Of a DNA stretch of 64,000 bases, positions 1 to 64,000 are shown in pieces. The notes below the pieces were generated by a model that did not search any database, was not told the DNA's origin, and saw only the letters and a list, made by a program, of their open reading frames with translations. Origin of the DNA: Lysinibacillus parviboronicapiens (GTDB lineage: Bacteria; Bacillota; Bacilli; Bacillales_A; Planococcaceae). Position 1 is the stretch's first letter. Each line of letters opens with the position of its first letter. The translations under genes and the position numbers were made by a program. Location of the stretch: the NCBI RefSeq assembly GCF_003049575.1, contig NZ_PYWI01000010.1:1-64000 (forward strand), read 5' to 3'.

Positions 1-127
1 TGTTTTGCCTCCAGTTTCCTTCAGATTCCGCGTCGCCACGGACACCCTTGCTCTTGGCTAACCTCTACTTCTGTCTTCGGGGTTCGGGACTTGCACCCTA
101 TAGTTCATACGCATGCCGGGCGCACAC
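1..127 (-). mobile_element. 5' end of a group II (IIC-like) intron, cut by the window edge
   Basis: Read on the minus strand from about position 127 leftwards, the sequence begins GTGTGCGCCCGGCATG. It then carries the blocks TATAGGGTGCAAGTCCCGAAC, AAGGGTGTCCGTGGCGAC and GGAATCTGAAGGAA in the order I remember for domain I of bacterial group IIC introns such as that of Oceanobacillus iheyensis. The upstream exon is the T-tract of the terminator at 129-168, and IIC introns are known to insert just 3' of terminator hairpins. Only about 127 nt of the ribozyme is in the window. The reverse-transcriptase ORF and 3' end would lie beyond position 1. Identity rests on remembered similarity. Confidence 0.8.
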
Positions 128-128
128 C

Positions 129-168
129 AAAAAAGAGCTGTCCAATAAAATTGGACAGCTCTTTTTTT
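129..168 (-). terminator. Intrinsic terminator of the M20 amidohydrolase gene
   Basis: The stem AGAGCTGTCCAAT / ATTGGACAGCTCT has an AAA loop and a T-run on either side, so it could work in both directions. It overlaps the stop codon of the minus-strand gene and is also the landing site of the intron. Confidence 0.85.
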
Positions 169-1354
169 AATGATTATGTTGTAAATATTGTAAAGTTGCT
201 TTGCCTAAAGTTTTTGCTGCAATCAACATTGCACGTTCATCAAAATCAAAGCGTGCATGATGGTGTGGGTAAGCTGTTGCCCACTCAGGTTTTTTTGCCC
301 CTGTAAAGAAGAATGTACCTGGTACTTTTTCGAGATAATAAGCAAAGTCTTCCCCAATCATGAAAGGTGGACATGTTATGACATTTTCTACCCCTGGCAC
401 GTCAAGTGCAAGTTGTGCAACAAAGTCGGTTTCATTTACATGGTTATAGACAGGTGGATAACCTCTAGTATAACGATATTCATAACTTGCGCCAAAAGCA
501 AGGCAAGTCGCCTTTAATACCGCCTCCAGTTCCTGTTCCATTTGCGTACGTACTTGCTCATCAAATGTACGCACTGTCCCAGTTAATGCAACTCGTTCTG
601 CAATGACGTTGAACGGATTAATGGCTTCAAAATGACCGATGGTTAAAACCGCTGATTTCAATGGATCAATACGGCGAGATACAAGTTGCTGAGCATTAAT
701 GACAAACTGTGATGCAAGGACAACAGCATCCACTGAATGATGCGGCTCAGCACCATGCCCACCTTTCCCTTGGATTAGGATTTCCGCCTTATCGGCAGCG
801 GCCATAATAGCTCCATCACGTACCAAAATATCACCAAGTGGCGTTGGCGCCCATAAATGTGTACCAAAAATGACGTCCACTCCGTCTAAACAGCCATCTT
901 CAATCATCGGCTTAGCCCCGCCTGGAGCAATTTCCTCCGCGTGTTGATGAATAAATACTACATTACCGGCAAGTTCATCCTTCATAGCATTTAACGCCTT
1001 CGCCAGTCCGAGCAAAGTAGCCGTATGTCCATCATGTCCACAAGCATGCATTTTGCCAGCTACCTTTGACTTATAAGGAACATCATTTTCTTCCTGAATC
1101 GCTAACGCATCAAAATCCGCACGTAATGCCACCGTTTTCCCCGGTTTCGCACCATGCAAAGTTGCAACAACCCCGCGTTCTCCTACCCGCTCACGTACCT
1201 CGTGCCCTAATGCTCTATGAAAAGCAGCTATATAGGCTGGCGTTTCCACTTCTTCAAAAGATATCTCAGGATACTCATGTAGCTGACGACGAATTGCTAC
1301 TATTTCTTCATAATTTTTATCGAGTAATGTAAATAACCTTTCCATATAGCACAT
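167..1354 (-). CDS. M20 family metal-dependent amidohydrolase (peptidase/deacylase)
   Basis: The 395-residue product is a cytosolic M20D-type hydrolase of the hippurate hydrolase / N-acyl-amino-acid deacylase group, which cleaves an amide bond to free an amino acid. Metal-site motifs are visible: HACGHDGH at residues 103-110, HQHAEE near 137 and a C-terminal GEDFAYY. The central lid domain contains GGHGAEPHHSVDAV. Two starts are possible: ATG 1354 with AGGA seven bases upstream, or ATG 1345 (MERLFTLL) with GTAGGG. The gene is monocistronic and ends in the terminator at 129-168. The substrate cannot be told from sequence. A second M20 gene lies at 52.7-53.8 kb. Confidence 0.88.
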   Translation of the reverse strand: MCYMERLFTLLDKNYEEIVAIRRQLHEYPEISFEEVETPAYIAAFHRALGHEVRERVGERGVVATLHGAKPGKTVALRADFDALAIQEENDVPYKSKVAGKMHACGHDGHTATLLGLAKALNAMKDELAGNVVFIHQHAEEIAPGGAKPMIEDGCLDGVDVIFGTHLWAPTPLGDILVRDGAIMAAADKAEILIQGKGGHGAEPHHSVDAVVLASQFVINAQQLVSRRIDPLKSAVLTIGHFEAINPFNVIAERVALTGTVRTFDEQVRTQMEQELEAVLKATCLAFGASYEYRYTRGYPPVYNHVNETDFVAQLALDVPGVENVITCPPFMIGEDFAYYLEKVPGTFFFTGAKKPEWATAYPHHHARFDFDERAMLIAAKTLGKATLQYLQHNH

Positions 1355-1532
1355 CCCTACTTCCTATTTGTCGAATTTTTCTGGTAATGTTAGTGTACCT
1401 CATAAATCCTTACAAAAACAATAGGAATTGAGTTTAATATGGTATATCTTACTGAAGGGATTTCTTATAAGGGAGATATTAGCATGATAATTGGAGCAAT
1501 ACTCCCAAGTGATGCTATCGACCGATAAAAGC

Positions 1533-1563
1533 AAAAAAATCCCACACATGTTAATGTGCAGGA
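1533..1563 (-). terminator. Terminator downstream of ywdK
   Basis: On the minus strand CCTGCACAT / ATGTGTGGG pairs, with two G-U pairs, around TAAC and is followed by ATTTTTTT. Confidence 0.65.
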
Positions 1564-1581
1564 ATGATTGACATTATTATA

Positions 1582-1962
1582 TTATCTAGCGTGTTTAAGA
1601 GCAGTTAGTATAATCAATACCCATCCAGCTAAAAATAGCACACCACCAATTGGGGTAATGGCACCTAACACTTTAATACCGCTTAATGCTAACACATATA
1701 AGCTACCGGAAAAAAAGACTATACCTAAGTTAAAGAAGATACCAGCTACATTTAATTTCTTAATTTCACCTAGTAATTTTGTGCTCATTAATAGGCCAAT
1801 CACAAGTAAACCTGTCGCATGAAACATTTGGTATTGTACTGCCGTTTCCCAAATACCCTGTCCATAATCGTCTAATATGTCTTTTAATGCATGTGCACCA
1901 AATGCACCAAATGATACTGCTAAAAAACCGTGAAGTGCACCTGTGACAATAAATCTCTTCAT
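1582..1962 (-). CDS. ywdK: DUF423 family small membrane protein (YwdK-like)
   Basis: This 126-residue, strongly hydrophobic protein has about four predicted membrane segments. The N-terminal signature GALHGFLAVSFGAFGAHALK is typical of DUF423. The biochemical role of the family is unknown. In B. subtilis the gene sits near ung and ywdI, and the same neighbourhood is kept here, which supports the assignment. The C-terminus ends in a helix and a short basic tail (LTALKHAR). Its own terminator follows at 1533-1563. Confidence 0.85.
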   Translation of the reverse strand: MKRFIVTGALHGFLAVSFGAFGAHALKDILDDYGQGIWETAVQYQMFHATGLLVIGLLMSTKLLGEIKKLNVAGIFFNLGIVFFSGSLYVLALSGIKVLGAITPIGGVLFLAGWVLIILTALKHAR

Positions 1963-2051
1963 CTCATTCTCCCTACCTTTTATCTGCTCTATAGTCTTTA
2001 TATTTGAGTATCGTTAGTAACCCTAAACAAGAACCTGTTAGTTACCCTCGC

Positions 2052-2318
2052 TTAAAAATCAAAAATTGAATCGCCGTTTGCGCCATCATCCTCTTCAACT
2101 TTCGCTGTGTATAAGCTAGGAGGTGTCGGCTCTGTAGCTAACATTTGTGGCAAATGTTTTGGTTGCGCCTTAGGTAGCTCTACAGAAGAATCTAACACAA
2201 CATCACATAACGCACGAATAGCGCTTAATGTCTCACGTATTTGTTGTTCACTTGCTGCCTGTTTTGCGTCTGCTAATTGTTTTTCTAGTTGCTGTAATAT
2301 GGCTTGATAAGAAATCAT
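2052..2318 (-). CDS. ywdI: DUF5327/YwdI-like small protein
   Basis: The start is set at ATG 2318 (MISYQAILQQLEKQL), preceded by GTGGGAGAG; a longer reading frame to 2360 has no such site. The roughly 88-residue product has a helical N-terminal half (heptad-like LEKQLADAKQAASEQQIRET) and a proline-rich, disordered acidic C-terminus ending DSIFDF. I recognise it as YwdI-like by sequence and position next to ung; its function is unknown. The start codon overlaps the stop of the upstream 59-codon gene (ATGA), indicating translational coupling. Confidence 0.72.
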   Translation of the reverse strand: MISYQAILQQLEKQLADAKQAASEQQIRETLSAIRALCDVVLDSSVELPKAQPKHLPQMLATEPTPPSLYTAKVEEDDGANGDSIFDF

Positions 2319-2494
2319 TGCGCTCTCCCACTTTCTTCTCTTGGCACAAATTTTAGGCAATTCATTCCAGAGGATTGTTTGACGACAACGGATGGTATTT
2401 GCTTTGTTTTAAAGCCATATGCTGCACAGGCACGTGGCGTTTGCGGGTCCCATGTGATTTTGAAAAATTGACATTTGAAACAATTTACCTGCAT
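2315..2494 (-). CDS. Small Cys-containing protein (59 aa) between ung and ywdI
   Basis: This ORF runs from ATG 2494 (GAGGGA upstream at good spacing) to a TGA that overlaps the ywdI start by ATGA. The product begins MQVNCFKCQFFKITWDPQTP and has CxxC at residues 5-8, a further Cys at 23 and a Cys at 46. This pattern suggests a small metal-binding (zinc-ribbon-like) or redox protein. The SD site, the coupling to ywdI and the arrangement ung, small gene, ywdI all support it as real. I do not recognise a named family. Confidence 0.7.
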   Translation of the reverse strand: MQVNCFKCQFFKITWDPQTPRACAAYGFKTKQIPSVVVKQSSGMNCLKFVPREESGRAQ

Positions 2495-2569
2495 CGTTGT
2501 CCCTCTCTTTCTTCTATAGTAACTGTACCATGATTTTTAATGTGTATAAAGTAAACGATTTGTGCCAAT

Positions 2570-3253
2570 CTACACTAAACACCAGTCGATAGGTTTCTCT
2601 CCCCACGCCAATAGTTGTTCATTTACCTTTGAATATGGTTTACTTCCAAAGAAGCCACGGTATGCACTTAGTGGACTTGGATGAGGTGCTTCTAAAATGA
2701 CATGGGGAGTTGAATATTTACGAATTAATTGTTTTTTTCGTTGTGCTGGTTTTCCCCATAGTACAAAAATAATTGGCTTTTGTCTGGCAGCAAGTTTATC
2801 AATTACAGCATCTGTAAATTGCTCCCAGCCCTGTTCCCTATGAGAATTTGCCTGACCTGCACGGACTGTTAAAACTGTATTCAAAAGCATTACGCCCTGT
2901 TGCGCCCATTTCATTAATGTACCATCCTGCGGAATTGGACAACCTATATCATCCTGTAATTCTTGTAACATATTGCGTAAACTTGGTGGGTGTGGGATGC
3001 CTGGTTTCACAGAAAAACTTAAACCGTGTGCTTGGTTAGGACCATGATAAGGATCTTGTCCTAAAATCACAACCTTCACCTCTCGATAAGCTGTAGAATA
3101 GAAAGCATTCATGACATCACTCATCGGTGGATATATTGTTTGAGTCGAATATTCATTTGCTACAAATTGTCGGAGTGTTTGATAATATGGTTTTTCTAAT
3201 TCATCAGCAAGTATTGTTTGCCAATCATTCGGGAAAATTTGTTTCATTGCCAT
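2570..3253 (-). CDS. ung: Uracil-DNA glycosylase
   Basis: Removes uracil from DNA as the first step of base excision repair. The 227-residue length is standard for family 1 UDG. The water-activating loop GQDPYHG lies at residues 65-71, the [18 protein letters not shown] block near 113-130, and the DNA-intercalating [12 protein letters not shown] loop starts near 191. Start is ATG 3253 or ATG 3247 (MKQIFPNDW). The gene leads the run ung, 59-aa gene, ywdI, ywdK on the minus strand and is divergent from pdxK. Confidence 0.97.
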
Positions 3254-3422
3254 TTAAAGCCCCTTTCTTTTCTACAACGGTACAAAAAAGTAGTGTCTAA
3301 TTCAAGCACGAATGATTACTGACCTTATAAAAATATTGATTTCTGACTATTTTTACAGAATCAGAATCAGACTATACTAGACGGTAACTTTAAAACTTTT
3401 ATTATAAAGGAGATCTTTCCAC

Positions 3423-4253
3423 ATGGCTCTAAAAAAAACATTAACAATCGCAGGTTCAGATACATCAGGCGGCGCAGGTATGCAAGCCGATCTTAAAACA
3501 TTTCAAGAACACGGCACATACGGTATGGTTGCGTTAACAGTAGTCGTAACAATGGATCCAAACGGTTGGACTCATAATGTCACACCATTACCAACAGAGC
3601 TGTTACAAAAACAAATTGATACAGCACTATCAACAGGCATTGATGCTGTGAAAACAGGGATGCTTTCAACAGAAGAAATCATTCGTATTGCTGGCGATGC
3701 TATCGCAAAATCAGGCACTACAAACGTTGTGATTGATCCAGTTATGGTATGTAAAGGAGACGACGAAGTGTTAAACCCAGGTAACACAGATGCGATGATT
3801 CAACATCTATTACCACTTGCTGCTGTCACTACACCAAATCTATTCGAAGCTGGTCAATTAGCTGGGACAGGCACACCTAAAACAATCGAGGACATGAAAG
3901 TAGCTGCTCGTAAAATTAATGAATTAGGTGCTAAAGCTGTTGTGATAAAAGGCGGTAAAGCCTTAGCTACTGAAAAAGCTACTGACTTATTCTTCGACGG
4001 CACTACATTCTATTTATTAGAATCTGAAAAAGTATCTTCAACTTATAATCACGGCGCAGGTTGCACGTTTGCCGCTTCTGTTACAGCAAATCTTGCAAAC
4101 GGTCTAACGATAAAAGAGGCTGTTATTGAAGCAAAAGAATTCGTATCGGCTGCAATTGCGCATGGTTGGGCATTAAATGACTATGTTGGTCCTGTTATGC
4201 ATGGAGCAAAATCACGTTTCGGCGCGCCAGAAGTAACAGTATCCGAAATCTAA
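3423..4253 (+). CDS. pdxK: Pyridoxine/pyridoxal kinase of the ThiD-like type
   Basis: The 276-residue ribokinase-fold enzyme resembles B. subtilis PdxK (YwdB), which phosphorylates pyridoxine/pyridoxal and hydroxymethylpyrimidine in PLP salvage. Visible motifs are the N-terminal TIAGSDTSGGAGMQADLKTF, the NVVIDPVMVCKGDDEVL block near 100, and the anion-hole motif HGAGCTFAA starting near 210 with its catalytic Cys. SD AAAGGAG lies upstream of ATG 3423. The gene is monocistronic and faces the thioesterase gene across a bidirectional terminator. ThiD proper is the alternative, but the neighbourhood favours pdxK. Confidence 0.9.
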   Translation: MALKKTLTIAGSDTSGGAGMQADLKTFQEHGTYGMVALTVVVTMDPNGWTHNVTPLPTELLQKQIDTALSTGIDAVKTGMLSTEEIIRIAGDAIAKSGTTNVVIDPVMVCKGDDEVLNPGNTDAMIQHLLPLAAVTTPNLFEAGQLAGTGTPKTIEDMKVAARKINELGAKAVVIKGGKALATEKATDLFFDGTTFYLLESEKVSSTYNHGAGCTFAASVTANLANGLTIKEAVIEAKEFVSAAIAHGWALNDYVGPVMHGAKSRFGAPEVTVSEI

Positions 4254-4343
4254 TTAAATAATTTATAATATAATGCACTTTGAGCGATCATCATTACTCA
4301 AGCTCAAAAACATATGTAAGAAGCTCATGTAAATAACAAAACT

Positions 4344-4388
4344 AAAAGGCATCTGATTAGCAAACTTGATACTAATCAGATGCCTTTC
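4344..4388. terminator. Bidirectional terminator between pdxK and the thioesterase gene
   Basis: The stem AAAGGCATCTGATTAG / CTAATCAGATGCCTTT has a short loop and serves two convergent genes. Confidence 0.85.
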
Positions 4389-4936
4389 TAAATATAATTC
4401 TCTATCAGTTCGAGCCGATAATCCCATGGATCGTTCATCGAAATAAAACTAGCTAATGCCTTACTCTCTTTTTTACGCTCTGCTCGTGCTTTTGCACGCT
4501 CAGATGCAGTCTCATGTAATTTCGTCTCTTCAACGGTTTCAGGTATAACACGTGGAACTGCGGCCGGTCGATTATTGTCATCTAATGCCACAAAGGTTAA
4601 TAGAGCAGTTGCAGCCACTTTACGTTCACCTGTTTTCAAATTTTCCGAAATAACCTTTACGAATACCTCCATTGAAGATGTTCCCGTCCAAGTAACATAA
4701 GATTCGAAATACACTGAGTCTGTTGGACGAATCGGATGCAGAAAATCCACAGAATCCGTCGAAGCTGTGACACAATCTTTACGACTATGCTTAGCAGCAG
4801 AAATCGAGGCGACTTGGTCGATATCACTCATTAAACGTCCACCAAAAAGGGTATTATGATTGTTAACATCATTCGGAAAAACTCGGCTCGTCCGCATCAC
4901 TCTTGATTCCTTACAATACTTAAACTCCTTATTCAC
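4388..4936 (-). CDS. ykhA: Acyl-CoA thioesterase, hot-dog fold (YkhA-like)
   Basis: The 182-residue protein is of the BFIT/Acot-type hot-dog family, which hydrolyses acyl-CoA to free acid and CoA. The active-site helix and first strands show DVNNHNTLFGGRLMSDIDQVA near residues 22-42, with the conserved N/D and GG of the family. HPIRPTDSVYFESYV follows near 70. The C-terminus is a basic, Arg/Lys-rich helix (ASERAKARAERKKESKALAS), as in YkhA. Acyl-chain preference cannot be inferred. Confidence 0.87.
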   Translation of the reverse strand: MNKEFKYCKESRVMRTSRVFPNDVNNHNTLFGGRLMSDIDQVASISAAKHSRKDCVTASTDSVDFLHPIRPTDSVYFESYVTWTGTSSMEVFVKVISENLKTGERKVAATALLTFVALDDNNRPAAVPRVIPETVEETKLHETASERAKARAERKKESKALASFISMNDPWDYRLELIENYI

Positions 4937-5106
4937 AACAATTCCCCCTTTAAAACATAATTTGTTCTTATTATAATGCTATATTGTTCTAGGAAAATCA
5001 AATTTATTTATAGAAAATTAGGAATTTTCTGTTTTAATGATAAAATCGGACAAGATACCTTCCCACATTGCACACCATATATTAACTGTATATGGGAGGG
5101 AGAAAT

Positions 5107-5388
5107 ATGAAAAAACGTAAATTTGAAGATGCAAATGAAGAATCAGCATTGCTTTCTGAGGAATTAACCGCTTCTAAAGTTGAAGTAATTGCCTCCATTG
5201 TTCTAACACTTGGCTATTCACTCTCAACCCTCGCCACGATATTAGCATTCCAAGAGGAAGAAGAAGTTGCACAATTAAAATCGTCCAATTCACAAGATCA
5301 AAATCAGCAATTTAAACAAATGCTTAAACAATTACATTCTGTCAATGACCGTTTAGATTCCATTGAACGAAAACTCAATCGGTTTTAA
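5107..5388 (+). CDS. Hypothetical membrane-anchored protein (93 aa)
   Basis: The start is placed at ATG 5107 (MKKRKFEDAN), with GGGAGGG eight bases upstream; an upstream in-frame start at 5092 falls on the SD itself. An acidic N-terminus is followed by one membrane segment (VIASIVLTLGYSLSTLATIL, residues about 25-45). A Gln/Glu-rich tail with heptad character (MLKQLHSVNDRLDSIERKL) follows. I do not recognise the family. The gene has its own terminator at 5423-5470 and stands alone. Confidence 0.7.
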   Translation: MKKRKFEDANEESALLSEELTASKVEVIASIVLTLGYSLSTLATILAFQEEEEVAQLKSSNSQDQNQQFKQMLKQLHSVNDRLDSIERKLNRF

Positions 5389-5422
5389 AAGATACATACC
5401 CCTTATCAACAAGTTTCATCAT

Positions 5423-5470
5423 AAAAAAGCCACGATTCTCCGTCATAAAAGAGAATCGTGGCTTTATTTT
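5423..5470. terminator. Bidirectional terminator
   Basis: AAAGCCACGATTCTC / GAGAATCGTGGCTTT with T-runs on both strands, placed between the 93-aa membrane protein gene and the DUF779 gene. Confidence 0.85.
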
Positions 5471-5473
5471 CTA

Positions 5474-5848
5474 TTAAAATAGTTTATTAACTTCGTCATA
5501 CTCATCTGCTGTGAATACTTTTGATTTCGTGATAAAGTGCATTTCTTCTACGCTATCTAAGGAAAAGCTAGCACCTCTACCTACCATCGCATCAATAATT
5601 AATTGCGTATGTTTGAAATACTCATATTGTGCCCTGTGAATGTAAAAAGGAACGTCACCTATTGTACCAAGATAGATATCGTTGTCTCCAAGCTTAAAAT
5701 CTCCTTCCACATAACACATCGGTACAGAGCCTTCACAGCAGCCGCCAGATTGATAAAACATGATAGCGCCATGTCTACTCTTAATAAGGTCTATTAATTT
5801 TAAAGCCTCTTTAGTGGCAATCACTCGTTCTACCATGTACTTATCCAT
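5474..5848 (-). CDS. DUF779 family protein next to aldehyde dehydrogenase
   Basis: The 124-residue protein carries the family signature GGCCEGSVPMC near residues 35-45, with adjacent Cys residues that could bind metal or act in redox, followed by DIYLGTIGDVPFYIHRAQYEY. DUF779 genes are habitually found beside aldehyde dehydrogenases of the ExaC/AldA type, as here. The gene starts nine bases after the dehydrogenase ends. Its function is unknown; an accessory role for the dehydrogenase is inferred from the pairing. Confidence 0.85.
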   Translation of the reverse strand: MDKYMVERVIATKEALKLIDLIKSRHGAIMFYQSGGCCEGSVPMCYVEGDFKLGDNDIYLGTIGDVPFYIHRAQYEYFKHTQLIIDAMVGRGASFSLDSVEEMHFITKSKVFTADEYDEVNKLF

Positions 5849-5857
5849 CCTTCAAAC

Positions 5858-7378
5858 TTAGAAGAAACCTTGAGCCTCTTCTTTATAGTTAACTAGAATA
5901 CATTTAGTTTGTTGATAATGATCAAGCATCATCGCATGATTTTCACGGCCGATACCTGAAAGTTTGTAACCACCGAAGGCAGCACCAGCTGGGTATTGGT
6001 GATACGTATTAGTCCATACACGACCAGCTTGGATAGCACGACCAGCGCGGTATGCAGTGTCACCAGAACGTGACCAAACACCAGCACCTAAACCGTATTC
6101 TGTATCATTTGCGATTTCCATTGCTTCATCGAAATCTTTGAATGTAGTTACACCTAGTACTGGACCAAAAATTTCTTCTTGGAAAATGCGCATTTTATTA
6201 TGACCCTTGAATACTGTTGGTTTAATGTAGTTACCACCAGCAAGGTCACCAGCAAGCACATTTTCTTCCCCGCCGATTAAGCATTCAGCGCCTTCTTCTT
6301 TACCTAGTTGTAAGTAAGAAAGGATTTTTTGTTTTTGTTGCTCTGAAGCTTGAGCACCCATCATCACTTCTGTATCTAAAGGGTTACCGATTTTAATTGC
6401 TTTTACGCGTTCTAAAGCACGTTCGATGAATTGGTCGTAAATTGATTCGTGAATAAGGGCACGAGAAGGACAAGTACAAATTTCACCTGAGTTTAAAGCG
6501 AACATTACGAAGCCTTCAATTGCTTTATTTAAATATTCATCATCAGCAGCCATCACATCTTCAAAAAATACGTTTGGTGATTTACCACCAAGTTCTAATG
6601 TTACTGGAATAATATTTTCAGTTGCGTATTGCATAATTTGACGACCAACAGCAGTTGAACCAGTAAAGGCGATTTTAGCGATACGTTTATTTGTTGCCAG
6701 TGGTTTACCCACTTCAATACCGAAACCATTAACGATATTCAATACACCTTTAGGCAAAATATCTTGGATTGTTTCAATTAAAACTAGTAACGAAACTGGT
6801 GTTTGCTCAGCAGGTTTCATAACGATACAGTTCCCTGCCGCAAGTGCCGGCGCGATTTTCCAAGCAGCCATTAATATTGGGAAGTTCCAAGGTATGATTT
6901 GACCAACAACGCCTAGTGGCTCTTGGAAATGGTAAGCGACTGTGTCATTATCTAATTGAGTTGTATGCCCTTCTTGCGCGCGAATGGCACTTGCGAAATA
7001 ACGGAAGTGGTCAACTGCAAGAGGTATATCCGCATTTAATGTTTCACGCACGGCTTTACCGTTGTCCCAAGTTTCTGCGACAGCGATCATTTCTAAGTTC
7101 TCTTCAATGCGATCAGCGATTTTATTTAAAATAGCTGCACGTTCTGTTGCAGAAGTTTTCCCCCATGCATCTTTCGCTGCATGTGCAGCATCAAGTGCTA
7201 ACTCAATATCCTCAACAGTAGAACGAGCTGCTTTGGTGAATACTTGACCTGTTACAGGTGTTTTATTCTCAAAATATTGACCTTTTACTGGAGCGACCCA
7301 TTCGCCACCGATAAAGTTATCATATTTCTCTTTGAAATTTACAACTGCTCCTGGAGTATTAGGATTTGCATAAATCAT
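5858..7378 (-). CDS. NAD(P)-dependent aldehyde dehydrogenase
   Basis: The 506-residue ALDH superfamily enzyme oxidises an aldehyde to the acid, most likely acetaldehyde or a short-chain aldehyde given its similarity to AcoD/ExaC types. Key motifs are the cofactor strand [20 protein letters not shown], the nucleotide loop [11 protein letters not shown], the general base in ELGGKSPN, the nucleophile in [11 protein letters not shown] near residue 305, and [10 protein letters not shown]. The inverted repeat at 7415-7451 lies in its promoter region. DUF779 follows in the same operon. Confidence 0.93.
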
Positions 7379-7678
7379 AGTATAAATCTCCCAACATTAT
7401 AAATTATGAAACCGCATACAAATCACCGCGACAAGCGACTCAATTTGTATGAATCAACTTTCATGTGTCCTATATTGATACATTAATATAATTTTTTCAA
7501 GTATTTGAACTTAAAAGAACTAACTTTATTGGATAACATAATTATCTTAATATATAAAAATCTACAGATATATGCATAAAAAAAATTATCGGTTGACAGA
7601 TACTAGGGCATTCAATTTCCCTTTGTGACCTTTTTTGACTATACTTAAAAGAGAAACAATCGTGAAAGGAGTGTTAAG
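7379..7678. other. Divergent intergenic region of aldehyde dehydrogenase and yojF
   Basis: This 300-bp AT-rich gap should contain both promoters. The only clear structure is the inverted repeat at 7415-7451. No -24/-12 (sigma-54) site was found by eye, and no ORF with a ribosome binding site is visible. Confidence 0.6.
7415..7451. promoter_or_regulatory. Inverted repeat upstream of the aldehyde dehydrogenase
   Basis: CATACAAAT (7415-7423) and ATTTGTATG (7443-7451) form a perfect 9-bp inverted repeat with a 19-bp spacer, 37-73 bp upstream of the start codon. This is a plausible operator for a dimeric regulator. The factor is unknown. Confidence 0.45.
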
Positions 7679-8029
7679 ATGCAAGAAATACAGGTAGAGA
7701 CGTTGCAGGAATTATTAAATTCTTTCGCCAACAAAGATATTTACATTCATCTTGAGACGACAAACGGTTCTTATGCAGCACACTATGATGAAAAGTTTTT
7801 TAATGCTGGTGCTTTTATTCGCAATGCAAAAATTAATTATGAACTAGCGAAAGTGGTGGATGATTCACCACATCGTGTTGGTTTAAAAATGGCGCATGGC
7901 TGGGTTTACGCCCAAGGTATCACACATTATGAATTAGATGATTTAGGCCGTTTGTTAATGGCTGGACTAGACTACTCTGGCAAATTGGCGATTGCACTTG
8001 AAATTAGTGAAACGCCATTTACTTATTAA
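7679..8029 (+). CDS. yojF: YojF-like protein (DUF1806)
   Basis: The 116-residue protein corresponds in size and position to B. subtilis YojF, encoded directly before the bacillithiol deacetylase gene yojG/bshB2. It shows a YAAHYDEKFFNAGAFIRNAKI block and an acidic Tyr-rich C-terminal half. It has no recognised catalytic motif. SD AAAGGAGTG precedes ATG 7679. Function is unknown; the tight coupling to bshB2 suggests a link to bacillithiol metabolism. Confidence 0.85.
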   Translation: MQEIQVETLQELLNSFANKDIYIHLETTNGSYAAHYDEKFFNAGAFIRNAKINYELAKVVDDSPHRVGLKMAHGWVYAQGITHYELDDLGRLLMAGLDYSGKLAIALEISETPFTY

Positions 8030-8042
8030 GGGGGACGACTAT

Positions 8043-8732
8043 TTGAATTTACAACCACAGCGTCATATTTTAATTGTTTACCCTCACCCAGATGATGAGG
8101 CTTTCTCAGTTGCTGGTACGATAGCTTATTATACAAAGAAAATGAATACACCTGTTACATATGCCTGTTTAACATTAGGGGAGATGGGTCGTAATTTAGG
8201 TAATCCACCTTTCGCAACGCGCGAATCATTGCCAGAAATTCGTCGTAAAGAGCTCGTTGCTGCGGCAGAGGCGATGGGCATACAAGATTTGCGCATGCTT
8301 GGCTTGCGTGACAAAACAATCGAATTTGAAGATGACGAAAAAATGGTGAAGCTTGTTGAGGGTTTAATTGAAGAATTAATGCCATCACTTATTTTCACTT
8401 TCCTCCCTGGCTTTGCGGTACATCCAGATCACGAAGCAACAGCACGTGCTGTAGTAGAAGCCGTTCGTCGTATGCCAATAGCAGCACGTCCACAGATTTT
8501 AGGCTGTGCCTTCGCCAATGATACGATTGAAAAGAATGGTGAACCACATATACAACTAGATATAAGTGAAATGAAGATGGATAAACTAAAAGCGTTACAA
8601 GCTCATGCCTCACAAACAGGTTGGATGATGCAAGAGACAGAAAAACGCATTGACGACGGCGAGCCAATGAGCGAAAGCTGGCTAAATGTTGAAAAGTTCT
8701 ATATTATTAACCCCGATCAATATGTAAAATAA
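8043..8732 (+). CDS. bshB2: Bacillithiol biosynthesis deacetylase BshB2
   Basis: This LmbE/PIG-L family zinc deacetylase removes acetate from GlcNAc-malate in bacillithiol synthesis. TTG 8043 is taken as start because AAGGGGG sits eight bases upstream, while the longer frame back to 7992 overlaps yojF without a ribosome binding site. The product is 229 residues. The zinc/catalytic motif HPDDE is at residues 15-19, and the third ligand motif HPDHEATAR lies near 125. The gene ends in the bidirectional terminator at 8731-8777. Confidence 0.9.
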   Translation: MNLQPQRHILIVYPHPDDEAFSVAGTIAYYTKKMNTPVTYACLTLGEMGRNLGNPPFATRESLPEIRRKELVAAAEAMGIQDLRMLGLRDKTIEFEDDEKMVKLVEGLIEELMPSLIFTFLPGFAVHPDHEATARAVVEAVRRMPIAARPQILGCAFANDTIEKNGEPHIQLDISEMKMDKLKALQAHASQTGWMMQETEKRIDDGEPMSESWLNVEKFYIINPDQYVK

Positions 8733-8777
8733 AAAACGGCTCTGTCCTCTTAAGTTAACGAGGACAGAGCCGTTTTT
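8731..8777. terminator. Bidirectional terminator between bshB2 and terC
   Basis: AAAACGGCTCTGTCCTC / GAGGACAGAGCCGTTTT with flanking A- and T-runs. Confidence 0.9.
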
Positions 8778-9523
8778 CAATTAAGTACTTTTATTTTATT
8801 TACCACATGTACAATCATTGTCATTACGAAGGCAATAAGCAATACGACAAAAAACATATAATGCGGAATGTGCACGCCAAATACGGTAACGAGCATTTTG
8901 AGTGCAATAATACCGATAACGATAAATGCCGTTGACTCTAGCTCAGGTATTTTTTCAATGATGACTAAAAATATGCCTGCAATTGTACGCATCATTAAAA
9001 TACCTAGCATTCCTCCAACTAGTAGTACCCAGACTTGATCGGATATCGCAAAAGCAGCAAAAATAGAATCGATTGAAAATGCTATATCCATGAGCTCTAC
9101 TGAAATAACAGTCGCCCAGAATACCCCAAATAAACGTACCATTATCCCCGTCTTTTTTACTTCCTTTACGCTATCCTCTTCCCCTATTTTTAAGAAATGG
9201 GCAATACAAATCCAACCTAAATACATTGCCCCTAACACTTTGATATACCAAAACTCTACAAGATAAACGCCTATTCCAATAAATAAGAAACGGAAAAAAT
9301 ATGCGCCTAGCATTCCATACATTAATGCTCTTTTCCGTTGCTTATTTGGTAAATGCTTAACCAGTACTGCTAGTACGAGCGCATTATCAGCTGATAGCAA
9401 CCCCTCAATTATCACTAGTGAAGATATTAATCCCCACGACACAGGATCAGCTAAAACTTCCCGCCACATCTCCCAATCGAAAAATTGCATATATGTGGAT
9501 AGAATGCCATGAATGATGTCCAA
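8777..9523 (-). CDS. TerC family integral membrane protein
   Basis: The 248-residue protein has about seven membrane segments and the TerC family acidic motifs EGLLSADNALVLA (near residue 40) and ELMDIAFSIDSIFAAFA (near 135). Family members in Bacillus (YceF, YkoY, YjbE types) export Mn(II), supporting metalation of exported proteins. No yybP-ykoY riboswitch was seen in the 264-bp upstream gap. Which paralogue it is cannot be decided from this window. Confidence 0.88.
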   Translation of the reverse strand: MDIIHGILSTYMQFFDWEMWREVLADPVSWGLISSLVIIEGLLSADNALVLAVLVKHLPNKQRKRALMYGMLGAYFFRFLFIGIGVYLVEFWYIKVLGAMYLGWICIAHFLKIGEEDSVKEVKKTGIMVRLFGVFWATVISVELMDIAFSIDSIFAAFAISDQVWVLLVGGMLGILMMRTIAGIFLVIIEKIPELESTAFIVIGIIALKMLVTVFGVHIPHYMFFVVLLIAFVMTMIVHVVNKIKVLN

Positions 9524-9787
9524 TACCTTACCCTCCTACTTGCCCTAAGCTAGTCTAATATATGCTCAACATTATTCTTTATGATAGATAGGTATTTTTG
9601 TGCATCAATCTCGATGAACCATCCATTACTCTCGAACGTGTCGAATTATTCTACAATACGTATTTACCGAATTTATTTAATCTTCAAAATAGACACCGAA
9701 AATTTAGAATTTACTAAAAATTAATAACAAAAACCTAATAAAATATGCTATCATAAATGAATGTTTTATACGTAAAACGGAGGATGA

Positions 9788-11056
9788 ATGCTAATGGAAG
9801 TTGCTGACACTAAAACTGTGCAAGTTGAGAATATCTTAATTGCACATCATTTTTTAAAAGATGTAGTTGTGCATACGCCACTACAAAAAAACGATTATTT
9901 ATCCGAGAAATACGGAGCTAATATTTATTTTAAGCGTGAGGATTTACAGCATGTACGCTCATTTAAACTACGCGGTGCCTACTATAAAATCAAAAAAATT
10001 GAGGAAGAGGCACGTATTGCGGGAGTTGTCTGTGCTAGTGCAGGTAATCATGCACAAGGTGTAGCTTATGCCTGTGCCCAACTGAAAATTCAGGCGAGTA
10101 TCTTTATGCCGCAAACAACACCAAAGCAAAAAATCGACCAAGTGCGTATGTTTGGCCGTGAATTCGTAGAAATTATGCTCGCTGGTGATACATTTGATGA
10201 TTCTGCAGAGAGTGCATTATCGTACTGTGAGGAGCAAGAGAAAATCTTTATCCATCCCTTTGATGATTTTGATGTGATTGCAGGACAAGGAACTGTCGCA
10301 GTTGAAATCATGAATGACATGGAAGAGCCTATCGACTATGTTTTCGGCAGTATAGGCGGTGGTGGTTTAATGTCAGGTGTCTCTGCCTATGTAAAAAACC
10401 TATCCCCAAATACTAAAATTATTGGGGTTGAGCCTGCTGGTGCTGGTAGTATGAAGGCTGCTTTTGCGGAGGGTGGCACTGTCGCACTTGACTGGATTGA
10501 CAAATTTGTGGATGGCGCTGCGGTAAAATGCGTCGGTCATCACACATACGATGTGTGTCGACGTTATTTAGACGATATTGTGCTCATCCCTGAGGGCAAA
10601 GTATGTACAACTATTTTAGATTTATATAATAAACATGCCATTATCGCAGAACCTGCTGGTGCCTTATCAGTAGCTGCACTCGATAACTATAAAGAAGAGA
10701 TTAAAGGTAAATCAGTCGTTGTCATCATCAGTGGGGGCAACAATGATATCGGTCGTATGCAAGAAATCAAAGAAAAATCTTTAATTCATGAAGGCTTACT
10801 ATATTACTTTATTGTTAGTTTCCCTCAACGAGCTGGTGCACTTCGCCAATTCCTAACAAGTGTCCTAGGGCCAAATGATGATATCACCACTTTTGAATAT
10901 ACGAAGAAAAACAACAAGGAAAGTGGCCCTGCGCTAGTTGGTATTGAACTTGGCAACCGCGATGACTATGAAGGCCTACTAGCACGTATGACACAATTTG
11001 GCTTCAACTATAAAGAAGTCAATAATGATCTTCAATTGTTTGGTTTGTTAGTATAA
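9788..11056 (+). CDS. ilvA: Threonine dehydratase, biosynthetic type
   Basis: PLP-dependent deamination of threonine to 2-oxobutanoate, the first step to isoleucine. The 422-residue product has the PLP lysine in SFKLRGAYYK at K60, the phosphate-binding SIGGGGLMSGV loop near 190, and a C-terminal ACT-like regulatory domain from about 335. The length fits the short B. subtilis-type IlvA. GGAGG at 9779-9783 is four bases from ATG 9788 and ten from ATG 9794, so the true start may be the second Met. A terminator follows at 11065-11099. Confidence 0.94.
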   Translation: MLMEVADTKTVQVENILIAHHFLKDVVVHTPLQKNDYLSEKYGANIYFKREDLQHVRSFKLRGAYYKIKKIEEEARIAGVVCASAGNHAQGVAYACAQLKIQASIFMPQTTPKQKIDQVRMFGREFVEIMLAGDTFDDSAESALSYCEEQEKIFIHPFDDFDVIAGQGTVAVEIMNDMEEPIDYVFGSIGGGGLMSGVSAYVKNLSPNTKIIGVEPAGAGSMKAAFAEGGTVALDWIDKFVDGAAVKCVGHHTYDVCRRYLDDIVLIPEGKVCTTILDLYNKHAIIAEPAGALSVAALDNYKEEIKGKSVVVIISGGNNDIGRMQEIKEKSLIHEGLLYYFIVSFPQRAGALRQFLTSVLGPNDDITTFEYTKKNNKESGPALVGIELGNRDDYEGLLARMTQFGFNYKEVNNDLQLFGLLV

Positions 11057-11064
11057 GATATTTA

Positions 11065-11099
11065 GTCACACTTGCATTGAATGCGAGTGTGATTTTTTT
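11065..11099 (+). terminator. Terminator of ilvA
   Basis: TCACACTTGCAT / ATGCGAGTGTGA hairpin followed by a seven-T run. Confidence 0.88.
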
Positions 11100-11185
11100 G
11101 TGGCTTCTTTATTAATCGAAACAAATTACGCTTTTATCGATAACTTTTGCTTATTTATCAGTCCTACTTGTTAAAAATACCGACA

Positions 11186-11216
11186 AAAACGCCCATACCT
11201 CGGTATGGGCGTTTAA
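11186..11216 (-). terminator. Terminator of the ABC transporter operon
   Basis: AAACGCCCATACC / GGTATGGGCGTTT hairpin immediately after the stop of the ATP-binding protein gene; T-rich on the minus strand. Confidence 0.85.
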
Positions 11217-11218
11217 AA

Positions 11219-12013
11219 TTATCCAAGCAGCGCGCGGTCGGAGTTCATTTTCTCTCCACGTATACGTTCAAATTCTGCCATAAGATCTGGAATTGTAAGT
11301 TCATGCTTGCGATCCTCGCCAACTTCTAAAATGATTTGACCTTTGTCCATCATAATGAGGCGATTTCCTAAGTCTAACGCTTGTTGCATGTTGTGCGTTA
11401 CCATTAGCGTTGTTAAGTTGTCTTTTTCCACGAGATGTTTTGTAATGCGTGTAATTAGTTCCGCACGTGACGGGTCAAGTGCAGCTGTATGTTCATCTAA
11501 CAATAAAATCGATGGCTTCGTGAATGTTGCCATCAAAAGAGACAGTGCTTGACGTTCACCACCTGAAAGCAAGCCAACCTTGGCGGATAAGCGATTTTCT
11601 AAATTTAAGCCGAGCATGCCTAATGATTCTTTGAAAAATTCACGTCGTTTTTTATCGACGCCTACACGTATGCCACGACTCTTATTTCGAGAGTAAGCTA
11701 AGGCCAAATTTTCTTCAATGGTCATTGTCGGTGCAGTACCCGCCATAGGGTCTTGAAATACGCGACCAATATAGTGTGAACGTTTATATTCAGCTAGACT
11801 TGTAACATTGTTACCGTCAATTAACACTGTCCCGAAGTCAGGTGTTAATGCCCCTGAAATCATATTCATCATTGTTGATTTCCCAGCGCCATTACTACCG
11901 ATTATTGTGACGAAGTCGCCTGGTTTTAAATGAAGGTTGATATCAGCAAGTGCTATTTTTTCATCTGGTGTGCCTTCATTAAAAATTTTGTTAATGCCGT
12001 CTAATTTAAGCAA
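11219..12013 (-). CDS. ABC transporter ATP-binding protein
   Basis: The 264-residue ATPase of a three-gene importer has Walker A GSNGAGKST at residues 39-47, signature LLSGGERQALSL near 147, and Walker B ILLLDEHTAALDP. The D-loop and H-loop (MVTHNMQQA) are intact. Translation starts at TTG 12013 and overlaps the permease stop by eight bases, so the two are coupled. The family pairs with PF04392-type binding proteins. In streptococci a similar set (TrpXYZ) is linked to aromatic amino acid uptake, but nothing here fixes the substrate. Confidence 0.9.
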   Translation of the reverse strand: MLKLDGINKIFNEGTPDEKIALADINLHLKPGDFVTIIGSNGAGKSTMMNMISGALTPDFGTVLIDGNNVTSLAEYKRSHYIGRVFQDPMAGTAPTMTIEENLALAYSRNKSRGIRVGVDKKRREFFKESLGMLGLNLENRLSAKVGLLSGGERQALSLLMATFTKPSILLLDEHTAALDPSRAELITRITKHLVEKDNLTTLMVTHNMQQALDLGNRLIMMDKGQIILEVGEDRKHELTIPDLMAEFERIRGEKMNSDRALLG

Positions 12014-13034
12014 GACCTTTTCCCCCTTGCTCAGTGGTTTTTACTTGTGTGCGTTCTACAGCACGCTTTGCTTTACGTTTTCGTTCTTTGTTTTTATCCA
12101 CAAACTGCGGTACGATAAGCGCTAAAATAACAATAATAGCTGTAATTAATTTCATATCCCCTGAATCAAGGAAATCTACACGTAATGCTAATGCTAAAAT
12201 AATACGGTAAATAATCGCACCCGCAATAACAGCCAACGTCGTTCGCATAATTGTTTTTGTTCCAAAAATCGCTTCCCCGATAATAACAGAGGCAAGACCG
12301 ATAACAATCATCCCTATCCCCATACTAACATCAGAAAACTTTGAATACTGTGCGATTAAAGCTCCAGAAAATGCGACAAGTGCATTTGAAAGACCTAGCC
12401 CAAGAATAATAAGTGTATCAGTATTCGCAGAGAAGCTACGAATCATACGTTTATTATCACCTGTTGCTCGGATAGCCAGCCCGACTTCTGTTTTTAAGAA
12501 CCAGTCTGCAATAACTTTAATTAAAATCGTGATGAATAATACTACAATCAGCGTACTCCATGTTGACGGTACTTGCTGAATGCCGATGCCTTTTAATACG
12601 TTATTTAATGCAGCATCGATACCTAAATTACTCCAAAATGCTTGGAACTTCGAAAACAATGTTTCTGAGTTCAGTAGTGGAATATTCGGACGACCTATCG
12701 TATTTTCTGCAGTTAACCCCATGATACGTAGGTTAATAGAATATAAAGCTATCATCATTAATATCCCTGATAATAATGGGTTAATCTTCCCTTTTGTGTG
12801 AAGAATCCCTGTCATACATCCAGCAATAAATCCAGCAACAATTGCCACTAAAGTCGCTAAGATTGGGTGATAGCCTAGCAGAATCATCGTCGCTGCTGTA
12901 GCCGCCCCTGTTACAAAGCTTCCATCAACCGTTAAATCCGGAAAATCTAACACACGGAATGTTAAATACACACCAAGTGCCATAATTGCATAGATGATTC
13001 CTTGCTCCACTGAGCCAAATATTGCGGTAAACAT
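12006..13034 (-). CDS. ABC transporter permease (branched-chain/ribose-type fold)
   Basis: The 342-residue hydrophobic permease has about nine to ten membrane segments and a Lys/Arg-rich cytoplasmic tail (KNKERKRKAKRAVERTQ). Start at ATG 13034 (MFTAIFGSVEQG) is chosen because TAGGAGA lies upstream. An in-frame GTG further upstream would read through the intercistronic hairpin. The conserved LAIRATGDNKRMIRSF block resembles the permease motif contacting the ATPase. It is second in the operon binding protein, permease, ATPase. Confidence 0.88.
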   Translation of the reverse strand: MFTAIFGSVEQGIIYAIMALGVYLTFRVLDFPDLTVDGSFVTGAATAATMILLGYHPILATLVAIVAGFIAGCMTGILHTKGKINPLLSGILMMIALYSINLRIMGLTAENTIGRPNIPLLNSETLFSKFQAFWSNLGIDAALNNVLKGIGIQQVPSTWSTLIVVLFITILIKVIADWFLKTEVGLAIRATGDNKRMIRSFSANTDTLIILGLGLSNALVAFSGALIAQYSKFSDVSMGIGMIVIGLASVIIGEAIFGTKTIMRTTLAVIAGAIIYRIILALALRVDFLDSGDMKLITAIIVILALIVPQFVDKNKERKRKAKRAVERTQVKTTEQGGKGLA

Positions 13035-13075
13035 AATTGAATCATCTCCTAAAATTATCGTAAAAAATGAAGATA

Positions 13076-13102
13076 AAGCGGGGACAATCCTCCCCCGCTT
13101 CA
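13076..13102 (-). terminator. Intercistronic hairpin between binding protein and permease genes
   Basis: On the minus strand AAGCGGGG / CCCCGCTT closes a nine-base loop with only a weak T-run. It probably acts as an attenuator or mRNA-stabilising hairpin, giving more binding protein than permease. Confidence 0.6.
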
Positions 13103-13127
13103 CCTAAATATGATGCCACTTTGGGCA

Positions 13128-14150
13128 TTATTTTTCTAAAAGCTCCGCACCCCAAGAATCTTTAATATCAATACCTAAATCATCAGCAACTTTTTTGTTC
13201 ACTAATAATTTTAAGTTTTGTGGATATTGGGCAGGTATTTCAGCAGGTGTTGCTTCACCTTTCAGAATTTTCACTGCCATTTGGCCAGCTTCATAGCCAA
13301 TATCATAGTATTCAAAGCCGTATGCAGCCAAGCCACCACGTGCCACCGAGTCAAGCTCACCTACGATCAGTGGTAATTTGTTAGCATTTGCTACATCAAT
13401 GACTGACTCAAGAGCAGAAACGACCGTATTATCCGTAATGATATAGAAAGCATCTACTTTCCCAATTAGTGATTCAGCTGCTTGTTTTACATCTGCTGAA
13501 GTTGCTGCTGAAGCATCCTTTACTGCTAAGCCTTGCTCACCCATGACCTTTTTCACTTCATTTACTTGTGCTACTGAGTTTTGCTCACCAGCGTTGTAGA
13601 CCATGCCAACGTTTTTAGCACCTAAATCTTTTAATAAGGCTACAGTTTTGTTAATTGTATCAGGGTGTAAATCGATTGTTCCTGTTACGTTTTTACCTGG
13701 TGCCTCCATTGACGCAACTAATTCTGCACCAACTGCATCCGTTACTGAAGTAAAGATAACCGGAATATCAGTTGTAGCAACAGCTGCCGCCTGAGCAGAT
13801 GGTGTAGAGTTCGCAAAAATCAAATCGACATCTGCACTTACTAGATTGTTCGCGATTGTTGTATTTAAGCTGTTATCGCCCTGTGCAATCTGCGAATCAT
13901 ATTCTACCTTTAAGCCAGAATCTTCAATGGCTTTTTTAAAGCCTTCCGTCGCTGCGTTTAATGATGGATGCTCAACGATTTGTGTAATCCCAATTTTATA
14001 TGTTTTATCATCTGCCGAGCTACTTTCACTTGTATTGTTCTTGTCGTCACCCTTCGATTCTGTTGAACTAGAACCGCCGCTACCACATGCAGCAAGCATT
14101 ATTACTAACCCAAATAATAGGAACGAAAGCTTTTTCATATTGCGCTTCAC
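13128..14150 (-). CDS. ABC transporter substrate-binding lipoprotein (PF04392-like)
   Basis: The 340-residue exported lipoprotein begins at GTG 14150, with GGGGGGA six bases upstream. The signal peptide KKLSFLLFGLVIMLAAC ends in lipobox LAAC, followed by a Ser/Gly/Asp linker. The mature part (YKIGITQIVEHPSLNAATEG, then VDLIFANSTPSAQAAA) matches the ABC_sub_bind family, periplasmic-binding type I fold. The ligand is unknown; members are often tied to tryptophan or tyrosine uptake. No T-box or riboswitch was found in its own 5' region. Confidence 0.88.
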   Translation of the reverse strand: MKRNMKKLSFLLFGLVIMLAACGSGGSSSTESKGDDKNNTSESSSADDKTYKIGITQIVEHPSLNAATEGFKKAIEDSGLKVEYDSQIAQGDNSLNTTIANNLVSADVDLIFANSTPSAQAAAVATTDIPVIFTSVTDAVGAELVASMEAPGKNVTGTIDLHPDTINKTVALLKDLGAKNVGMVYNAGEQNSVAQVNEVKKVMGEQGLAVKDASAATSADVKQAAESLIGKVDAFYIITDNTVVSALESVIDVANANKLPLIVGELDSVARGGLAAYGFEYYDIGYEAGQMAVKILKGEATPAEIPAQYPQNLKLLVNKKVADDLGIDIKDSWGAELLEK

Positions 14151-14445
14151 AAATAATCCCCCCGACTTTTATCTCTATTATCTATCACACTTTACTCCAG
14201 CAAAGTGTGAACGTATCGCTATATTATCGTTATTATCGATGTTCGTCAACAACATTATGAATGTTCTGACTTTTAAATTTGACGTAACATTTTACTTTTT
14301 CATTTAATTTGCCGCTTTAAACCGCTAAACTACGCCGTTTTTATAAATATAAATATTTTAGTAATCGTTCAAATTATTTTATGACAATTTTGCGAAGTTA
14401 AATGTTGGGCGTATTTTTTATTAAGGACTTTTATTTTTCTGACAT

Positions 14446-14475
14446 TTGACTTCCGTCTAAGTTTTATACTAAAAT
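14446..14475 (+). promoter_or_regulatory. Sigma-A-like promoter of the preQ1-queT transcript
   Basis: TTGACT (14446-14451), 18-bp spacer, TAAAAT (14470-14475). Transcription would start about 14482, just before the riboswitch. Confidence 0.55.
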
Positions 14476-14493
14476 ATTTATTTGTGTAAAAGC

Positions 14494-14533
14494 ACCGTGG
14501 TTCGTAACCATCCCACGAAAAAAAACTAAGGAG
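14494..14533 (+). promoter_or_regulatory. preQ1 class I riboswitch
   Basis: P1 is CGTGG (14496-14500) with CCACG (14513-14517). Its loop reads TTCGTAACCATC, close to the conserved preQ1-I loop, and is followed by an A-rich linker and ACTAAGGAG (14525-14533). In this class the 3' tail pairs with the loop when preQ1 binds. Here the tail contains the AAGGAG ribosome binding site of queT, so control is probably translational. Confidence 0.85.
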
Positions 14534-14543
14534 AAATGAATAG

Positions 14544-15026
14544 ATGAAAGTAAAATTTTTAGCAGCAAGTGGTATTATTGCCGCGTTATACATTGCGGTT
14601 ACTATGCTAGTGGCACCGTTTGGATTTACTGAAGTGCAATTCCGAGTATCGGAAATGTTTAATCATTTAGTTGCCTTTAATCCGCGCTTTGCCGTAGGGA
14701 TTATTATTGGTGTGTTTATCTCTAATTTATTTTCACCACTTGGCATTTACGATTTAGTTTTTGGTGTTGGACATTCAATGATTACTTTAGGACTGTTCAT
14801 ACTGATTTGTAAATTTGTAAAAAATATTTGGGCACGCTTAATCATCAACACGCTGTTATTTACATGTACAATGTTCATTATCGCCTTTGAATTGAACTTA
14901 GCCTTAGAATTACCATTTTTCTGGACATGGATAACTGTCGCTGCAGGTGAATTTGTCGTACTAGCAGTCGGTGCACCGATTATGTATATACTGAACAAGC
15001 GTCTAAATTTCAAAGATTTGATATAA
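14544..15026 (+). CDS. queT: QueT-type queuosine precursor transporter
   Basis: The 160-residue membrane protein (about five segments) matches the QueT family, the presumed substrate-binding (S) component of an ECF transporter for preQ1 or queuosine precursors. Signature blocks are EVQFRVSEMFNHL (residues 31-43) and VGIIIGVFISNLFSPLG. The upstream preQ1-I riboswitch confirms the metabolic role, since queuosine precursors would repress it. The shared ECF ATPases are expected elsewhere in the genome. The gene is monocistronic. Confidence 0.92.
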   Translation: MKVKFLAASGIIAALYIAVTMLVAPFGFTEVQFRVSEMFNHLVAFNPRFAVGIIIGVFISNLFSPLGIYDLVFGVGHSMITLGLFILICKFVKNIWARLIINTLLFTCTMFIIAFELNLALELPFFWTWITVAAGEFVVLAVGAPIMYILNKRLNFKDLI

Positions 15027-15128
15027 CTTAATTTCAGTATCTATTAATAGAGACGAGTCTTCTCCAAGATTCGTCTTTTTTGTATTTATAGAAATTACGA
15101 AATGAATGACTAGATATTTTTTCTTATC

Positions 15129-15157
15129 TTGACACTATTCTGAAAATACCTTAAAAT
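15129..15157 (+). promoter_or_regulatory. Sigma-A promoter of the trpB leader
   Basis: TTGACA (15129-15134), 17-bp spacer, TAAAAT (15152-15157), close to consensus. The predicted start near 15164 means that both the repeat-type element at 15169-15319 and the T-box are transcribed. Confidence 0.75.
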
Positions 15158-15168
15158 TCATTTCAATA

Positions 15169-15319
15169 ATAAAGTGAAACTTTAATCAGTGAAGGTGATC
15201 TTCACGCCATCCTGATTATTAGTAGCACCAATCGGGCTTTTACAGGCAGTAATCTCCCGCCTAAAATTTTTCTCAGAATTTTAAAGTGGAAGTCATACTG
15301 CTCGTTCAAGCGGGATAAA
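15169..15319 (+). repeat. Structured repeat element in the 5' part of the trpB leader
   Basis: The element starts ATAAAGTGAAACT and forms a first hairpin from AATCAG / CTGATT with an inner GTGAAG / CTTCAC. It continues TAGTAGCACCAATCGGG, forms a second long-range hairpin (GCAGTA / TACTGC and GCTT / AAGC) and ends CGGGATAAA. The same conserved blocks and two-hairpin layout occur in the tandem units at 52404-52647. It is not part of the T-box, which begins downstream of about 15320. Confidence 0.6.
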
Positions 15320-15542
15320 TGCTAGGAAGAAGAAGAGTAGCAAGACACTGTATTTGAAGAGAGCTGATGGTCGGTGCAAATCAGTAGTACATACTTGTGA
15401 ATGGACTTCGGAGCAGCCGCATTAAATATGTGGACGAACTAACTCCCCGTTATAGGAGTCCCAAAAGCGCGCAATTTTTGCGAATAAAGGTGGCACCACG
15501 GTTACTCGTCCTTTTACTGAAAGGATTGAAGTGACTTTTTTT
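15320..15542 (+). promoter_or_regulatory. T-box riboswitch, tryptophan specific
   Basis: The leader contains the stem I region GAGAGCTGATGG and a specifier loop GTGAATGGAC with UGG (Trp) at 15402-15404. The T-box sequence AAAGGTGGCACCACGG is at 15486-15501. The terminator GTTACT..TCCTTT / AAAGGA..AGTGAC with a T-run is at 15501-15541. Uncharged tRNA-Trp would stabilise the antiterminator and switch on trpB. Confidence 0.92.
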
Positions 15543-15576
15543 ATGGAGAAAATTAGAATAGAGGAGTCGAGTTAAG

Positions 15577-16740
15577 ATGAGTACAGTAGCAGAGAAAAAA
15601 GGATACTTTGGGGAATTTGGAGGCAGTTTTGTGCCAGAAGAGCTTCAAAATGTATTAAATATTTTAGATGAGAACTTCCAGAATTATAAAGATGATAAAG
15701 ACTTTAAAAATGAATTAGATTATTATTTTCGTGAATATGTAGGGCGCAAATCTCCCCTTTACTTTGCTGAAAACTTAACTAAGCAATTGGGAGGCGCAAA
15801 AATCTATTTGAAACGTGAGGATTTAAACCACACGGGTTCACATAAAATCAATAACGTCTTAGGTCAAATTTTACTTGCAAAACGTATGGGAGCTAATCGT
15901 GTTATTGCAGAAACAGGTGCAGGGCAACACGGTGTTGCAACGGCTACTGCTTGTGCAATGTTTGGGATGGATTGCACTGTTTATATGGGCTTAGAAGATA
16001 CTAAACGCCAAGCATTAAACGTATTCCGTATGGAGCTACTCGGTGCAAAAGTAGTGGCAGTTGATAAAGGGCAAGGACGCTTAAAAGACGCTGTAGATGA
16101 AGCATTTGCAGATTTAGTAGAAAACTACCAAACAACTTTCTATTTATTAGGCTCTGCTGTGGGGCCCCACCCATTCCCATCAATGGTGAAACACTTCCAA
16201 TCAGTCATTAGCCGTGAAAGTCGTGCACAAATTTTAGAAAAAGACGGAAAGCTACCTGCTGCTGTCCTAGCATGTGTTGGTGGTGGTAGTAACGCCATTG
16301 GTGCGTTTGCTGAATATATTGCAGATGACAATGTTCGACTAATCGGCATCGAGCCTGATAAAGCCGCAACATTAAATGAGGGAACACCTGGTGAATTACA
16401 CGGATTCAAATGTTTAGTATTGCAAGATTCTGCTGGTAATCCACTACCAACATACTCGATTGCTGCTGGTCTTGATTATCCAGGAGCAGGTCCTGAGCAT
16501 AGTCATCTAAAAACGATTGGTCGTGCAGAATATGTGACAGTTACAAATGAAGAAGTACTAGAAGCATTCCAAGTACTTTCAAAAGTCGAAGGGATAATTC
16601 CAGCCTTAGAAAGTTCGCATGCCGTTGCTCACGCATTAAAACTTGCGCCTACGCTATCTGCTGAAGAAAGTATTATCATTAACATTTCAGGGCGTGGAGA
16701 TAAGGATGTTGAGCAAGTATTCCAAATGCTAAACAAATAA
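15577..16740 (+). CDS. trpB: Tryptophan synthase beta chain (solitary gene)
   Basis: The 387-residue PLP enzyme condenses indole and serine to tryptophan. It is of the TrpB1 type: [10 protein letters not shown]-like N-terminus, PLP lysine in HTGSHKINN at K90, catalytic AETGAGQHG near 111, and phosphate loop GGGSNAIG near 230. All look intact. No trpA or other trp gene adjoins; a terminator follows at once. With its own Trp T-box this could let the cell use indole, or complement a trp operon elsewhere. SD GAGGAG lies upstream of ATG 15577. Confidence 0.96.
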
Positions 16741-16743
16741 ACG

Positions 16744-16784
16744 CAAAAATGAGCGACTTCTATATATAGGAAGTCGCTCTTTTC
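16744..16784. terminator. Bidirectional terminator after trpB
   Basis: AAAATGAGCGACTTC / GAAGTCGCTCTTTT hairpin with a TATATATAG loop. Confidence 0.85.
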
Positions 16785-16805
16785 AATACGTTGGGATGAA
16801 TAGTG

Positions 16806-18443
16806 CTACACGAGTGTACTTAGTTTCGGGTAAATTTCTGCCACATTATCGCGTAGTTTTGCCTTAAGGAATTTACCAACTGAAGTTTTTGGAATTTCAG
16901 CTAAGAATACGATATCATCCGGCACCCACCATTTCGCAAATTGACTTTCTAAAAAGGACAGTAACTGTTCACCTGTTGCTGACTTTCCTTCTTTTAATAC
17001 AACGCACGCTAATGGGCGCTCTTGCCACTTCACATGTGGTATCGCAATGACAGCTGCCTCAAAAACGGCTTCGTGTGTCATTAAGGCATTTTCTAAATCC
17101 ACTGAAGAGATCCATTCTCCACCTGATTTAATTAAATCCTTGGTACGATCTGTGATTTTGATAAAGCCATCTTCTGTTCTTACGGCAATATCACCAGTAT
17201 ATAACCAGCCATCGCGGTATGCATCGTGCGTACGTGCGTCACGATAATATTCGTGTGAAATCCATGGTCCTCGGAGACGTAATTCTCCCATTGTCACACC
17301 ATCCCACGGTACCTCCCCATTCTCATTGACAATGCTCGATTCAATGCCAGCCATCGTCATACCTTGCATCGCACGTGACTCAATTTGTTTTTCAATTGGC
17401 CATTCTTCCATCCAAGACATGTAATTCGATAACGCTACAATTGGTGTCGTCTCTGTCATACCATAGACGACAATATAAGGAATACCGTATTTTTCTTCAA
17501 ATGTGCGAATAAGGCGCGTAGGTGATGCCGAGCCACCACAACAAATCGCACGTAGTGAACGGATATCTCGCTCACGTTTTTCTTGCTCCTGTAACGCACC
17601 AAGCCAAATTGTTGGTACCCCAGCTGTTAATGTTACTTTTTCTTGCTCTACTAAATCTAAAATTAAGTCCGACGAGAATTGTGGACCCGGTAGTACTTGA
17701 GTTGCCCCTACATTCACACTCGCAAATGGTAAACCCCATGCATTTGCGTGGAACATTGGCACGATTGGCATGACTACATCACGCTCAGCAATCCCCATTG
17801 AATCTGCCATACTAAGCATCATACTGTGTAATACCAAGCCTCGATGTGAATACACTACCCCTTTTGGATTGCCGGTAGTCGCACTTGTATAACACATTCC
17901 TGCAGGTGCTTCCTCTTCTAAGTCATCTGGAAACTCAAAATTTTCATCTGCGGCTTGTAATAATTCCTCATAATTTAATACATTGGGTAATGTCGTTTCA
18001 GGTAATGTATCTTCATCCGTCATAATAATATAATGTTTCACTGTTTTTAACTCTGAAGCAATATTTTCAATGATTGGCACAAGATCCACATCAATCATCA
18101 ATATCTCATCTTCTGCGTGATTAATAATATAAATTAAGTGCTCTTCTGATAATCGAATATTGACCATATGCAACACAGCACCCGTGCACGGTACCGCAAA
18201 ATACGTCTCTAAGTGGCGATGCTGATTCCAAGCAAAGGAACCAATCTTTTTTCCTTTCTCCATCCCCATCTTTGTAAGCGCATCTGCTAATCTTCGCGTT
18301 CTTTTTGCCCATTGTCCATATGTTAAACGGTGAATTTTATGTGGGCTTGTACGTGAAACTATGGTCTTTCTAGCAAAATAACTTTCTGCTCGTTTAAAGA
18401 AATTTGTTAACACTAACGGTGCTTGCATCATAATAACATCCAT
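16806..18443 (-). CDS. AMP-forming acyl-CoA ligase (fatty acid type)
   Basis: The 545-residue ANL-superfamily enzyme activates a carboxylic acid to acyl-CoA through an acyl-AMP. Motifs are the P-loop-like TSATTGNPKGVVYSHRG near 188, YGMTETTP near 330, GWLYTGDIA near 420 and the C-terminal catalytic Lys in PKTSVGKFLK. It groups by eye with medium/long-chain fatty acyl-CoA synthetases. AAGGG abuts ATG 18443, so MMQAPLVL (about 18431) may be the real start. No acyl-CoA partner gene adjoins. Confidence 0.9.
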   Translation of the reverse strand: MDVIMMQAPLVLTNFFKRAESYFARKTIVSRTSPHKIHRLTYGQWAKRTRRLADALTKMGMEKGKKIGSFAWNQHRHLETYFAVPCTGAVLHMVNIRLSEEHLIYIINHAEDEILMIDVDLVPIIENIASELKTVKHYIIMTDEDTLPETTLPNVLNYEELLQAADENFEFPDDLEEEAPAGMCYTSATTGNPKGVVYSHRGLVLHSMMLSMADSMGIAERDVVMPIVPMFHANAWGLPFASVNVGATQVLPGPQFSSDLILDLVEQEKVTLTAGVPTIWLGALQEQEKRERDIRSLRAICCGGSASPTRLIRTFEEKYGIPYIVVYGMTETTPIVALSNYMSWMEEWPIEKQIESRAMQGMTMAGIESSIVNENGEVPWDGVTMGELRLRGPWISHEYYRDARTHDAYRDGWLYTGDIAVRTEDGFIKITDRTKDLIKSGGEWISSVDLENALMTHEAVFEAAVIAIPHVKWQERPLACVVLKEGKSATGEQLLSFLESQFAKWWVPDDIVFLAEIPKTSVGKFLKAKLRDNVAEIYPKLSTLV

Positions 18444-18620
18444 CCCTTCATCTCATGAACTTTCCCAAATTTCTTGCAAAAATATTAACAGGCTATTTTA
18501 ACTGAATACTATTAATATTCTGAATTATATTATATTAGCACATTAAAGTTAATGCTATATATTCCACAAATTTTCTTTTATATGTAGATATATTGTATTT
18601 TTATAAAACATACTAACATT

Positions 18621-18662
18621 AGTAGTACAAACCAAGGCCATGGTTTGTGCTACTATTTTTTA
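18621..18662 (+). terminator. Terminator-like hairpin upstream of the IS110-type element
   Basis: AGTAG-ACAAACC / GGTTTGT-CTACT closes AAGGCCAT and is followed by ATTTTTTAT on the plus strand. No plus-strand gene lies close upstream, so it may insulate the transposase from read-through or be part of the element's own left end. Confidence 0.55.
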
Positions 18663-18848
18663 TAGTAGAAGTGAAGAAAAGCCGACCAGCCTCTGGGACC
18701 ATTTATGAGTCCGTATATAAAACCGGCTAACTTCATGCCCTTATATGAATCCGTTTAGTATGTTGGGTCCAAGAGATCGTGTATAAGAAAGTGGAATCGA
18801 TAAGGTACTGTGAAGGCTTCTATGATTGGTCAAAAGGAGAAAAATGAG
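18663..18848 (+). ncRNA. Candidate bridge RNA / structured left end of the IS110-type element
   Basis: The roughly 185 nt between the hairpin at 18621 and the transposase start has no ORF but clear pairing potential. TGGGACC (from about 18694) faces GGGTCC (from about 18764), with inner AACCGG / CCGTTT and TTCATG / ATGAA arms. IS110-group elements are known to encode bridge RNA in the non-coding end before the transposase gene. Assignment is by position and structure only; exact ends are unknown. Confidence 0.45.
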
Positions 18849-20072
18849 ATGAAACATGTCATTGCGTTAGATGTCAGTAAAGGAAAAAGTACTGTTGCGA
18901 TTTATGATGGTTACCGCCAATGTGAGTTTGAAGGTGTGCTACATCATACACGGGGTGATTTCGAGCGATTACACGAACGAATGGAAGAAATGACAAAGCA
19001 CGATGGACAAGCGCCAGCTATCGTATTTGAAGCCACAGGTATCTATTCAAAGCCTGTAGAAGCGTTTTTCAAAGATTACGGCTATGCATACTGCCGCATG
19101 AATCCACTTGAAGCGAATTTACAGATGGCAACGATGCGTCGCAATAAAACCGATAGCAGTGATGCCCATGAACTCGCGAAGACACATTTCAAAATGGAAC
19201 GCAAAACAACCTACATACAAGACGATTATTATGAACAGATGCGTGCACTGACTCGTTATTACAATGAAATCGACGAAGAAATCATTTTACTCAAAAGTAG
19301 AATGCATGCCATTTTACAGTTGAGTTTCCCAGAATTAGAAAAGCTGATTACACCGAGTTCAGCACTATTTTTAAATATTGTACAACTAAATCCGCACCCC
19401 GCACTTTTACAGGCCCATTCAAAAACGATTATTACAAATCATTTAAATGGCAATACGCGAAAAAAACTGTCGCTAATGCGTGCGGAGGCTAAAGCGATTA
19501 CATTATTAGAAGCAGCTGAAAATAGTTACCCCGCGATTAAGCCCACAGATATTCGTTGTGATCAAGCACGAGATTACGCAGCTCGCATTGCCGATTTACT
19601 AGAGAAGAAAGATGCGCTTGTGAAACAGATGGTGGAATGATCGGAAGGACGAAAAGAATATCTCGTATTTCGTTCGATTCCTGGGATTGGCGATTCAACG
19701 GCGTGCCGATTAATTGGAGAGATTGGTGACATCCGCCGCTTTCAAAATGCGAAACAACTGAACGCTTATGCAGGCATTGATATTATGCGGTACCAGTCTG
19801 GGAATACGCACTATCGAGACAGGATTAATAAACGAGGAAACAAACATTTACGGAAGATTTTATATTTTATGGTGTGCGCCATGCTTATGGCAAAAGGAAA
19901 ACCGAATCATTTTGTGGACTATTACTACAAATTAAAAAAGCAACCCCAGAGGAAGCCTCATAAGGTTGCGATCATCGCCTGCATCAATAAGTTTCTGAAA
20001 GTGACATTTCAGTTACTGACGCGTGGCATTCTTTACGATTATGAGTCCGCACTACCAGCTCAGAAATCGTAA
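18849..20072 (+). pseudogene. IS110-family transposase interrupted by an in-frame TGA
   Basis: Start is ATG 18849 (MKHVIALDVSKG) with AAGGAG nine bases upstream. The N-terminal RuvC-like DEDD domain is intact: ALDVSKG, FEATGIY, and KTDSSDAHELA. At codon 264 (19638-19640) a TGA stops the frame. The same frame then continues as the Transposase_20 domain with SIPGIGDSTACRLIGEIGD, the serine-containing RYQSGN and KRGNKHLRK, to TAA at 20070. Full length would be 407 aa, normal for the family. The stop falls in the linker between the two catalytic domains. A simple nonsense mutation is the likeliest reading. Confidence 0.88.
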
Positions 20073-20147
20073 TCACCTACATAAAACTATAGCATAATGA
20101 CCTTTCGAAAAAAATAAAAATCGTAGGTCTTTTTGGCGTATCTAAAA

Positions 20148-20193
20148 ATGAGTGTGAAGTGGTGAGGGATATCCCTCACCACTTCACACTCAT
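20148..20193. repeat. Perfect 46-bp palindrome
   Basis: The arm ATGAGTGTGAAGTGGTGAGGGA is mirrored exactly around a central TA. Neither flank has the T-run of a normal terminator. It lies between the IS110-type element and the 309-bp inverted-repeat element. No gene begins or ends within it. Confidence 0.9.
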
Positions 20194-20235
20194 ACAAATA
20201 TAAATTATTCATTAAATAAGGTTGACTAATCGTAA

Positions 20236-20544
20236 GAAAGAGGCTGGGACAAAACTTTAAATTTTAAGAAAGAGAAGCAAAGGTATTATTAAATTGTTGC
20301 TATCTAAAATGAAGAAAAATTTAGACGTTCTTCCTTTTGGCATAAATAAAAGTTAGAAGAGAGCACTAGTTGATGGTAACGAAGGTGGCGACTCCTGGGG
20401 GATTAGCGTGACGCCTGAGACTACAGGCTCAGGCCACGCCCCCGGAAAGCGTCCGCCGTAGTGGACATCAACGTTCACAGCAAAAAAGTGTTAGATCGAC
20501 ATCAGTCAATCTAACACTTTTTCTCTTTTGTCCCAGCCTCTTTC
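20236..20544. repeat. 309-bp MITE-like element with 19-bp terminal inverted repeats
   Basis: Ends GAAAGAGGCTGGGACAAAA (20236-20254) and TTTTGTCCCAGCCTCTTTC (20526-20544) are perfect inverted repeats. Inside is a GC-rich block, 20369-20472, bounded by GTTGATG / CATCAAC and containing GGTGGCGACTCCTGGGGG and CGGAAAGCGTCCGCC. I recognise this as a common interspersed repeat of Bacillaceae. A second hairpin with AGTGTTAGAT / ATCTAACACT follows. There is no coding capacity. A related but divergent block occurs at 39472-39589. Confidence 0.75.
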
Positions 20545-20549
20545 ATTTA

Positions 20550-21503
20550 TTATGAAATCGCCTTTGTTTGAAGCTTGAGTTTTAATTTCTCCAGCATATC
20601 TGCTGTCATTCTTGCTAAATCGTACTCTGTCTGAAAGCCCCATTCCGTTTTTGCGGCTTCAATATTTAAAGAGTTTGGCCAACTATCAGCAATGGCTTGG
20701 CGTACAGGATCAACCATATAGTCCATACGGAAATGTGGAAGATGTTTTTTAATTTCAGCTGCAATTTGTGATGGCTCAAAGCTCATAGCAGTTATATTAA
20801 AGGCATTGCGATGAATTAATTTCTTACTATCCGCCTCCATTAAATCTACAATAGCCTGTAATGCATCTGGCATATACATCATATCCATGTACGTGCCCTC
20901 TTTAATGTAAGAAGTGTACTTACCTTGCTCAATTGCTTCATAGAAAATCTCTACAGCATAATCTGTTGTCCCACCACCAGGAGGAGTCACATAAGAAACC
21001 AGACCTGGGAAACGCACACCTCGTGTGTCTACGCCAAAACGATCAAAATAATAGTCACATAATAATTCTCCGGCTACTTTGTTTACACCATACATAGTTG
21101 TCGGGCGCTGTAATGTATCCTGTGGTGTATTATCCTTTGGTGTTGATGGTCCGAATGCACCAATAGAACTAGGCGTAAAAAATTGTAAGTTCAATTCACG
21201 TGATACTTCTAATGCGTTCATTAAACCACCCATGTTCAAATTCCAAGCGAACAAAGGATTTCTTTCGGCAGTTGCGGATAATAAAGCCGCTAAATGCATC
21301 ATTGTATCTGCTCCAAAGTCCTTTGCTAAATCGTGCATTCTTTGTCCATCCGTCACGTCCAATACTTCGAACGGACCCTTTGTATGATCAAGCTTTCGAA
21401 TATCTGTAGCTAATACATTGTCCTCTCCATAAATACCACGAAGCTTTTCCACTAGTTCAGAACCTATTTGACCAAGGGCTCCTGTAACCATAATCTTTTC
21501 CAT
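20550..21503 (-). CDS. tdh: L-threonine 3-dehydrogenase, SDR type
   Basis: The 317-residue extended short-chain dehydrogenase oxidises L-threonine to 2-amino-3-oxobutyrate with NAD. The Rossmann motif [10 protein letters not shown] is at residues 7-16, followed by HLAALLSA, and the catalytic Tyr-Lys pair sits in [10 protein letters not shown] near 138. [19 protein letters not shown] is typical of SDR threonine dehydrogenases as opposed to generic epimerases. Its usual partner, kbl, is present in this window but about 12 kb away at 33.9 kb. The TIR of the 309-bp repeat ends only a few bases after the stop. Confidence 0.85.
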
Positions 21504-21826
21504 ATCTCCAAACCTCCACCTGTGAACAATTGTACTTACCGAAAGTACAAAATTTCGTATATAAACATTGATTTAATAACACTTTTGCTGAATTTCATTA
21601 TAAAGTGTTCATATTAAAAATACAACATCAATGTTTATAACTTTTGGAATTTTACCGTAATACCCCTTATTATTAGTATATGGATTCGGAAAAATATTGT
21701 TCCGCACTAAGAATAGAAATACATTTGTCCTCTCTAAAAGAACAAATAGTTTACTTCGCATAAAAAGAACCTTCTTTACCGTCTATACCGCAAAGAAAGT
21801 TCTCTATCATCTCAAGTTATTATTAA
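21504..21826. other. Intergenic region between tdh and the chemoreceptor gene
   Basis: 323 bp of AT-rich sequence. The only structure is the chemoreceptor terminator at 21761-21803. The rest should contain the tdh promoter. Nothing else was seen. Confidence 0.6.
21761..21803 (-). terminator. Terminator of the chemoreceptor gene
   Basis: On the minus strand AGAAC..TTCTTT pairs with AAAGAA..GTTCT and is followed by TTTTT. Confidence 0.7.
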
Positions 21827-23500
21827 TTAAATTAAAAAACGCTTTACAGCAATTTGTAATACCTTAGATACTTTTCGTAATTCTTTTATATAACTATGAA
21901 ATTGCTGCTGAGCAGCTAATTGATCTGCCGTTAACGTTGCTACATGTTTAGTGGAGGCAACATTTGTATTAGAAAGTGAGGTTAGCATCACCGCATCTTC
22001 ATTCACCTTTTTCGTATGCTCCGCAATTTCTTGAACTGTAGCCGAGACTTCTATTATATAAGGCTTAATGGTATGTACTTTTTCTAAAATATGATTAAAG
22101 CTAATTGCTGTTTGACCCGTTACATTCACACCTTTTTCAGTCGCTGTTAAAACACCGTCCATCATTTGTACAGCATAGTTAGAATCTACATGGATATTTT
22201 GCACAATCGACGTAATCGTCTGTGTAGAATGGACCGTTTGTTCGGCAAGTTTGCGCACCTCGTTCGCAACGATTGCAAAGCCCTTACCGTGCTCTCCCGC
22301 CCTAGCAGCTTCAATCGAGGCATTCAACGCTAGTAGGTTGGTTTGTGCTGTGATTTTCTCAATTACTTCTACCATATGATCGATACTTGCCGCGCGCTCA
22401 ACAAGGTTAAAAATAGCTGTATTCGATTTTTCTACTGCAAGCCTAATGGCCTGTATTTGTGCTAAATTTGCTTGGACAATTTCTGTTCCACTTTCCGCAT
22501 CACGTGCAGTGTCATGAGCAAAACTCTCAACAAGCTGAACCTTCTCTAAAATGACCTGTACACCAGTTAGTACCTCTTCCAAAGAAGCTGTATTGGAGGC
22601 TAATTTTAAAGACGAGGCACTTGTAGAATTAGAAATGTTTTGCACATCCTTTGCAATTTTGAGCGTAGTTGTTGAAGATTGTTCAGACGATACTTGCAAC
22701 ATTGCTGTCATTCCTTCAACCTCTTCTGCACTATTTGTAACCGTATGAAGTAATCGTTTTACCTCAGTAACCATCTGATTGTAAGACAGCACAACCTCCC
22801 CGAGCTCATCATGTGCCACGTAGCTCGCATTCGCCGTGAAATCCCCCTGCTCAGCACGTTTTAATAATGACTTTAACTGTCGTGTTGGTACGTTAATCGC
22901 CTTTGTAGCTATAAAACCTATAATGATTACTAATAGTACAACGAATAAGCAAACACCACCGAGTAACCAATAACCAAATTTCATATCCTTTTGGAAAGCT
23001 ATCTGCTGTTCCTCTGCTCTCTGCACTAAGTAGCTTTGTGTTTCTTCTAATAGGACGTGGCTTTGCTGGCTAACCGATAAAAATGATTGCTCATTATTAT
23101 CCAACCGCTGATAGTTTTCGATCATTTCCAGTTGTTGTGCAAGCAATGTTTTATACTTTTTCACCTGATGACCCATCTTTTTATCGATGGCTAGATTTTC
23201 TAATTGACCTAAAGGTTTCTCAATATTTTTGAAAATGGCTGCCAACTCTTGTTCACTACCATTAGTATCAACTAAATAATCTAATTGTCTCTGTGCTTCC
23301 TCTACCTCATTCAACCAGCCAATGGGTACAAGACCCTGTGTATAACTTTCGCTCGCATGCCATGACATTTTTCGTAAATAATCTACACTAAATACTCCTA
23401 GTAATACATTGGAAAGTACACAAACAATCATTAGAACAAGTAGCTTATCTTTCACCTTTATGTAACGAAAAAAATGCATCATCTTCGGCTCCTTCTCCAA
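21827..23500 (-). CDS. Methyl-accepting chemotaxis protein
   Basis: The 557-residue receptor has a first membrane segment near residues 18-38 and an extracytoplasmic helical sensor of about 135 residues rich in Gln/Glu (four-helix-bundle type). A second segment lies near 173-195, then a HAMP domain, then the signalling domain. The signalling hairpin shows [21 protein letters not shown] and [12 protein letters not shown]. The ligand is unknown. The gene is monocistronic; chemotaxis partners are elsewhere. Confidence 0.94.
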
Positions 23501-23655
23501 CTCTTACCAATAATGATAGTATGAAGATATAAAGCCAGTGTTATGTTTTTGTAAAAATTCCTCGAAGAATTTTACTTTTTCCTTAACAAGCAACCTTCCA
23601 CACATTTCCATCGTTGTCTATCTATATACACTTTTTCATTTAAGGGGGTGTTTGC

Positions 23656-24822
23656 ATGATGCAGCTCAAGAAGTTGGATGGCAGTTTGGTCGTTAGTTTA
23701 TTTTTGCTCGGTGTAATTAGTTGCCTTTTTGTACATTCAGGTAGCGTAGTATTTGAACAATATACAAGTTCATTTATTATAAAACAAAGTATTTTTTATC
23801 TTATCGGTTTTTCAATGATGTTCGGGGTGGCAATGCTTGATATTGAACAATTGAAGAAAATTGGTTGGCCATTTTACGGATTAATGGTTTTATTGACAGT
23901 TGGGTTAATTGTGGCACCAGAGAGTATTGCACGAACTGTAAATGAAGCTAAGTCCTGGTATCAGATTCCATTTTTAGGTTCTCTACAGCCATCGGAATTT
24001 TTGAAATTTGCTTTTTTAATAGTTGTTGGTAAGGTCATTGTCGCTCACCAGGAAAAGCATGTGCGCCCTTCATACTTAACAGATTTAGCTCTACTACTTA
24101 AAATTGCACTTATTGTTATTCCACCGACACTTGTTGTTTATAAGCAGCCTGATACGGGCATGGTTATGTTGTATATGGCGATGATTTTACCGATGATTTT
24201 CTTTTCTGGTATACACACAAAATTACTTGTAGCCTTTACGACTATTCCAGTGGTTATTGTGAGTACAGTCGTTATTCTTTATGTGCAATTTAATGATTTC
24301 TTTACGGAAAAACTATTAGGAAAATTATCAGGACATCAAGTATCTCGTATTTACGGATGGCTACAACCCTATGAATATCCCGATTCCTCTTTTCAAGTAC
24401 GACAGGGCTTTTTAGCAATTGGATCTGGTGAGTTTACTGGGAAGGGATACTTAAACAACGATGTCTACGTACCAGAAAAGCATACTGATTTCATTTTCTC
24501 TGCTATTGCTGAGGAATTTGGTTTTGCAGGTGGTGCCTTTGTGATTATGTTGTTATTCTTTGTCATTTATCGCATTGTACTTATTACTGTCCAAGCAAAA
24601 GACCCATTTATGGCATTAATGGGGGCTGGTATTTCTAGTTTATTAGCTTTCCAAATTACACAGAATATTGGTATGACACTCGGCTTATTACCAGTAACAG
24701 GTGTAACATTGCCATTTTTAAGTTATGGAGGGAGCTCACTGCTATCCAACTTTATGTTAATGGGCATTGTAATGGTGATACATAAATCCTATAACGGGTA
24801 CATATTTACTTATAGGAAATAG
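23656..24822 (+). CDS. SEDS family protein (RodA/FtsW/SpoVE type)
   Basis: The 388-residue polytopic protein (about ten segments) belongs to the SEDS peptidoglycan glycosyltransferases, which work with a class B penicillin-binding protein. Characteristic blocks are SLQPSEFLKFAFL near residue 112, the large-loop region YGWLQPYEYPDSSFQVRQGFLAIGSG, and the C-terminal LLPVTGVTLPFLSYGGSSLL. By sequence it is more RodA-like than FtsW-like, but the call among paralogues is uncertain. SD AAGGGGGTG precedes ATG 23656. A 32-codon membrane-peptide gene follows within nine bases. Confidence 0.88.
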   Translation: MMQLKKLDGSLVVSLFLLGVISCLFVHSGSVVFEQYTSSFIIKQSIFYLIGFSMMFGVAMLDIEQLKKIGWPFYGLMVLLTVGLIVAPESIARTVNEAKSWYQIPFLGSLQPSEFLKFAFLIVVGKVIVAHQEKHVRPSYLTDLALLLKIALIVIPPTLVVYKQPDTGMVMLYMAMILPMIFFSGIHTKLLVAFTTIPVVIVSTVVILYVQFNDFFTEKLLGKLSGHQVSRIYGWLQPYEYPDSSFQVRQGFLAIGSGEFTGKGYLNNDVYVPEKHTDFIFSAIAEEFGFAGGAFVIMLLFFVIYRIVLITVQAKDPFMALMGAGISSLLAFQITQNIGMTLGLLPVTGVTLPFLSYGGSSLLSNFMLMGIVMVIHKSYNGYIFTYRK

Positions 24823-24831
24823 GAGGAACAT

Positions 24832-24930
24832 ATGGACAATACTTTAAAAAAGCGCATTTTATTATTACTGCTATTAACTGGCGCTGTTTTATTTATACTT
24901 ATACTTCGTCTAGCCTTTCTTATGCTTTAG
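24832..24930 (+). CDS. 32-aa single-span membrane peptide after the RodA-like gene
   Basis: AGGAGG at 24821-24826 overlaps the stop of the upstream gene and lies five bases before ATG 24832. The peptide MDNTLKKRILLLLLL.. has a basic N-terminus and one long hydrophobic helix ending in LRLAFLML. It resembles the cytoplasmic anchor of a class B penicillin-binding protein with the extracellular part missing. It could be a true microprotein or a truncated PBP gene; no PBP sequence continues downstream in any frame that I could see. Confidence 0.6.
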   Translation: MDNTLKKRILLLLLLTGAVLFILILRLAFLML

Positions 24931-24949
24931 TGAATGTACATTTGTCTCC

Positions 24950-25012
24950 TATAAAAAAAAAGCTGTTCTTAGTACCATACATCTGGTGTTAAGAGGCAGC
25001 TTTCTGTTATTG
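24950..25012. terminator. Terminator between the RodA-like unit and mtnU
   Basis: AAAGCTG..CTTAGTACC / GGTGTTAAG..CAGCTTT imperfect hairpin with A- and T-rich flanks, between convergent genes. Confidence 0.75.
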
Positions 25013-25037
25013 TTTTAGATGGTGAATTTCTTAAGTT

Positions 25038-25829
25038 TTATTTCATGACAACGCCACTATATAATCCAGGTCTACGGTCATCATAAACAGGAATTCTACC
25101 TCGTACTTCATCGACGATTGAGAAGTCAACATCTATAACAGCCACTTCTTCGTCCTCTGCACCAACCCACAGTACCTCTCCCCACGGCTGAATAATCATG
25201 GATTGTCCGTTGAAGTTTTCCACCTTTTTCGCTATACGGTTGATCGCAATGACGAAGCATTGATTTTCGATGGCACGTGCTTGTAATAATGTTTTCCAGT
25301 GATCAATGCGTGGTGTTGGCCACTGTGCAGGTACAAACAAGACTTTTGCGCCGTCTAATGCATGGGCACGTAACCATTCTGGGAAGCGGATGTCATAGCA
25401 AATTACACCTGCCGCCTCAATATCGCCAAGTGCAAAGCGATTCATTTCATCACCCGCTTCTAAATATAAATGTTCGTCCATCAAGCGGAATAAATGTGCC
25501 TTACTGTATTCTCCTACCTGCTTCCCTTTGTTATCAAACGTATACATTGTATTGTAAAATTTGTCGCCCTTTTTCGTTGACACCGAGCCTCCAACAATAT
25601 GTACGCCAAGCTCTTTCGTTAAACCTTGTAGAAATGTTTTTGTGCGCTCGCCATCGACGTCCGCAAGCTCTGGTAATTTTTCAAGCGCATAACCTGTATT
25701 CCACATCTCTGGTAGTACAATAATCTCTGCACCGAGACTTGCAGCCTCACGAATCTTTTTTTCTGCGCTTGCGAAATTTTCTTCTACTTTGCCAAAACCT
25801 ACGTTTAATTGAATACAACCGATTTTCAT
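25038..25829 (-). CDS. mtnU: Nitrilase-family omega-amidase (MtnU-like)
   Basis: The 263-residue carbon-nitrogen hydrolase has the Glu-Lys-Cys triad in LPEMWNTGYAL (E41), YSKAHLFRL and GVICYDIRFPEWL. It matches B. subtilis MtnU (YkrU), which hydrolyses the alpha-ketoglutaramate or similar amide formed when a glutamine transaminase makes methionine. It is divergent from the mtnE-type aminotransferase gene only 93 bp away, as expected for the methionine salvage pair. Confidence 0.87.
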   Translation of the reverse strand: MKIGCIQLNVGFGKVEENFASAEKKIREAASLGAEIIVLPEMWNTGYALEKLPELADVDGERTKTFLQGLTKELGVHIVGGSVSTKKGDKFYNTMYTFDNKGKQVGEYSKAHLFRLMDEHLYLEAGDEMNRFALGDIEAAGVICYDIRFPEWLRAHALDGAKVLFVPAQWPTPRIDHWKTLLQARAIENQCFVIAINRIAKKVENFNGQSMIIQPWGEVLWVGAEDEEVAVIDVDFSIVDEVRGRIPVYDDRRPGLYSGVVMK

Positions 25830-25922
25830 TTTTCATTCCCCCTCTAGACAATATGTAAAAAAAGTAATAGTATTTGCATCATATCTACAATAATTATTAT
25901 ATTCTGAAAAAGGTGAAAGTAC

Positions 25923-27089
25923 ATGGAATTCTCTAAAAAACTACAGCAACTGCCCACACAATTTTTCGCGGCACTTGTGCAGAAAGTCAACTCGGCTCTT
26001 GCAGAAGGACGAGATGTTATTAATCTTGGACAAGGCAATCCCGATCAGCCCACACCTCCACACATTATTAAAGCCTTACAACAAGCAGCCGAAAATCCAC
26101 AACATCATAAATACTCTCCATTTCGTGGTATCGCAGAATTGCGTCAAGCTGCGGCTGATTTTTACAAACGTGAATATAATGTCGACATTGATCCTAATAC
26201 GGAAGTAGCCATTCTAGGTGGTACCAAAATTGGCCTTGTTGAACTACCACTGGCTGTTTTAAATCCTGGCGATTATATGCTACTACCTGACCCAGGCTAT
26301 CCTGACTATTTATCAGGCGTTGTACTAGGTGATGTAAATTTTGATGTCATGCCGCTTTTTGCAGAAAACGCCTTCTTGCCTGATTATAAGGCTTTGTCAG
26401 ACGAAGTAAAAGCCCGTGCCAAGTTACTTTACTTAAACTATCCGAATAACCCTACTGGTGGTACAGCGACACTAGAGTTTTTTGAAGAAACTGCTCGCTT
26501 TGCTAAAGAACATAATATTATCGTATCACATGATTTTGCCTATGGCGCCATTGGCTTTGATGGCAATAAACCTGTTAGCTTCTTACAAGCAGCAGGCGCA
26601 AAAGATGTCGGCATTGAAATGTATACATTCTCTAAAACGTTTAATATGGCCGGCTGGCGTATTGGGTTTGCCGTTGGCAACGCTAAAATTATTGAAGCGA
26701 TCAATGTTATTCAGGATCATCTATTTTGTAGCCAATTCCCTGCCGTTCAACAGGCAGCAGCTATAGCACTTACTTCCTCACAGGAGTGTGCAATAGAGCT
26801 TAGGGCAACCTATGAACGCCGTCGCAATGTTCTTGTGGAAGAAGCCCAACGGATCGGCTGGCAGGTAACAGCACCAAAAGGTTCGTTCTTTGCGTGGCTA
26901 CCTGTCCCAGTAGGGTATACAAGTGAGCAATTTGCCGAGCTATTACTCGACAAGGCTGATATTGCTGTCGCAGCTGGCAATGGCTTCGGTAAGTATGGTG
27001 AAGGATATGTCCGCGTTGGCTTACTTGTCAGCGAAGAACGTTTACGTGAAGCCGTAATAAGAATTGAGAAATTAAATTTATTTAAATAG
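25923..27089 (+). CDS. mtnE: PLP aminotransferase, MtnE-like (methionine salvage)
   Basis: The 388-residue class I/II aminotransferase has the N-terminal block VINLGQGNPDQPTPPHIIKAL, the NYPNNPTGG motif near residue 174, and the PLP lysine in TFSKTFNMAGWRIG near 235. It resembles B. subtilis MtnE (YkrV), which transaminates 4-methylthio-2-oxobutanoate to methionine with glutamine as donor. Sharing a promoter region with mtnU strengthens this. A terminator follows at 27096-27127. No S-box precedes it. Confidence 0.86.
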   Translation: MEFSKKLQQLPTQFFAALVQKVNSALAEGRDVINLGQGNPDQPTPPHIIKALQQAAENPQHHKYSPFRGIAELRQAAADFYKREYNVDIDPNTEVAILGGTKIGLVELPLAVLNPGDYMLLPDPGYPDYLSGVVLGDVNFDVMPLFAENAFLPDYKALSDEVKARAKLLYLNYPNNPTGGTATLEFFEETARFAKEHNIIVSHDFAYGAIGFDGNKPVSFLQAAGAKDVGIEMYTFSKTFNMAGWRIGFAVGNAKIIEAINVIQDHLFCSQFPAVQQAAAIALTSSQECAIELRATYERRRNVLVEEAQRIGWQVTAPKGSFFAWLPVPVGYTSEQFAELLLDKADIAVAAGNGFGKYGEGYVRVGLLVSEERLREAVIRIEKLNLFK

Positions 27090-27095
27090 ACCAAC

Positions 27096-27127
27096 AGACT
27101 GTCCAATCAACGTGCGGACAGTTTTTT
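27096..27127 (+). terminator. Terminator of mtnE
   Basis: ACTGTCC / GGACAGT hairpin followed by a six-T run. Confidence 0.75.
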
Positions 27128-27128
27128 G

Positions 27129-27632
27129 TTATTTATTTATTTTTCGAGGGCTGTCTAATCCTTCTTCTAGCGGATAAAATTGAACATGCGCTGTTTCTTC
27201 ATCGAAACGTCTAAAATGCTGTACGCCCCTTACCTCCGCTAAAACAACATCTGCGGTAATGACTGGATTGCCACCTTTTATAAAATGGCCACCAGATACA
27301 CCTCCCCATTGATCACTCATCGAGCCATGGAAATGTGTTTCATATACATCATCACGCTTGCAGACAACGCCCGAACCTTGTATAAATTCTAGCGGCCCTG
27401 CCTTTTCAATGATTTCACTAAAGCGTACGTTAATTTTTGATGTCTCATCTGGCACTAAATAAACAAAGCTACTTTTTTGAAAACTACCGATACAGCTAAC
27501 AATTGTTGCTGACGCAATTGCATTCTCTTTACATACAGCTTCAATTCCCTCGACAATATCTGTTCCCATTAAGATGCGTGCACTAATAACTCTACCAAAT
27601 GACCCTACTCCATAATTAACCCTTACAGACAT
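27129..27632 (-). CDS. PPC/DUF296 domain protein
   Basis: The 167-residue protein consists of a single PPC domain (PF03479). It has GTDIVEGIEAVCKENAI near residues 23-39, ATIVSCIGSFQKS, and the conserved Gly/His-rich THFHGSMSDQWGGVSGGHFIKGG near 119-140. In bacteria this domain occurs in stand-alone trimeric proteins of unknown role; in plants it is linked to AT-hook DNA binding. The His cluster suggests metal or ligand binding. It is divergent from the S-box operon by about 200 bp, so a role with methionine genes is possible but unproved. Confidence 0.8.
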   Translation of the reverse strand: MSVRVNYGVGSFGRVISARILMGTDIVEGIEAVCKENAIASATIVSCIGSFQKSSFVYLVPDETSKINVRFSEIIEKAGPLEFIQGSGVVCKRDDVYETHFHGSMSDQWGGVSGGHFIKGGNPVITADVVLAEVRGVQHFRRFDEETAHVQFYPLEEGLDSPRKINK

Positions 27633-27777
27633 AAAAAAACCTCTTTCCCTGAATAATTATATTCACATATCACTAGCAGAGACTTCATGCCCAGCACTAT
27701 CGTCTTCACGGGCAATTTCTATCATCAGAAAACCCTATTGAATATAATTTAATTTTATAAAATATTTAAAATATTTA

Positions 27778-27806
27778 TTGACTTAATATAACCTATAAAT
27801 TATATT
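27778..27806 (+). promoter_or_regulatory. Sigma-A promoter of the S-box operon
   Basis: TTGACT (27778-27783), 17-bp spacer, TATATT (27801-27806). The start would be near 27813, about 25 nt before riboswitch stem P1. Confidence 0.75.
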
Positions 27807-27836
27807 AGTTCTATCGGATTTACAAAAATACTATAA

Positions 27837-27990
27837 ATCTCTTATCAAGAGTAGCTGAGGGACTGGCCCTATGAAGCTCGGCAACCCCCCTTTTTGGGAA
27901 GGTGCTAAATCCTGCAAACGATTATTCGTTTGAAAGATAAGAGAGGACTTCTTTTCATGAGCCTCTCTTAAGTTTGTAAGAGAGTTTTTT
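27837..27990 (+). promoter_or_regulatory. SAM-I (S-box) riboswitch with terminator
   Basis: P1 CTCTTATC (27839-27846) pairs with GATAAGAG (27936-27943). The core shows AGAGTAGCTGAGGGACTGG, CCCTATGAAGCTCGGCAACC and GGTGCTAAATCCTGC, all S-box landmarks. A terminator hairpin CTCTCTTA / TAAGAGAG with a T8 run follows at 27963-27992. SAM binding would stop transcription of metQ and all genes behind it. Confidence 0.95.
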
Positions 27991-28033
27991 TTATTTTCAA
28001 AAACCGATAAAACAACTTTGGAGGTAATTTTTC

Positions 28034-28864
28034 ATGAAAAAGAAAAGCAAATTTTTAGTAGGTTTAGCAAGTCTCACATTAGCAGTGGCATTAGCTGGTT
28101 GCGGTAGTAAGGACGACAGCAAAGGTGCTGGTGAGGCTATTAACGAAAATAAAATCGTAGTTGGTGTAACATCTGGTCCACACGAACAAATTGCAGAGGT
28201 TGCTGCCAAAGTAGCACAAGAAAATGGCTTAGAGGTTGAACTAAAATCTTTCTCTGATTACGTTTTACCGAATACGGCATTAGCACAAGGTGATTTAGAT
28301 GCCAACAGCTATCAACATGAACCGTTTCTAGATACCTTTAATAAAGACCATGATACAGATTTAGTACCTGTTGGAAAAACAATTTTAAATCCAATGGGGG
28401 TATACTCTGAAAAATATAAATCATTAGATGAAATTCCTGACGGTGCAACATTTGGTTTGCCAAATGATCCGACAAATGGTGCCCGTGCCCTATTCGTCCT
28501 GCAAGAAGCAGGCTATATCAAATTGAAAGAAGGCACTGGTTTGACAGCGTCCATTCACGATGTGGAAGAAAACAAAAAGAACTTAAAATTTATTGAACTA
28601 GAGGCTGCACAAATTCCAAAGCAATTAAGTGAAGTAGATGTAGCGGCTATTAACACAAACTTCGCACTAGAAGCTGGCATTAATCCTAAAGCAGATTCCA
28701 TTCTTTTAGAATCTACTGACTCTCCATATGTAAACTACATTGTTGTGCGTGCTGAAAACAAAGAAGACCCAACGATTAAAAAATTCGTTGATGCTTATCA
28801 ATCGGAAGAAGTACGAAAATTTATTGAGGAAGAATTCGATGGTTCTGTAATTCCAAGCTGGTAA
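28034..28864 (+). CDS. metQ: Methionine ABC transporter binding lipoprotein
   Basis: The 276-residue NlpA/MetQ-family lipoprotein captures L- or D-methionine (or its derivatives) outside the membrane. The signal peptide ends in lipobox ALAGC with Cys at residue 23. Mature motifs are VGVTSGPHEQIAEVAA, the ligand-site YVLPNTALAQGDLDANSYQHEPFL split around residue 75-98, and GLPNDPTNGARAL. It is first in the operon after the S-box, with SD TTGGAGG. A hairpin follows before metN. Confidence 0.95.
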   Translation: MKKKSKFLVGLASLTLAVALAGCGSKDDSKGAGEAINENKIVVGVTSGPHEQIAEVAAKVAQENGLEVELKSFSDYVLPNTALAQGDLDANSYQHEPFLDTFNKDHDTDLVPVGKTILNPMGVYSEKYKSLDEIPDGATFGLPNDPTNGARALFVLQEAGYIKLKEGTGLTASIHDVEENKKNLKFIELEAAQIPKQLSEVDVAAINTNFALEAGINPKADSILLESTDSPYVNYIVVRAENKEDPTIKKFVDAYQSEEVRKFIEEEFDGSVIPSW

Positions 28865-28872
28865 TACAACAC

Positions 28873-28903
28873 GACAAAAGTTACCTTATAAACGGTAACT
28901 TTT
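28873..28903 (+). terminator. Intercistronic hairpin between metQ and metN
   Basis: AAAGTTACC / GGTAACTTT with a short T-run. It is probably a partial attenuator giving excess MetQ, since no new promoter is evident before metN. Confidence 0.6.
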
Positions 28904-28927
28904 TCCTTTAGGAAGGAGAAATAGCAT

Positions 28928-29953
28928 ATGATTCAATTACAAAATATATCAAAAGAATTCAAAACAAAAACAGGTACGGTCAAAGCAGTTGATGGCATTA
29001 ATCTTCATGTGAAAAAAGGTGAAATTCATGGAGTTATTGGCTACAGTGGTGCCGGAAAAAGTACACTTATTCGATGCGTGAATTTATTAGAACGTCCAAC
29101 AGCAGGTAAAGTATTCATTGATAACGTAGATATTACAACTGTGTCATTAAATGAGCTTCGCCACACACGCCAAAAGATCGGCATGATCTTCCAACATTTT
29201 AATCTCTTAAAAACGGCAACGGTCTATAACAATATTGCCGTACCGTTAAAGCTGCTTGGCTATAGCGATACGGAAGTAAAAAATCGTGTTGCCAAGTACG
29301 CTGAAATTGTTGGTCTGACAGAGAAATTAGATAGTTTCCCAAGTCAATTATCAGGTGGTCAAAAACAACGTGTTGCGATTGCTCGTGCACTTGCACAAGA
29401 GCCAGAAATTTTACTAAGTGATGAAGCAACAAGTGCTCTCGACCCAGAAACAACGGAAGCCATTTTAGAGCTATTGCTAAAAATCAACCGGGAGCTCGGC
29501 ATTACGATTTTGCTAATCACGCATGAAATGAATGTTATACAAAAAATTTGTGATGATGTATCGGTTCTTGAAGCTGGTAAAGTCGTAGAATTCGGGAACG
29601 CTATTGAGCTATTTGCTAGACCTCAACACCCAACGACTCGAAAATTTTTAAATACTATTTCACAACGGAATTTATCGCCTACCTTAATCGAACAATTAAA
29701 CGTTTCAGGCAGTGTTATTCGCTTAACTTTTTTAGGCGAAAGTACGGGGAAACCTTTACTGGCAGAAGTAAGCAAAATTTACGATGTACAGCCAAACATT
29801 TTAACAGCTAATATTATTGAATTAAAAAATGGCATTGTCGGTAATATCGTTGTTCATTTAAACGGTGAAGTACATATCGTCCAAAAAGCACTTACGTATT
29901 TTACAGAAAACGGCGTAGCTATTGAGGAATTGGGAGGCGAACTACATGGATAG
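28928..29953 (+). CDS. metN: Methionine ABC transporter ATP-binding protein
   Basis: The 341-residue ATPase energises methionine uptake. Walker A GYSGAGKST is at residues 38-46, the signature is LSGGQKQRVAIARAL, and Walker B is ILLSDEATSALDP. A C-terminal NIL domain (about 265-341) is the site of trans-inhibition by methionine in MetN proteins. Its stop codon lies eight bases inside metI, giving coupled translation. Confidence 0.96.
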   Translation: MIQLQNISKEFKTKTGTVKAVDGINLHVKKGEIHGVIGYSGAGKSTLIRCVNLLERPTAGKVFIDNVDITTVSLNELRHTRQKIGMIFQHFNLLKTATVYNNIAVPLKLLGYSDTEVKNRVAKYAEIVGLTEKLDSFPSQLSGGQKQRVAIARALAQEPEILLSDEATSALDPETTEAILELLLKINRELGITILLITHEMNVIQKICDDVSVLEAGKVVEFGNAIELFARPQHPTTRKFLNTISQRNLSPTLIEQLNVSGSVIRLTFLGESTGKPLLAEVSKIYDVQPNILTANIIELKNGIVGNIVVHLNGEVHIVQKALTYFTENGVAIEELGGELHG

Positions 29954-30617
29954 CATTCAAAACTTCTTTACAAATTGGTCACACATTATTGGAAAATCTA
30001 TGATTGAAACCTTCCAAATGGTTAGCATTTCATTATTCTTTTCTATTTTAATCGGAATTCCTTTAGGGCTTTTAATTGTTTTAACACGCCCAGGTCAATC
30101 ATTTGAAAATAAATTTTTGTATCAACTTTTTAATTTACTCATTAATATCGTCCGTTCTGTACCATTCATCATTTTACTGTTCTTCATCCTACCATTTACA
30201 AAGATAATCGTTGGCACAACGATTGGCGTAAAAGGTGTCATTGTCCCACTTGTTATCTATACAGCTCCTTATATCGCACGTTTAATGGAAACAGCACTTT
30301 TAGAAGTAGATGCTGGGGTGGTTGAGGCTTATACAGCAATGGGCATTAAACGTCGTCATATTATTTGGCATGTATTACTACGAGAAGCACGTCCATCTAT
30401 TATTTTAGGCTTAACTATCGCAACAGTCGGACTTATCGGGGCAACTGCAATGGCGGGCATGGTTGGAGCTGGTGGTTTAGGTGACTTAGCATATCGTTAC
30501 GGTCACTTGCGCTATGAAGTAGATGTGATGTATGCAACTGTCTTTATTTTAATTATTCTTGTCCAAAGCATTCAATCTCTTGGTAACCGCTTTGCTGCAA
30601 AACTAAAAAAAGACTAA
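29946..30617 (+). CDS. metI: Methionine ABC transporter permease
   Basis: The 223-residue permease has five membrane segments. ATG 29946 is chosen because GGAGG lies nine bases upstream; a longer frame from 29922 lacks a ribosome binding site. The cytoplasmic ATPase-contact motif EAYTAMGIKRRHIIWHVLLR and the conserved GATAMAGMVGAGGLGDLA are present. The next gene starts 13 bases after its stop with no terminator, so the transporter and the following CoA genes form one transcript. Confidence 0.95.
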   Translation: MDSIQNFFTNWSHIIGKSMIETFQMVSISLFFSILIGIPLGLLIVLTRPGQSFENKFLYQLFNLLINIVRSVPFIILLFFILPFTKIIVGTTIGVKGVIVPLVIYTAPYIARLMETALLEVDAGVVEAYTAMGIKRRHIIWHVLLREARPSIILGLTIATVGLIGATAMAGMVGAGGLGDLAYRYGHLRYEVDVMYATVFILIILVQSIQSLGNRFAAKLKKD

Positions 30618-30630
30618 TAGGAGGATTCGC

Positions 30631-31410
30631 ATGACAACTGAAATATATGTAGAGAGAGATGGCTATATTGCTACATTAGTGTTAAATCGTCCTGATAAAC
30701 GTAATTCCTTGTCGAAAGCGATGTTCCAAGCCATTGTAGATAACCTAGAAATTTTACGTGAAGATTCTTCTGTAAAAGTATTAATCGTGCGCGGAGTAAA
30801 TGACATTGCCTTTTGCTCTGGCGCTGATATTAGTGAATTTTTAGATATTCGTTATGCGGCTGAAAATGCGAAAGCCTACAACGACTTAGCATTGAAAGCC
30901 ATTGATGCACTTTATAAATTTCCCCAGCCTACAATTGCGATGATACAAGGCTTAGCTATTGGAGGCGGCTTAGAGCTAGCCAATGCTTGTGATTTCAGAC
31001 TAGCAACGCCAAAAAGTAAACTTGGTATTACAGCTGCGAATATTGGTATTATCTATAACCTTGAAAGTACAAAACGACTGATAAATATTGTTGGTGTTGC
31101 AAAAGCAAAAGAGATTTTATATACAGCGAATAGCTTTACAGCTGAAGAAGGAAAAAACATTGGCTTAATTACAGCATTACATGAACCAGTTCAAATTGAA
31201 GAAGCAACATTACAGTTTGCCAAACTTTTATTAAGTAAATCATCTGTTGCCAATGCGGGCATTAAAAAAATTATTCAAGCAATTGTAGATGGCGAGACCG
31301 AAGAAAGCGAAGAACTGGCGCAAATGATTCTTGATTCGTTTAACTCTGATGACTACAACGAGGGTATTCAAGCATTTCTAAATAAACGAAAGCCCACTTT
31401 CAATAAATAA
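30631..31410 (+). CDS. Crotonase-superfamily protein (enoyl-CoA hydratase/isomerase-like)
   Basis: The 259-residue crotonase-fold protein has the CoA oxyanion-hole regions AFCSGADISEF and QGLAIGGGLELANACD. The first catalytic Glu (of GGGLELA) is kept. The second, normally in a PE-x-x-x-G segment, is replaced: the local sequence is GITAANIGIIYNLESTKRL in place of the usual IPGAGGTQRL type. A simple hydratase is therefore doubtful; isomerase, hydrolase, decarboxylase or lyase chemistry is possible. SD AGGAGG lies nine bases before ATG 30631. It lies in the S-box operon. Confidence 0.85.
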   Translation: MTTEIYVERDGYIATLVLNRPDKRNSLSKAMFQAIVDNLEILREDSSVKVLIVRGVNDIAFCSGADISEFLDIRYAAENAKAYNDLALKAIDALYKFPQPTIAMIQGLAIGGGLELANACDFRLATPKSKLGITAANIGIIYNLESTKRLINIVGVAKAKEILYTANSFTAEEGKNIGLITALHEPVQIEEATLQFAKLLLSKSSVANAGIKKIIQAIVDGETEESEELAQMILDSFNSDDYNEGIQAFLNKRKPTFNK

Positions 31411-31420
31411 GGAGGTAATA

Positions 31421-32584
31421 ATGATGACAAACACAACAAATGGCGATTTACTATTAAAAAACATAAACGCGCAAGCTCCCTTTCCTATTTCTTTTGCTGA
31501 TCTAGAGAAAGCCGTCGCTGAAAAAATCGATGCTGGCCCTTATGGCTATGTGCGCTCTGGTGCAGGTGGCGAACAAACATTACGCAATAACCGTGCCGCC
31601 TTCGAAAAATATTCTATTATCCCCCGTTTTTTAAATAATGTAGCAAACATCGATACAACGATTGAATTATTCGGGAAGACATATCCAACACCATTATTGT
31701 TTGCACCCGTTGGTATGAATAAAATGGCACACGAAGATGGCGAGCTAGCTGTTGTGCGCGCAGCCAATCATTTAGAAATCCCCTATATTCAAAGTACGGT
31801 TTCCAGTTACGCACTTGAAGATGTTGCTCAAGCAGCTCCAAATGCGACAAAATGGTTCCAATTATATTGGTCTACTAATGAAGAAATTGCATACAGCATG
31901 GTTGCTCGCGCAGAAGCTGCCGGCTTTGAAGCCATTGTCTTAACTGTCGATACAGTGATGCTCGGTTGGCGGGAGGAAGATGTACGTAATCAATTCTCCC
32001 CTTTAAAGCTTGGCTATGCACGCGGAAATTATGTCAATGACCCTGTTTTTATGGCCTCTTTACCGGATGATTCTTTTGAATCGTATGTGCAAGGTGTCTT
32101 GCAAAATGTGTTCCATCCTACATTGAATTGGGAAAATGTGCGTGAATTAAAACGCCATACAAAATTACCTATTTTGCTAAAGGGTATTTTACATCCAGAA
32201 GATGCACAACTGGCTGTAGACAATGGCATAGATGGTATTATCGTTTCCAACCATGGCGGCCGCCAATTAGACGGTGTCATTGGTTCGCTTGATGCACTAC
32301 CTGCCATTGTTGAAGTGGTGGATGGACAAGTTCCTGTCATTTTAGATAGTGGTGTTTATCGCGGTATGGATGCGCTTAAAGCACTTGCTTTAGGTGCTGA
32401 TGCAGTAGCAATCGGGCGTCCTTTCGTTTACGGACTAGCACTAGACGGACAACAAGGCGTCGAAAAAGTCATGACGAATTTATATGATGAATTAAAAGTA
32501 TCTATTGCATTAGCAGGTGCTACATCTGTGAAGGATTTACGCAATGTGACTTTGGTGAAAAACAATGGGGTTGATGACATATGA
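31421..32584 (+). CDS. FMN-dependent 2-hydroxy-acid oxidase, lactate 2-monooxygenase-like
   Basis: The 387-residue TIM-barrel flavoenzyme belongs to the glycolate oxidase / lactate dehydrogenase family. The active-site His is in SNHGGRQLDG, FMN-phosphate binding is in DSGVYRGMDALKALALGADAV split, and the substrate region WFQLYW lies near residue 146. TVDTVMLGWREEDVRN and LPILLKGILHPEDAQLAV resemble lactate 2-monooxygenase more than lactate oxidase. Such enzymes turn a 2-hydroxy acid into the acid one carbon shorter plus CO2. SD AAGGAGG is upstream. The stop overlaps the next start by ATGA. Confidence 0.88.
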   Translation: MMTNTTNGDLLLKNINAQAPFPISFADLEKAVAEKIDAGPYGYVRSGAGGEQTLRNNRAAFEKYSIIPRFLNNVANIDTTIELFGKTYPTPLLFAPVGMNKMAHEDGELAVVRAANHLEIPYIQSTVSSYALEDVAQAAPNATKWFQLYWSTNEEIAYSMVARAEAAGFEAIVLTVDTVMLGWREEDVRNQFSPLKLGYARGNYVNDPVFMASLPDDSFESYVQGVLQNVFHPTLNWENVRELKRHTKLPILLKGILHPEDAQLAVDNGIDGIIVSNHGGRQLDGVIGSLDALPAIVEVVDGQVPVILDSGVYRGMDALKALALGADAVAIGRPFVYGLALDGQQGVEKVMTNLYDELKVSIALAGATSVKDLRNVTLVKNNGVDDI

Positions 32585-33774
32585 AGCAAGCATTAGCAGG
32601 ATTAAAAGTAGTCGATTTATCACAAGTACTTGCCGGTCCTTATTGCACAATGGTGTTAGCGGATATGGGGGCTGAAGTCATTAAGATTGAGAAGTATCCA
32701 AATGGAGACGATACACGATCAATGGGTCCCTTTATCAATGAAGAAAGTCATATGTATATGATGGTTAACCGTAATAAAAAAGGTGTTTGTATCAATTTAA
32801 AAACACCTGAAGGGTTAGAATTATTCCAAGAGCTGATTGAGTCTGTCGATGTGCTTGTAGAAAATTATCGTCCAGGTGTCACAAAAAAACTGGGTATTGA
32901 TTACGATACATTGAATGCCATTAATCCAGGGCTCATCTATTGCTCCATTTCAGGCTATGGACAAACAGGGCCTTATAGTCAAAAAGGTGGCTATGACATT
33001 ATGGCACAGGGACTTAGCGGTTTAATGCATATGACCGGTGAACCTGATGGCCGCCCAGTCAAAGTTGGTTTTGCCGTGAATGACATTGCCGCAGCGCAAA
33101 CAGCCCTACAATCTATATTAATGGCCTATATTTATAAACTTCGAACAGGTGAGGGACAATATGTGGATGTATCACTTGTAGAATCGGGTCTAGCTTGGAC
33201 AGTGTGGGAAGCTGCTGCTTATTTTGGTGAAGGGCAATTACCTGAACGTACAGGTACTGCACACCGTGTATCCGCACCCTATCAAGGCTTTAAAACAAAA
33301 GATGATTATATATTAATCGGTGCGGGCAATCAAAAACTGTGGGAAATTTTCGCAAACAAAGTAGTGAACCGTCCAGATTGGTTAGACAATCCACTATTTG
33401 CCACAAATTACTTACGCGCTCAAAATGTAAAAACATTAGAAACAGAAATAGAAAGCGAACTCTTGAAATATGGTGCTGCTCATTGGTTACAGTTATTAGA
33501 CGAATACGGTGTACCTTCTAGCCCTATTTATTCATACAATCAAACTTTACATGACCCACATATTTTAGATCGCGGTATGGTCCTTTCTTATGAGCATCCA
33601 ATTGCTGGTCCAATGCGGACCCTCGGTTTTCCTGCAAAATTCTCTAAAACGCCAGGTCAATTGACAAGTGCCGCACCTACATTAGGTCAACACAATGAGG
33701 AGATTTTACAAGCATTACATGTGACAGATCAACGCATTCAACAATTGAAATCAGCGAATGCTATCCATTCCTAA
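32581..33774 (+). CDS. CaiB/BaiF family CoA transferase
   Basis: The 397-residue class III CoA transferase moves CoA between carboxylic acids. The family N-terminus VVDLSQVLAGPYCTMVLADM is clear, as are IKIEKYPNGDDTR, VENYRPGV and the GYGQTGPY and GGYDIMAQGLSGLM blocks. Racemases of the same fold (alpha-methylacyl-CoA racemase) remain an alternative. It is translationally coupled to the flavoenzyme (ATGA) and is last gene of the S-box operon, which ends at a strong terminator. Confidence 0.9.
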   Translation: MKQALAGLKVVDLSQVLAGPYCTMVLADMGAEVIKIEKYPNGDDTRSMGPFINEESHMYMMVNRNKKGVCINLKTPEGLELFQELIESVDVLVENYRPGVTKKLGIDYDTLNAINPGLIYCSISGYGQTGPYSQKGGYDIMAQGLSGLMHMTGEPDGRPVKVGFAVNDIAAAQTALQSILMAYIYKLRTGEGQYVDVSLVESGLAWTVWEAAAYFGEGQLPERTGTAHRVSAPYQGFKTKDDYILIGAGNQKLWEIFANKVVNRPDWLDNPLFATNYLRAQNVKTLETEIESELLKYGAAHWLQLLDEYGVPSSPIYSYNQTLHDPHILDRGMVLSYEHPIAGPMRTLGFPAKFSKTPGQLTSAAPTLGQHNEEILQALHVTDQRIQQLKSANAIHS

Positions 33775-33841
33775 TGTCGATTTTGCAGTACCGTCACTTT
33801 CGCGATTCTATCCGTCATTTCAAAAATCAAATGAAAATGAG

Positions 33842-33875
33842 GCTACCTCATAGCCGAGGAGCCCCGTTTTTTTTT
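33842..33875. terminator. Terminator between the S-box operon and kbl
   Basis: GGCT-A-CCTC / GAGG-AGCC hairpin with a T9 run on the plus strand; it also lies just after the kbl stop on the minus strand. Confidence 0.8.
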
Positions 33876-35064
33876 ATTGAATAACCCCTAATTCACGACC
33901 TACTTTTTCGTAAATTGCTAGTGCATTATCTAACATATCTTTTGTATGTGCCGCTGTTGGCATATTACGAACACGCCCTGTGCCCTTTGGAACTGTTGGG
34001 AAAACAATTGACTTTGCATAAACGCCTTCTTCAAATAGGCGACGCGAGAATTCTTGTGTAAGCTTTTCATCACCAATAATACATGGCGTAATTGGTGTTT
34101 CAGAATCTCCGATATTAAAGCCTAACTTCGCAAGACCTGCTTTTAAATAATGGCCATTTTCCCATAGCTTATCGTGTAGTTCTGTAGAGTCAATCAGCAT
34201 TTGAACTGCTGCTGTAATTGCGGCCACATCACCTGGTGGTAACGCTGTTGAGAATAGGAATGGGCGAGAGCGTACTTTCAACCAGTCGATTAGGTTTTTC
34301 TTACCTGCTACATAGCCACCAACGACACCAATCGCTTTTGATAATGTGCCAATTTGGAAATCGATTTCTTTTTCTAAACCGAAATGCTTGACTGTCCCCT
34401 TACCTTTACCAGTTACACCTGATCCATGTGCATCATCTACATAAGTAATCAAATCAAATTCTTTAGCAATTTCAACGATTTCTGGTAGCTTGGCAATATC
34501 ACCGTCCATCGAGAATACGCCATCTGTAATGACCATCACTTTATTATATAAACCAGACGCTGTGGCTTTTTTTGCCTTCGCGCGTAAATCTTCCATATCA
34601 GAGTGATTGTAAGCAATGATTTTGGCACGTGATAAACGACAACCATCAATAATAGATGCATGGTTTAATTGATCTGAAAGAATGGCATCGTTTTTATCCA
34701 TAACAGCAGAAATCGCCGCCATATTACAATTGAAACCTGATTGATAAGAAATCGCCGCTTCAGTTCCTTTAAATTCAGCTAACTTTTCCTCTAATTTCAC
34801 ATGAAGATCAAGCGTACCATTAATCGTTCGAACTGCACCCGCGCCCACACCATATTTATCAGTCGCTGCTTTTGCAATGCGCTTTAATTCTTCATTAGTC
34901 GCTAAACCTAGATAGTTATTGGAAGATAGGTTAATAAGATTCTGACCACGCACCTGAATTACCGGTCCGTTTGCGCTCTCTACTGCATCGATTTCATTGT
35001 ATAAGCCTTGATCATGTAAGGCTTGTAGGTTTTCATTCAAAAATGCATTTAGTACTTTAGACAA
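33874..35064 (-). CDS. kbl: Glycine C-acetyltransferase (2-amino-3-ketobutyrate CoA ligase)
   Basis: The PLP enzyme of the alpha-oxoamine synthase family cleaves 2-amino-3-oxobutyrate with CoA to glycine and acetyl-CoA. TTG 35064 (giving [14 protein letters not shown]) is preferred because AAAGG lies nine bases upstream, while ATG codons at 35073 and 35088 have no proper site. Motifs are [13 protein letters not shown], the SGFNCNMAA region, the VDDAHGSG block and PLP lysine in IGTLSKAIG. It works with threonine dehydrogenase, whose gene is about 12 kb away. Length is about 396 aa. Confidence 0.93.
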
Positions 35065-35088
35065 GTGTATCATCCTTTCTAAGATCAT

Positions 35089-35436
35089 TTCGTCTCGACG
35101 TAGATATGTCCGGATTTGATATTATGCTTAGGTCTGCACAAGAGCCTACGGATAGCGGTCATTTCGTAAGTCCACAAAGACGTAACGTTTTCCCGCTACA
35201 GGTCAGTTAGCGGTTACTGTAGGATACGATAAAGTTCGTCTACCATCTTACAGTAACTTCTTCCAAAATCCGTGACATCCGTCGGAGTTGTTTAATCTGC
35301 ATTCAGTTGGCATTTTTTCATCCTGTAAAAAAGGGTTGCACTCGCATTTATCCCGTTACCTACAGAAGTGAGGGCTGCTGAATGAAGATCAATTATTCTA
35401 GTTCCTAGTGTAGCATAAGCGCACAATTATATTAAA
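35089..35436. other. Intergenic region with repeat-like fragments upstream of kbl
   Basis: 348 bp without a convincing ORF. It contains a hairpin AGCGGTTACTGTA / TACAGTAACT (about 35206-35260) and the string AAAATCCGTGACATCCGTCGG. It also has TTTATCCCGTTACC (from 35347) and GGGCTGCTGAATGAAGATCA (from 35372). The CTGAATGAAG string recurs in inverse form at about 57450, and TTTATCCCGT resembles one end of the 52.4-kb repeat. It looks like a patch of decayed repeats. Confidence 0.45.
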
Positions 35437-36501
35437 TCACTTTGTTAATCTTTCAAATAAAGGTGCTGTTTTTTCACGCCACACGGCCGTCGACAAACAA
35501 TGGTCCATTAACTGGCGTATCGTGTTCTCCGCCTCTTCGTAACGCGTCGCATAACCCATAGCATCTTGTAAAGCTGCTTTATATTTCACACGAATTTCTT
35601 CAATTTTCCCTTCAGCATCATCTGAAAGTGAGCAATGTTGACCCATATCAAATATCTCATCACCCAGTCTGTCATCCTGTGGTTCAAATACATGTGGCTC
35701 TGTACTATCAAAAATACAGAAATTCAATTCTGGAATAATGACCATATCGATTGAGCCCGCATCCAGTCCACACCACACAATTTGTGCATCTAGCCCTCTT
35801 GCATTTGCTTCATCTGCTAATCCTTTCATTAGCGAAGATTTCCCTGTGCCTGGCTTGCCCTTAATCATCAGCCTTCTAGCCAAATTTTTCGTGATGCTTT
35901 CAACTGTATTTTGTGCACCTCGTGGTGTTAATGTGCCTAGTAATCTGTGTGTGCGAATACCTGTTTTATTAAGTGTTATTGACTGAAAAACAGCTGATTT
36001 TAAATTTTCAACTTGATTATTTAAAGCTTGCCAGTCCATACAGCTTTGCGTTACAACTTCCCAATCGTCATGAAGTTTTTTAGCAATTTCCAGCATAGTA
36101 ATACACTTTTCACGATACAACTCTCGATCCTTCATTGCATTAGCAAGTTTGTCACCAACGACCGCAAGCTGCTCTTCTGCTAAACAATCATAAAAGGACA
36201 GCACACGATGCTTCGTGCCAAGTAAAGTTGGTTCAATCCCCCACTCCGATGCCCATACAAACAGACGATTGCAACCTCTAACATACACCGCCTCTACGGT
36301 ATCTTCTAACAATGCATGTTTAAACCACTCCACCTCAAAACCTTGCTTCACATAAAAATAACCAAGTTCCTTCAGTAGCTCTGAGCCTTTAAAGGTTGGT
36401 GCGCCTTGTAGAACGTATACTAGTGTTGCCTCTTCCATCATTTCTTTATATAAATGCTTTCTCCCTTGGCCTGTCAATGCGTGTCCAAAATAATAGGTCA
36501 C
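35437..36501 (-). CDS. Tandem P-loop ATPase-like protein (PRK06851-type)
   Basis: The 354-residue protein is built from two similar halves. The C-terminal half has an intact Walker A, IKGKPGTGKSSLMKGLADEA near residue 215, followed by IDMVIIPELNFCIFDSTEPH. The N-terminal half aligns by eye (VLQGAPTFKGSELLKELGYF, then VEAVYVRGCNRLFVWAS), but its P-loop is GAPTFKGS and has lost the GxGK(S/T) pattern. The family is common in spore-forming Firmicutes, and its function is unknown. Confidence 0.75.
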   Translation of the reverse strand: MTYYFGHALTGQGRKHLYKEMMEEATLVYVLQGAPTFKGSELLKELGYFYVKQGFEVEWFKHALLEDTVEAVYVRGCNRLFVWASEWGIEPTLLGTKHRVLSFYDCLAEEQLAVVGDKLANAMKDRELYREKCITMLEIAKKLHDDWEVVTQSCMDWQALNNQVENLKSAVFQSITLNKTGIRTHRLLGTLTPRGAQNTVESITKNLARRLMIKGKPGTGKSSLMKGLADEANARGLDAQIVWCGLDAGSIDMVIIPELNFCIFDSTEPHVFEPQDDRLGDEIFDMGQHCSLSDDAEGKIEEIRVKYKAALQDAMGYATRYEEAENTIRQLMDHCLSTAVWREKTAPLFERLTK

Positions 36502-36569
36502 ATTTCCGTTCAGTGTCGTTCCCCCTTTGCCTTATGCCCTGCATTATATGAATTATCTCTTTAAAAAAT

Positions 36570-36611
36570 GAAAAAACTACTTTTATCTCCATATCGATAA
36601 AAGTAGCTAAT
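36570..36611 (-). terminator. Terminator of the yczE-like gene
   Basis: AGCTACTTTTATCG / GATAAAAGTAGTTT on the minus strand with a T-rich tail. Confidence 0.8.
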
Positions 36612-36613
36612 TT

Positions 36614-37249
36614 TCAATAAAATGGCTTCATGCCCTCAATACTACCGATACATTTCATTAAAACTTTTCGACAATAGGGCAATGAATACTGCACAATATA
36701 ACCGGACGTTAAGGCAATTAATACTGTACCAACGCCAACAGGGCCGCCAAGTAACCATCCTAGAATCGTAACAAATACCTCAATACCCATACGCGCTGTT
36801 TTAATAGTCCCACCAAATTTTTCAACAAGGATCATCATTAAAGTGTCTCGCGGGCCAGCTCCCATATTAGGCGCTATATACATACCGCAACCAAAGCTTA
36901 AAACAAATAATCCCATCACAAAATAGGTTATCTGAAATCCATAGATATCCGTTGACGGCAATAACCAGTTAAATACATCAATAAATGAACCGATAAGTAA
37001 CATATTTAGCCACGTACCAATTTTAGGCCATTCTCGTAACACCAACGAAGTCGAAACAACAATCAAAAACCCAGTTAAAATAGACCAGGTCCCAATGGTC
37101 AGACCAAAGTTTTGAAACAAACCTACATGTAAAACATCCCATGGGCTCGTGCCAACAATTTTCCCCTTAATAGACATCGTGATGCCAAGGGCCATAATCA
37201 TCATGCCACCGATAAAGAACGTCCAGCGCCATCCCGTAATTTTTCGCAT
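36614..37249 (-). CDS. yczE: YczE/YitT-type membrane protein
   Basis: The 211-residue membrane protein has about five segments. Features typical of the YczE family are GTSPWDVLHVGLFQNFGLTIGTW split near 33-56 and MGAGPRDTLMMILVEKFGG near 128-147. B. subtilis YczE influences production of secondary metabolites by an unknown mechanism. The gene is monocistronic and transport activity is unproved. Confidence 0.85.
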   Translation of the reverse strand: MRKITGWRWTFFIGGMMIMALGITMSIKGKIVGTSPWDVLHVGLFQNFGLTIGTWSILTGFLIVVSTSLVLREWPKIGTWLNMLLIGSFIDVFNWLLPSTDIYGFQITYFVMGLFVLSFGCGMYIAPNMGAGPRDTLMMILVEKFGGTIKTARMGIEVFVTILGWLLGGPVGVGTVLIALTSGYIVQYSLPYCRKVLMKCIGSIEGMKPFY

Positions 37250-37457
37250 TTCGCAATCCTTCTCTCTATGTACGATATTGCTCTAACTGTACCATATTTT
37301 CTCGATAATGAAAGAATTCAGTTTGGGTGTCCTAAGTATTTCTAATGACTGGCTCTACCTGAGCGGTGACTTGTCTTCCTGAGCCGATTCCCTTCTCCCG
37401 CACGTTCACTTGAGAATATGGGCAAAGATACGCACAACCTAGTGTTTCTTTTCATAA

Positions 37458-37493
37458 AAAAAACTATCCATAATATTACACATGGATAGTTGT
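37458..37493 (-). terminator. Terminator at the end of the YbaK-like gene
   Basis: AACTATCCA / TGGATAGTT hairpin. The 3' T-run lies just past the stop, and the stem overlaps the last codons of the gene. Confidence 0.7.
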
Positions 37494-37970
37494 TATAGGT
37501 GCAAGTTGAGCCTTTGTCACTGCAATTAAATCATCCAGCTGCACATGAATTTGCATACCAATTTTACCTGCGCTGACAATAATGCGCCCTTGCTCCTGCG
37601 CAGAAGCATCAATAACCGTTGGATAAAGTTTCTTCATACCTACTGGTGAGCAACCGCCGCGAACATAACCCGTATAGCCAAGTAACTCTTTAACAGGAAG
37701 CATCTCAATTTTTTTCTCACCAACGACTTTTGCTGCTGCTTTTAAATCCAGTTCCTCTGCCACTGGAATGACAAATACAAAAAGCTTTTGTGCTCCTGCC
37801 TTTGCTACTAAAGTTTTAAAAACGTGTGAAACAGGTTGACCGATTTTTTCAGCTACTGACACTCCGTCCACTTGACCATCACCAGTTTCATACTCCATGA
37901 CATCAAATTGTATTTTTTGCTGCTCTAATAATCTTACAGCATTTGTTTTCGTATGCTTTGCCTTTGCCAC
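37476..37970 (-). CDS. ebsC: YbaK/EbsC family aminoacyl-tRNA deacylase
   Basis: The 164-residue single-domain protein is of the YbaK/ProX editing family, which hydrolyses misacylated Cys- or Ala-tRNA(Pro). Seen are [24 protein letters not shown], with the catalytic Lys of the family in the FKTL segment, and [32 protein letters not shown], the conserved Gly-X-X-X-Pro loop, is also present. It starts about 24 bases after the SprA-like gene ends and is probably cotranscribed with it. Confidence 0.9.
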
Positions 37971-37994
37971 TTTTAAAATCTCCCATCTACAGCA

Positions 37995-38801
37995 TTAGGC
38001 TGTCATTGAAAACATCGAATCGTTTCCAGCTCGATAGCCGTTTTTTGCCATTTGAATATGAGTAGCATACATAGCCAACGCATTTTTAAATGTCCGTGCT
38101 TTGAATGCTTCCTCATAGCTCTTACCGAAAATTGTATCTGCAAATGGGTCCAATTTCAATTCCTTCGAGAACCGCTCTGGTACCTTTACTTCAATAATTT
38201 CTCGTATGAAAGCAGGATTTTCCTCAAGTTGCTCCTTATCATCTTCATCGATGCTATGTTTTTTCGCCTGTATTTGCTGCAAGTGAGCATCCGCACTCGT
38301 TGCTACAAGTAAATCTTGAAATGATGGGTTAACCGGTGCTAGCGCCGCACTGCTAACTTGTTCTACGTTTTGGAACGTGTCGTCTATAGCGGTGTCTTTA
38401 TCAGCAGTAGCAACTTCCTCTTCTGAAATATTACGTTGCCCCTCTGGCTGTGTTGCGTGCGTGTCAGGGGACGTTCCAGTTTTATCACCACCCACAGCTT
38501 TATACACTTGCTCATGGGCACGGACATTTTTTTCAATTTGCTGTAAATCACTAATCATCGCACGTTGTTGTGGTGTTACTTCTTTTGCTTCTTCTTTGTG
38601 TTGCTCATATAAATCTTGATCTTTATGTCCTAATAAGAGATTTTCAAGCTCCAGCAATAAAGGGTTTTTCTTTGGTTGGAAATACTGTGCATTTTTTCGA
38701 TACGCATCTCCAGCCTCTTTTCGCTGTAAAATTTTTTTACGAGAGTGGCTATTTGTATTACTTTCTTGTTGAATTAAATTAGATAATTTCATATGATTCA
38801 C
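37995..38801 (-). CDS. SprA-related-like protein with an incomplete HExxH motif
   Basis: The 268-residue soluble, Gln/Glu-rich protein has a low-complexity middle. Residues near 91-125 read NVRAHEQVYKAVGGDKTG, then PEGQRNISEEEV. This matches the pattern VRAHEQAHKaaGG..PdGkry..GGEV that I recall for the SprA-related putative metalloprotease family. The second zinc His is replaced by Tyr (HEQVY). The flanks are predicted helical (IQAKKHSIDEDDKEQLEE). Start may be ATG 38801 or M4 at 38792. It is probably non-catalytic, and its role is unknown. Confidence 0.6.
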   Translation of the reverse strand: MNHMKLSNLIQQESNTNSHSRKKILQRKEAGDAYRKNAQYFQPKKNPLLLELENLLLGHKDQDLYEQHKEEAKEVTPQQRAMISDLQQIEKNVRAHEQVYKAVGGDKTGTSPDTHATQPEGQRNISEEEVATADKDTAIDDTFQNVEQVSSAALAPVNPSFQDLLVATSADAHLQQIQAKKHSIDEDDKEQLEENPAFIREIIEVKVPERFSKELKLDPFADTIFGKSYEEAFKARTFKNALAMYATHIQMAKNGYRAGNDSMFSMTA

Positions 38802-39119
38802 CTCGACTTTCTATCTTAATATGCAAGTTGAATAGTAAATATGATTAAATTTACTATTACTATACATATACCAACTGAACAGTTTCTGTACCCTCATTAT
38901 CGGAATTTTCTTAATTAAATTCAAGTGCAAAACACGACTAACATCCTAAAGGAATAATTACTTTTCCAAAAACTAATTCTATCGACCTATCCTACTTTGA
39001 AAAATATTCTATTTTTTTGTCTCATCTATTGTTTTATTGTTTATTAGCATTGAAATTTATTATGCTATACACTGGTAAATTAGTGTTTACTTCCAACTAT
39101 AAAATGAAGACATTCGACA
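38802..39119. other. AT-rich intergenic region upstream of the SprA-like gene
   Basis: 318 bp of very AT-rich sequence. It should hold the promoter of the minus-strand SprA-like gene. I see no ORF, hairpin or repeat. Confidence 0.6.
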
Positions 39120-39156
39120 AAATCCCCCGAGAGTTTCAGCACTCGAGGGATTTTCA
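39118..39156. terminator. Hairpin at the 3' side of the IS1182 relic
   Basis: AAAATCCC-CGAG / CTCG-GGGATTTT with A/T flanks. It is placed where the terminator of the minus-strand transposase would be. Confidence 0.7.
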
Positions 39157-39184
39157 TCTCGTATTAGGGTCCTAGGGGCAAGCT

Positions 39185-39450
39185 TTTCAAATTCATCGTA
39201 GCAAAAATAAGCATTGCCTGCATGGACAATTTTTGAGGTTTCGTAGGATTATTCAACGCATACATGTTTTTCTTTCACATCGGCAAAGACATGTTCAATT
39301 GTTACTTTACGCATTGTTTATGTTTCTTTTACTCCAACATGATGACAGAGATATTCACTTCCTCTACATAACCTTCCCAAAGCACAAAATGTTCAATTTC
39401 ACGCTCATTGAGTTGGTTTTTTGTCATCCTATTTATCATCCAACATGTAT
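39185..39450 (-). pseudogene. Decayed 3' end of an IS1182-family transposase
   Basis: Conceptual minus-strand translation, allowing frameshifts and stops, gives the fragments LNEREIEHFVLWEGYVEE, then HHVGVKET, then MRKVTIEHVFADVKEKH, then LKKLSMQAMLIFATMNLK. The end part matches the C-terminal signature of IS1182-type transposases (ETIERVFADAKEKHGMRWT, then LKKLxMQAMLxFAAMNLKK). A TAA after KET, and frame changes after EKH, show that it is dead. No N-terminal part is present. Confidence 0.75.
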
Positions 39451-39471
39451 AGAGCAGAATAGGCGATACAA

Positions 39472-39589
39472 GTTGATTGGCGTGGAAAGCGCGACACTCC
39501 TGCTGGAACGGCATGTGCGGAGAGATCATTTTTGCGGGGATCTTTCGAGCCATGCCTGCTGAAAGTGAGCATCTGGAACGGAAATCAAC
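39472..39589. repeat. Degenerate Bacillaceae-type GC-rich interspersed repeat
   Basis: Bounded by GTTGATT (39472-39478) and AATCAAC (39583-39589). Inside are GGCGTGGAAAGCGCGAC, ACTCCTGCTGG, GCGGGGATC and GCTGAAAGTGAGC, in the order of the block at 20369-20472 but much diverged. It is adjacent to the IS1182 relic. Confidence 0.6.
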
Positions 39590-39681
39590 GATTTCTTACT
39601 ATATTTATGCTAAAAAAATACTGTAGGCAAACTTAAATTCCTTTACGTTTGCCTACAGTTTGAACAGTCTATTGATAATAG

Positions 39682-40254
39682 TTAGTTATTGCTCTTAGGT
39701 ATGACCAGTAAGCATTTATAGGCTATGTAACCAAACCATGCGCCAACTGTATTTAATATTAAATCGTCAATATCGGCAGAGCCAACCGTAAAAATAAACT
39801 GCACAGTCTCTACCGCAAGGCTGGAGAAAAAACCTAAAATAATGATTAGCCATGCTTTGCGAAATTTCTTCGACAGTAGGGGCAATAAAAAGCCCATTGG
39901 TGTAAATATTAATAAATTGCCAAGTAAATTGATTAGCAGCAGATCTAAATTAAAATACTGCGAGTAGTTTATATAACGTAAAATTGTTTCAAACGGCACA
40001 AAATTTGTTGTCACTCGCCAACTACTATAATCAAACATGCCTAACTCGCCCAAAGAATAGTCGCCCTGAAAAACAACAACAATAACATTCACTAGACGAT
40101 CAATCACTAATTTATAAAATGCTATAAAAGAATAGACAATAAAAATTATCCAGCCTACAATCTTCACTTGCATATAATATGTATCAAGCCACGATCGATA
40201 AGGTAATGGTAGTTTCGCATCACCTTGGATATTCGATATATTATTTTTCGTCAT
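39682..40254 (-). CDS. VanZ-like family membrane protein
   Basis: The protein has about 190 residues when started at ATG 40254 (MTKNNISNIQGD), and 201 from ATG 40287. It has four membrane segments. The VanZ-like signature includes NFVPFETILRYINYSQYF, LINLLGNLLIFTPMGFLLPL and LAVETVQFIFTVGSADIDDLILNTVG. VanZ of Enterococcus gives low teicoplanin resistance; most homologues have unknown roles. No resistance genes are nearby. Confidence 0.88.
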   Translation of the reverse strand: MTKNNISNIQGDAKLPLPYRSWLDTYYMQVKIVGWIIFIVYSFIAFYKLVIDRLVNVIVVVFQGDYSLGELGMFDYSSWRVTTNFVPFETILRYINYSQYFNLDLLLINLLGNLLIFTPMGFLLPLLSKKFRKAWLIIILGFFSSLAVETVQFIFTVGSADIDDLILNTVGAWFGYIAYKCLLVIPKSNN

Positions 40255-40330
40255 GCTATACCACCCACTTCCTCTTATCCATCCCATATTTTAATATGTC
40301 TGCACTGCCCACGCAAGGGGCTAAATATAG

Positions 40331-40372
40331 CAAAAAATGCACCCCAGAATTTTTTTCTGGCGTGCTTTTTTC
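40331..40372. terminator. Bidirectional terminator
   Basis: GCAC-C-CCAGAA / TTCTGG-C-GTGC with T-runs on both strands. It ends the yngJ-to-yngE operon on the minus strand. Confidence 0.85.
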
Positions 40373-40417
40373 TCTAACGAATGAATAATAACAGCCCTTA
40401 AAAAATTTTATATGCCA

Positions 40418-41962
40418 TTATACGGGATTTACACCATGCTTCCGTTGTGAAAACAACAAATATTTCGACATATATAATTCTAAACGTGTTTCTAATGCTT
40501 TACGTAAATCATTCGGTTCAATGACATCATCAATAATTAGCTCCGATGCTAAGCGATATATGTCAATTTCCTCTTGGTACTCTTTGCGTTTTTCTGCAAT
40601 AAAGTTTGCCTGCTCTTCCTTTGGAAGCTCAGCAATTTTGTTTGCATACACAGCATTTACAGCTGCTTCAGGGCCCATTACGGCAATTTGTGCGTTTGAT
40701 AATGCAATACAGCAATCAGGTTCAAAAGCTGGACCTGCCATTGCATACAACCCTGCCCCGTATGCCTTACGTACGATAACTGTTAACTTAGGCACAGTCG
40801 CTTCGCTCATAGCGAAAATCATTTTCGCACCATGACGAATAATACCAGCCTTTTCTACTTGTGTACCAATCATAAAGCCCGGTACATCTGCAAGGAAAAT
40901 TAGGGGAATATTGAATGCATCACATAATGAAATAAACTTCGCTGCTTTGTCAGCCGAATCGTGGAATAGTACACCGCCCTTCACACGAGGTTGGTTGGCG
41001 ATAATACCGACAGATTGACCATTTATGCGTCCAAGTCCAGTAATTAATTCTGAAGCAAATAATTTCTTTACTTCGCAGAAAGAATCTTCATCAATTAGTC
41101 GATCAATTAATTGATACATATCAAAAGGAGAATTTTGATTTTTTGGAATTAATTCTTCAATTGACTTTTCAAATGATGCCGGTGGCTTTGGCTCTTCCAC
41201 TTTACTGCGCTCTGCATAGTTATTTGGGAAATAGCTCAAATATTTGCGTGCATATGCGATCGCTTCCTGCTCTGATTTTGCCAGTACATCTCCACAACCA
41301 GATACAGAACAATGCATCTTAGCACCGCCCATCGTTTCTAAATCCACTTTTTCACCAATGACCATTTCCGCCATGCGTGGTGACCCCAAGTACATAGAAG
41401 CATTCCCCTCAACCATCACTACGATGTCACAAAATGCTGGAATATAAGCACCTCCAGCTGCAGAAGGACCGAACAATAAGCAAATTTGTGGTACTTTGCC
41501 TGAGAGCTTGACCTGATTATAGAAGATACGTCCTGCCCCTCTGCGACCAGGGAACATTTCTAACTGATCTGTAATGCGTGCGCCTGCCGAATCGACTAAA
41601 TATAGCAATGGGCAGTTTAGCTTCTCAGCCGTCTCTTGTATACGAATCATTTTTTCGACAGTTCGTTTTCCCCAAGAACCTGCTTTGATTGTGGAATCGT
41701 TCGCCAAAACACATACTGTGCGACCGTGAATTTTACCAATACCTGTAATTACACCATCTGCTGGTAAATCACCTGCTAAACAGTTAGCATACAAGCCGTC
41801 CTCTGATTGAAGACCATCATCTAATAATAATTCAAGTCGTTCACGTACGAATAACTTACCTTGTTGCGCATTTTTTTCGTGATATTTCGGCAGTCCTCCT
41901 GCTAAAATTTGTTCCTTCATCGTATTTGTCGTATTTTCTGTCGATACGTTGCTCATGTCCAA
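40418..41962 (-). CDS. yngE: Acyl-CoA (methylcrotonyl-CoA) carboxylase, carboxyltransferase subunit
   Basis: The 514-residue biotin-dependent carboxyltransferase has two crotonase-fold halves. It transfers CO2 from biotin to an acyl-CoA; 3-methylcrotonyl-CoA is most likely from context. Seen are the N-half oxyanion region DSAGARITDQLEMFPGRRGAG, FGPSAAGGAYIPAFCD, and the C-half FLADVPGFMIGTQVEKAGIIRHGAKM and YGAGLYAMAGPAFEPD split. It is the last gene of the seven-gene leucine-type degradation operon, homologous to B. subtilis YngE. Confidence 0.93.
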   Translation of the reverse strand: MDMSNVSTENTTNTMKEQILAGGLPKYHEKNAQQGKLFVRERLELLLDDGLQSEDGLYANCLAGDLPADGVITGIGKIHGRTVCVLANDSTIKAGSWGKRTVEKMIRIQETAEKLNCPLLYLVDSAGARITDQLEMFPGRRGAGRIFYNQVKLSGKVPQICLLFGPSAAGGAYIPAFCDIVVMVEGNASMYLGSPRMAEMVIGEKVDLETMGGAKMHCSVSGCGDVLAKSEQEAIAYARKYLSYFPNNYAERSKVEEPKPPASFEKSIEELIPKNQNSPFDMYQLIDRLIDEDSFCEVKKLFASELITGLGRINGQSVGIIANQPRVKGGVLFHDSADKAAKFISLCDAFNIPLIFLADVPGFMIGTQVEKAGIIRHGAKMIFAMSEATVPKLTVIVRKAYGAGLYAMAGPAFEPDCCIALSNAQIAVMGPEAAVNAVYANKIAELPKEEQANFIAEKRKEYQEEIDIYRLASELIIDDVIEPNDLRKALETRLELYMSKYLLFSQRKHGVNPV

Positions 41963-42034
41963 TTCCTCCTTTTGCCCATTCCATTAGCCCTTATCTTAAA
42001 AGATAGGACACTACTATTTCTGAATCAAAATAAA

Positions 42035-42817
42035 TTACTGTCCCGAATATTGTGGCGACCGCTTTTCCTGGAAAGCAAGCAGGCCTTCCAAACGGTCCTC
42101 CGTTGGGATAAGAGCACTGTATGCAAGTGATTCAATTTTCAAGCCTGTTGCTAAATCTACTTCAACACCTTGATTCATAGCAATTTTCGCCTGCATAAGA
42201 GATAGTGGCGCATTTTTCGCCATTTCGAGTGCAAGTTGTTGTGCCTTTTCCTGTAGCTCATGGCCGTCAAATACATACTCTACTATGCCGTATTCCTTTG
42301 CTTCTACTGCATTTAATCGACGTGCAGTATAAATTAATTCCTTCGCTTTTCCGATACCAATCAGTCGCGGTAAACGTTGTGTGCCTCCTGCGCCCGGAAT
42401 AATACCTAACGATGTTTCAGTAAGACCTAATTGCGTATGTGCAGCTGCAACACGTAAATCACAAGCAAGAGCCAACTCAAGACCACCACCAAATGCAACT
42501 CCATTTAACACGGCAATAACTGGTTGCGCCAATGCTTCTACTTTGGTAACTGTCGCACCAATCAATTGCACAATTTGTTTTACTTGTCGATCAGACATAC
42601 CTTTACGCTCTTTTAAGTCAGCTCCAGCACAAAATGCCTTTTGCCCTGTCCCTGTTAGCAATACAACCCGTACTGTCGGATCTCCGTTTACTTTATCCAA
42701 AGTGGCTCCAAGCTCATTCAATAACTGTACAGACATTGCATTTGCTGCTTCAGGTCGTGTTAGCGTGATGAGTCCTATGTTTCCTGCTATCAATTCAAAA
42801 CGAACAAGTTGTGTCAT
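42035..42817 (-). CDS. yngF: Enoyl-CoA hydratase (methylglutaconyl-CoA hydratase type)
   Basis: The 260-residue crotonase keeps both catalytic Glu regions: GVAFGGGLELALACD and GLTETSLGIIPGAGGTQRL. In the leucine pathway it would hydrate 3-methylglutaconyl-CoA to HMG-CoA, between YngE and YngG. Its start overlaps the end of the HMG-CoA lyase gene by four bases. It contrasts usefully with the S-box-operon crotonase, which lacks the second Glu. Confidence 0.93.
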   Translation of the reverse strand: MTQLVRFELIAGNIGLITLTRPEAANAMSVQLLNELGATLDKVNGDPTVRVVLLTGTGQKAFCAGADLKERKGMSDRQVKQIVQLIGATVTKVEALAQPVIAVLNGVAFGGGLELALACDLRVAAAHTQLGLTETSLGIIPGAGGTQRLPRLIGIGKAKELIYTARRLNAVEAKEYGIVEYVFDGHELQEKAQQLALEMAKNAPLSLMQAKIAMNQGVEVDLATGLKIESLAYSALIPTEDRLEGLLAFQEKRSPQYSGQ

Positions 42818-43731
42818 AGAACATTAGCACTCCCTTCATTACGGACAATTGCCATTTGTTTAGACGCAACTGTTTTTCCTAGTTTTTGTTCTATAAAATG
42901 CGCCGCGTCTAGCAAAGATTTCATGTTAACACCTGTTTTTATACCCATTTCATCTAATAGATACAATAAATCTTCTGTGGCAATATTGCCTGATGCTCCT
43001 TTCGCATAAGGACATCCACCTAAACCACCTAGTGCACTATCAAATTTTGTAATCCCCATATCTAAGGATTTCATAATATTTACAAGTGCTGTACCACGCG
43101 TATCGTGAAAATGCATCGCAAATTTTTCTGTGGGGTATCTTTTTAATAGTTCTTCTAAAAGAGACTCTACCTGTGTTGGTACACCAACGCCGATTGTATC
43201 ACCTAGAGAAATTTCATCGACGCCCATTTCTAGTAATTTATCAGTTACTCGTAAAACCTTTTCTGGCTGTATGTAGCCTTCATAAGGGCAACCAATCACC
43301 GTTGAAATATAACCACGTACGTTTTTATGCTCGTTCTTTGCCCCTGTTACTACTTCCTCTAATATAGGAAATGTTTCAGCAATTGATTTATTGATATTAT
43401 TTTGATTATGGCTTTCACTTGCAGACATAAAGACGTTCACTTCATCAATATCAGCTTGCAAAGCGCGTTCTAAGCCACGCATATTTGGTACGAGTGCCGC
43501 ATATGTTATATCTTTTTCTCGCTTGATGGCTTGCAGGACCTCTACCGCATCCGCCAATTGAGGGATCCATTTTGGATGGACAAACGACGTTACCTCAATA
43601 TAATTTAATCCCGTCTGACTAAGTAAATTCACTAGTTGTATTTTATCTGCAGTAGTAATGTGTGCCTTTTCATTTTGCAAGCCATCACGGGGGCCAACTT
43701 CCTTTAACGTTACATGCTTCGGTAGTTGCAT
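42814..43731 (-). CDS. yngG: Hydroxymethylglutaryl-CoA lyase
   Basis: The 305-residue TIM-barrel enzyme cleaves HMG-CoA to acetyl-CoA and acetoacetate. The metal/active-site motif EVGPRDGLQNE is at residues 11-21, MHFHDTRGTALVN near 235, and the cysteine loop GGLGGCPYAKGASGN near 262-276. All residues expected for activity are visible. It lies between yngHB and yngF in the operon. Confidence 0.95.
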   Translation of the reverse strand: MQLPKHVTLKEVGPRDGLQNEKAHITTADKIQLVNLLSQTGLNYIEVTSFVHPKWIPQLADAVEVLQAIKREKDITYAALVPNMRGLERALQADIDEVNVFMSASESHNQNNINKSIAETFPILEEVVTGAKNEHKNVRGYISTVIGCPYEGYIQPEKVLRVTDKLLEMGVDEISLGDTIGVGVPTQVESLLEELLKRYPTEKFAMHFHDTRGTALVNIMKSLDMGITKFDSALGGLGGCPYAKGASGNIATEDLLYLLDEMGIKTGVNMKSLLDAAHFIEQKLGKTVASKQMAIVRNEGSANVL

Positions 43732-43743
43732 ATAGATGCCTCC

Positions 43744-43956
43744 TTATTCGATTTCTAAAATATCGTCATCTACGTTAATGAAATCTCCCTCATTGGCAAT
43801 AATTTTTGTCACAACTCCATCTTCCTCTGCAGCAATCGGAATCTCCATTTTCATGGATTCTAAAATTACTACGTCTTGCCCTGCTGTTACTTTTTCGCCT
43901 TCTGCTACAACGATTTTCCATACTGTTCCTGCCATACTCGCTTTCACTATTGCCAT
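43744..43956 (-). CDS. yngHB: Biotin carboxyl carrier (biotin/lipoyl attachment) protein
   Basis: The 70-residue single biotinyl domain starts at ATG 43956, with GGAGGG upstream; the longer frame to 43986 lacks a site. The biotinylation motif ESMKMEIP has the target Lys at residue 36. It carries carboxybiotin between YngH and YngE. Stand-alone carriers of this size are typical of the B. subtilis yng operon. Confidence 0.94.
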   Translation of the reverse strand: MAIVKASMAGTVWKIVVAEGEKVTAGQDVVILESMKMEIPIAAEEDGVVTKIIANEGDFINVDDDILEIE

Positions 43957-44023
43957 AAAAAATCCCTCCAAATAGTATTGTGTCAAAATTTATTTCGATA
44001 TTTCAGGCGCATATTCGGCACTG

Positions 44024-45382
44024 TTATTTCGTTTCCGTTAGTTGCGGTAAATAATATTCCTCAACGAACTTAGTCGTTGTCTGTCCTTTTAAGAATTGCT
44101 CATGGGTTACAGTTTTTAAAAGCATCGGAATATTGGTCTGAATACCTTCTACTTTGTACTCCTTAAGTGCCTGAATTAGTCGCTCACATGCGATTGCGCG
44201 CGTTTCCCCCCATACGACTAATTTACTGATCATTGGATCGTAAAACGGTGTCACTGCTGAGCCTGCTTCTACCCCGCATTCATGACGAATACCTTCCCCA
44301 GCAGGTAACTCTAGTGCTGTAATCAGACCCGGAGACGGGAAGAAAGTTATTGGATTTTCTGCATAAATTCGTACTTCTATTGCATGCCCTTGTTTTTGAA
44401 TGCTATCGCGCGTAAATGTTAATGGCTGCTGAGCCGCAACTTTTAATTGCTCTTCTACGAGATCCAGCTTCGTGATTTCTTCTGTCACGGGGTGTTCAAC
44501 TTGTAAACGTGTATTCATCTCTAAAAAATAAAAATTTTGCTCTGCATCCACCAAATATTCGATTGTGCCGGCATTGACATAACCGATATGTTTAACTGCC
44601 TGAATAGAAGCATCTAACATACGTAGCCTCGTTTCTTCAGAGATGAATGGAGATGGTGCCTCCTCTACAACTTTTTGATTACGCCGTTGAATCGAGCATT
44701 CGCGTTCAAATAACGGAACAACATTGCCAGCATAATCAGCGATAATTTGTACCTCTACATGATGGGGATTAGCAATAAATCGTTCCATATACATCGTGCC
44801 ATCACCGAAAAATGATTGTGCGCGTTTTTGATTACCTTCAAAAGCTTTTGCTAACTCCTCATCATTTTCCACGAGTTGCATCCCAATGCCACCACCACCA
44901 GCGGAAGCTTTCAACATAATGGGATACCCTAAACGGGAAGCAATTTCAATAGCTTCAGTACTATCGTTGACGGCTGTTTCTACACCTTCTACAATCGGTA
45001 CACCTGCTGCCTTCATAGTCTTTCTAGCTTCTAATTTACTGCCCATTGATGCAATAACTTCAGCGCTCGGCCCAATAAAAACTAAGCCTTCTTGCTTACA
45101 GCGTTGAGCAAAACTAGCATTCTCCGATAATAAGCCGTAACCTGGATGGATTGCATCAGCACCGCTTTCCTTAGCCACTTCAAGAATCCGCTCCATATTT
45201 AAATAACTTTGTGCAACTGGTGGCTTTCCGATACAATATGCTTCGTCTGCTTCCCTAACATGTAAGCCTTCAGCATCCGCTTCTGAATAAACAGCCACGG
45301 TTTGAATTTTCAGTCGTTTACACGTTCGAATGATACGTCTAGCTATTTCACCACGATTGGCAATTAAAATTTTCTCGAACAT
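44024..45382 (-). CDS. yngH: Biotin carboxylase subunit
   Basis: The 452-residue AccC-type ATP-grasp enzyme carboxylates biotin on YngHB. Motifs are the N-terminal KILIANRGEIARRIIRTCKR, the glycine-rich KASAGGGGIGM near 161, and MNTRLQVEHPVTEEIT near 290. It lacks fused biotinyl or transferase domains. It is assigned to the acyl-CoA carboxylase, not the acetyl-CoA carboxylase, by its operon. Confidence 0.93.
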   Translation of the reverse strand: MFEKILIANRGEIARRIIRTCKRLKIQTVAVYSEADAEGLHVREADEAYCIGKPPVAQSYLNMERILEVAKESGADAIHPGYGLLSENASFAQRCKQEGLVFIGPSAEVIASMGSKLEARKTMKAAGVPIVEGVETAVNDSTEAIEIASRLGYPIMLKASAGGGGIGMQLVENDEELAKAFEGNQKRAQSFFGDGTMYMERFIANPHHVEVQIIADYAGNVVPLFERECSIQRRNQKVVEEAPSPFISEETRLRMLDASIQAVKHIGYVNAGTIEYLVDAEQNFYFLEMNTRLQVEHPVTEEITKLDLVEEQLKVAAQQPLTFTRDSIQKQGHAIEVRIYAENPITFFPSPGLITALELPAGEGIRHECGVEAGSAVTPFYDPMISKLVVWGETRAIACERLIQALKEYKVEGIQTNIPMLLKTVTHEQFLKGQTTTKFVEEYYLPQLTETK

Positions 45383-45395
45383 TTCCTTACCTCCT

Positions 45396-47030
45396 TTATT
45401 TCACCGTCGCCGCAAAGCCCTCACGTAATTTATATTTCTGCACTTTTCCCGATGCTGTCATCGGATAACTCTCGATAAAGAAAATATGTTTTGGAATTTT
45501 ATGTCTTGAAATTTTATCTTTGCAAAAGTTTCGGATTTCTTCTTCTGTTACACGTTCGCCTTCTCGTAAAATAATCCAGGCTGCTGCTTCCTCGCCATAA
45601 ACTGGATCAGGGACGCCTGCAACTTGCACATCAGAAATTTTTGGATGCGTGTAAAGAAATTCCTCAATTTCGCGTGGATATAAGTTTTCGCCACCTCGGA
45701 TAATCATGTCCTTTAAACGACCGGTTATTCGAACATAACCTGCATCATCTTTTGTAGCCAAATCTCCTGTGTGAAGCCATCCATCTGAGTCGATAGCAAG
45801 TTTAGTTTCCTCAGGATTTTTGTAGTACCCTTTCATGACATGATATCCTCTCGTACATAGCTCACCTTGCTCATGTGGAGTAGCTTCCTCATCTGTACCA
45901 GGAATTACGATTTTCACTTCTAAACTTGGTAATGCACGGCCAACTGTCTCGACTTTTAAATTGAGAGGATCATCTGCTCTCGTTTGTGTAATAACTGGAG
46001 AGGATTCTGTTTGTCCATAGCATATTGTCACATCTGTCATACCCATTTTGTCGATGACAGCTTTCATCACTTCGATAGGACAATTAGAGCCTGCCATTAC
46101 TCCCGTACGTAATGACGATAAATCATATGACGAAAAATTCGGTAAATTCAATTCACTAATAAACATCGTTGGTACGCCATGTAACGCTGTACATTTTTCT
46201 TTCTCTACTGTTCGTAATACTTCTGCAGGGGAGAATTCCTGTACTGGTACCATCGTGCCACCACTAGTTGTAATCGCCAATGTACCAATTACACAGCCAA
46301 AACAATGGAAAAATGGCACAGGTATACACAAGCGGTCTTCATATGTTAATCGCATGCACTCAGCAATATTTAACGCATTATTCACTAAGTTATAATGCGT
46401 TAACATTACACCCTTTGGGAAACCAGTTGTCCCTGATGTATATTGAATATTAATGACATCATCATAATGAAGTAATTGCTGTCTTTGAGCTAATTGTTCC
46501 TCTGTTACTTGTTTTGCAGCGGCTAATACATCTGACCAGTTGAGCACACCAGGATACTTCGTGTTACCAATTAAAATAACATTTTTCAATAAAGGTAGGC
46601 GCTTCGATTGTAAATTACCTGGTTCACAATGTTCTAACTCTGGACATAACTCTTGTAGTGTATTTATAAAAGAATGGTCTCGAAAATTTTCAATTAAAAT
46701 AATCGTTTTTGCATCTGATTGCTTTAATAGATATTCCAATTCATGTGCACGATAATTTGTGTTAACAGTGACGATTGGCGCTCCCATTTTCCCTGTTGCA
46801 AACTGCAATTGCACCCATTCTGGTACATTTGTCGTCCACACAGCAATGTGATCTCCCTTTTCGATTCCAAGAGACATTAACCCCCTAGCAACTAAGCGAC
46901 TTTGATAATTTAGCTCCTCATAAGTCATTCGTAAATCTCTATCTGCATACACAAGCGCTTCACGTTTAGGATACTTTTCTGTTTTTTCATCTAGCAACTG
47001 ACCAATTGTTTGATACACTAGCTGTGCCAT
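45396..47030 (-). CDS. yngI: AMP-dependent acyl-CoA synthetase
   Basis: The 544-residue ANL ligase has YTSGTTGFPKGVMLTHYN near 195, CYGQTESSPVIT near 335, GWLHTGDLATKDD near 420, and the C-terminal Lys in MTASGKVQKYKL. It probably activates a branched or medium-chain acid (isovalerate, or acetoacetate produced by the lyase). It matches YngI in position, between the dehydrogenase and biotin carboxylase genes. Confidence 0.92.
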   Translation of the reverse strand: MAQLVYQTIGQLLDEKTEKYPKREALVYADRDLRMTYEELNYQSRLVARGLMSLGIEKGDHIAVWTTNVPEWVQLQFATGKMGAPIVTVNTNYRAHELEYLLKQSDAKTIILIENFRDHSFINTLQELCPELEHCEPGNLQSKRLPLLKNVILIGNTKYPGVLNWSDVLAAAKQVTEEQLAQRQQLLHYDDVINIQYTSGTTGFPKGVMLTHYNLVNNALNIAECMRLTYEDRLCIPVPFFHCFGCVIGTLAITTSGGTMVPVQEFSPAEVLRTVEKEKCTALHGVPTMFISELNLPNFSSYDLSSLRTGVMAGSNCPIEVMKAVIDKMGMTDVTICYGQTESSPVITQTRADDPLNLKVETVGRALPSLEVKIVIPGTDEEATPHEQGELCTRGYHVMKGYYKNPEETKLAIDSDGWLHTGDLATKDDAGYVRITGRLKDMIIRGGENLYPREIEEFLYTHPKISDVQVAGVPDPVYGEEAAAWIILREGERVTEEEIRNFCKDKISRHKIPKHIFFIESYPMTASGKVQKYKLREGFAATVK

Positions 47031-47061
47031 GAAAATCCTCCTTCTATGTGCTATTTACTTA

Positions 47062-48204
47062 TTAACAGCCGATTAGACGAGCAATAACGAGTCGTTGAAT
47101 TTCCGATGTACCTTCACCAATTTCCATTAACTTAATGTCACGTAAATGACGTTCTACATCATATTCCTTCATATATCCTGAACCACCGTGAATTTGAATA
47201 GCTTGATTACAAGTGCGGAAGCCCATTTCAGAAGCAAATAATTTTGCCATCGCTGCTTCTTTACCAAATGGCTTCTTTTGATCTTTTAGCCACGCTGCCT
47301 TATGTACTAACGTACGTGCAAGCTCAATTTCCATTGCCATATCTGCTAATTTAAACTGGATTGCTTGTAATTTTGAGATAGGTGCTCCAAACTGCTCGCG
47401 TTCTTTTGAGAATTGCAATGCTTTTTCATATGCAGCCTGCGCAATTCCAACTGATAATGCTGCGATTGAAATTCGCCCCCCATCTAAAGTATTTAAAAAT
47501 TGACTAAAACCACGCTTTTCATCACCTAATAGATTAGTCTTTGGTACACGTACGTTTTGCAATACAATCTCACAAGTATTTGATCCACGCACACCCATTT
47601 TGTCGTAATTACAGTTGATTGTTACACCAGGCGTATTCGTGGGAACGATAATAGATGAGATAATCTTTTTCCCATCTTCACGTTTACCTGTTACTGCTGT
47701 CACGATAATTTGACGAGCATGACCTGCATTCGTAATCCAGCATTTTTCACCATTAATGACATAATCATCGCCATCAATGACCGCAGTTGTAAGTGTACCT
47801 CCAGCGTCTGAGCCGGCATTGGGCTCTGTTAAACCGAATGCGCCCAGTGTTTCCCCCTTCGCTAATGGAACAAGCCATTCACGTTTTTGCTCCTCTGTTC
47901 CAAAATTATAAATTGGCGAAGCACCTAAACTAACTGCTGCTGCATAACTTAAACCTGTGCCCCCACACGCTCGACCAATTTCTTCAACAGCAATTGCATA
48001 AGATACAGTATCTCCCCCAGAACCACCGTATTCTTCAGGAAACGGGATACCCAATAAGCCTAGTTCTGCCATTTTTTCAAAGCTTTCTATTCTCATTGTA
48101 GAAGTTTCATCTACTTCACGCGCATAAGGTTTAATTTCTTTTTCTGCGAAATCACGAACCATATCTCGAATCATCACTTGCTCTTTTGTTAGTTCAAAAT
48201 TCAT
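47062..48204 (-). CDS. yngJ: Acyl-CoA dehydrogenase (isovaleryl-CoA type)
   Basis: The 380-residue FAD enzyme is the first structural gene of the operon. Visible are [20 protein letters not shown], the FAD-binding [15 protein letters not shown] near 131, CWITNAGHA, and the C-terminal [20 protein letters not shown], followed by [13 protein letters not shown]. Its position before YngI/H/G/F/E points to isovaleryl-CoA as substrate. SD AGGGGGA lies upstream. The TetR-type palindrome lies about 70-85 bp upstream of its start. Confidence 0.93.
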
Positions 48205-48270
48205 TCCAAGTTCCCCCTTGTGTTAAATTCGCCATCGCGAATTTTGTTAAGATGACAATTGCTCCAACTT

Positions 48271-48288
48271 AAACCGACTAGTCGGTTT
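48271..48288. promoter_or_regulatory. 18-bp palindromic operator, TetR/AcrR type
   Basis: AAACCGACTAGTCGGTTT is a perfect palindrome between the TetR gene stop and the yngJ start. The ACCGAC-TA-GTCGGT core is typical of TetR/AcrR-family operators. The adjacent TetR protein is the obvious candidate to bind it. Confidence 0.8.
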
Positions 48289-48294
48289 GTATTA

Positions 48295-48948
48295 CTAATT
48301 AATAAAACCAGTCTCTGTAGCTGGCTTTACCTTTACCATAAATTGAATTGCTTCTTCCATAGCTTGTTCAGTGACGATTGCACGTAATATCATGTCCGTA
48401 AAGACTTCTGTAATTTCCTCCATTGTCAATGGCCCTGTTTGTTTAAACCATTTATATGTCCAGTTAATCATCCCAACTATAGCCATTGTTACAATCGTAG
48501 ACGGCAATTCCGAACGAAAATCATTTGTCTCCTGACCTTCTGCAATAACCTTTTGTAAAATATCCCGATATTGGTCACGTTTTTTATGAATAAGCACGCT
48601 ATACTCTTCCGGCAGTGAACGACTTTCTTCGTAAAATACTGTAATATGAGCCTGATACACATCAAACACTTGTGACAGCGTTTGAACCATAGCACATAAC
48701 CGTGTAATCGGTGTGTTATATTGATCGTAAGCTTCCTGGGATTGCTTTATAACATAGGAAATAAACACATCATGAATTTCATACAACAATTCATCCTTTG
48801 ATTTGAAATTATGATAAAACCCACCTTTTGATGCACCAATATATTCGACAATTCGATCGACAGTTACACTGTGGTAGCCATCTTGCTGAAACAGTACTAG
48901 TGAAGCGTCTACAATTCTTTGTTTTAATGTTTTCTTTACCATAGGCAT
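48295..48948 (-). CDS. TetR/AcrR family transcriptional regulator
   Basis: The 217-residue regulator has an N-terminal helix-turn-helix (TVDRIVEYIGASKGGFYHNF, about residues 24-43) and a ligand-binding C-terminal domain. It lies directly upstream of yngJ on the same strand, with the 18-bp palindrome between them. By analogy with acyl-CoA-responsive TetR regulators of fatty-acid and leucine degradation, it probably represses the operon until an acyl-CoA intermediate appears. Confidence 0.9.
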   Translation of the reverse strand: MPMVKKTLKQRIVDASLVLFQQDGYHSVTVDRIVEYIGASKGGFYHNFKSKDELLYEIHDVFISYVIKQSQEAYDQYNTPITRLCAMVQTLSQVFDVYQAHITVFYEESRSLPEEYSVLIHKKRDQYRDILQKVIAEGQETNDFRSELPSTIVTMAIVGMINWTYKWFKQTGPLTMEEITEVFTDMILRAIVTEQAMEEAIQFMVKVKPATETGFIN

Positions 48949-49390
48949 CCATCATCCTCTTTATGACTCTACTCCATCACTCCCTATAATCAGGAAATAA
49001 CAAAAAATACTATGACACCATTAATATAGCATTCCCAAAAAAAGGTGTCTAGCATTAACTGAGAAATTAACTGCAATTACGAGAATTTATTTACTTAATA
49101 CAGCTATAATTACAAAACGCCATTTTACGTATGATACTTATCTTTATATAATAATTTTCAATATCGTAATATAATTTCTCTTATTAGCTATAACAAAGTT
49201 TGCTTTGTCTCAACGATTACTCATATACATTAAAGGTATGACTGCCATTAAATTTTCATGCACCACTTTCACCATAAAAAAAGAGACTTCTAAAAGTCTC
49301 TTTTTTGGTCCCGCATGTGCTTTGGAATTTTTGTTACCCGAGTACTATTTAAAATACTTTAGCTACTTAAGACATCACTAAATCATAACT
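48949..49390. other. Intergenic region between TetR and ykvI
   Basis: 442 bp, AT-rich. It contains a bidirectional terminator at 49275-49307. The part near 48949-49050 should hold the TetR promoter. No ORF with a ribosome binding site was seen. Confidence 0.6.
49275..49307. terminator. Bidirectional terminator
   Basis: AAAAGAGACTT / AAGTCTCTTTT with A- and T-runs on both sides. It probably ends the RpiR-to-ykvI operon, although it lies about 85 bp past the ykvI stop. Confidence 0.75.
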
Positions 49391-50443
49391 TTATGCAACT
49401 GTAGGTACTTTTCGTATCCATGCAATAATGACTGCAATGATTAAAGCGAATCCTAAATACCCCATTGTTGAATACACTTTACCAACTAGTGTTGTAAACC
49501 CTACTAAGCTCGCTGCAAATCCAAGTAAACCAATAACGACAATACTAGGTTTAAAATATTTATGTTCTGGTGCGACAAAGCGTACCGTAAAAGCATAAAA
49601 CATGCCAACAGCAGTGTTGTACATCATCCCTAACAATGCAATTGACATGAGCACACCAATAACTGGATGAATTTGTTTGGCCAATTCTAACGTTGGCATT
49701 GCTACTCCATTCACAACATCCAATTTCACGAACATCGCGATATTAATCAGTAATATTAAACCACCAAGCATAAGTCCACCAAGTAGCCCACCTAATCCTG
49801 CCACTTTACGATCTTTCAGCGTACCGCCCATAACAATTAACATAGCTGCACCCGCTGCTATATTGTATGACACATAAAGCAGAGCACCCATAAACCAGTT
49901 TGGCGCTGCAGTTGTCTGCTCCCTAGCTATCACTTCCTGCTGGGCAATCGTTAGATCCATCGTAAATATTGAATAGACTAATATAATAAAGATAATAGCC
50001 ATTAAATAGGGTGTTACTAATGCTATTATATTAATAATATTTTTCACATTTAATAACAATGTTAAAATAGTAAGAATCACCATTATAATACTACCGACCA
50101 TCGGATTTATTCCGAACATTTGATGGAATGTTGACCCTGAGCCAGCAAACATTACAACAGCTACGCCGAATAGGAAAAATGTAATTAATATATCTAAAAT
50201 TACGCCTACATAGCGTCCGCCTATATGATAGATCACTTTTTTATGGGACGTTGTTTGTAAATCCGTGCCAAGTTGCGCTAAACTCATCCCTAAAAAAGCA
50301 AAGGCAATCGTTGCAACAATTGCCCCTGCAATACCGTACAAACCAAAACTTGTAAAGTATTGCATGATCTCTTGACCTGATGCAAATCCAGCCCCTACGA
50401 TTAACCCAACAAATGCACCGCCTATTTGCCAACTTTTTTTCAT
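49391..50443 (-). CDS. ykvI: YkvI-type membrane transporter
   Basis: The roughly 350-residue protein has about ten membrane segments. Start ATG 50443 (MKKSWQIGGAFVGLIVGAGF) overlaps nothing, while the longer frame has no ribosome site. The N-terminal GLIVGAGFASGQEIMQYF, with its broken helix, resembles amino-acid transporters of the LeuT/APC fold. It begins about 19 bases after the racemase gene, so it is probably the permease for the amino acid handled by this operon. The substrate is unknown. Confidence 0.82.
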   Translation of the reverse strand: MKKSWQIGGAFVGLIVGAGFASGQEIMQYFTSFGLYGIAGAIVATIAFAFLGMSLAQLGTDLQTTSHKKVIYHIGGRYVGVILDILITFFLFGVAVVMFAGSGSTFHQMFGINPMVGSIIMVILTILTLLLNVKNIINIIALVTPYLMAIIFIILVYSIFTMDLTIAQQEVIAREQTTAAPNWFMGALLYVSYNIAAGAAMLIVMGGTLKDRKVAGLGGLLGGLMLGGLILLINIAMFVKLDVVNGVAMPTLELAKQIHPVIGVLMSIALLGMMYNTAVGMFYAFTVRFVAPEHKYFKPSIVVIGLLGFAASLVGFTTLVGKVYSTMGYLGFALIIAVIIAWIRKVPTVA

Positions 50444-50461
50444 GAAACACCCGCTTATCAA

Positions 50462-51568
50462 TTATTTATATGTTTTATGTGCTACGGTGAATGAATTGAT
50501 TGTGTCTACATTTACGTCAAAGCCGATTCCTGCTTTTTGAGACACTTGAATATAACCGTCTTGCGCAACAACCTCTGGCTCGATGACATCCTTTTCCCAA
50601 TAACGATTTGAACCTGCAGTATCACCTGGTAAAATGAAATTTGCTAGTGTTGTTAAGGCTACATTATGAGCTCGTCCAATTCCTGACTCAAGCATGCCAC
50701 CACACCAAACTGGGATATTATTTGATTCACAGTAATCATGAATTTTTTTCGCTTCTGTTAAGCCCCCAACACGACCAATTTTAATGTTAATGATACGCGT
50801 ACTACCTAACTCCACTGCTTTTCGTGCGTCTTCTAATGAATGAATACTTTCATCTAAGCAAATTGGTGTATTGATTAGCTCTTGCAATTTCGCATGGTCG
50901 ATAATATCATCTGATGCCAGCGGTTGCTCAATCATTGTTAAGTTAAAGGCATCAAGCTGCTTTAACGTATCCGCATCGGCTAGGCTATATGCTGAGTTTG
51001 CATCAGCCATAAATGCTACATCAGGAAATGTTTCACGCAACGTACGCATCACATCTACATCCCAACCTGGCTTTATTTTAATCTTCATACGTTTATAGCC
51101 TTCTTTTACATAACCGTCTACTAAGCCAACTAAATCCTCGATTGATTGTTGAATTCCGATACTGATACCAACTTCAATTTTGTCCTTGTTGCCACCAAGT
51201 GCAGCTGCTAATGATTGATTTGTTTGCTGTGCATAAATATCCCAAATGGCACCTTCTAGCGTTGACTTTGCCATATTATTTTTGCGAATTGGCTTGAAGA
51301 GTTCGTTTACTTCATCTGGATGCTTGATTTCTTTATGTAGAATTAGTGGAATTAAGAAATCCTCGAGCATATGCCAGTTCGTTTGTAGTGTTTCTTCGTT
51401 ATACCAAGGAGAGTGGAATGCAACTGATTCTCCCCACCCAATAGTACCTGATGCATCTTTAGCTTCTAAAACTAAAAAATCTCTATCGTCAAACGTACCA
51501 AAGCTTGTAGTAAACGGTGCTTTTAATTTCATTTTTAAATGGCGAATTGTAATTTCAGTAATTTTCAT
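50462..51568 (-). CDS. N-acylamino-acid racemase / o-succinylbenzoate synthase family enzyme
   Basis: The 368-residue enolase-superfamily enzyme has the KxK pair in [11 protein letters not shown] near residue 163, metal ligands in [15 protein letters not shown] and LDESIHS, and the opposite base Lys in NIKIGRVGG. Low-GC homologues are either MenC or N-succinylamino-acid racemase. The context (M20 deacylase, GNAT acyltransferase, amino-acid permease, RpiR) and absence of men genes favour the racemase. Its SD lies within the GNAT stop region, so the genes are coupled. Confidence 0.88.
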
Positions 51569-51569
51569 G

Positions 51570-52382
51570 TTAGTTAGCTCCTTCCAAGCCTAATGTTGCT
51601 AGTTTTACGAACACATACTCGTTATAGTTTTCCTGTTGCTGTAATTGAACTGCTGTATAACCTTGCGCAAATAATTTTTGTATCAATCGACGTGTTTTCA
51701 AGCGCCAATCCAATGCCAAAGCTGGGTCTTGTATCTTTAGTGTTTGAAAACCCTTCGGTACTGGTAATGTGTATATGTTATTATTAAAAATAGAATTTTC
51801 TGATATTTTTAGATAAGGTAAGTCTTGCTCATTGAATATACAGTTTGCTACATTTACCGCTGTAGTTGCATCGATGGCAACATCATGCACTACATAGTCA
51901 GATGTTAAGTACCAACTGACCTCCAATCGATCAGATGGTAAACCTTTATTTAAGCTATCCTGCATTTCACCGTAGCAATTTTCTATATATGTGTGGCAAA
52001 TACCATTTAACTTTGATAGATTGAGATAACCGTTTCGTGTTTCAAGCGGGTCAAACGTCCACACCATTAAATCATAGCCGCGCTCAATAGCAATGACTTG
52101 CTGGGCTTGCTTTAATGATTCGCCAATTCCTTGCGAACGATAATTTTTATCGATACCTAACATATGAGAACATAAATAACTTTTACCCTCTCGAAAACCG
52201 GCAAATCCGTAGCTAAAACCAACTATTTTGTCACCATCATAAGCTCCAACTACGATACCACCGTTTTTCACTGCTGTTAATGTTTGATGAATTGGAATTG
52301 GTGGCATACTCCACACGTTATATTCAAGTTGTTGTACCTGTTCCAGTTGTTCGATTGTTTTTACTTCACGAATATCAATCAT
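51570..52382 (-). CDS. GNAT family N-acyltransferase
   Basis: The 270-residue protein has an N-terminal GNAT domain. The acetyl-CoA loop is in [17 protein letters not shown] (Q-x-x-G-x-G type) near residue 80-96, and [21 protein letters not shown] forms the preceding strands. In the known D-to-L conversion pathway a GNAT enzyme succinylates or acetylates a D-amino acid before racemisation. The start at 52382 has a weak SD and lies about 25 nt after the end of the tandem structured repeat. Confidence 0.82.
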
Positions 52383-52403
52383 TTAGAATCGCTTCTTTCT
52401 TTA

Positions 52404-52647
52404 CTTTTATCCCGTACCAACAGGAGCTAAATTCTCTTAGGCTAATTAAGCTCCTGTATGTACCCGATTGGTTCAACTATTAAAGCGATGGCGTGGAAGA
52501 TTCCACCGCTTCAGTTTCACTTTATCCCGTACCAACAGGAGCTAAATTCTCTTAGGCTAATTAAGCTCCTGTATGTACCCGATTGGTTCAATTATTAAAG
52601 CGATGGCGTGGAAGATTCCACCGCTTCAGTTTCACTTTATCCCGTAC
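52404..52647 (-). repeat. Two 115-bp tandem units plus partial third, structured
   Basis: Units 52406-52520 and 52521-52635 differ at one base (C/T near 52477); a partial third begins at 52636. On the minus strand each unit reads CGGGATAAAGTGAAACTG, hairpin AAGCG..GTGGAA / TTCCAC..CGCTT, then GAACCAATCGGG. A second hairpin with ACAGGAGCT / AGCTCCTGT and GTAC / GTAC follows, then the next CGGGATAAA. The same design occurs in the trpB leader. It lies immediately 5' of the GNAT gene, in sense orientation. Confidence 0.85.
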
Positions 52648-52716
52648 TTACAATTGAATAACAGCTGCGCTACTGCACGCTAAACAGTGCCTCGCTACCT
52701 CCTTTGTCGTTACTTC

Positions 52717-53832
52717 TTATAACGTACGTAGAATGGCTCTTGTGATGATAGCTACACCTGTTATGAGGCGTTCTTTATTAAACGTCATTTTCGGATGATG
52801 TAATCCTGGTGAAACACCACAACCAAGTCCAAGCATCGTGGCTTTAAGATGTGGTTTTTCATACGTATAAAAATGAAAGTCTTCGCCGCCTGGTGTAACA
52901 ACTGGTGGTACGCACGCTACGTCCCCGACCACATCAATAATTGCTGCGCGCATATGTTCCATTGCTTCATCATTCACTAACGCTGCAACAATATGTGCAT
53001 CCACCTGTAGCTCAATCTTTGCATTATACATGGCTTCCACAGATGCCTTTACACGTTCAATCCCTGCGGTTAACACGTGCATGACTTCATTCGTTTGTGC
53101 ACGTGCATCAATACTAAATGTTGCTTTTCCAGGGATAATATTTGCCGAAGTACCTCCTGCATTAAATTGTGTCATTTTAGCCGAAGCTGATACATTCGGA
53201 TCTGTCCAAATTTTTTGTAGACCCTCTACAATTGCTGCTCCTACTTCAATGGCGTTAATGCCAAGTTCAGGACGTGCACCATGTGCCTCTTCTCCAATAA
53301 TCGTACCCGTAAAAAGCTTCGCTGCCCCGTGATATAACGCAGGTGTATACGTTCCATCCTGTAATTCTTTAAGTGGACGAACATGAACGCCGAACAAATA
53401 ATTCAAGTCATCTATTACACCTTTATCAACTAAGGCACGAGCACCCTCTGCCTTTTCTTCAGCCGGCTGAAAAAGGATGCGCACTGCACCAGATAATGCT
53501 GGCTCCATATCCTTTAAAAGTAATGCCGTTCCAATAGCCATAGTCATATGGCCATCATGTCCACAAGAATGATTCGCTTTAAAAACACCATCAACTTCTT
53601 GCCAAAGCGCATCTATATCCGTTCGAAAGCCTACCTTCGGTGTTCCTTTTCCAATATCAACATAAAGCCCCGTCATATCGTCGAACATTTGTGGTTCCAT
53701 ATTGGCTTCCCTTAGTAAACTTGCAATGTATTGTGTCGTTTGCTGCTCCTGCCAACTAATTTCTGCATGCTCATGTAAATGCGAAAAAATTTCAGCCAAT
53801 TTTGGCTGCAAGCTTTGTAAAAACTCGTTCAT
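52717..53832 (-). CDS. M20 family amidohydrolase (N-acyl-amino-acid deacylase)
   Basis: The roughly 371-residue product starts at ATG 53832 (MNEFLQSLQ), with TGGAG nine bases upstream. ATG 53847 lies inside the RpiR gene. Metal motifs are NHSCGHDGHMTMAIG near residue 88 and FQPAEEKAEGARAL, with the C-terminal GGEDFHFY. In this operon it would release the L-amino acid from the N-acyl form produced by the racemase. It is a paralogue of the gene at 0.17-1.35 kb. Confidence 0.88.
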   Translation of the reverse strand: MNEFLQSLQPKLAEIFSHLHEHAEISWQEQQTTQYIASLLREANMEPQMFDDMTGLYVDIGKGTPKVGFRTDIDALWQEVDGVFKANHSCGHDGHMTMAIGTALLLKDMEPALSGAVRILFQPAEEKAEGARALVDKGVIDDLNYLFGVHVRPLKELQDGTYTPALYHGAAKLFTGTIIGEEAHGARPELGINAIEVGAAIVEGLQKIWTDPNVSASAKMTQFNAGGTSANIIPGKATFSIDARAQTNEVMHVLTAGIERVKASVEAMYNAKIELQVDAHIVAALVNDEAMEHMRAAIIDVVGDVACVPPVVTPGGEDFHFYTYEKPHLKATMLGLGCGVSPGLHHPKMTFNKERLITGVAIITRAILRTL

Positions 53833-53837
53833 CCTAT

Positions 53838-54719
53838 TCAACTCCATCGATTTGCAATAAAGCTATTTTGAAAATCATCATATTTTACGCGTTGACTTTC
53901 ATAAAACTCATGATCCTGTGCTGTCATACCTGCAATAAGCGTATTCAAAAATGAGATAAGTGCTGGCATAGCGTCAATTGTTGACATTTCTTGTTGCTCA
54001 TTTGCAAACGTAATTGTTGCATATTGCGCAATAGGTGCTACTGGGGAATCTGTTATACCAATAATCTCGCAATTTTTTGCTTGGATTTCTGCTGCTAATT
54101 GAATGGGCTCTTTAAAGTAGCGATGAAACGATAGAATAATAACTACAGAGTCCGCATCAATTTCTTGCAAAGCTCTTGCAATCTCGTTCGTTTCCAATCC
54201 AACGAGCACCACATTTGGCCGCAATAAATTCAGCGTGAAGTATAGCCATTTTGCAGCTAAATTTGAAGAACCGTAGCCAATAATGTAAATCTTCTTCTTC
54301 GTATGAAGTAACCTTGAAGCGCGATTAAAATCTTTATCATTAATATTTGCTGCAACACTTAAAATCCTTGTTGCATCTCTTTCCATTGTTTGCTCATAAA
54401 AACGTGGGTTTTCAAAAAGTTCTTGCTTTGATTCCAAATAATTTTGCAAACTACTACTATTGCCTTCATTGAATAAGTGTATCGTTACCTCACGCTGCAA
54501 TTGTGCATATCCTGATAATCCTATTGCATAACAAAAACGAATTACTGTCGTTTCGCTCACTCCTGCTTGCTCGCCAACATTTGTAGCTGAGTGCATGCCA
54601 ACATACTGCAAATTTTTAAGAACAAAGACCGCCACTTTTTGTTGGCTTTTTGAAAGTTTATGAAATTTTTCTTGAATGATATGTTGTATTGACCTATTAT
54701 CCAACAAATTGAAGTGCAC
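53838..54719 (-). CDS. RpiR/MurR family transcriptional regulator
   Basis: The 293-residue regulator has an N-terminal helix-turn-helix domain (about residues 1-77; ATNVGEQAGVSETTVIRFCYAIG split) and a SIS sugar-isomerase-type domain near 125-260 (KKIYIIGYGSSNLAAKW). SIS domains usually sense phosphosugars. The link to amino-acid genes suggests a cell-wall-derived or other ligand. It is first gene of the operon, overlapping the deacylase start region, and likely controls it. Confidence 0.9.
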   Translation of the reverse strand: MHFNLLDNRSIQHIIQEKFHKLSKSQQKVAVFVLKNLQYVGMHSATNVGEQAGVSETTVIRFCYAIGLSGYAQLQREVTIHLFNEGNSSSLQNYLESKQELFENPRFYEQTMERDATRILSVAANINDKDFNRASRLLHTKKKIYIIGYGSSNLAAKWLYFTLNLLRPNVVLVGLETNEIARALQEIDADSVVIILSFHRYFKEPIQLAAEIQAKNCEIIGITDSPVAPIAQYATITFANEQQEMSTIDAMPALISFLNTLIAGMTAQDHEFYESQRVKYDDFQNSFIANRWS

Positions 54720-55086
54720 CCTTTTTTCTTTTATTTTTCTGAAGTCTAAACTTCATTTTTATGTTACATAGCCTAGCATAGTTTTTTTCGCAATTCAATA
54801 TCTTTTCTGAAATTTCTGTTTTTATAAAAAATATTAAGCTATTACTCATCAAAATCGCCAATAATCACTCAACAGAACAACACCTATAAAGAAGATTATT
54901 AAATAATTATGATGATGCCTTGTTTCTAAGTTTACCAATTTAGGCCTGCATTCGACTGATTTTAGGATATGAACACATTCATGTCATATGGTAGTAAACA
55001 TTTTATTTACCTTGATAATTAGGATTTGAAAAAACGCAGGCATGTTAATAATTAATTAACATGCCTGCGTTTCACTTTTATAACGA
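54720..55086. other. Intergenic region between topB and rpiR
   Basis: 367 bp, AT-rich. It contains the topB terminator at 55031-55073 and presumably the promoter of the RpiR operon near 54720-54850. Nothing else was recognised. Confidence 0.6.
55031..55073. terminator. Terminator of topB
   Basis: AAACGCAGGCATGTTAAT / ATTAACATGCCTGCGTTT, a long near-perfect hairpin just past the stop. Confidence 0.88.
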
Positions 55087-57276
55087 TTAATCAAACTTCA
55101 TCCCTTTTAATAAATCCGCAAAGGCATTATTAATAGGTTCCGCCTCTTTCTCTTGTTCCTTCAGATACTTTTGCACAGAGCGTTTATCTACTTTTCCGCC
55201 ACCTTCTTTTTTACGGCGAGCTTCAAACGCTGATAATTTTTCACGATGGCCACATTTACAAACGAAAATTTGGCCATCGCCTTCGCCACGAAGTTCTAGC
55301 TTTTTCTTACACTGTGGACAACGTGCATTTGTTACGCGTGCTACATTTTTACGATGACCACATTCGCGATCTTGGCACACAAGCATTTTGCCTTTTTTAC
55401 CATTTACCTCAAGCATTGGTTTTCCACAATCTGGGCAAGATTTCGTTGAAATATTATCGTGCTTGTACTTTTTATCACTGCTTTTAATTTCAGATACGAT
55501 TTCTTTTGTGTAGTTTTTCATTTCACTAATGAAAACTTCTTTTTTCAGTTTGCCTTTAGCAATTGCTTCAAGTTTTTGCTCCCATTCACCTGTAAGCGTA
55601 GGTGATTTTAATTTTTCTGGTACTAAATCAAGGAGCTGACGACCTTTTGAGGTAATGTGAATGTCTTTACCTCGCTTTTCAATAAGGAATGAATTGAAAA
55701 GCTTATCAATAATGTCGGCGCGTGTTGCCACCGTACCAAGTCCACCAGTTGATTTTAATGTGTCTGCTAGTTTCTTATCTTGTGTCTCCATGTACTTCGT
55801 TGGATTTTCCATAGCAGATAGTAATGTCGCTTCATTGAAACGAGCAGGCGGTTTTGTTTGCCCAGACGTTTGGACAATTAACTTTGTTTTTAATATATGC
55901 CCCTTTTCAATGCGAGGCAGGATTTGCTCTTTTAAATCATCTGTCGACTCTTCGTCTTCGAAGCGATTTTGGTATACTTCTTTCCAGCCAGCGCTAAGTA
56001 TTGTTTTACCACGAGCGACAAACTTCTCTTCACCAATTGTTGCATTTAATGTTAACTGCTCGTATTCAAATGCAGGATATAATACCGCTAAGAAACGTTT
56101 GACAACTAAATCATATATTTTACGTTCTTTATCCGTAAAAGCTGAGAAATTTACATATCCTTCCGTTGGAATAATGGCATGGTGATCTGACACTTTGCTA
56201 TCGTCTACGAAAGATTTAGAAGTTTTTATAGATTTATTTAAAACCTTATTTGCTAAAGTACGGTATTCTCCAATCGCACAAGCTTTTAATCGGTCTGATA
56301 GTGTACTAATAATGTCTGAAGATAAGTAACGTGAATCTGTACGAGGATATGTTAGTACTTTGTGCTGCTCATACAGCTTTTGCATAATGTTCAACGTTTC
56401 TTTTGCTGAGTAACCAAAGATTTTATTGGCGTCACGTTGAAGCTCTGTTAAATCATACAAGCCTGGTGCGAATGATTTTTTAGGTTTACGATCGATATCT
56501 GTGACTACGGCATCTTTATTGCCAAGTTTTTTCATGATGATATCAGTTTTCTCCTTATCAAAGCTACGGCTGTTACCCTTGTTATCCTGCCAAGTTAATT
56601 TTAAATTATCGCTTGTTTGTGCTTCAATGCCATAGTAAGTTTGTGGTTTAAAATGTTTGATTTCATCTTCGCGTTTAGCAATGATGGCCACCACAGGCGT
56701 TTGCACTCGGCCACAATTTAGTTGTGCATTAAATTTGGTCGATAGTGCACGACTGGCATTTAGTCCGATATACCAATCTGCTTCAGAACGTGCCACTGCA
56801 GAATGATACAAATTTTCGTATGCCTTACCAGGTTTTAAATTATTGAAGCCATCTTTAATGGCCTTATCTGTAACAGATGAGATCCATAATCGTTTCATAG
56901 GCTTACGTACTTTTGCTTTTTCTATAATCCAGCGTGCCACAAGCTCACCTTCACGCCCAGCATCAGTTGCGATAATAATGTCACTCACATCACCACGCGT
57001 CAATTGCGATTTTACCGCGTTATATTGCTTACCTGATTGTTTAATAACTGTAAGCTTCAAGTTCTCTGGAAGCATCGGTAAATCTTCTAAGTTCCACGTT
57101 TTATATTTCACATCATAACTCTCTGGATCCGCTAATGTCACTAAATGTCCTAGTGCCCAAGTAACGATATATTTATCGCCCTCAAGATAACCATTTGCCT
57201 TTTTATTACAGTTAAGTACACGTGCAATATCACGCGCCACAGATGGTTTTTCAGCAATTACTAAGCTTTTTGCCAT
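55087..57276 (-). CDS. topB: DNA topoisomerase III
   Basis: The 729-residue type IA topoisomerase relaxes and decatenates DNA. The Toprim domain lies at the N-terminus (SLVIAEKPSVARDIARVL; IIIATDAGREGELVARWI near 103). The active-site Tyr is in VLTYPRTDSRYLS near 312. Two C-terminal zinc-ribbon-like modules (CPDCGKPMLEV.., CPQCKKKLELRG..) and a basic tail follow. Length is that of B. subtilis TopB. It is monocistronic. Confidence 0.96.
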   Translation of the reverse strand: MAKSLVIAEKPSVARDIARVLNCNKKANGYLEGDKYIVTWALGHLVTLADPESYDVKYKTWNLEDLPMLPENLKLTVIKQSGKQYNAVKSQLTRGDVSDIIIATDAGREGELVARWIIEKAKVRKPMKRLWISSVTDKAIKDGFNNLKPGKAYENLYHSAVARSEADWYIGLNASRALSTKFNAQLNCGRVQTPVVAIIAKREDEIKHFKPQTYYGIEAQTSDNLKLTWQDNKGNSRSFDKEKTDIIMKKLGNKDAVVTDIDRKPKKSFAPGLYDLTELQRDANKIFGYSAKETLNIMQKLYEQHKVLTYPRTDSRYLSSDIISTLSDRLKACAIGEYRTLANKVLNKSIKTSKSFVDDSKVSDHHAIIPTEGYVNFSAFTDKERKIYDLVVKRFLAVLYPAFEYEQLTLNATIGEEKFVARGKTILSAGWKEVYQNRFEDEESTDDLKEQILPRIEKGHILKTKLIVQTSGQTKPPARFNEATLLSAMENPTKYMETQDKKLADTLKSTGGLGTVATRADIIDKLFNSFLIEKRGKDIHITSKGRQLLDLVPEKLKSPTLTGEWEQKLEAIAKGKLKKEVFISEMKNYTKEIVSEIKSSDKKYKHDNISTKSCPDCGKPMLEVNGKKGKMLVCQDRECGHRKNVARVTNARCPQCKKKLELRGEGDGQIFVCKCGHREKLSAFEARRKKEGGGKVDKRSVQKYLKEQEKEAEPINNAFADLLKGMKFD

Positions 57277-57636
57277 TTATGTCATCCTCTCTAGTTCCTT
57301 ACATCCAATTACGCCTCGACGTAATGGCGTTTTAGGTTGTGAATTGTGCCTGCACAATTCACTCCTTGTCAAAATCTGCTGCTGTCACTGCGCTACAGGT
57401 CGTTTTCGCGCACTAAAAATCTGAGACTTCCGCCAGAGGCACTTTCTTCATTCAGCAGTCGTTTGGAGCCCATTATACTGAATACAGATAACTATAGCAT
57501 AGCTTGTAGATATTCGTTGTACGTTATATATTTCTTAATCGTCAAAAAACTTCACTCGACACTTCGCATACTCTAAAACCTCAAACATATATTGAATTGA
57601 CAGAATATTCTCCAAACTATAAGGAGGGTAAAAAAA
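57277..57636. other. Intergenic region upstream of topB with repeat-like fragments
   Basis: 360 bp. It contains the short palindrome TTACGCCTCGACGTAA (57309-57324) and GAATTGTGCCTGCACAATTC (57341-57360), another palindrome. It also holds a patch with GCGCTACAGGTCG and CTTCATTCAGCAGTCG, similar to parts of the region at 35089-35436. It probably consists of decayed interspersed repeats plus the topB promoter. Confidence 0.45.
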
Positions 57637-57834
57637 ATGCAAGCTCGACATTTTAGACCACGGAATGTGATTGTTATTACGATCATTGTTAGTTTATCCC
57701 TGTTAACTGGTCATGCTATTTATACAAACTTCATAGAGGTTCATTCAAATGACATAACTACTGACAAAAAATCTGGCGTCTTTATAAGTGAAATCAGCAC
57801 TCCTTTAAGTCCTAGTAATCCCGATGAAGTGTAA
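57637..57834 (+). CDS. Hypothetical small exported/membrane protein (65 aa)
   Basis: AAGGAGG lies at good spacing from ATG 57637. The product has a basic N-terminus (MQARHFRPRN), one hydrophobic segment (VIVITIIVSLSLLTGHAIY) and a hydrophilic Ser/Pro-containing tail ending SPSNPDEV. I do not recognise it. A second short frame (57850-57951, 33 aa) follows without a convincing SD; the two may be pieces of one decayed gene. Confidence 0.5.
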   Translation: MQARHFRPRNVIVITIIVSLSLLTGHAIYTNFIEVHSNDITTDKKSGVFISEISTPLSPSNPDEV

Positions 57835-57988
57835 CGTAGTATAAGCTTCATGATTGAATATGACATCATTAGCTTGTACGTTACAAACGGTGGAGTTGCC
57901 CATTTTAAAGTTACGTTAGCACAAGAAAAACTTGAGGTAATTTCCAAATAGGTTAGTGAAATTATTGCATCAAAAGTAAAATAAAATA

Positions 57989-58030
57989 ACGCAAGAAGGG
58001 AATCACATAACTCGTGGTTCCCTCCTTCTT
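57989..58030. terminator. Terminator between the 65-aa ORF and the glycosyltransferase gene
   Basis: AAGAAGG-GAA-CAC / GTG-TTCC-CTTCTT hairpin at the convergent junction. Confidence 0.75.
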
Positions 58031-58051
58031 AATAGTTCCTATCCATTACTG

Positions 58052-59125
58052 CTATTTCCCCTTGTTCAATCTACTATATAAGTATTTTTCATTGTCTAGT
58101 ATACGTTTATCGTTCGGTTTATATCTGCGCGCAGCTTCATTATGCTCATGTGCATTTTCATATAGACCTAAGCGATCATACAACTTACTTAATTGCAAAT
58201 GTGGAAGCCATGTTGAATACGCTCGTCTCTGCGTACCGAGTGTAGTTGAAGATTGTTGTATCGCTTGCGAATACCAATAAATGGATGCTTCGTTTTTAAA
58301 TTGCTCTATAAATAGATGACCGATTCGACAACAAGTTTCAGGACTCGGTCGCTCATACAATAATGATTGTAAAAGGGACTGAATTGCTTGTTTTGAATCG
58401 CGTAAATGTTGATAGCAATCTGCTACATTCAAACATGCCTGAATATTATCCTCTGCAGAACCAAGGTCTAAATCTAGAAAGGTATTATAGTGATTAATTG
58501 CTTCTAAAAAGCGCTGATGACTTTTTAATTCATTAGCATAATGAAACGTTTCTCTCGCTGAAAACGAATGTCCTGTGGCCATTAAACGCTCATAAATTTG
58601 AATATTACGATCCCTATCTTTTTTTAATGGTAAATGGGTAATCACTACATCGCTATGGAAAAGTTTCCCTTTCACATGTAGAAACTCATGAACAGCACCC
58701 TGCCACTGAAAATTTCGCGAACGTTTTACGAGTCGATATCTTTTTTCAGAGATCTCGATTTCTCCATCTTCATCTAATTGTACGTAATAATCCATAGAGA
58801 CAGCATCAATATTAGGATTTAGCGATTTCTTAAGTTGCAGTAGCTTCTGCTGATATTCTGTCGTAAGTACATCATCTGCATCTAGCCATAAAGTATAATC
58901 TTTCGTTGCTTGTTGGAAAGAAAAATTACGGGCCTTTGCAAAATCATCGCACCATATGAAATCAAAAATACGCGTGGTATAGTTTTGAACAATTTCTTTT
59001 GTACGATCAGTAGAGCCCGTATCAATAATATTGATTTCATCCACTACATGTTGAACCGAATCTAGGCATCTTTCAATAATACTTTCTTCATTTTTGACAA
59101 TCATGCATAAACTAATAGTTACCAT
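58052..59125 (-). CDS. Family 2 glycosyltransferase with C-terminal TPR-like repeats
   Basis: The 357-residue protein has an N-terminal GT-A domain (SLCMIVKNEESIIERCLDSV, DTGSTDRTKEIV, metal-binding LWLDADDVL near residue 77, VHEFLH). A helical tetratricopeptide-like region follows from about 195 (HYANELKSHQRFLEAINHY, ACLNVADCYQHLRDSKQAI). This layout is common in Firmicute glycosyltransferases (SunS/TPR type) that modify peptides, proteins or surface polymers. The acceptor is unknown and no polysaccharide cluster adjoins. Confidence 0.9.
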   Translation of the reverse strand: MVTISLCMIVKNEESIIERCLDSVQHVVDEINIIDTGSTDRTKEIVQNYTTRIFDFIWCDDFAKARNFSFQQATKDYTLWLDADDVLTTEYQQKLLQLKKSLNPNIDAVSMDYYVQLDEDGEIEISEKRYRLVKRSRNFQWQGAVHEFLHVKGKLFHSDVVITHLPLKKDRDRNIQIYERLMATGHSFSARETFHYANELKSHQRFLEAINHYNTFLDLDLGSAEDNIQACLNVADCYQHLRDSKQAIQSLLQSLLYERPSPETCCRIGHLFIEQFKNEASIYWYSQAIQQSSTTLGTQRRAYSTWLPHLQLSKLYDRLGLYENAHEHNEAARRYKPNDKRILDNEKYLYSRLNKGK

Positions 59126-59241
59126 CTGTCCCCTCCTCTATCTAAGTAATATATGCTACCTCTAAAATTGTCAGCTTGGATATTTTCCCATTTCAAATGT
59201 GAAGTTTTGCTGTTTCGTTGCAAAAATTTCCCTTTAATCCA

Positions 59242-59278
59242 AAAACGAACGGAGCAATATGCTACATCCGTTCGTTTT
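59242..59278 (-). terminator. Terminator of the helicase/winged-helix operon
   Basis: AAAACGAACGGA / TCCGTTCGTTTT perfect 12-bp stem with a 13-base loop, directly after the 249-aa gene. Confidence 0.85.
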
Positions 59279-59282
59279 ATCT

Positions 59283-60032
59283 TTATAAATATTCTTGTCG
59301 CCAACGTAATTGTTCTTTGTCTGATAACTGCTGTTCTAGCGTATTATCCCATTGATTTAATAGTGTATTCCACACTCTAGCGTACACAATATCTTGTTCC
59401 TTATCATGGAGGATGAATTCTAGACATGGAATATCATTTATTTGCTTGGCTTCTGTCTTCACAATGGTTTCAATGTGTGTATGTGCGGTGGTGGATTCAT
59501 CATTTTCCTGCTGTAATGCTGCAATCATCATAGTTTCTTCAAATTGCTCCAGCTGTTCAGCCTCTTTATCTACATAGCGATATGGCTGTGGCAACTCATC
59601 ATATTCCTCTATACTGTCTTCACCAATAGGAAGAAATACGTGATGGCATGGACTAAATAAAAGATTTGCTGTTTTCACATCTAGTTCCTCCTCAAAAATA
59701 CCCCGCTCCAATTGTTGCTCACCTTTAGCAGTTAATCTGTAGCAACCTTCCCTTTGTTCAATAAGACGAACCCGAGCCATCAATGACACTAAATCTTCAA
59801 TAAAAAGTGGGTCAACAAGTAATAGTTCACTTAATTCCTGCGCATTTTGAAAATCCGCCTCTTGCATGCTCATTAATAGCATTTTCATTAAGACATCCAT
59901 TGTAGCACGACGAATAGGCTCATAGGTCACTTCTACGGTACGAATGGGAATGCACCATTCATTTGACTTCACTATTTTCACATGGCGATTATGCTGTAGT
60001 TCTTTCATTAACCGCTGCTGTAATTTTGACAT
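59283..60032 (-). CDS. Winged-helix-like protein coupled to the large helicase
   Basis: The 249-residue soluble protein is not a family I can name. The stretch from about residue 45 to 110 (MDVLMKMLLMSMQ.., AQELSELLLVDPLFIEDLVSLMARVRLIEQREGCYRLTAKGEQ) has the helix-helix-helix-beta-wing pattern of a winged-helix domain. The second half is acidic and mixed. It starts one base after the helicase stop with AGGTG as SD, so the two are translated together. It probably acts as a partner or DNA/RNA-binding subunit (inference). Confidence 0.75.
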   Translation of the reverse strand: MSKLQQRLMKELQHNRHVKIVKSNEWCIPIRTVEVTYEPIRRATMDVLMKMLLMSMQEADFQNAQELSELLLVDPLFIEDLVSLMARVRLIEQREGCYRLTAKGEQQLERGIFEEELDVKTANLLFSPCHHVFLPIGEDSIEEYDELPQPYRYVDKEAEQLEQFEETMMIAALQQENDESTTAHTHIETIVKTEAKQINDIPCLEFILHDKEQDIVYARVWNTLLNQWDNTLEQQLSDKEQLRWRQEYL

Positions 60033-60033
60033 C

Positions 60034-63000
60034 CTATATCACCTGTCCTTCATGATTACGTAAGCCCTTGTAGGATTTCACCGTTGTGAGAAGATTACTG
60101 TACATTTCACGCGTATCTTGATGTTTGGCTCGTTGTGCAAACATATCGGCGCTACCGACCAACATTAACAGCTCACGCGCGCGCGAAAGCGCAACATTTA
60201 AGCGACGATAATCGCGTGCAAAGCCGATGTCTCCTCCCTTAGGCGTATTACGTACCATACTCACTAAAATGACGTCCATCTCCATACCTTGGAACTTATC
60301 TACAGTCCCTGTTCTAAACTGGAGATGAGGTAGTTGTAGCTCCTGCTGAAGTAGGCGATTAATTTTCTTAACTTGCTCACCATAAAAGCTAATCACACCG
60401 ACACTTTTCAGTGCATCCTGAGGCATGCGACCCGCCTTTTTCGCTTCAATAACAGCAGCATTTAAGTCTGTCAAAATGCGACGAATAGTTTGTAGCTCCC
60501 CTTCATTGTAGCGACTTGTTCCACCCTTAACTTGCTCCTCTAAATAAGGCTTTTCAGTTGGAATGTCAATCCATAGTAAATGATCATCTCGTCTGACAAA
60601 TTGCCCCTCTAAACCATGGTCACGTGCCACATCTGAGTCTGGCAAACCACATTCTAAACCATTTTCTTCCTTGGCGTAAAATGGTGTAATACTATGCATG
60701 ATTTTTTCATGCATCCTGTATTGTAATGCAAGCATTTGCTTATGAGTCGCTGGTAAATTATTAAATAAACGTTCAAATAACGATTCACGCAACAAATTTT
60801 TCAGCTCTTGTGCCCCATCAAAGTTAGGATTGTCATCTATCATCGATTTCAGCGTTTCCTCTAACGTATCATCGCCAAGCAGTGGCGGTAACTGATGGTG
60901 ATCGCCTACCAAAATAATTTTCTTACCTTTAAGCATTGGTAATAATAATTCGGGTGGTGTCGCTTTCGATACCTCGTCGATAATAACGACATCGAAGGTT
61001 GGATAGTTTTCCATAAACTCCTTACTTGCAGAAGCAACGCATGTTGTTCCGATTACATTGGCATGCCGCACATATAATTTACGAATTTCATCCAAATCAT
61101 ATTCTGTTGCGTTTTGTAGCTTATCACGCCACTCCACTTGCAATTTTTTACGAAGAGGTAGCTGTTTTTCTTTGCGTTGCAGTTCCTCATAGCTTGATTT
61201 AGCCGACACAATAGCTTGTGCTACTTCCTCATATGTACGCTCCGGAGTAGACTGGAGGAGTTGCGTGAATACCGTTAATTTCTTTTCCTTCTTCAAACCA
61301 GCCACATTAATATCCTTTAGGCTTGCTTCAAATTGCGTTAATTGCTGTTCAATGTCTTGTAAGCTTGCTTGTACTGTTTGAAGCGCTGCCTTCTTCGGTA
61401 CGAGCTGCGTATTTGCCTGTTCGACAGCTTGTAGCTGTTGGCGTGCTGTTTGTAAAAAGACTTGCTTTTCTGCTACCAGTATTTTCAATTGCGCTACAGA
61501 TTCTTCTGGCATAGAGCCACATTGCGTTACTAGTGTTTCAGCAAGCTGCTGTAGTTTTTCTTGATGCTCGGTATACGGCTTCAATTGTCGCAACAAGCTT
61601 TGTACATTGAAGCTCGTAATCGCACATTCTTGATGTAATAGACTACTGACATTTTGACGTAATGATGCAAATTCTTGATCTTTATGTTCTTGCTGTTGTT
61701 GAAGTGCGACACCCTTTTGCCATACAAAATCACGACGCATATAGAGCCCAAGTAAATAGCTTTCTATTTGTTCTGCTGGTAGTGTCTGTCCCTCTTGAAA
61801 GGCTGTATTCAGCTGTGCAAACACGCCTGTTAAATTTTGCAATGAAAATGACTGAATAGGCTGCTGACGACTTTTTACAAGGGCTCGTTCCTTCGCTTCA
61901 GATGATAGTAATGATTCAAGCTTTTCAATTGCATTTCGTAGGCGCGTATTAATGATTGCCCAAGCTTCTAAATCCTTGGCATCCTCTAAATGCTCTAAAC
62001 GTTGGATTTGCTGTGCTAACACATGAGAAGGTCGAACGTGATAATGCTGTAAAAAACGATGAATACGCTCAAAAGTAGTTAATGTACTAGTAAAATTTTG
62101 AGCTTCCTTCATTGATTGGAGTCGCTTGCTTTCTTCTTCGTATTTCATTTGAATATCTTGGAACTGTAGCGCCATTTGCGTTATCTGAACTTGTAATTCC
62201 TTATAGTGAATAGCCGCTTGCCACTGCTCTATCATTTTAGTAGTTTCATCTATAGTTAGTTGCAATTGTTCCATTGAATTATTTTCTGTGAGAATCTGTT
62301 CCAGTGACTCAATAATAGGCTCTAATTGTGAAAGCTGTTTCTCGTAATGCTCTTTTTGCGCTTCACATGCTTGTTGCTCTGTCTTAACGGTTTTCAATTC
62401 TTTTTTTAATGCTTGGATTTCTTGTTGTAAAATCGGCTCATCGATAGCCGCTTGCTCTTTTGCCGCAATTTCCTTTGTAAGTTCCTCGAGCCATGTTTCT
62501 AGTTTTTCTAATTCATCTTTAGCTTTAATCATATTGTTTTGTAGTTCGTGCTCGCGTGCACTAAAGCTTGTAATTTCTTCCTCGACAGCGGCAAGTGTTT
62601 GCTCACGCCAATGTAGAGCAACGTTTTCCTCGATGAATTTTTTCCCCTCTTCCTCAATACTTTCCGTACGGCCATAGCGTAAAATACGAATTTCTTGATT
62701 GGAAAGTAGTCTCCCTAATGCATTATCTACGGCTAAATTTGATTGAGAGGCAACAAGTGTTTTTAAACCTGCCTTTACATTTTGTTGGCAGATTTCAGAG
62801 ATAACAGTTGTCTTCCCTGTCCCAGGTGGTCCTTGTATGACATATAAATCCTCTACAGATAGAGCACCGATAACAGCCCGACGTTGATAGTCGTTTAAGT
62901 TATTATGAAATTCTATATCATCCCGTTGCTTAGCTGTTCTTACAGTTGGACGTTTTTCAAACAATATCGTCTCTAAACTAGGGTTGACTGCCTCACCTTT

Positions 63001-63822
63001 TTCGAGCTTAGTAAAACCATTGCGTAAGCGTTTAATTTGGCTCAATGTTGCAAAATTACTAAAGCTCGCTTGCTTTGAACGAACATTGAGTTGATCCTTT
63101 CTCGCCTGATCCTGTGCGAAAGGTTTTAAGTCAATCTCAATCGTTTGCTTCCCTGCATTTACTTTTAACACTTGTCCGATTTCGCCACGAACGCCTTGAA
63201 TACTAACACTCAAGCCATTTAACTGCTTCCACTCCTTCGCTTTCACATAGGGGCATACGAGCGTAAGGCGTGTAAAATCTTCATTAAAATAGCTTTGTTT
63301 AAATTCTGTATGAATATCATCAATTGTCGCATCACGCTCTTGGATTTTTAAATAGCCTTCCCAGCTGGCAATTCGCTTTTTAACATATTCCGTACGCTCC
63401 TCAGCAATTGGTAGTTCTCTTATTTTGGTATGAAGGTCTAACGGAATACCCGCTCCATTATTAGGTCTTGTTACAAATTGCAGTACAACTGGTAAACGAC
63501 GATTTGTATTCACTGGCCCGCGCATATGTACGAAACGGATATTTGTTGCCAGTAAGCCTTCAACTTTTAATACACAATCCATAATCGCTGTTTTCTCTTC
63601 GATTATGCCTGCTAACTTTTCATTTTGCTGTGCATTAAAATAAATCGACAAAAACGTTTCACCCGGGGTTTTCGCCTTTCGTTTTTCAATATAGACGGTA
63701 AATGTTTTTTGTAACGCAAAAAAGGCATGCTCATTTGCTGAGCATTCCTCTACCGCTTCCTTCGCCTTATTCGTCAAAATGAGATTACAGCGTTGTTTTT
63801 CTAGTAAAGCGATGTCCTGCAT
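60034..63822 (-). CDS. UPF1-like superfamily 1 helicase with a long coiled-coil insert
   Basis: The 1262-residue protein has NLNDYQRRAV, then Walker A QGPPGTGKTTV (residues 331-338), ASQSNLAVDNAL (Ia) and VIIDEVSKATPPELL (II, Asp-Glu at 949). LVGDHHQLPPLL (III), LQYRMHEKI (IV), VDKFQGMEMDVILVSMVR (V) and RRLNVALSRARELLMLVG (VI) follow. About 610 residues separate motifs I and II, most of them Glu/Gln/Lys-rich coiled coil. Usual UPF1/SMUBP2-type helicases have far less. An N-terminal region of 300 residues precedes the motor. The substrate (DNA or RNA) is unknown. Confidence 0.9.
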   Translation of the reverse strand: MQDIALLEKQRCNLILTNKAKEAVEECSANEHAFFALQKTFTVYIEKRKAKTPGETFLSIYFNAQQNEKLAGIIEEKTAIMDCVLKVEGLLATNIRFVHMRGPVNTNRRLPVVLQFVTRPNNGAGIPLDLHTKIRELPIAEERTEYVKKRIASWEGYLKIQERDATIDDIHTEFKQSYFNEDFTRLTLVCPYVKAKEWKQLNGLSVSIQGVRGEIGQVLKVNAGKQTIEIDLKPFAQDQARKDQLNVRSKQASFSNFATLSQIKRLRNGFTKLEKGEAVNPSLETILFEKRPTVRTAKQRDDIEFHNNLNDYQRRAVIGALSVEDLYVIQGPPGTGKTTVISEICQQNVKAGLKTLVASQSNLAVDNALGRLLSNQEIRILRYGRTESIEEEGKKFIEENVALHWREQTLAAVEEEITSFSAREHELQNNMIKAKDELEKLETWLEELTKEIAAKEQAAIDEPILQQEIQALKKELKTVKTEQQACEAQKEHYEKQLSQLEPIIESLEQILTENNSMEQLQLTIDETTKMIEQWQAAIHYKELQVQITQMALQFQDIQMKYEEESKRLQSMKEAQNFTSTLTTFERIHRFLQHYHVRPSHVLAQQIQRLEHLEDAKDLEAWAIINTRLRNAIEKLESLLSSEAKERALVKSRQQPIQSFSLQNLTGVFAQLNTAFQEGQTLPAEQIESYLLGLYMRRDFVWQKGVALQQQQEHKDQEFASLRQNVSSLLHQECAITSFNVQSLLRQLKPYTEHQEKLQQLAETLVTQCGSMPEESVAQLKILVAEKQVFLQTARQQLQAVEQANTQLVPKKAALQTVQASLQDIEQQLTQFEASLKDINVAGLKKEKKLTVFTQLLQSTPERTYEEVAQAIVSAKSSYEELQRKEKQLPLRKKLQVEWRDKLQNATEYDLDEIRKLYVRHANVIGTTCVASASKEFMENYPTFDVVIIDEVSKATPPELLLPMLKGKKIILVGDHHQLPPLLGDDTLEETLKSMIDDNPNFDGAQELKNLLRESLFERLFNNLPATHKQMLALQYRMHEKIMHSITPFYAKEENGLECGLPDSDVARDHGLEGQFVRRDDHLLWIDIPTEKPYLEEQVKGGTSRYNEGELQTIRRILTDLNAAVIEAKKAGRMPQDALKSVGVISFYGEQVKKINRLLQQELQLPHLQFRTGTVDKFQGMEMDVILVSMVRNTPKGGDIGFARDYRRLNVALSRARELLMLVGSADMFAQRAKHQDTREMYSNLLTTVKSYKGLRNHEGQVI

Positions 63823-63889
63823 GAGCAGCCCTCCCTTCCGATTTCACTAAAATCTTATTTTATCATATTGTAAAAGAATTCTAGAAAAG

Positions 63890-63935
63890 AAAAATCCCCT
63901 GAACAGTGATTTCCTTCCACTGTACAAGGGATTAT
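63890..63935 (-). terminator. Terminator of the gene entering from the right edge
   Basis: On the minus strand AATCCC..ACAGTG / CACTGT..GGGGATT is followed by TTTTCTTTT. Confidence 0.75.
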
Positions 63936-63958
63936 TGTTTTCCGATATGATTAAAGGC

Positions 63959-64000
63959 TTAGCGACCTTCACTTACATGCAAGGAGTTAAACCACATGTT
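63959..64000 (-). CDS. C-terminal end of a gene cut by the window edge
   Basis: The minus strand reads 13 codons ending ..FNSLHVSEGR and TAA at 63961-63959, followed by the terminator at 63890-63935. The stop-then-terminator layout supports a real gene end. The product is not recognisable. Confidence 0.4.
   Translation of the reverse strand, partial: NMWFNSLHVSEGR

Follow-up and report, generated by a model that had tools for sequence, protein, structure and literature searches.

The bcr1 repeats, which belong to group A (bcr1-bcr3), are non-coding, MITE-like elements of about 100–400 bp that occur in dozens of copies in intergenic regions and whose mobility is tied to TTTAT repeats (PMC6542083, PMC3446304). 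In Streptococcus pneumoniae, one BOX element and T-box riboswitches together make up a composite RNA (PMC3049150), and Halalkalibacterium (Bacillus) halodurans carries Bhal-1, an intergenic stem-loop repeat of 74 bp present in 36 copies (PMC2267715). The pentanucleotide TTTAT is also the left-end motif of the solo-tnpB IS605 elements of Sulfolobus islandicus, whose right ends contain, close to the 3′ end, two inverted repeats (PMC10640517).

The 64,000-nucleotide stretch of Lysinibacillus parviboronicapiens DNA analyzed here (hereafter the window) contains three copies of a repeat made of two hairpins (Table 1). As described in the first-pass annotation, two 115-bp units lie in tandem on the minus strand before the start of a GNAT acetyltransferase gene, and a single copy precedes the trpB T-box. 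The two tandem units differ by 1 nt. Like bcr1, this repeat is intergenic and MITE-like, carries TTTAT/ATAAA at both ends and is present or absent at orthologous loci. However, bcr1 has been reported only from the Bacillus cereus group, whereas the new repeat spans many other Bacillales genera; it is set apart by this host range from bcr1, with which it was compared by description only, and membership in bcr1 is not claimed. With BOX, it shares a modular and strongly folded structure, a variable number of tandem units, a small size, an intergenic location and the lack of a fixed gene context. BOX differs in having inverted repeats at its termini that resemble those of an insertion sequence, whereas the new repeat has none, its ends (GTGAAACT... 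and ...CGGG) not being complementary. This also separates it from classical MITEs, and no insertion sequence related to it was found. Palindromic units, tandem arrays, an intergenic location and a RAYT-like gene in the genome recall the REP/BIME repeats, but the RAYT gene is not flanked by the new repeat and does not co-occur with it, and the new repeat consists of two unlike hairpins rather than inverted copies of one. Hairpins near the ends, combined with a short T-rich target, are reminiscent of REP/RAYT or IS200/IS605 elements as well. Bhal-1 and the new repeat are both intergenic and folded, and Halalkalibacterium halodurans carries both; identity between them was rejected on copy number, 36 for Bhal-1 versus 5 matches of the covariance model of the new repeat in strain DSM 497, and Bhal-1 is probably another family.

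Besides, none of the 4227 Rfam families matched the element at gathering score, so that the identity to a named Rfam family against which the first-pass annotation had cautioned was not observed. Rfam hits were limited to the T-boxes next to copies, to weak matches attributable to chance and, in one unusual copy, to an internal Bacillaceae-1 RNA. Absent from Rfam and from the descriptions found in the literature searched, the repeat appears to be unnamed; it is a real, structured, mobile and widespread family of a known general kind, i.e., a MITE-like structured repeat.

Table 1. Parts of the repeat copies and surrounding features, with their positions in the window.
Feature	Positions	Strand	Remarks
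trpB promoter	15129..15157	+	TTGACA-17-TAAAAT; host sequence
trpB copy, whole	15169..15319	+	146 bp
trpB copy, left ATAAA (target)	15169..15173	+	
trpB copy, head GTGAAACT and hairpin 1	15174..15219	+	
trpB copy, conserved joint	15220..15236	+	
trpB copy, hairpin 2 and CGGG	15237..15314	+	
trpB copy, right ATAAA	15315..15319	+	in the uninterrupted state, first bases of the host T-box leader
GNAT acetyltransferase gene	51570..52382	-	downstream of the array; PF00583; ATG at 52382; host gene, outside the element
GNAT array, last ATAAA	52406..52410	-	target or duplicated target
GNAT array, unit 2	52411..52525	-	115 bp, begins with ATAAA; covariance-model match 52463-52525, 57.1 bits
Unit 2, hairpin 2 and CGGG	52411..52462	-	closed by ATC-gg-GTAC / GTAC-gg-GAT
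Unit 2, conserved joint TAGTTGAACCAATCGGG	52463..52479	-	
Unit 2, head GTGAAACT and hairpin 1	52480..52520	-	closed by GT-ga-AACT / AGTT-ga-AC
GNAT array, unit 1	52526..52640	-	115 bp, begins with ATAAA; covariance-model match 52578-52640, 52.5 bits
GTACGGG upstream of unit 1	52641..52647	-	direct sequence reading
M20 peptidase gene	52717..53847	-	upstream of the array; ATAAA on its stop codon is the insertion site in relatives

Architecture and covariation of the two hairpins

The three window copies have in common the succession (G/A)ATAAAGTGAAACT - hairpin 1 - TA(G/A)T(T/A)G(A/C)ACCAATCGGG - hairpin 2 - CGGGATAAA. When the window was searched with the covariance model, exactly these three places were matched (E = 2e-14, 6e-13 and 1e-11); copies that served as seeds of the model necessarily match it. 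Folded as RNA, the three units are predicted to lie 4.5 to 5.4 standard deviations below dinucleotide shuffles. Hence, from both the E values and the fold z-scores, the similarity of the three copies is not due to chance. A complete copy reads ATAAA - GT(GA)AACT - stem 1 - AGTT(GA)AC - CA - ATC(GG)GC - stem 2 - GC(GG)GAT - AAA. It is thus made of two neighboring hairpins. Each of them is closed by way of a symmetric internal loop two bases long and fixed in sequence, GA/GA in one and GG/GG in the other. The closing helix is supported by a set of congeners that have Watson-Crick pairs in place of the GA/GA mismatches (GTGAA with TTCAC; alignment A2, columns 3/37 and 4/36, in 6 and 5 of the 46 sequences).

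From the window alone, the first-pass annotation had noticed stems that change and still pair between conserved joining sequences. These changes were found to be compensatory across many genera, and the covariation that it had predicted is illustrated by 54 both-side changes in hairpin 1 (helix including the closing part) versus 9.2 in shuffles, and by 34 versus 9.1 in hairpin 2. The covariation scores were 0.239 versus 0.078 and 0.468 versus 0.157, respectively. As a control, the pairing partner was slid by 1–3 columns and the signal was lost in both stems. The pair-breaking changes amounted to 17 G-T versus 12 A-C in hairpin 1 and 23 G-T versus 24 A-C in hairpin 2. As no excess of G-T over A-C was observed, nothing suggests that single copies are maintained as one-strand RNA.

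Simple copies measure 115–192 bp, and extra modules between the hairpins lead in some cases to elements of approximately 230 to 490 bp. No gene was seen between the element ends in 117 loci (0.92 Mb) with elements of up to about 490 bp, and an autonomous long version was rejected on this ground. In Bacillaceae bacterium Marseille-Q3522, elements of about 490 bp (L130:1891-2385 and L150:1763-2252) have additional hairpins inside them, along with several hairpin modules in tandem, a modularity resembling that of BOX. In one copy of Domibacillus mangrovi, a Bacillaceae-1 RNA (RF01690, 52 bits; L117:4019-4084) lies between hairpin 1 and hairpin 2, and this RNA may itself be a mobile module.

Host range, target site and placement

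In its own genome, the repeat gave 58 matches at E ≤ 0.01 and 71 at E ≤ 1. Within the genus Lysinibacillus, 26 of the 32 genomes were positive, as were 148 of the 261 genomes sampled order-wide with one covariance model. At least 150 copies were found in Siminovitchia thermophila, 111 in Cytobacillus firmus and 63–78 in several other genomes. Another genome (G234) contains about 39 copies falling into two homogeneous subfamilies, which shows recent spread in that genome. The exact core pattern was present in Bacillus, Cytobacillus, Peribacillus, Neobacillus, Siminovitchia, Sporosarcina, Psychrobacillus, Domibacillus, Halalkalibacterium, Oceanobacillus, Virgibacillus and others. When 72,556 plasmids were searched, matches were restricted to Peribacillus, Pseudalkalibacillus, Cytobacillus, Niallia and one Klebsiella record, with none in Bacillus cereus-group plasmids. 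The hypothesis of a phage cargo was rejected, since no phage record matched. The Klebsiella record, a plasmid named Klebsiella grimontii (CP079755.1), contains one copy of this Bacillales repeat (L287:4001-4083), possibly as a result of misassignment or contamination.

ATAAA, i.e., TTTAT on the other strand, was found at both ends of nearly all copies. At the left ends located outside arrays (n = 105), its bases were conserved at 88–96% each and the preceding 20 bases were not conserved, while the right flanks (n = 87) showed no motif beyond the ATAAA of the element end. A copy has ATAAA on both sides and an empty site has a single ATAAA; since the target is always ATAAA, a duplicated target looks the same as an ATAAA that the element brought along. 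Within arrays, a single ATAAA is common to neighboring units, and the number of units differs at orthologous arrays, with four units in genome G000 versus two in G028, three in G000 versus two in G028, four in G030 versus three in G023, and three in G010 versus one in G002.

Order-wide, the 121 loci comprised 33 sense and 33 antisense copies in codirectional gaps, 21 copies in divergent gaps, 11 in convergent gaps and none within an ORF, the 23 remaining loci being unplaced at contig edges. In an alternative count, 10 of the 144 insertion sites were within an ORF, versus 72% of control ATAAA. Copies adjoin purA, asparagine-synthase-like, preT-preA and queF-queC genes, all named by reading translations. 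The claim that every copy stands in the sense 5′ leader of an amino-acid-related gene thus holds for the three window copies only and fails for the genome and the order, copies being found away from such genes and orientation being random order-wide. In Lysinibacillus alone, 18 sense versus 9 antisense copies were counted.

For sense copies, ATAAA overlapped the stop codon (TAA) of the preceding gene in 23 of the 134 non-coding copies, versus 82 of the 1905 ATAAA sites that were available for insertion (odds ratio 4.6, p = 9e-8), an excess that is somewhat inflated because several of these copies are orthologous preT-preA copies. In six Lysinibacillus genomes with otherwise few copies (L028:1501-1566; L024, L031, L033, L034, L035), the repeat of the preT-preA gap lies on the preT stop codon. 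Similarly, a copy on the queF stop codon in the queF-queC gap is common to Lysinibacillus and another genus (L293, L294:1501-1563). Such copies, found at the same place in several species, could have a function, and the preT-preA copy is a candidate for domestication.

Insertion history of the two window sites

The trpB copy, located between the trpB promoter and the trpB T-box (15315-15516, Rfam), begins 12 nt downstream of the -10 element, which places it inside the trpB leader RNA, and is joined directly to the T-box. In the congeners compared at this junction, the leader is uninterrupted (...AATAAATGC... / ...CAATAATAAATGC... or a close variant). They have kept both promoter and T-box, but lack the 146 bases of the window copy precisely from end to end. 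Judging from this comparison of sequences, the trpB copy is a recent insertion for which relatives keep a clean empty site. In the same part of the window, an ordinary PreQ1 riboswitch (14491-14535) lies directly before the QueT transporter gene (14544-15026).

At the GNAT site, congeners G003, G008 and G011 have a plain ...GCATTATAAAGA..., whose ATAAA coincides in part with the M20 peptidase stop codon. A shrunken element was found exactly at this ATAAA in G001, and remnants of the element in G009, G028 and others; a clean empty site is thus found in some relatives only, the others having decayed remnants. From these plain sites, shrunken element and remnants, the GNAT array is seen to be an old, decaying occupant and not a conserved leader. 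The GTACGGG adjoining unit 1 is probably left over from the 3′ end of a third unit that has decayed. On the minus strand at positions 1-42 of the window, the start of a group II intron (RF02001) is cut by the window edge.

Mobility of the repeat and rival explanations

The three copies very probably belong to a short non-autonomous mobile DNA repeat (MITE-like), scattered through Bacillales genomes, and do not form a dedicated switch of amino-acid genes. Indeed, insertion at ATAAA, with ATAAA left on both sides, intergenic dispersal, tandem arrays varying in unit number and compensatory upkeep of the hairpins were all observed here. The first-pass annotation had left the choice between a regulatory element and a mobile structured repeat. 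The second part of this proposal is borne out by the 58 matches, the occurrence of both orientations, the exact empty trpB site and the fixed 5-bp target, whereas the first, that the two leaders are regulatory, lacks support. On one strand, the mobile unit reads ATAAA - hairpin 1 - CA - hairpin 2 - ATAAA. A transposase or recombinase supplied in trans may recognize the folded hairpins on one DNA strand, including the conserved GA/GA and GG/GG internal loops, and cut at TTTAT. Arrays would grow via slippage or recombination, and most copies would afterwards be neutral passengers that decay. In the window, the trpB leader is interrupted by one copy that lies between its promoter and the T-box, whereas the space between the M20 peptidase and GNAT genes is occupied by an older, decaying array. 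Counting against a mobile repeat are the lack of association with Y1 transposases, the clean empty sites being shared by only some relatives at the GNAT locus, the copies found at one place in several species (preT-preA in six species, queF-queC in two genera) and the excess of sense insertions at stop codons.

A cis-regulatory leader RNA of amino-acid-related genes, riboswitch-like or protein-binding, could be suspected from the sense-leader position of all three window copies (3/3), the strong fold (z -4.5 to -5.4), the strong covariation in both stems and the location of the trpB copy in a transcribed leader adjoining a T-box. It is nevertheless highly improbable in view of the equal numbers of sense and antisense copies order-wide, the occupation of divergent and convergent gaps, the variety of neighboring genes and the absence of the trpB copy from relatives. 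Moreover, the lack of G-T excess is expected of decaying DNA and not of one-strand-selected RNA, and no intrinsic terminator was found within or directly after the copies. A sense-leader regulator was therefore rejected on orientation and empty sites. A folded, covarying leader element looks like a riboswitch, and the present case illustrates that such an appearance can also be due to a mobile repeat; in screens of Bacillales leaders, candidates should be compared with this mobile two-hairpin repeat. A milder proposal is that copies of a mobile repeat are partly kept for mRNA stabilization or processing between cistrons, a domestication of the kind of BIME or BOX. The 4.6-fold excess of sense insertions at stop codons, the sense bias within Lysinibacillus and the preT-preA and queF-queC copies leave room for such local domestication. 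It is unlikely, however, given the even orientation order-wide, mismatches without wobble preference and the decay of the GNAT array in relatives; besides, the stop-codon excess may come from tolerated insertion or from the choice of target, as an insertion at ATAAA leaves the stop codon intact.

Within the preferred explanation of a mobile repeat, a more specific version, in which an element derived from IS200/IS605 or of REP/RAYT type is moved in trans by a Y1 HUH transposase, is possible but somewhat doubtful. It is consistent with the T-rich end pentanucleotide shared with the Sulfolobus elements, the hairpins near both ends, the absence of inverted repeats and of any other flank requirement, and with RAYT-like genes, the nearest relatives of the one in the window's own genome being found in repeat-rich genomes (G009, G028, G234). 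However, the presence of Y1 transposases was not associated with the repeat across the 261 genomes (Fisher p 0.12 to 0.75 at all thresholds, for all Y1 or RAYT-like only, with copy counts above 20 per genome set to 20 and statistics that ignore kinship). No Y1 protein was matched in 11 genomes with at least 14 repeat copies, and repeat ends were not found beside Y1, RAYT-like, IS200-like or TnpB genes. These results lower the probability of the Y1 class, though the enzyme can vanish after a burst. A linked TnpB was rejected as mobilizer, TnpB loci being without shared ends. It is quite unlikely that the repeat is moved by a non-Y1 machinery that acts on a single strand in its folded form and favors sense insertion at stop codons, where ATAAA contains TAA, possibly in coupling with transcription or translation termination; if true, this would explain the success of the repeat in dozens of Bacillales genera without a linked gene. 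Owing to the wide occurrence of the repeat, the way in which bcr1-like TTTAT repeats move can be tested in many genera. RAYT-like genes present in a single copy are common across the order. The RAYT-like Y1 protein of the window's own genome is likewise encoded in single copy (L348:1817-2380; G000:C43:52319-52879, minus strand), and has its relatives, with 86–87% and 72% identity, in the repeat-rich genomes G028, G009 and G234.
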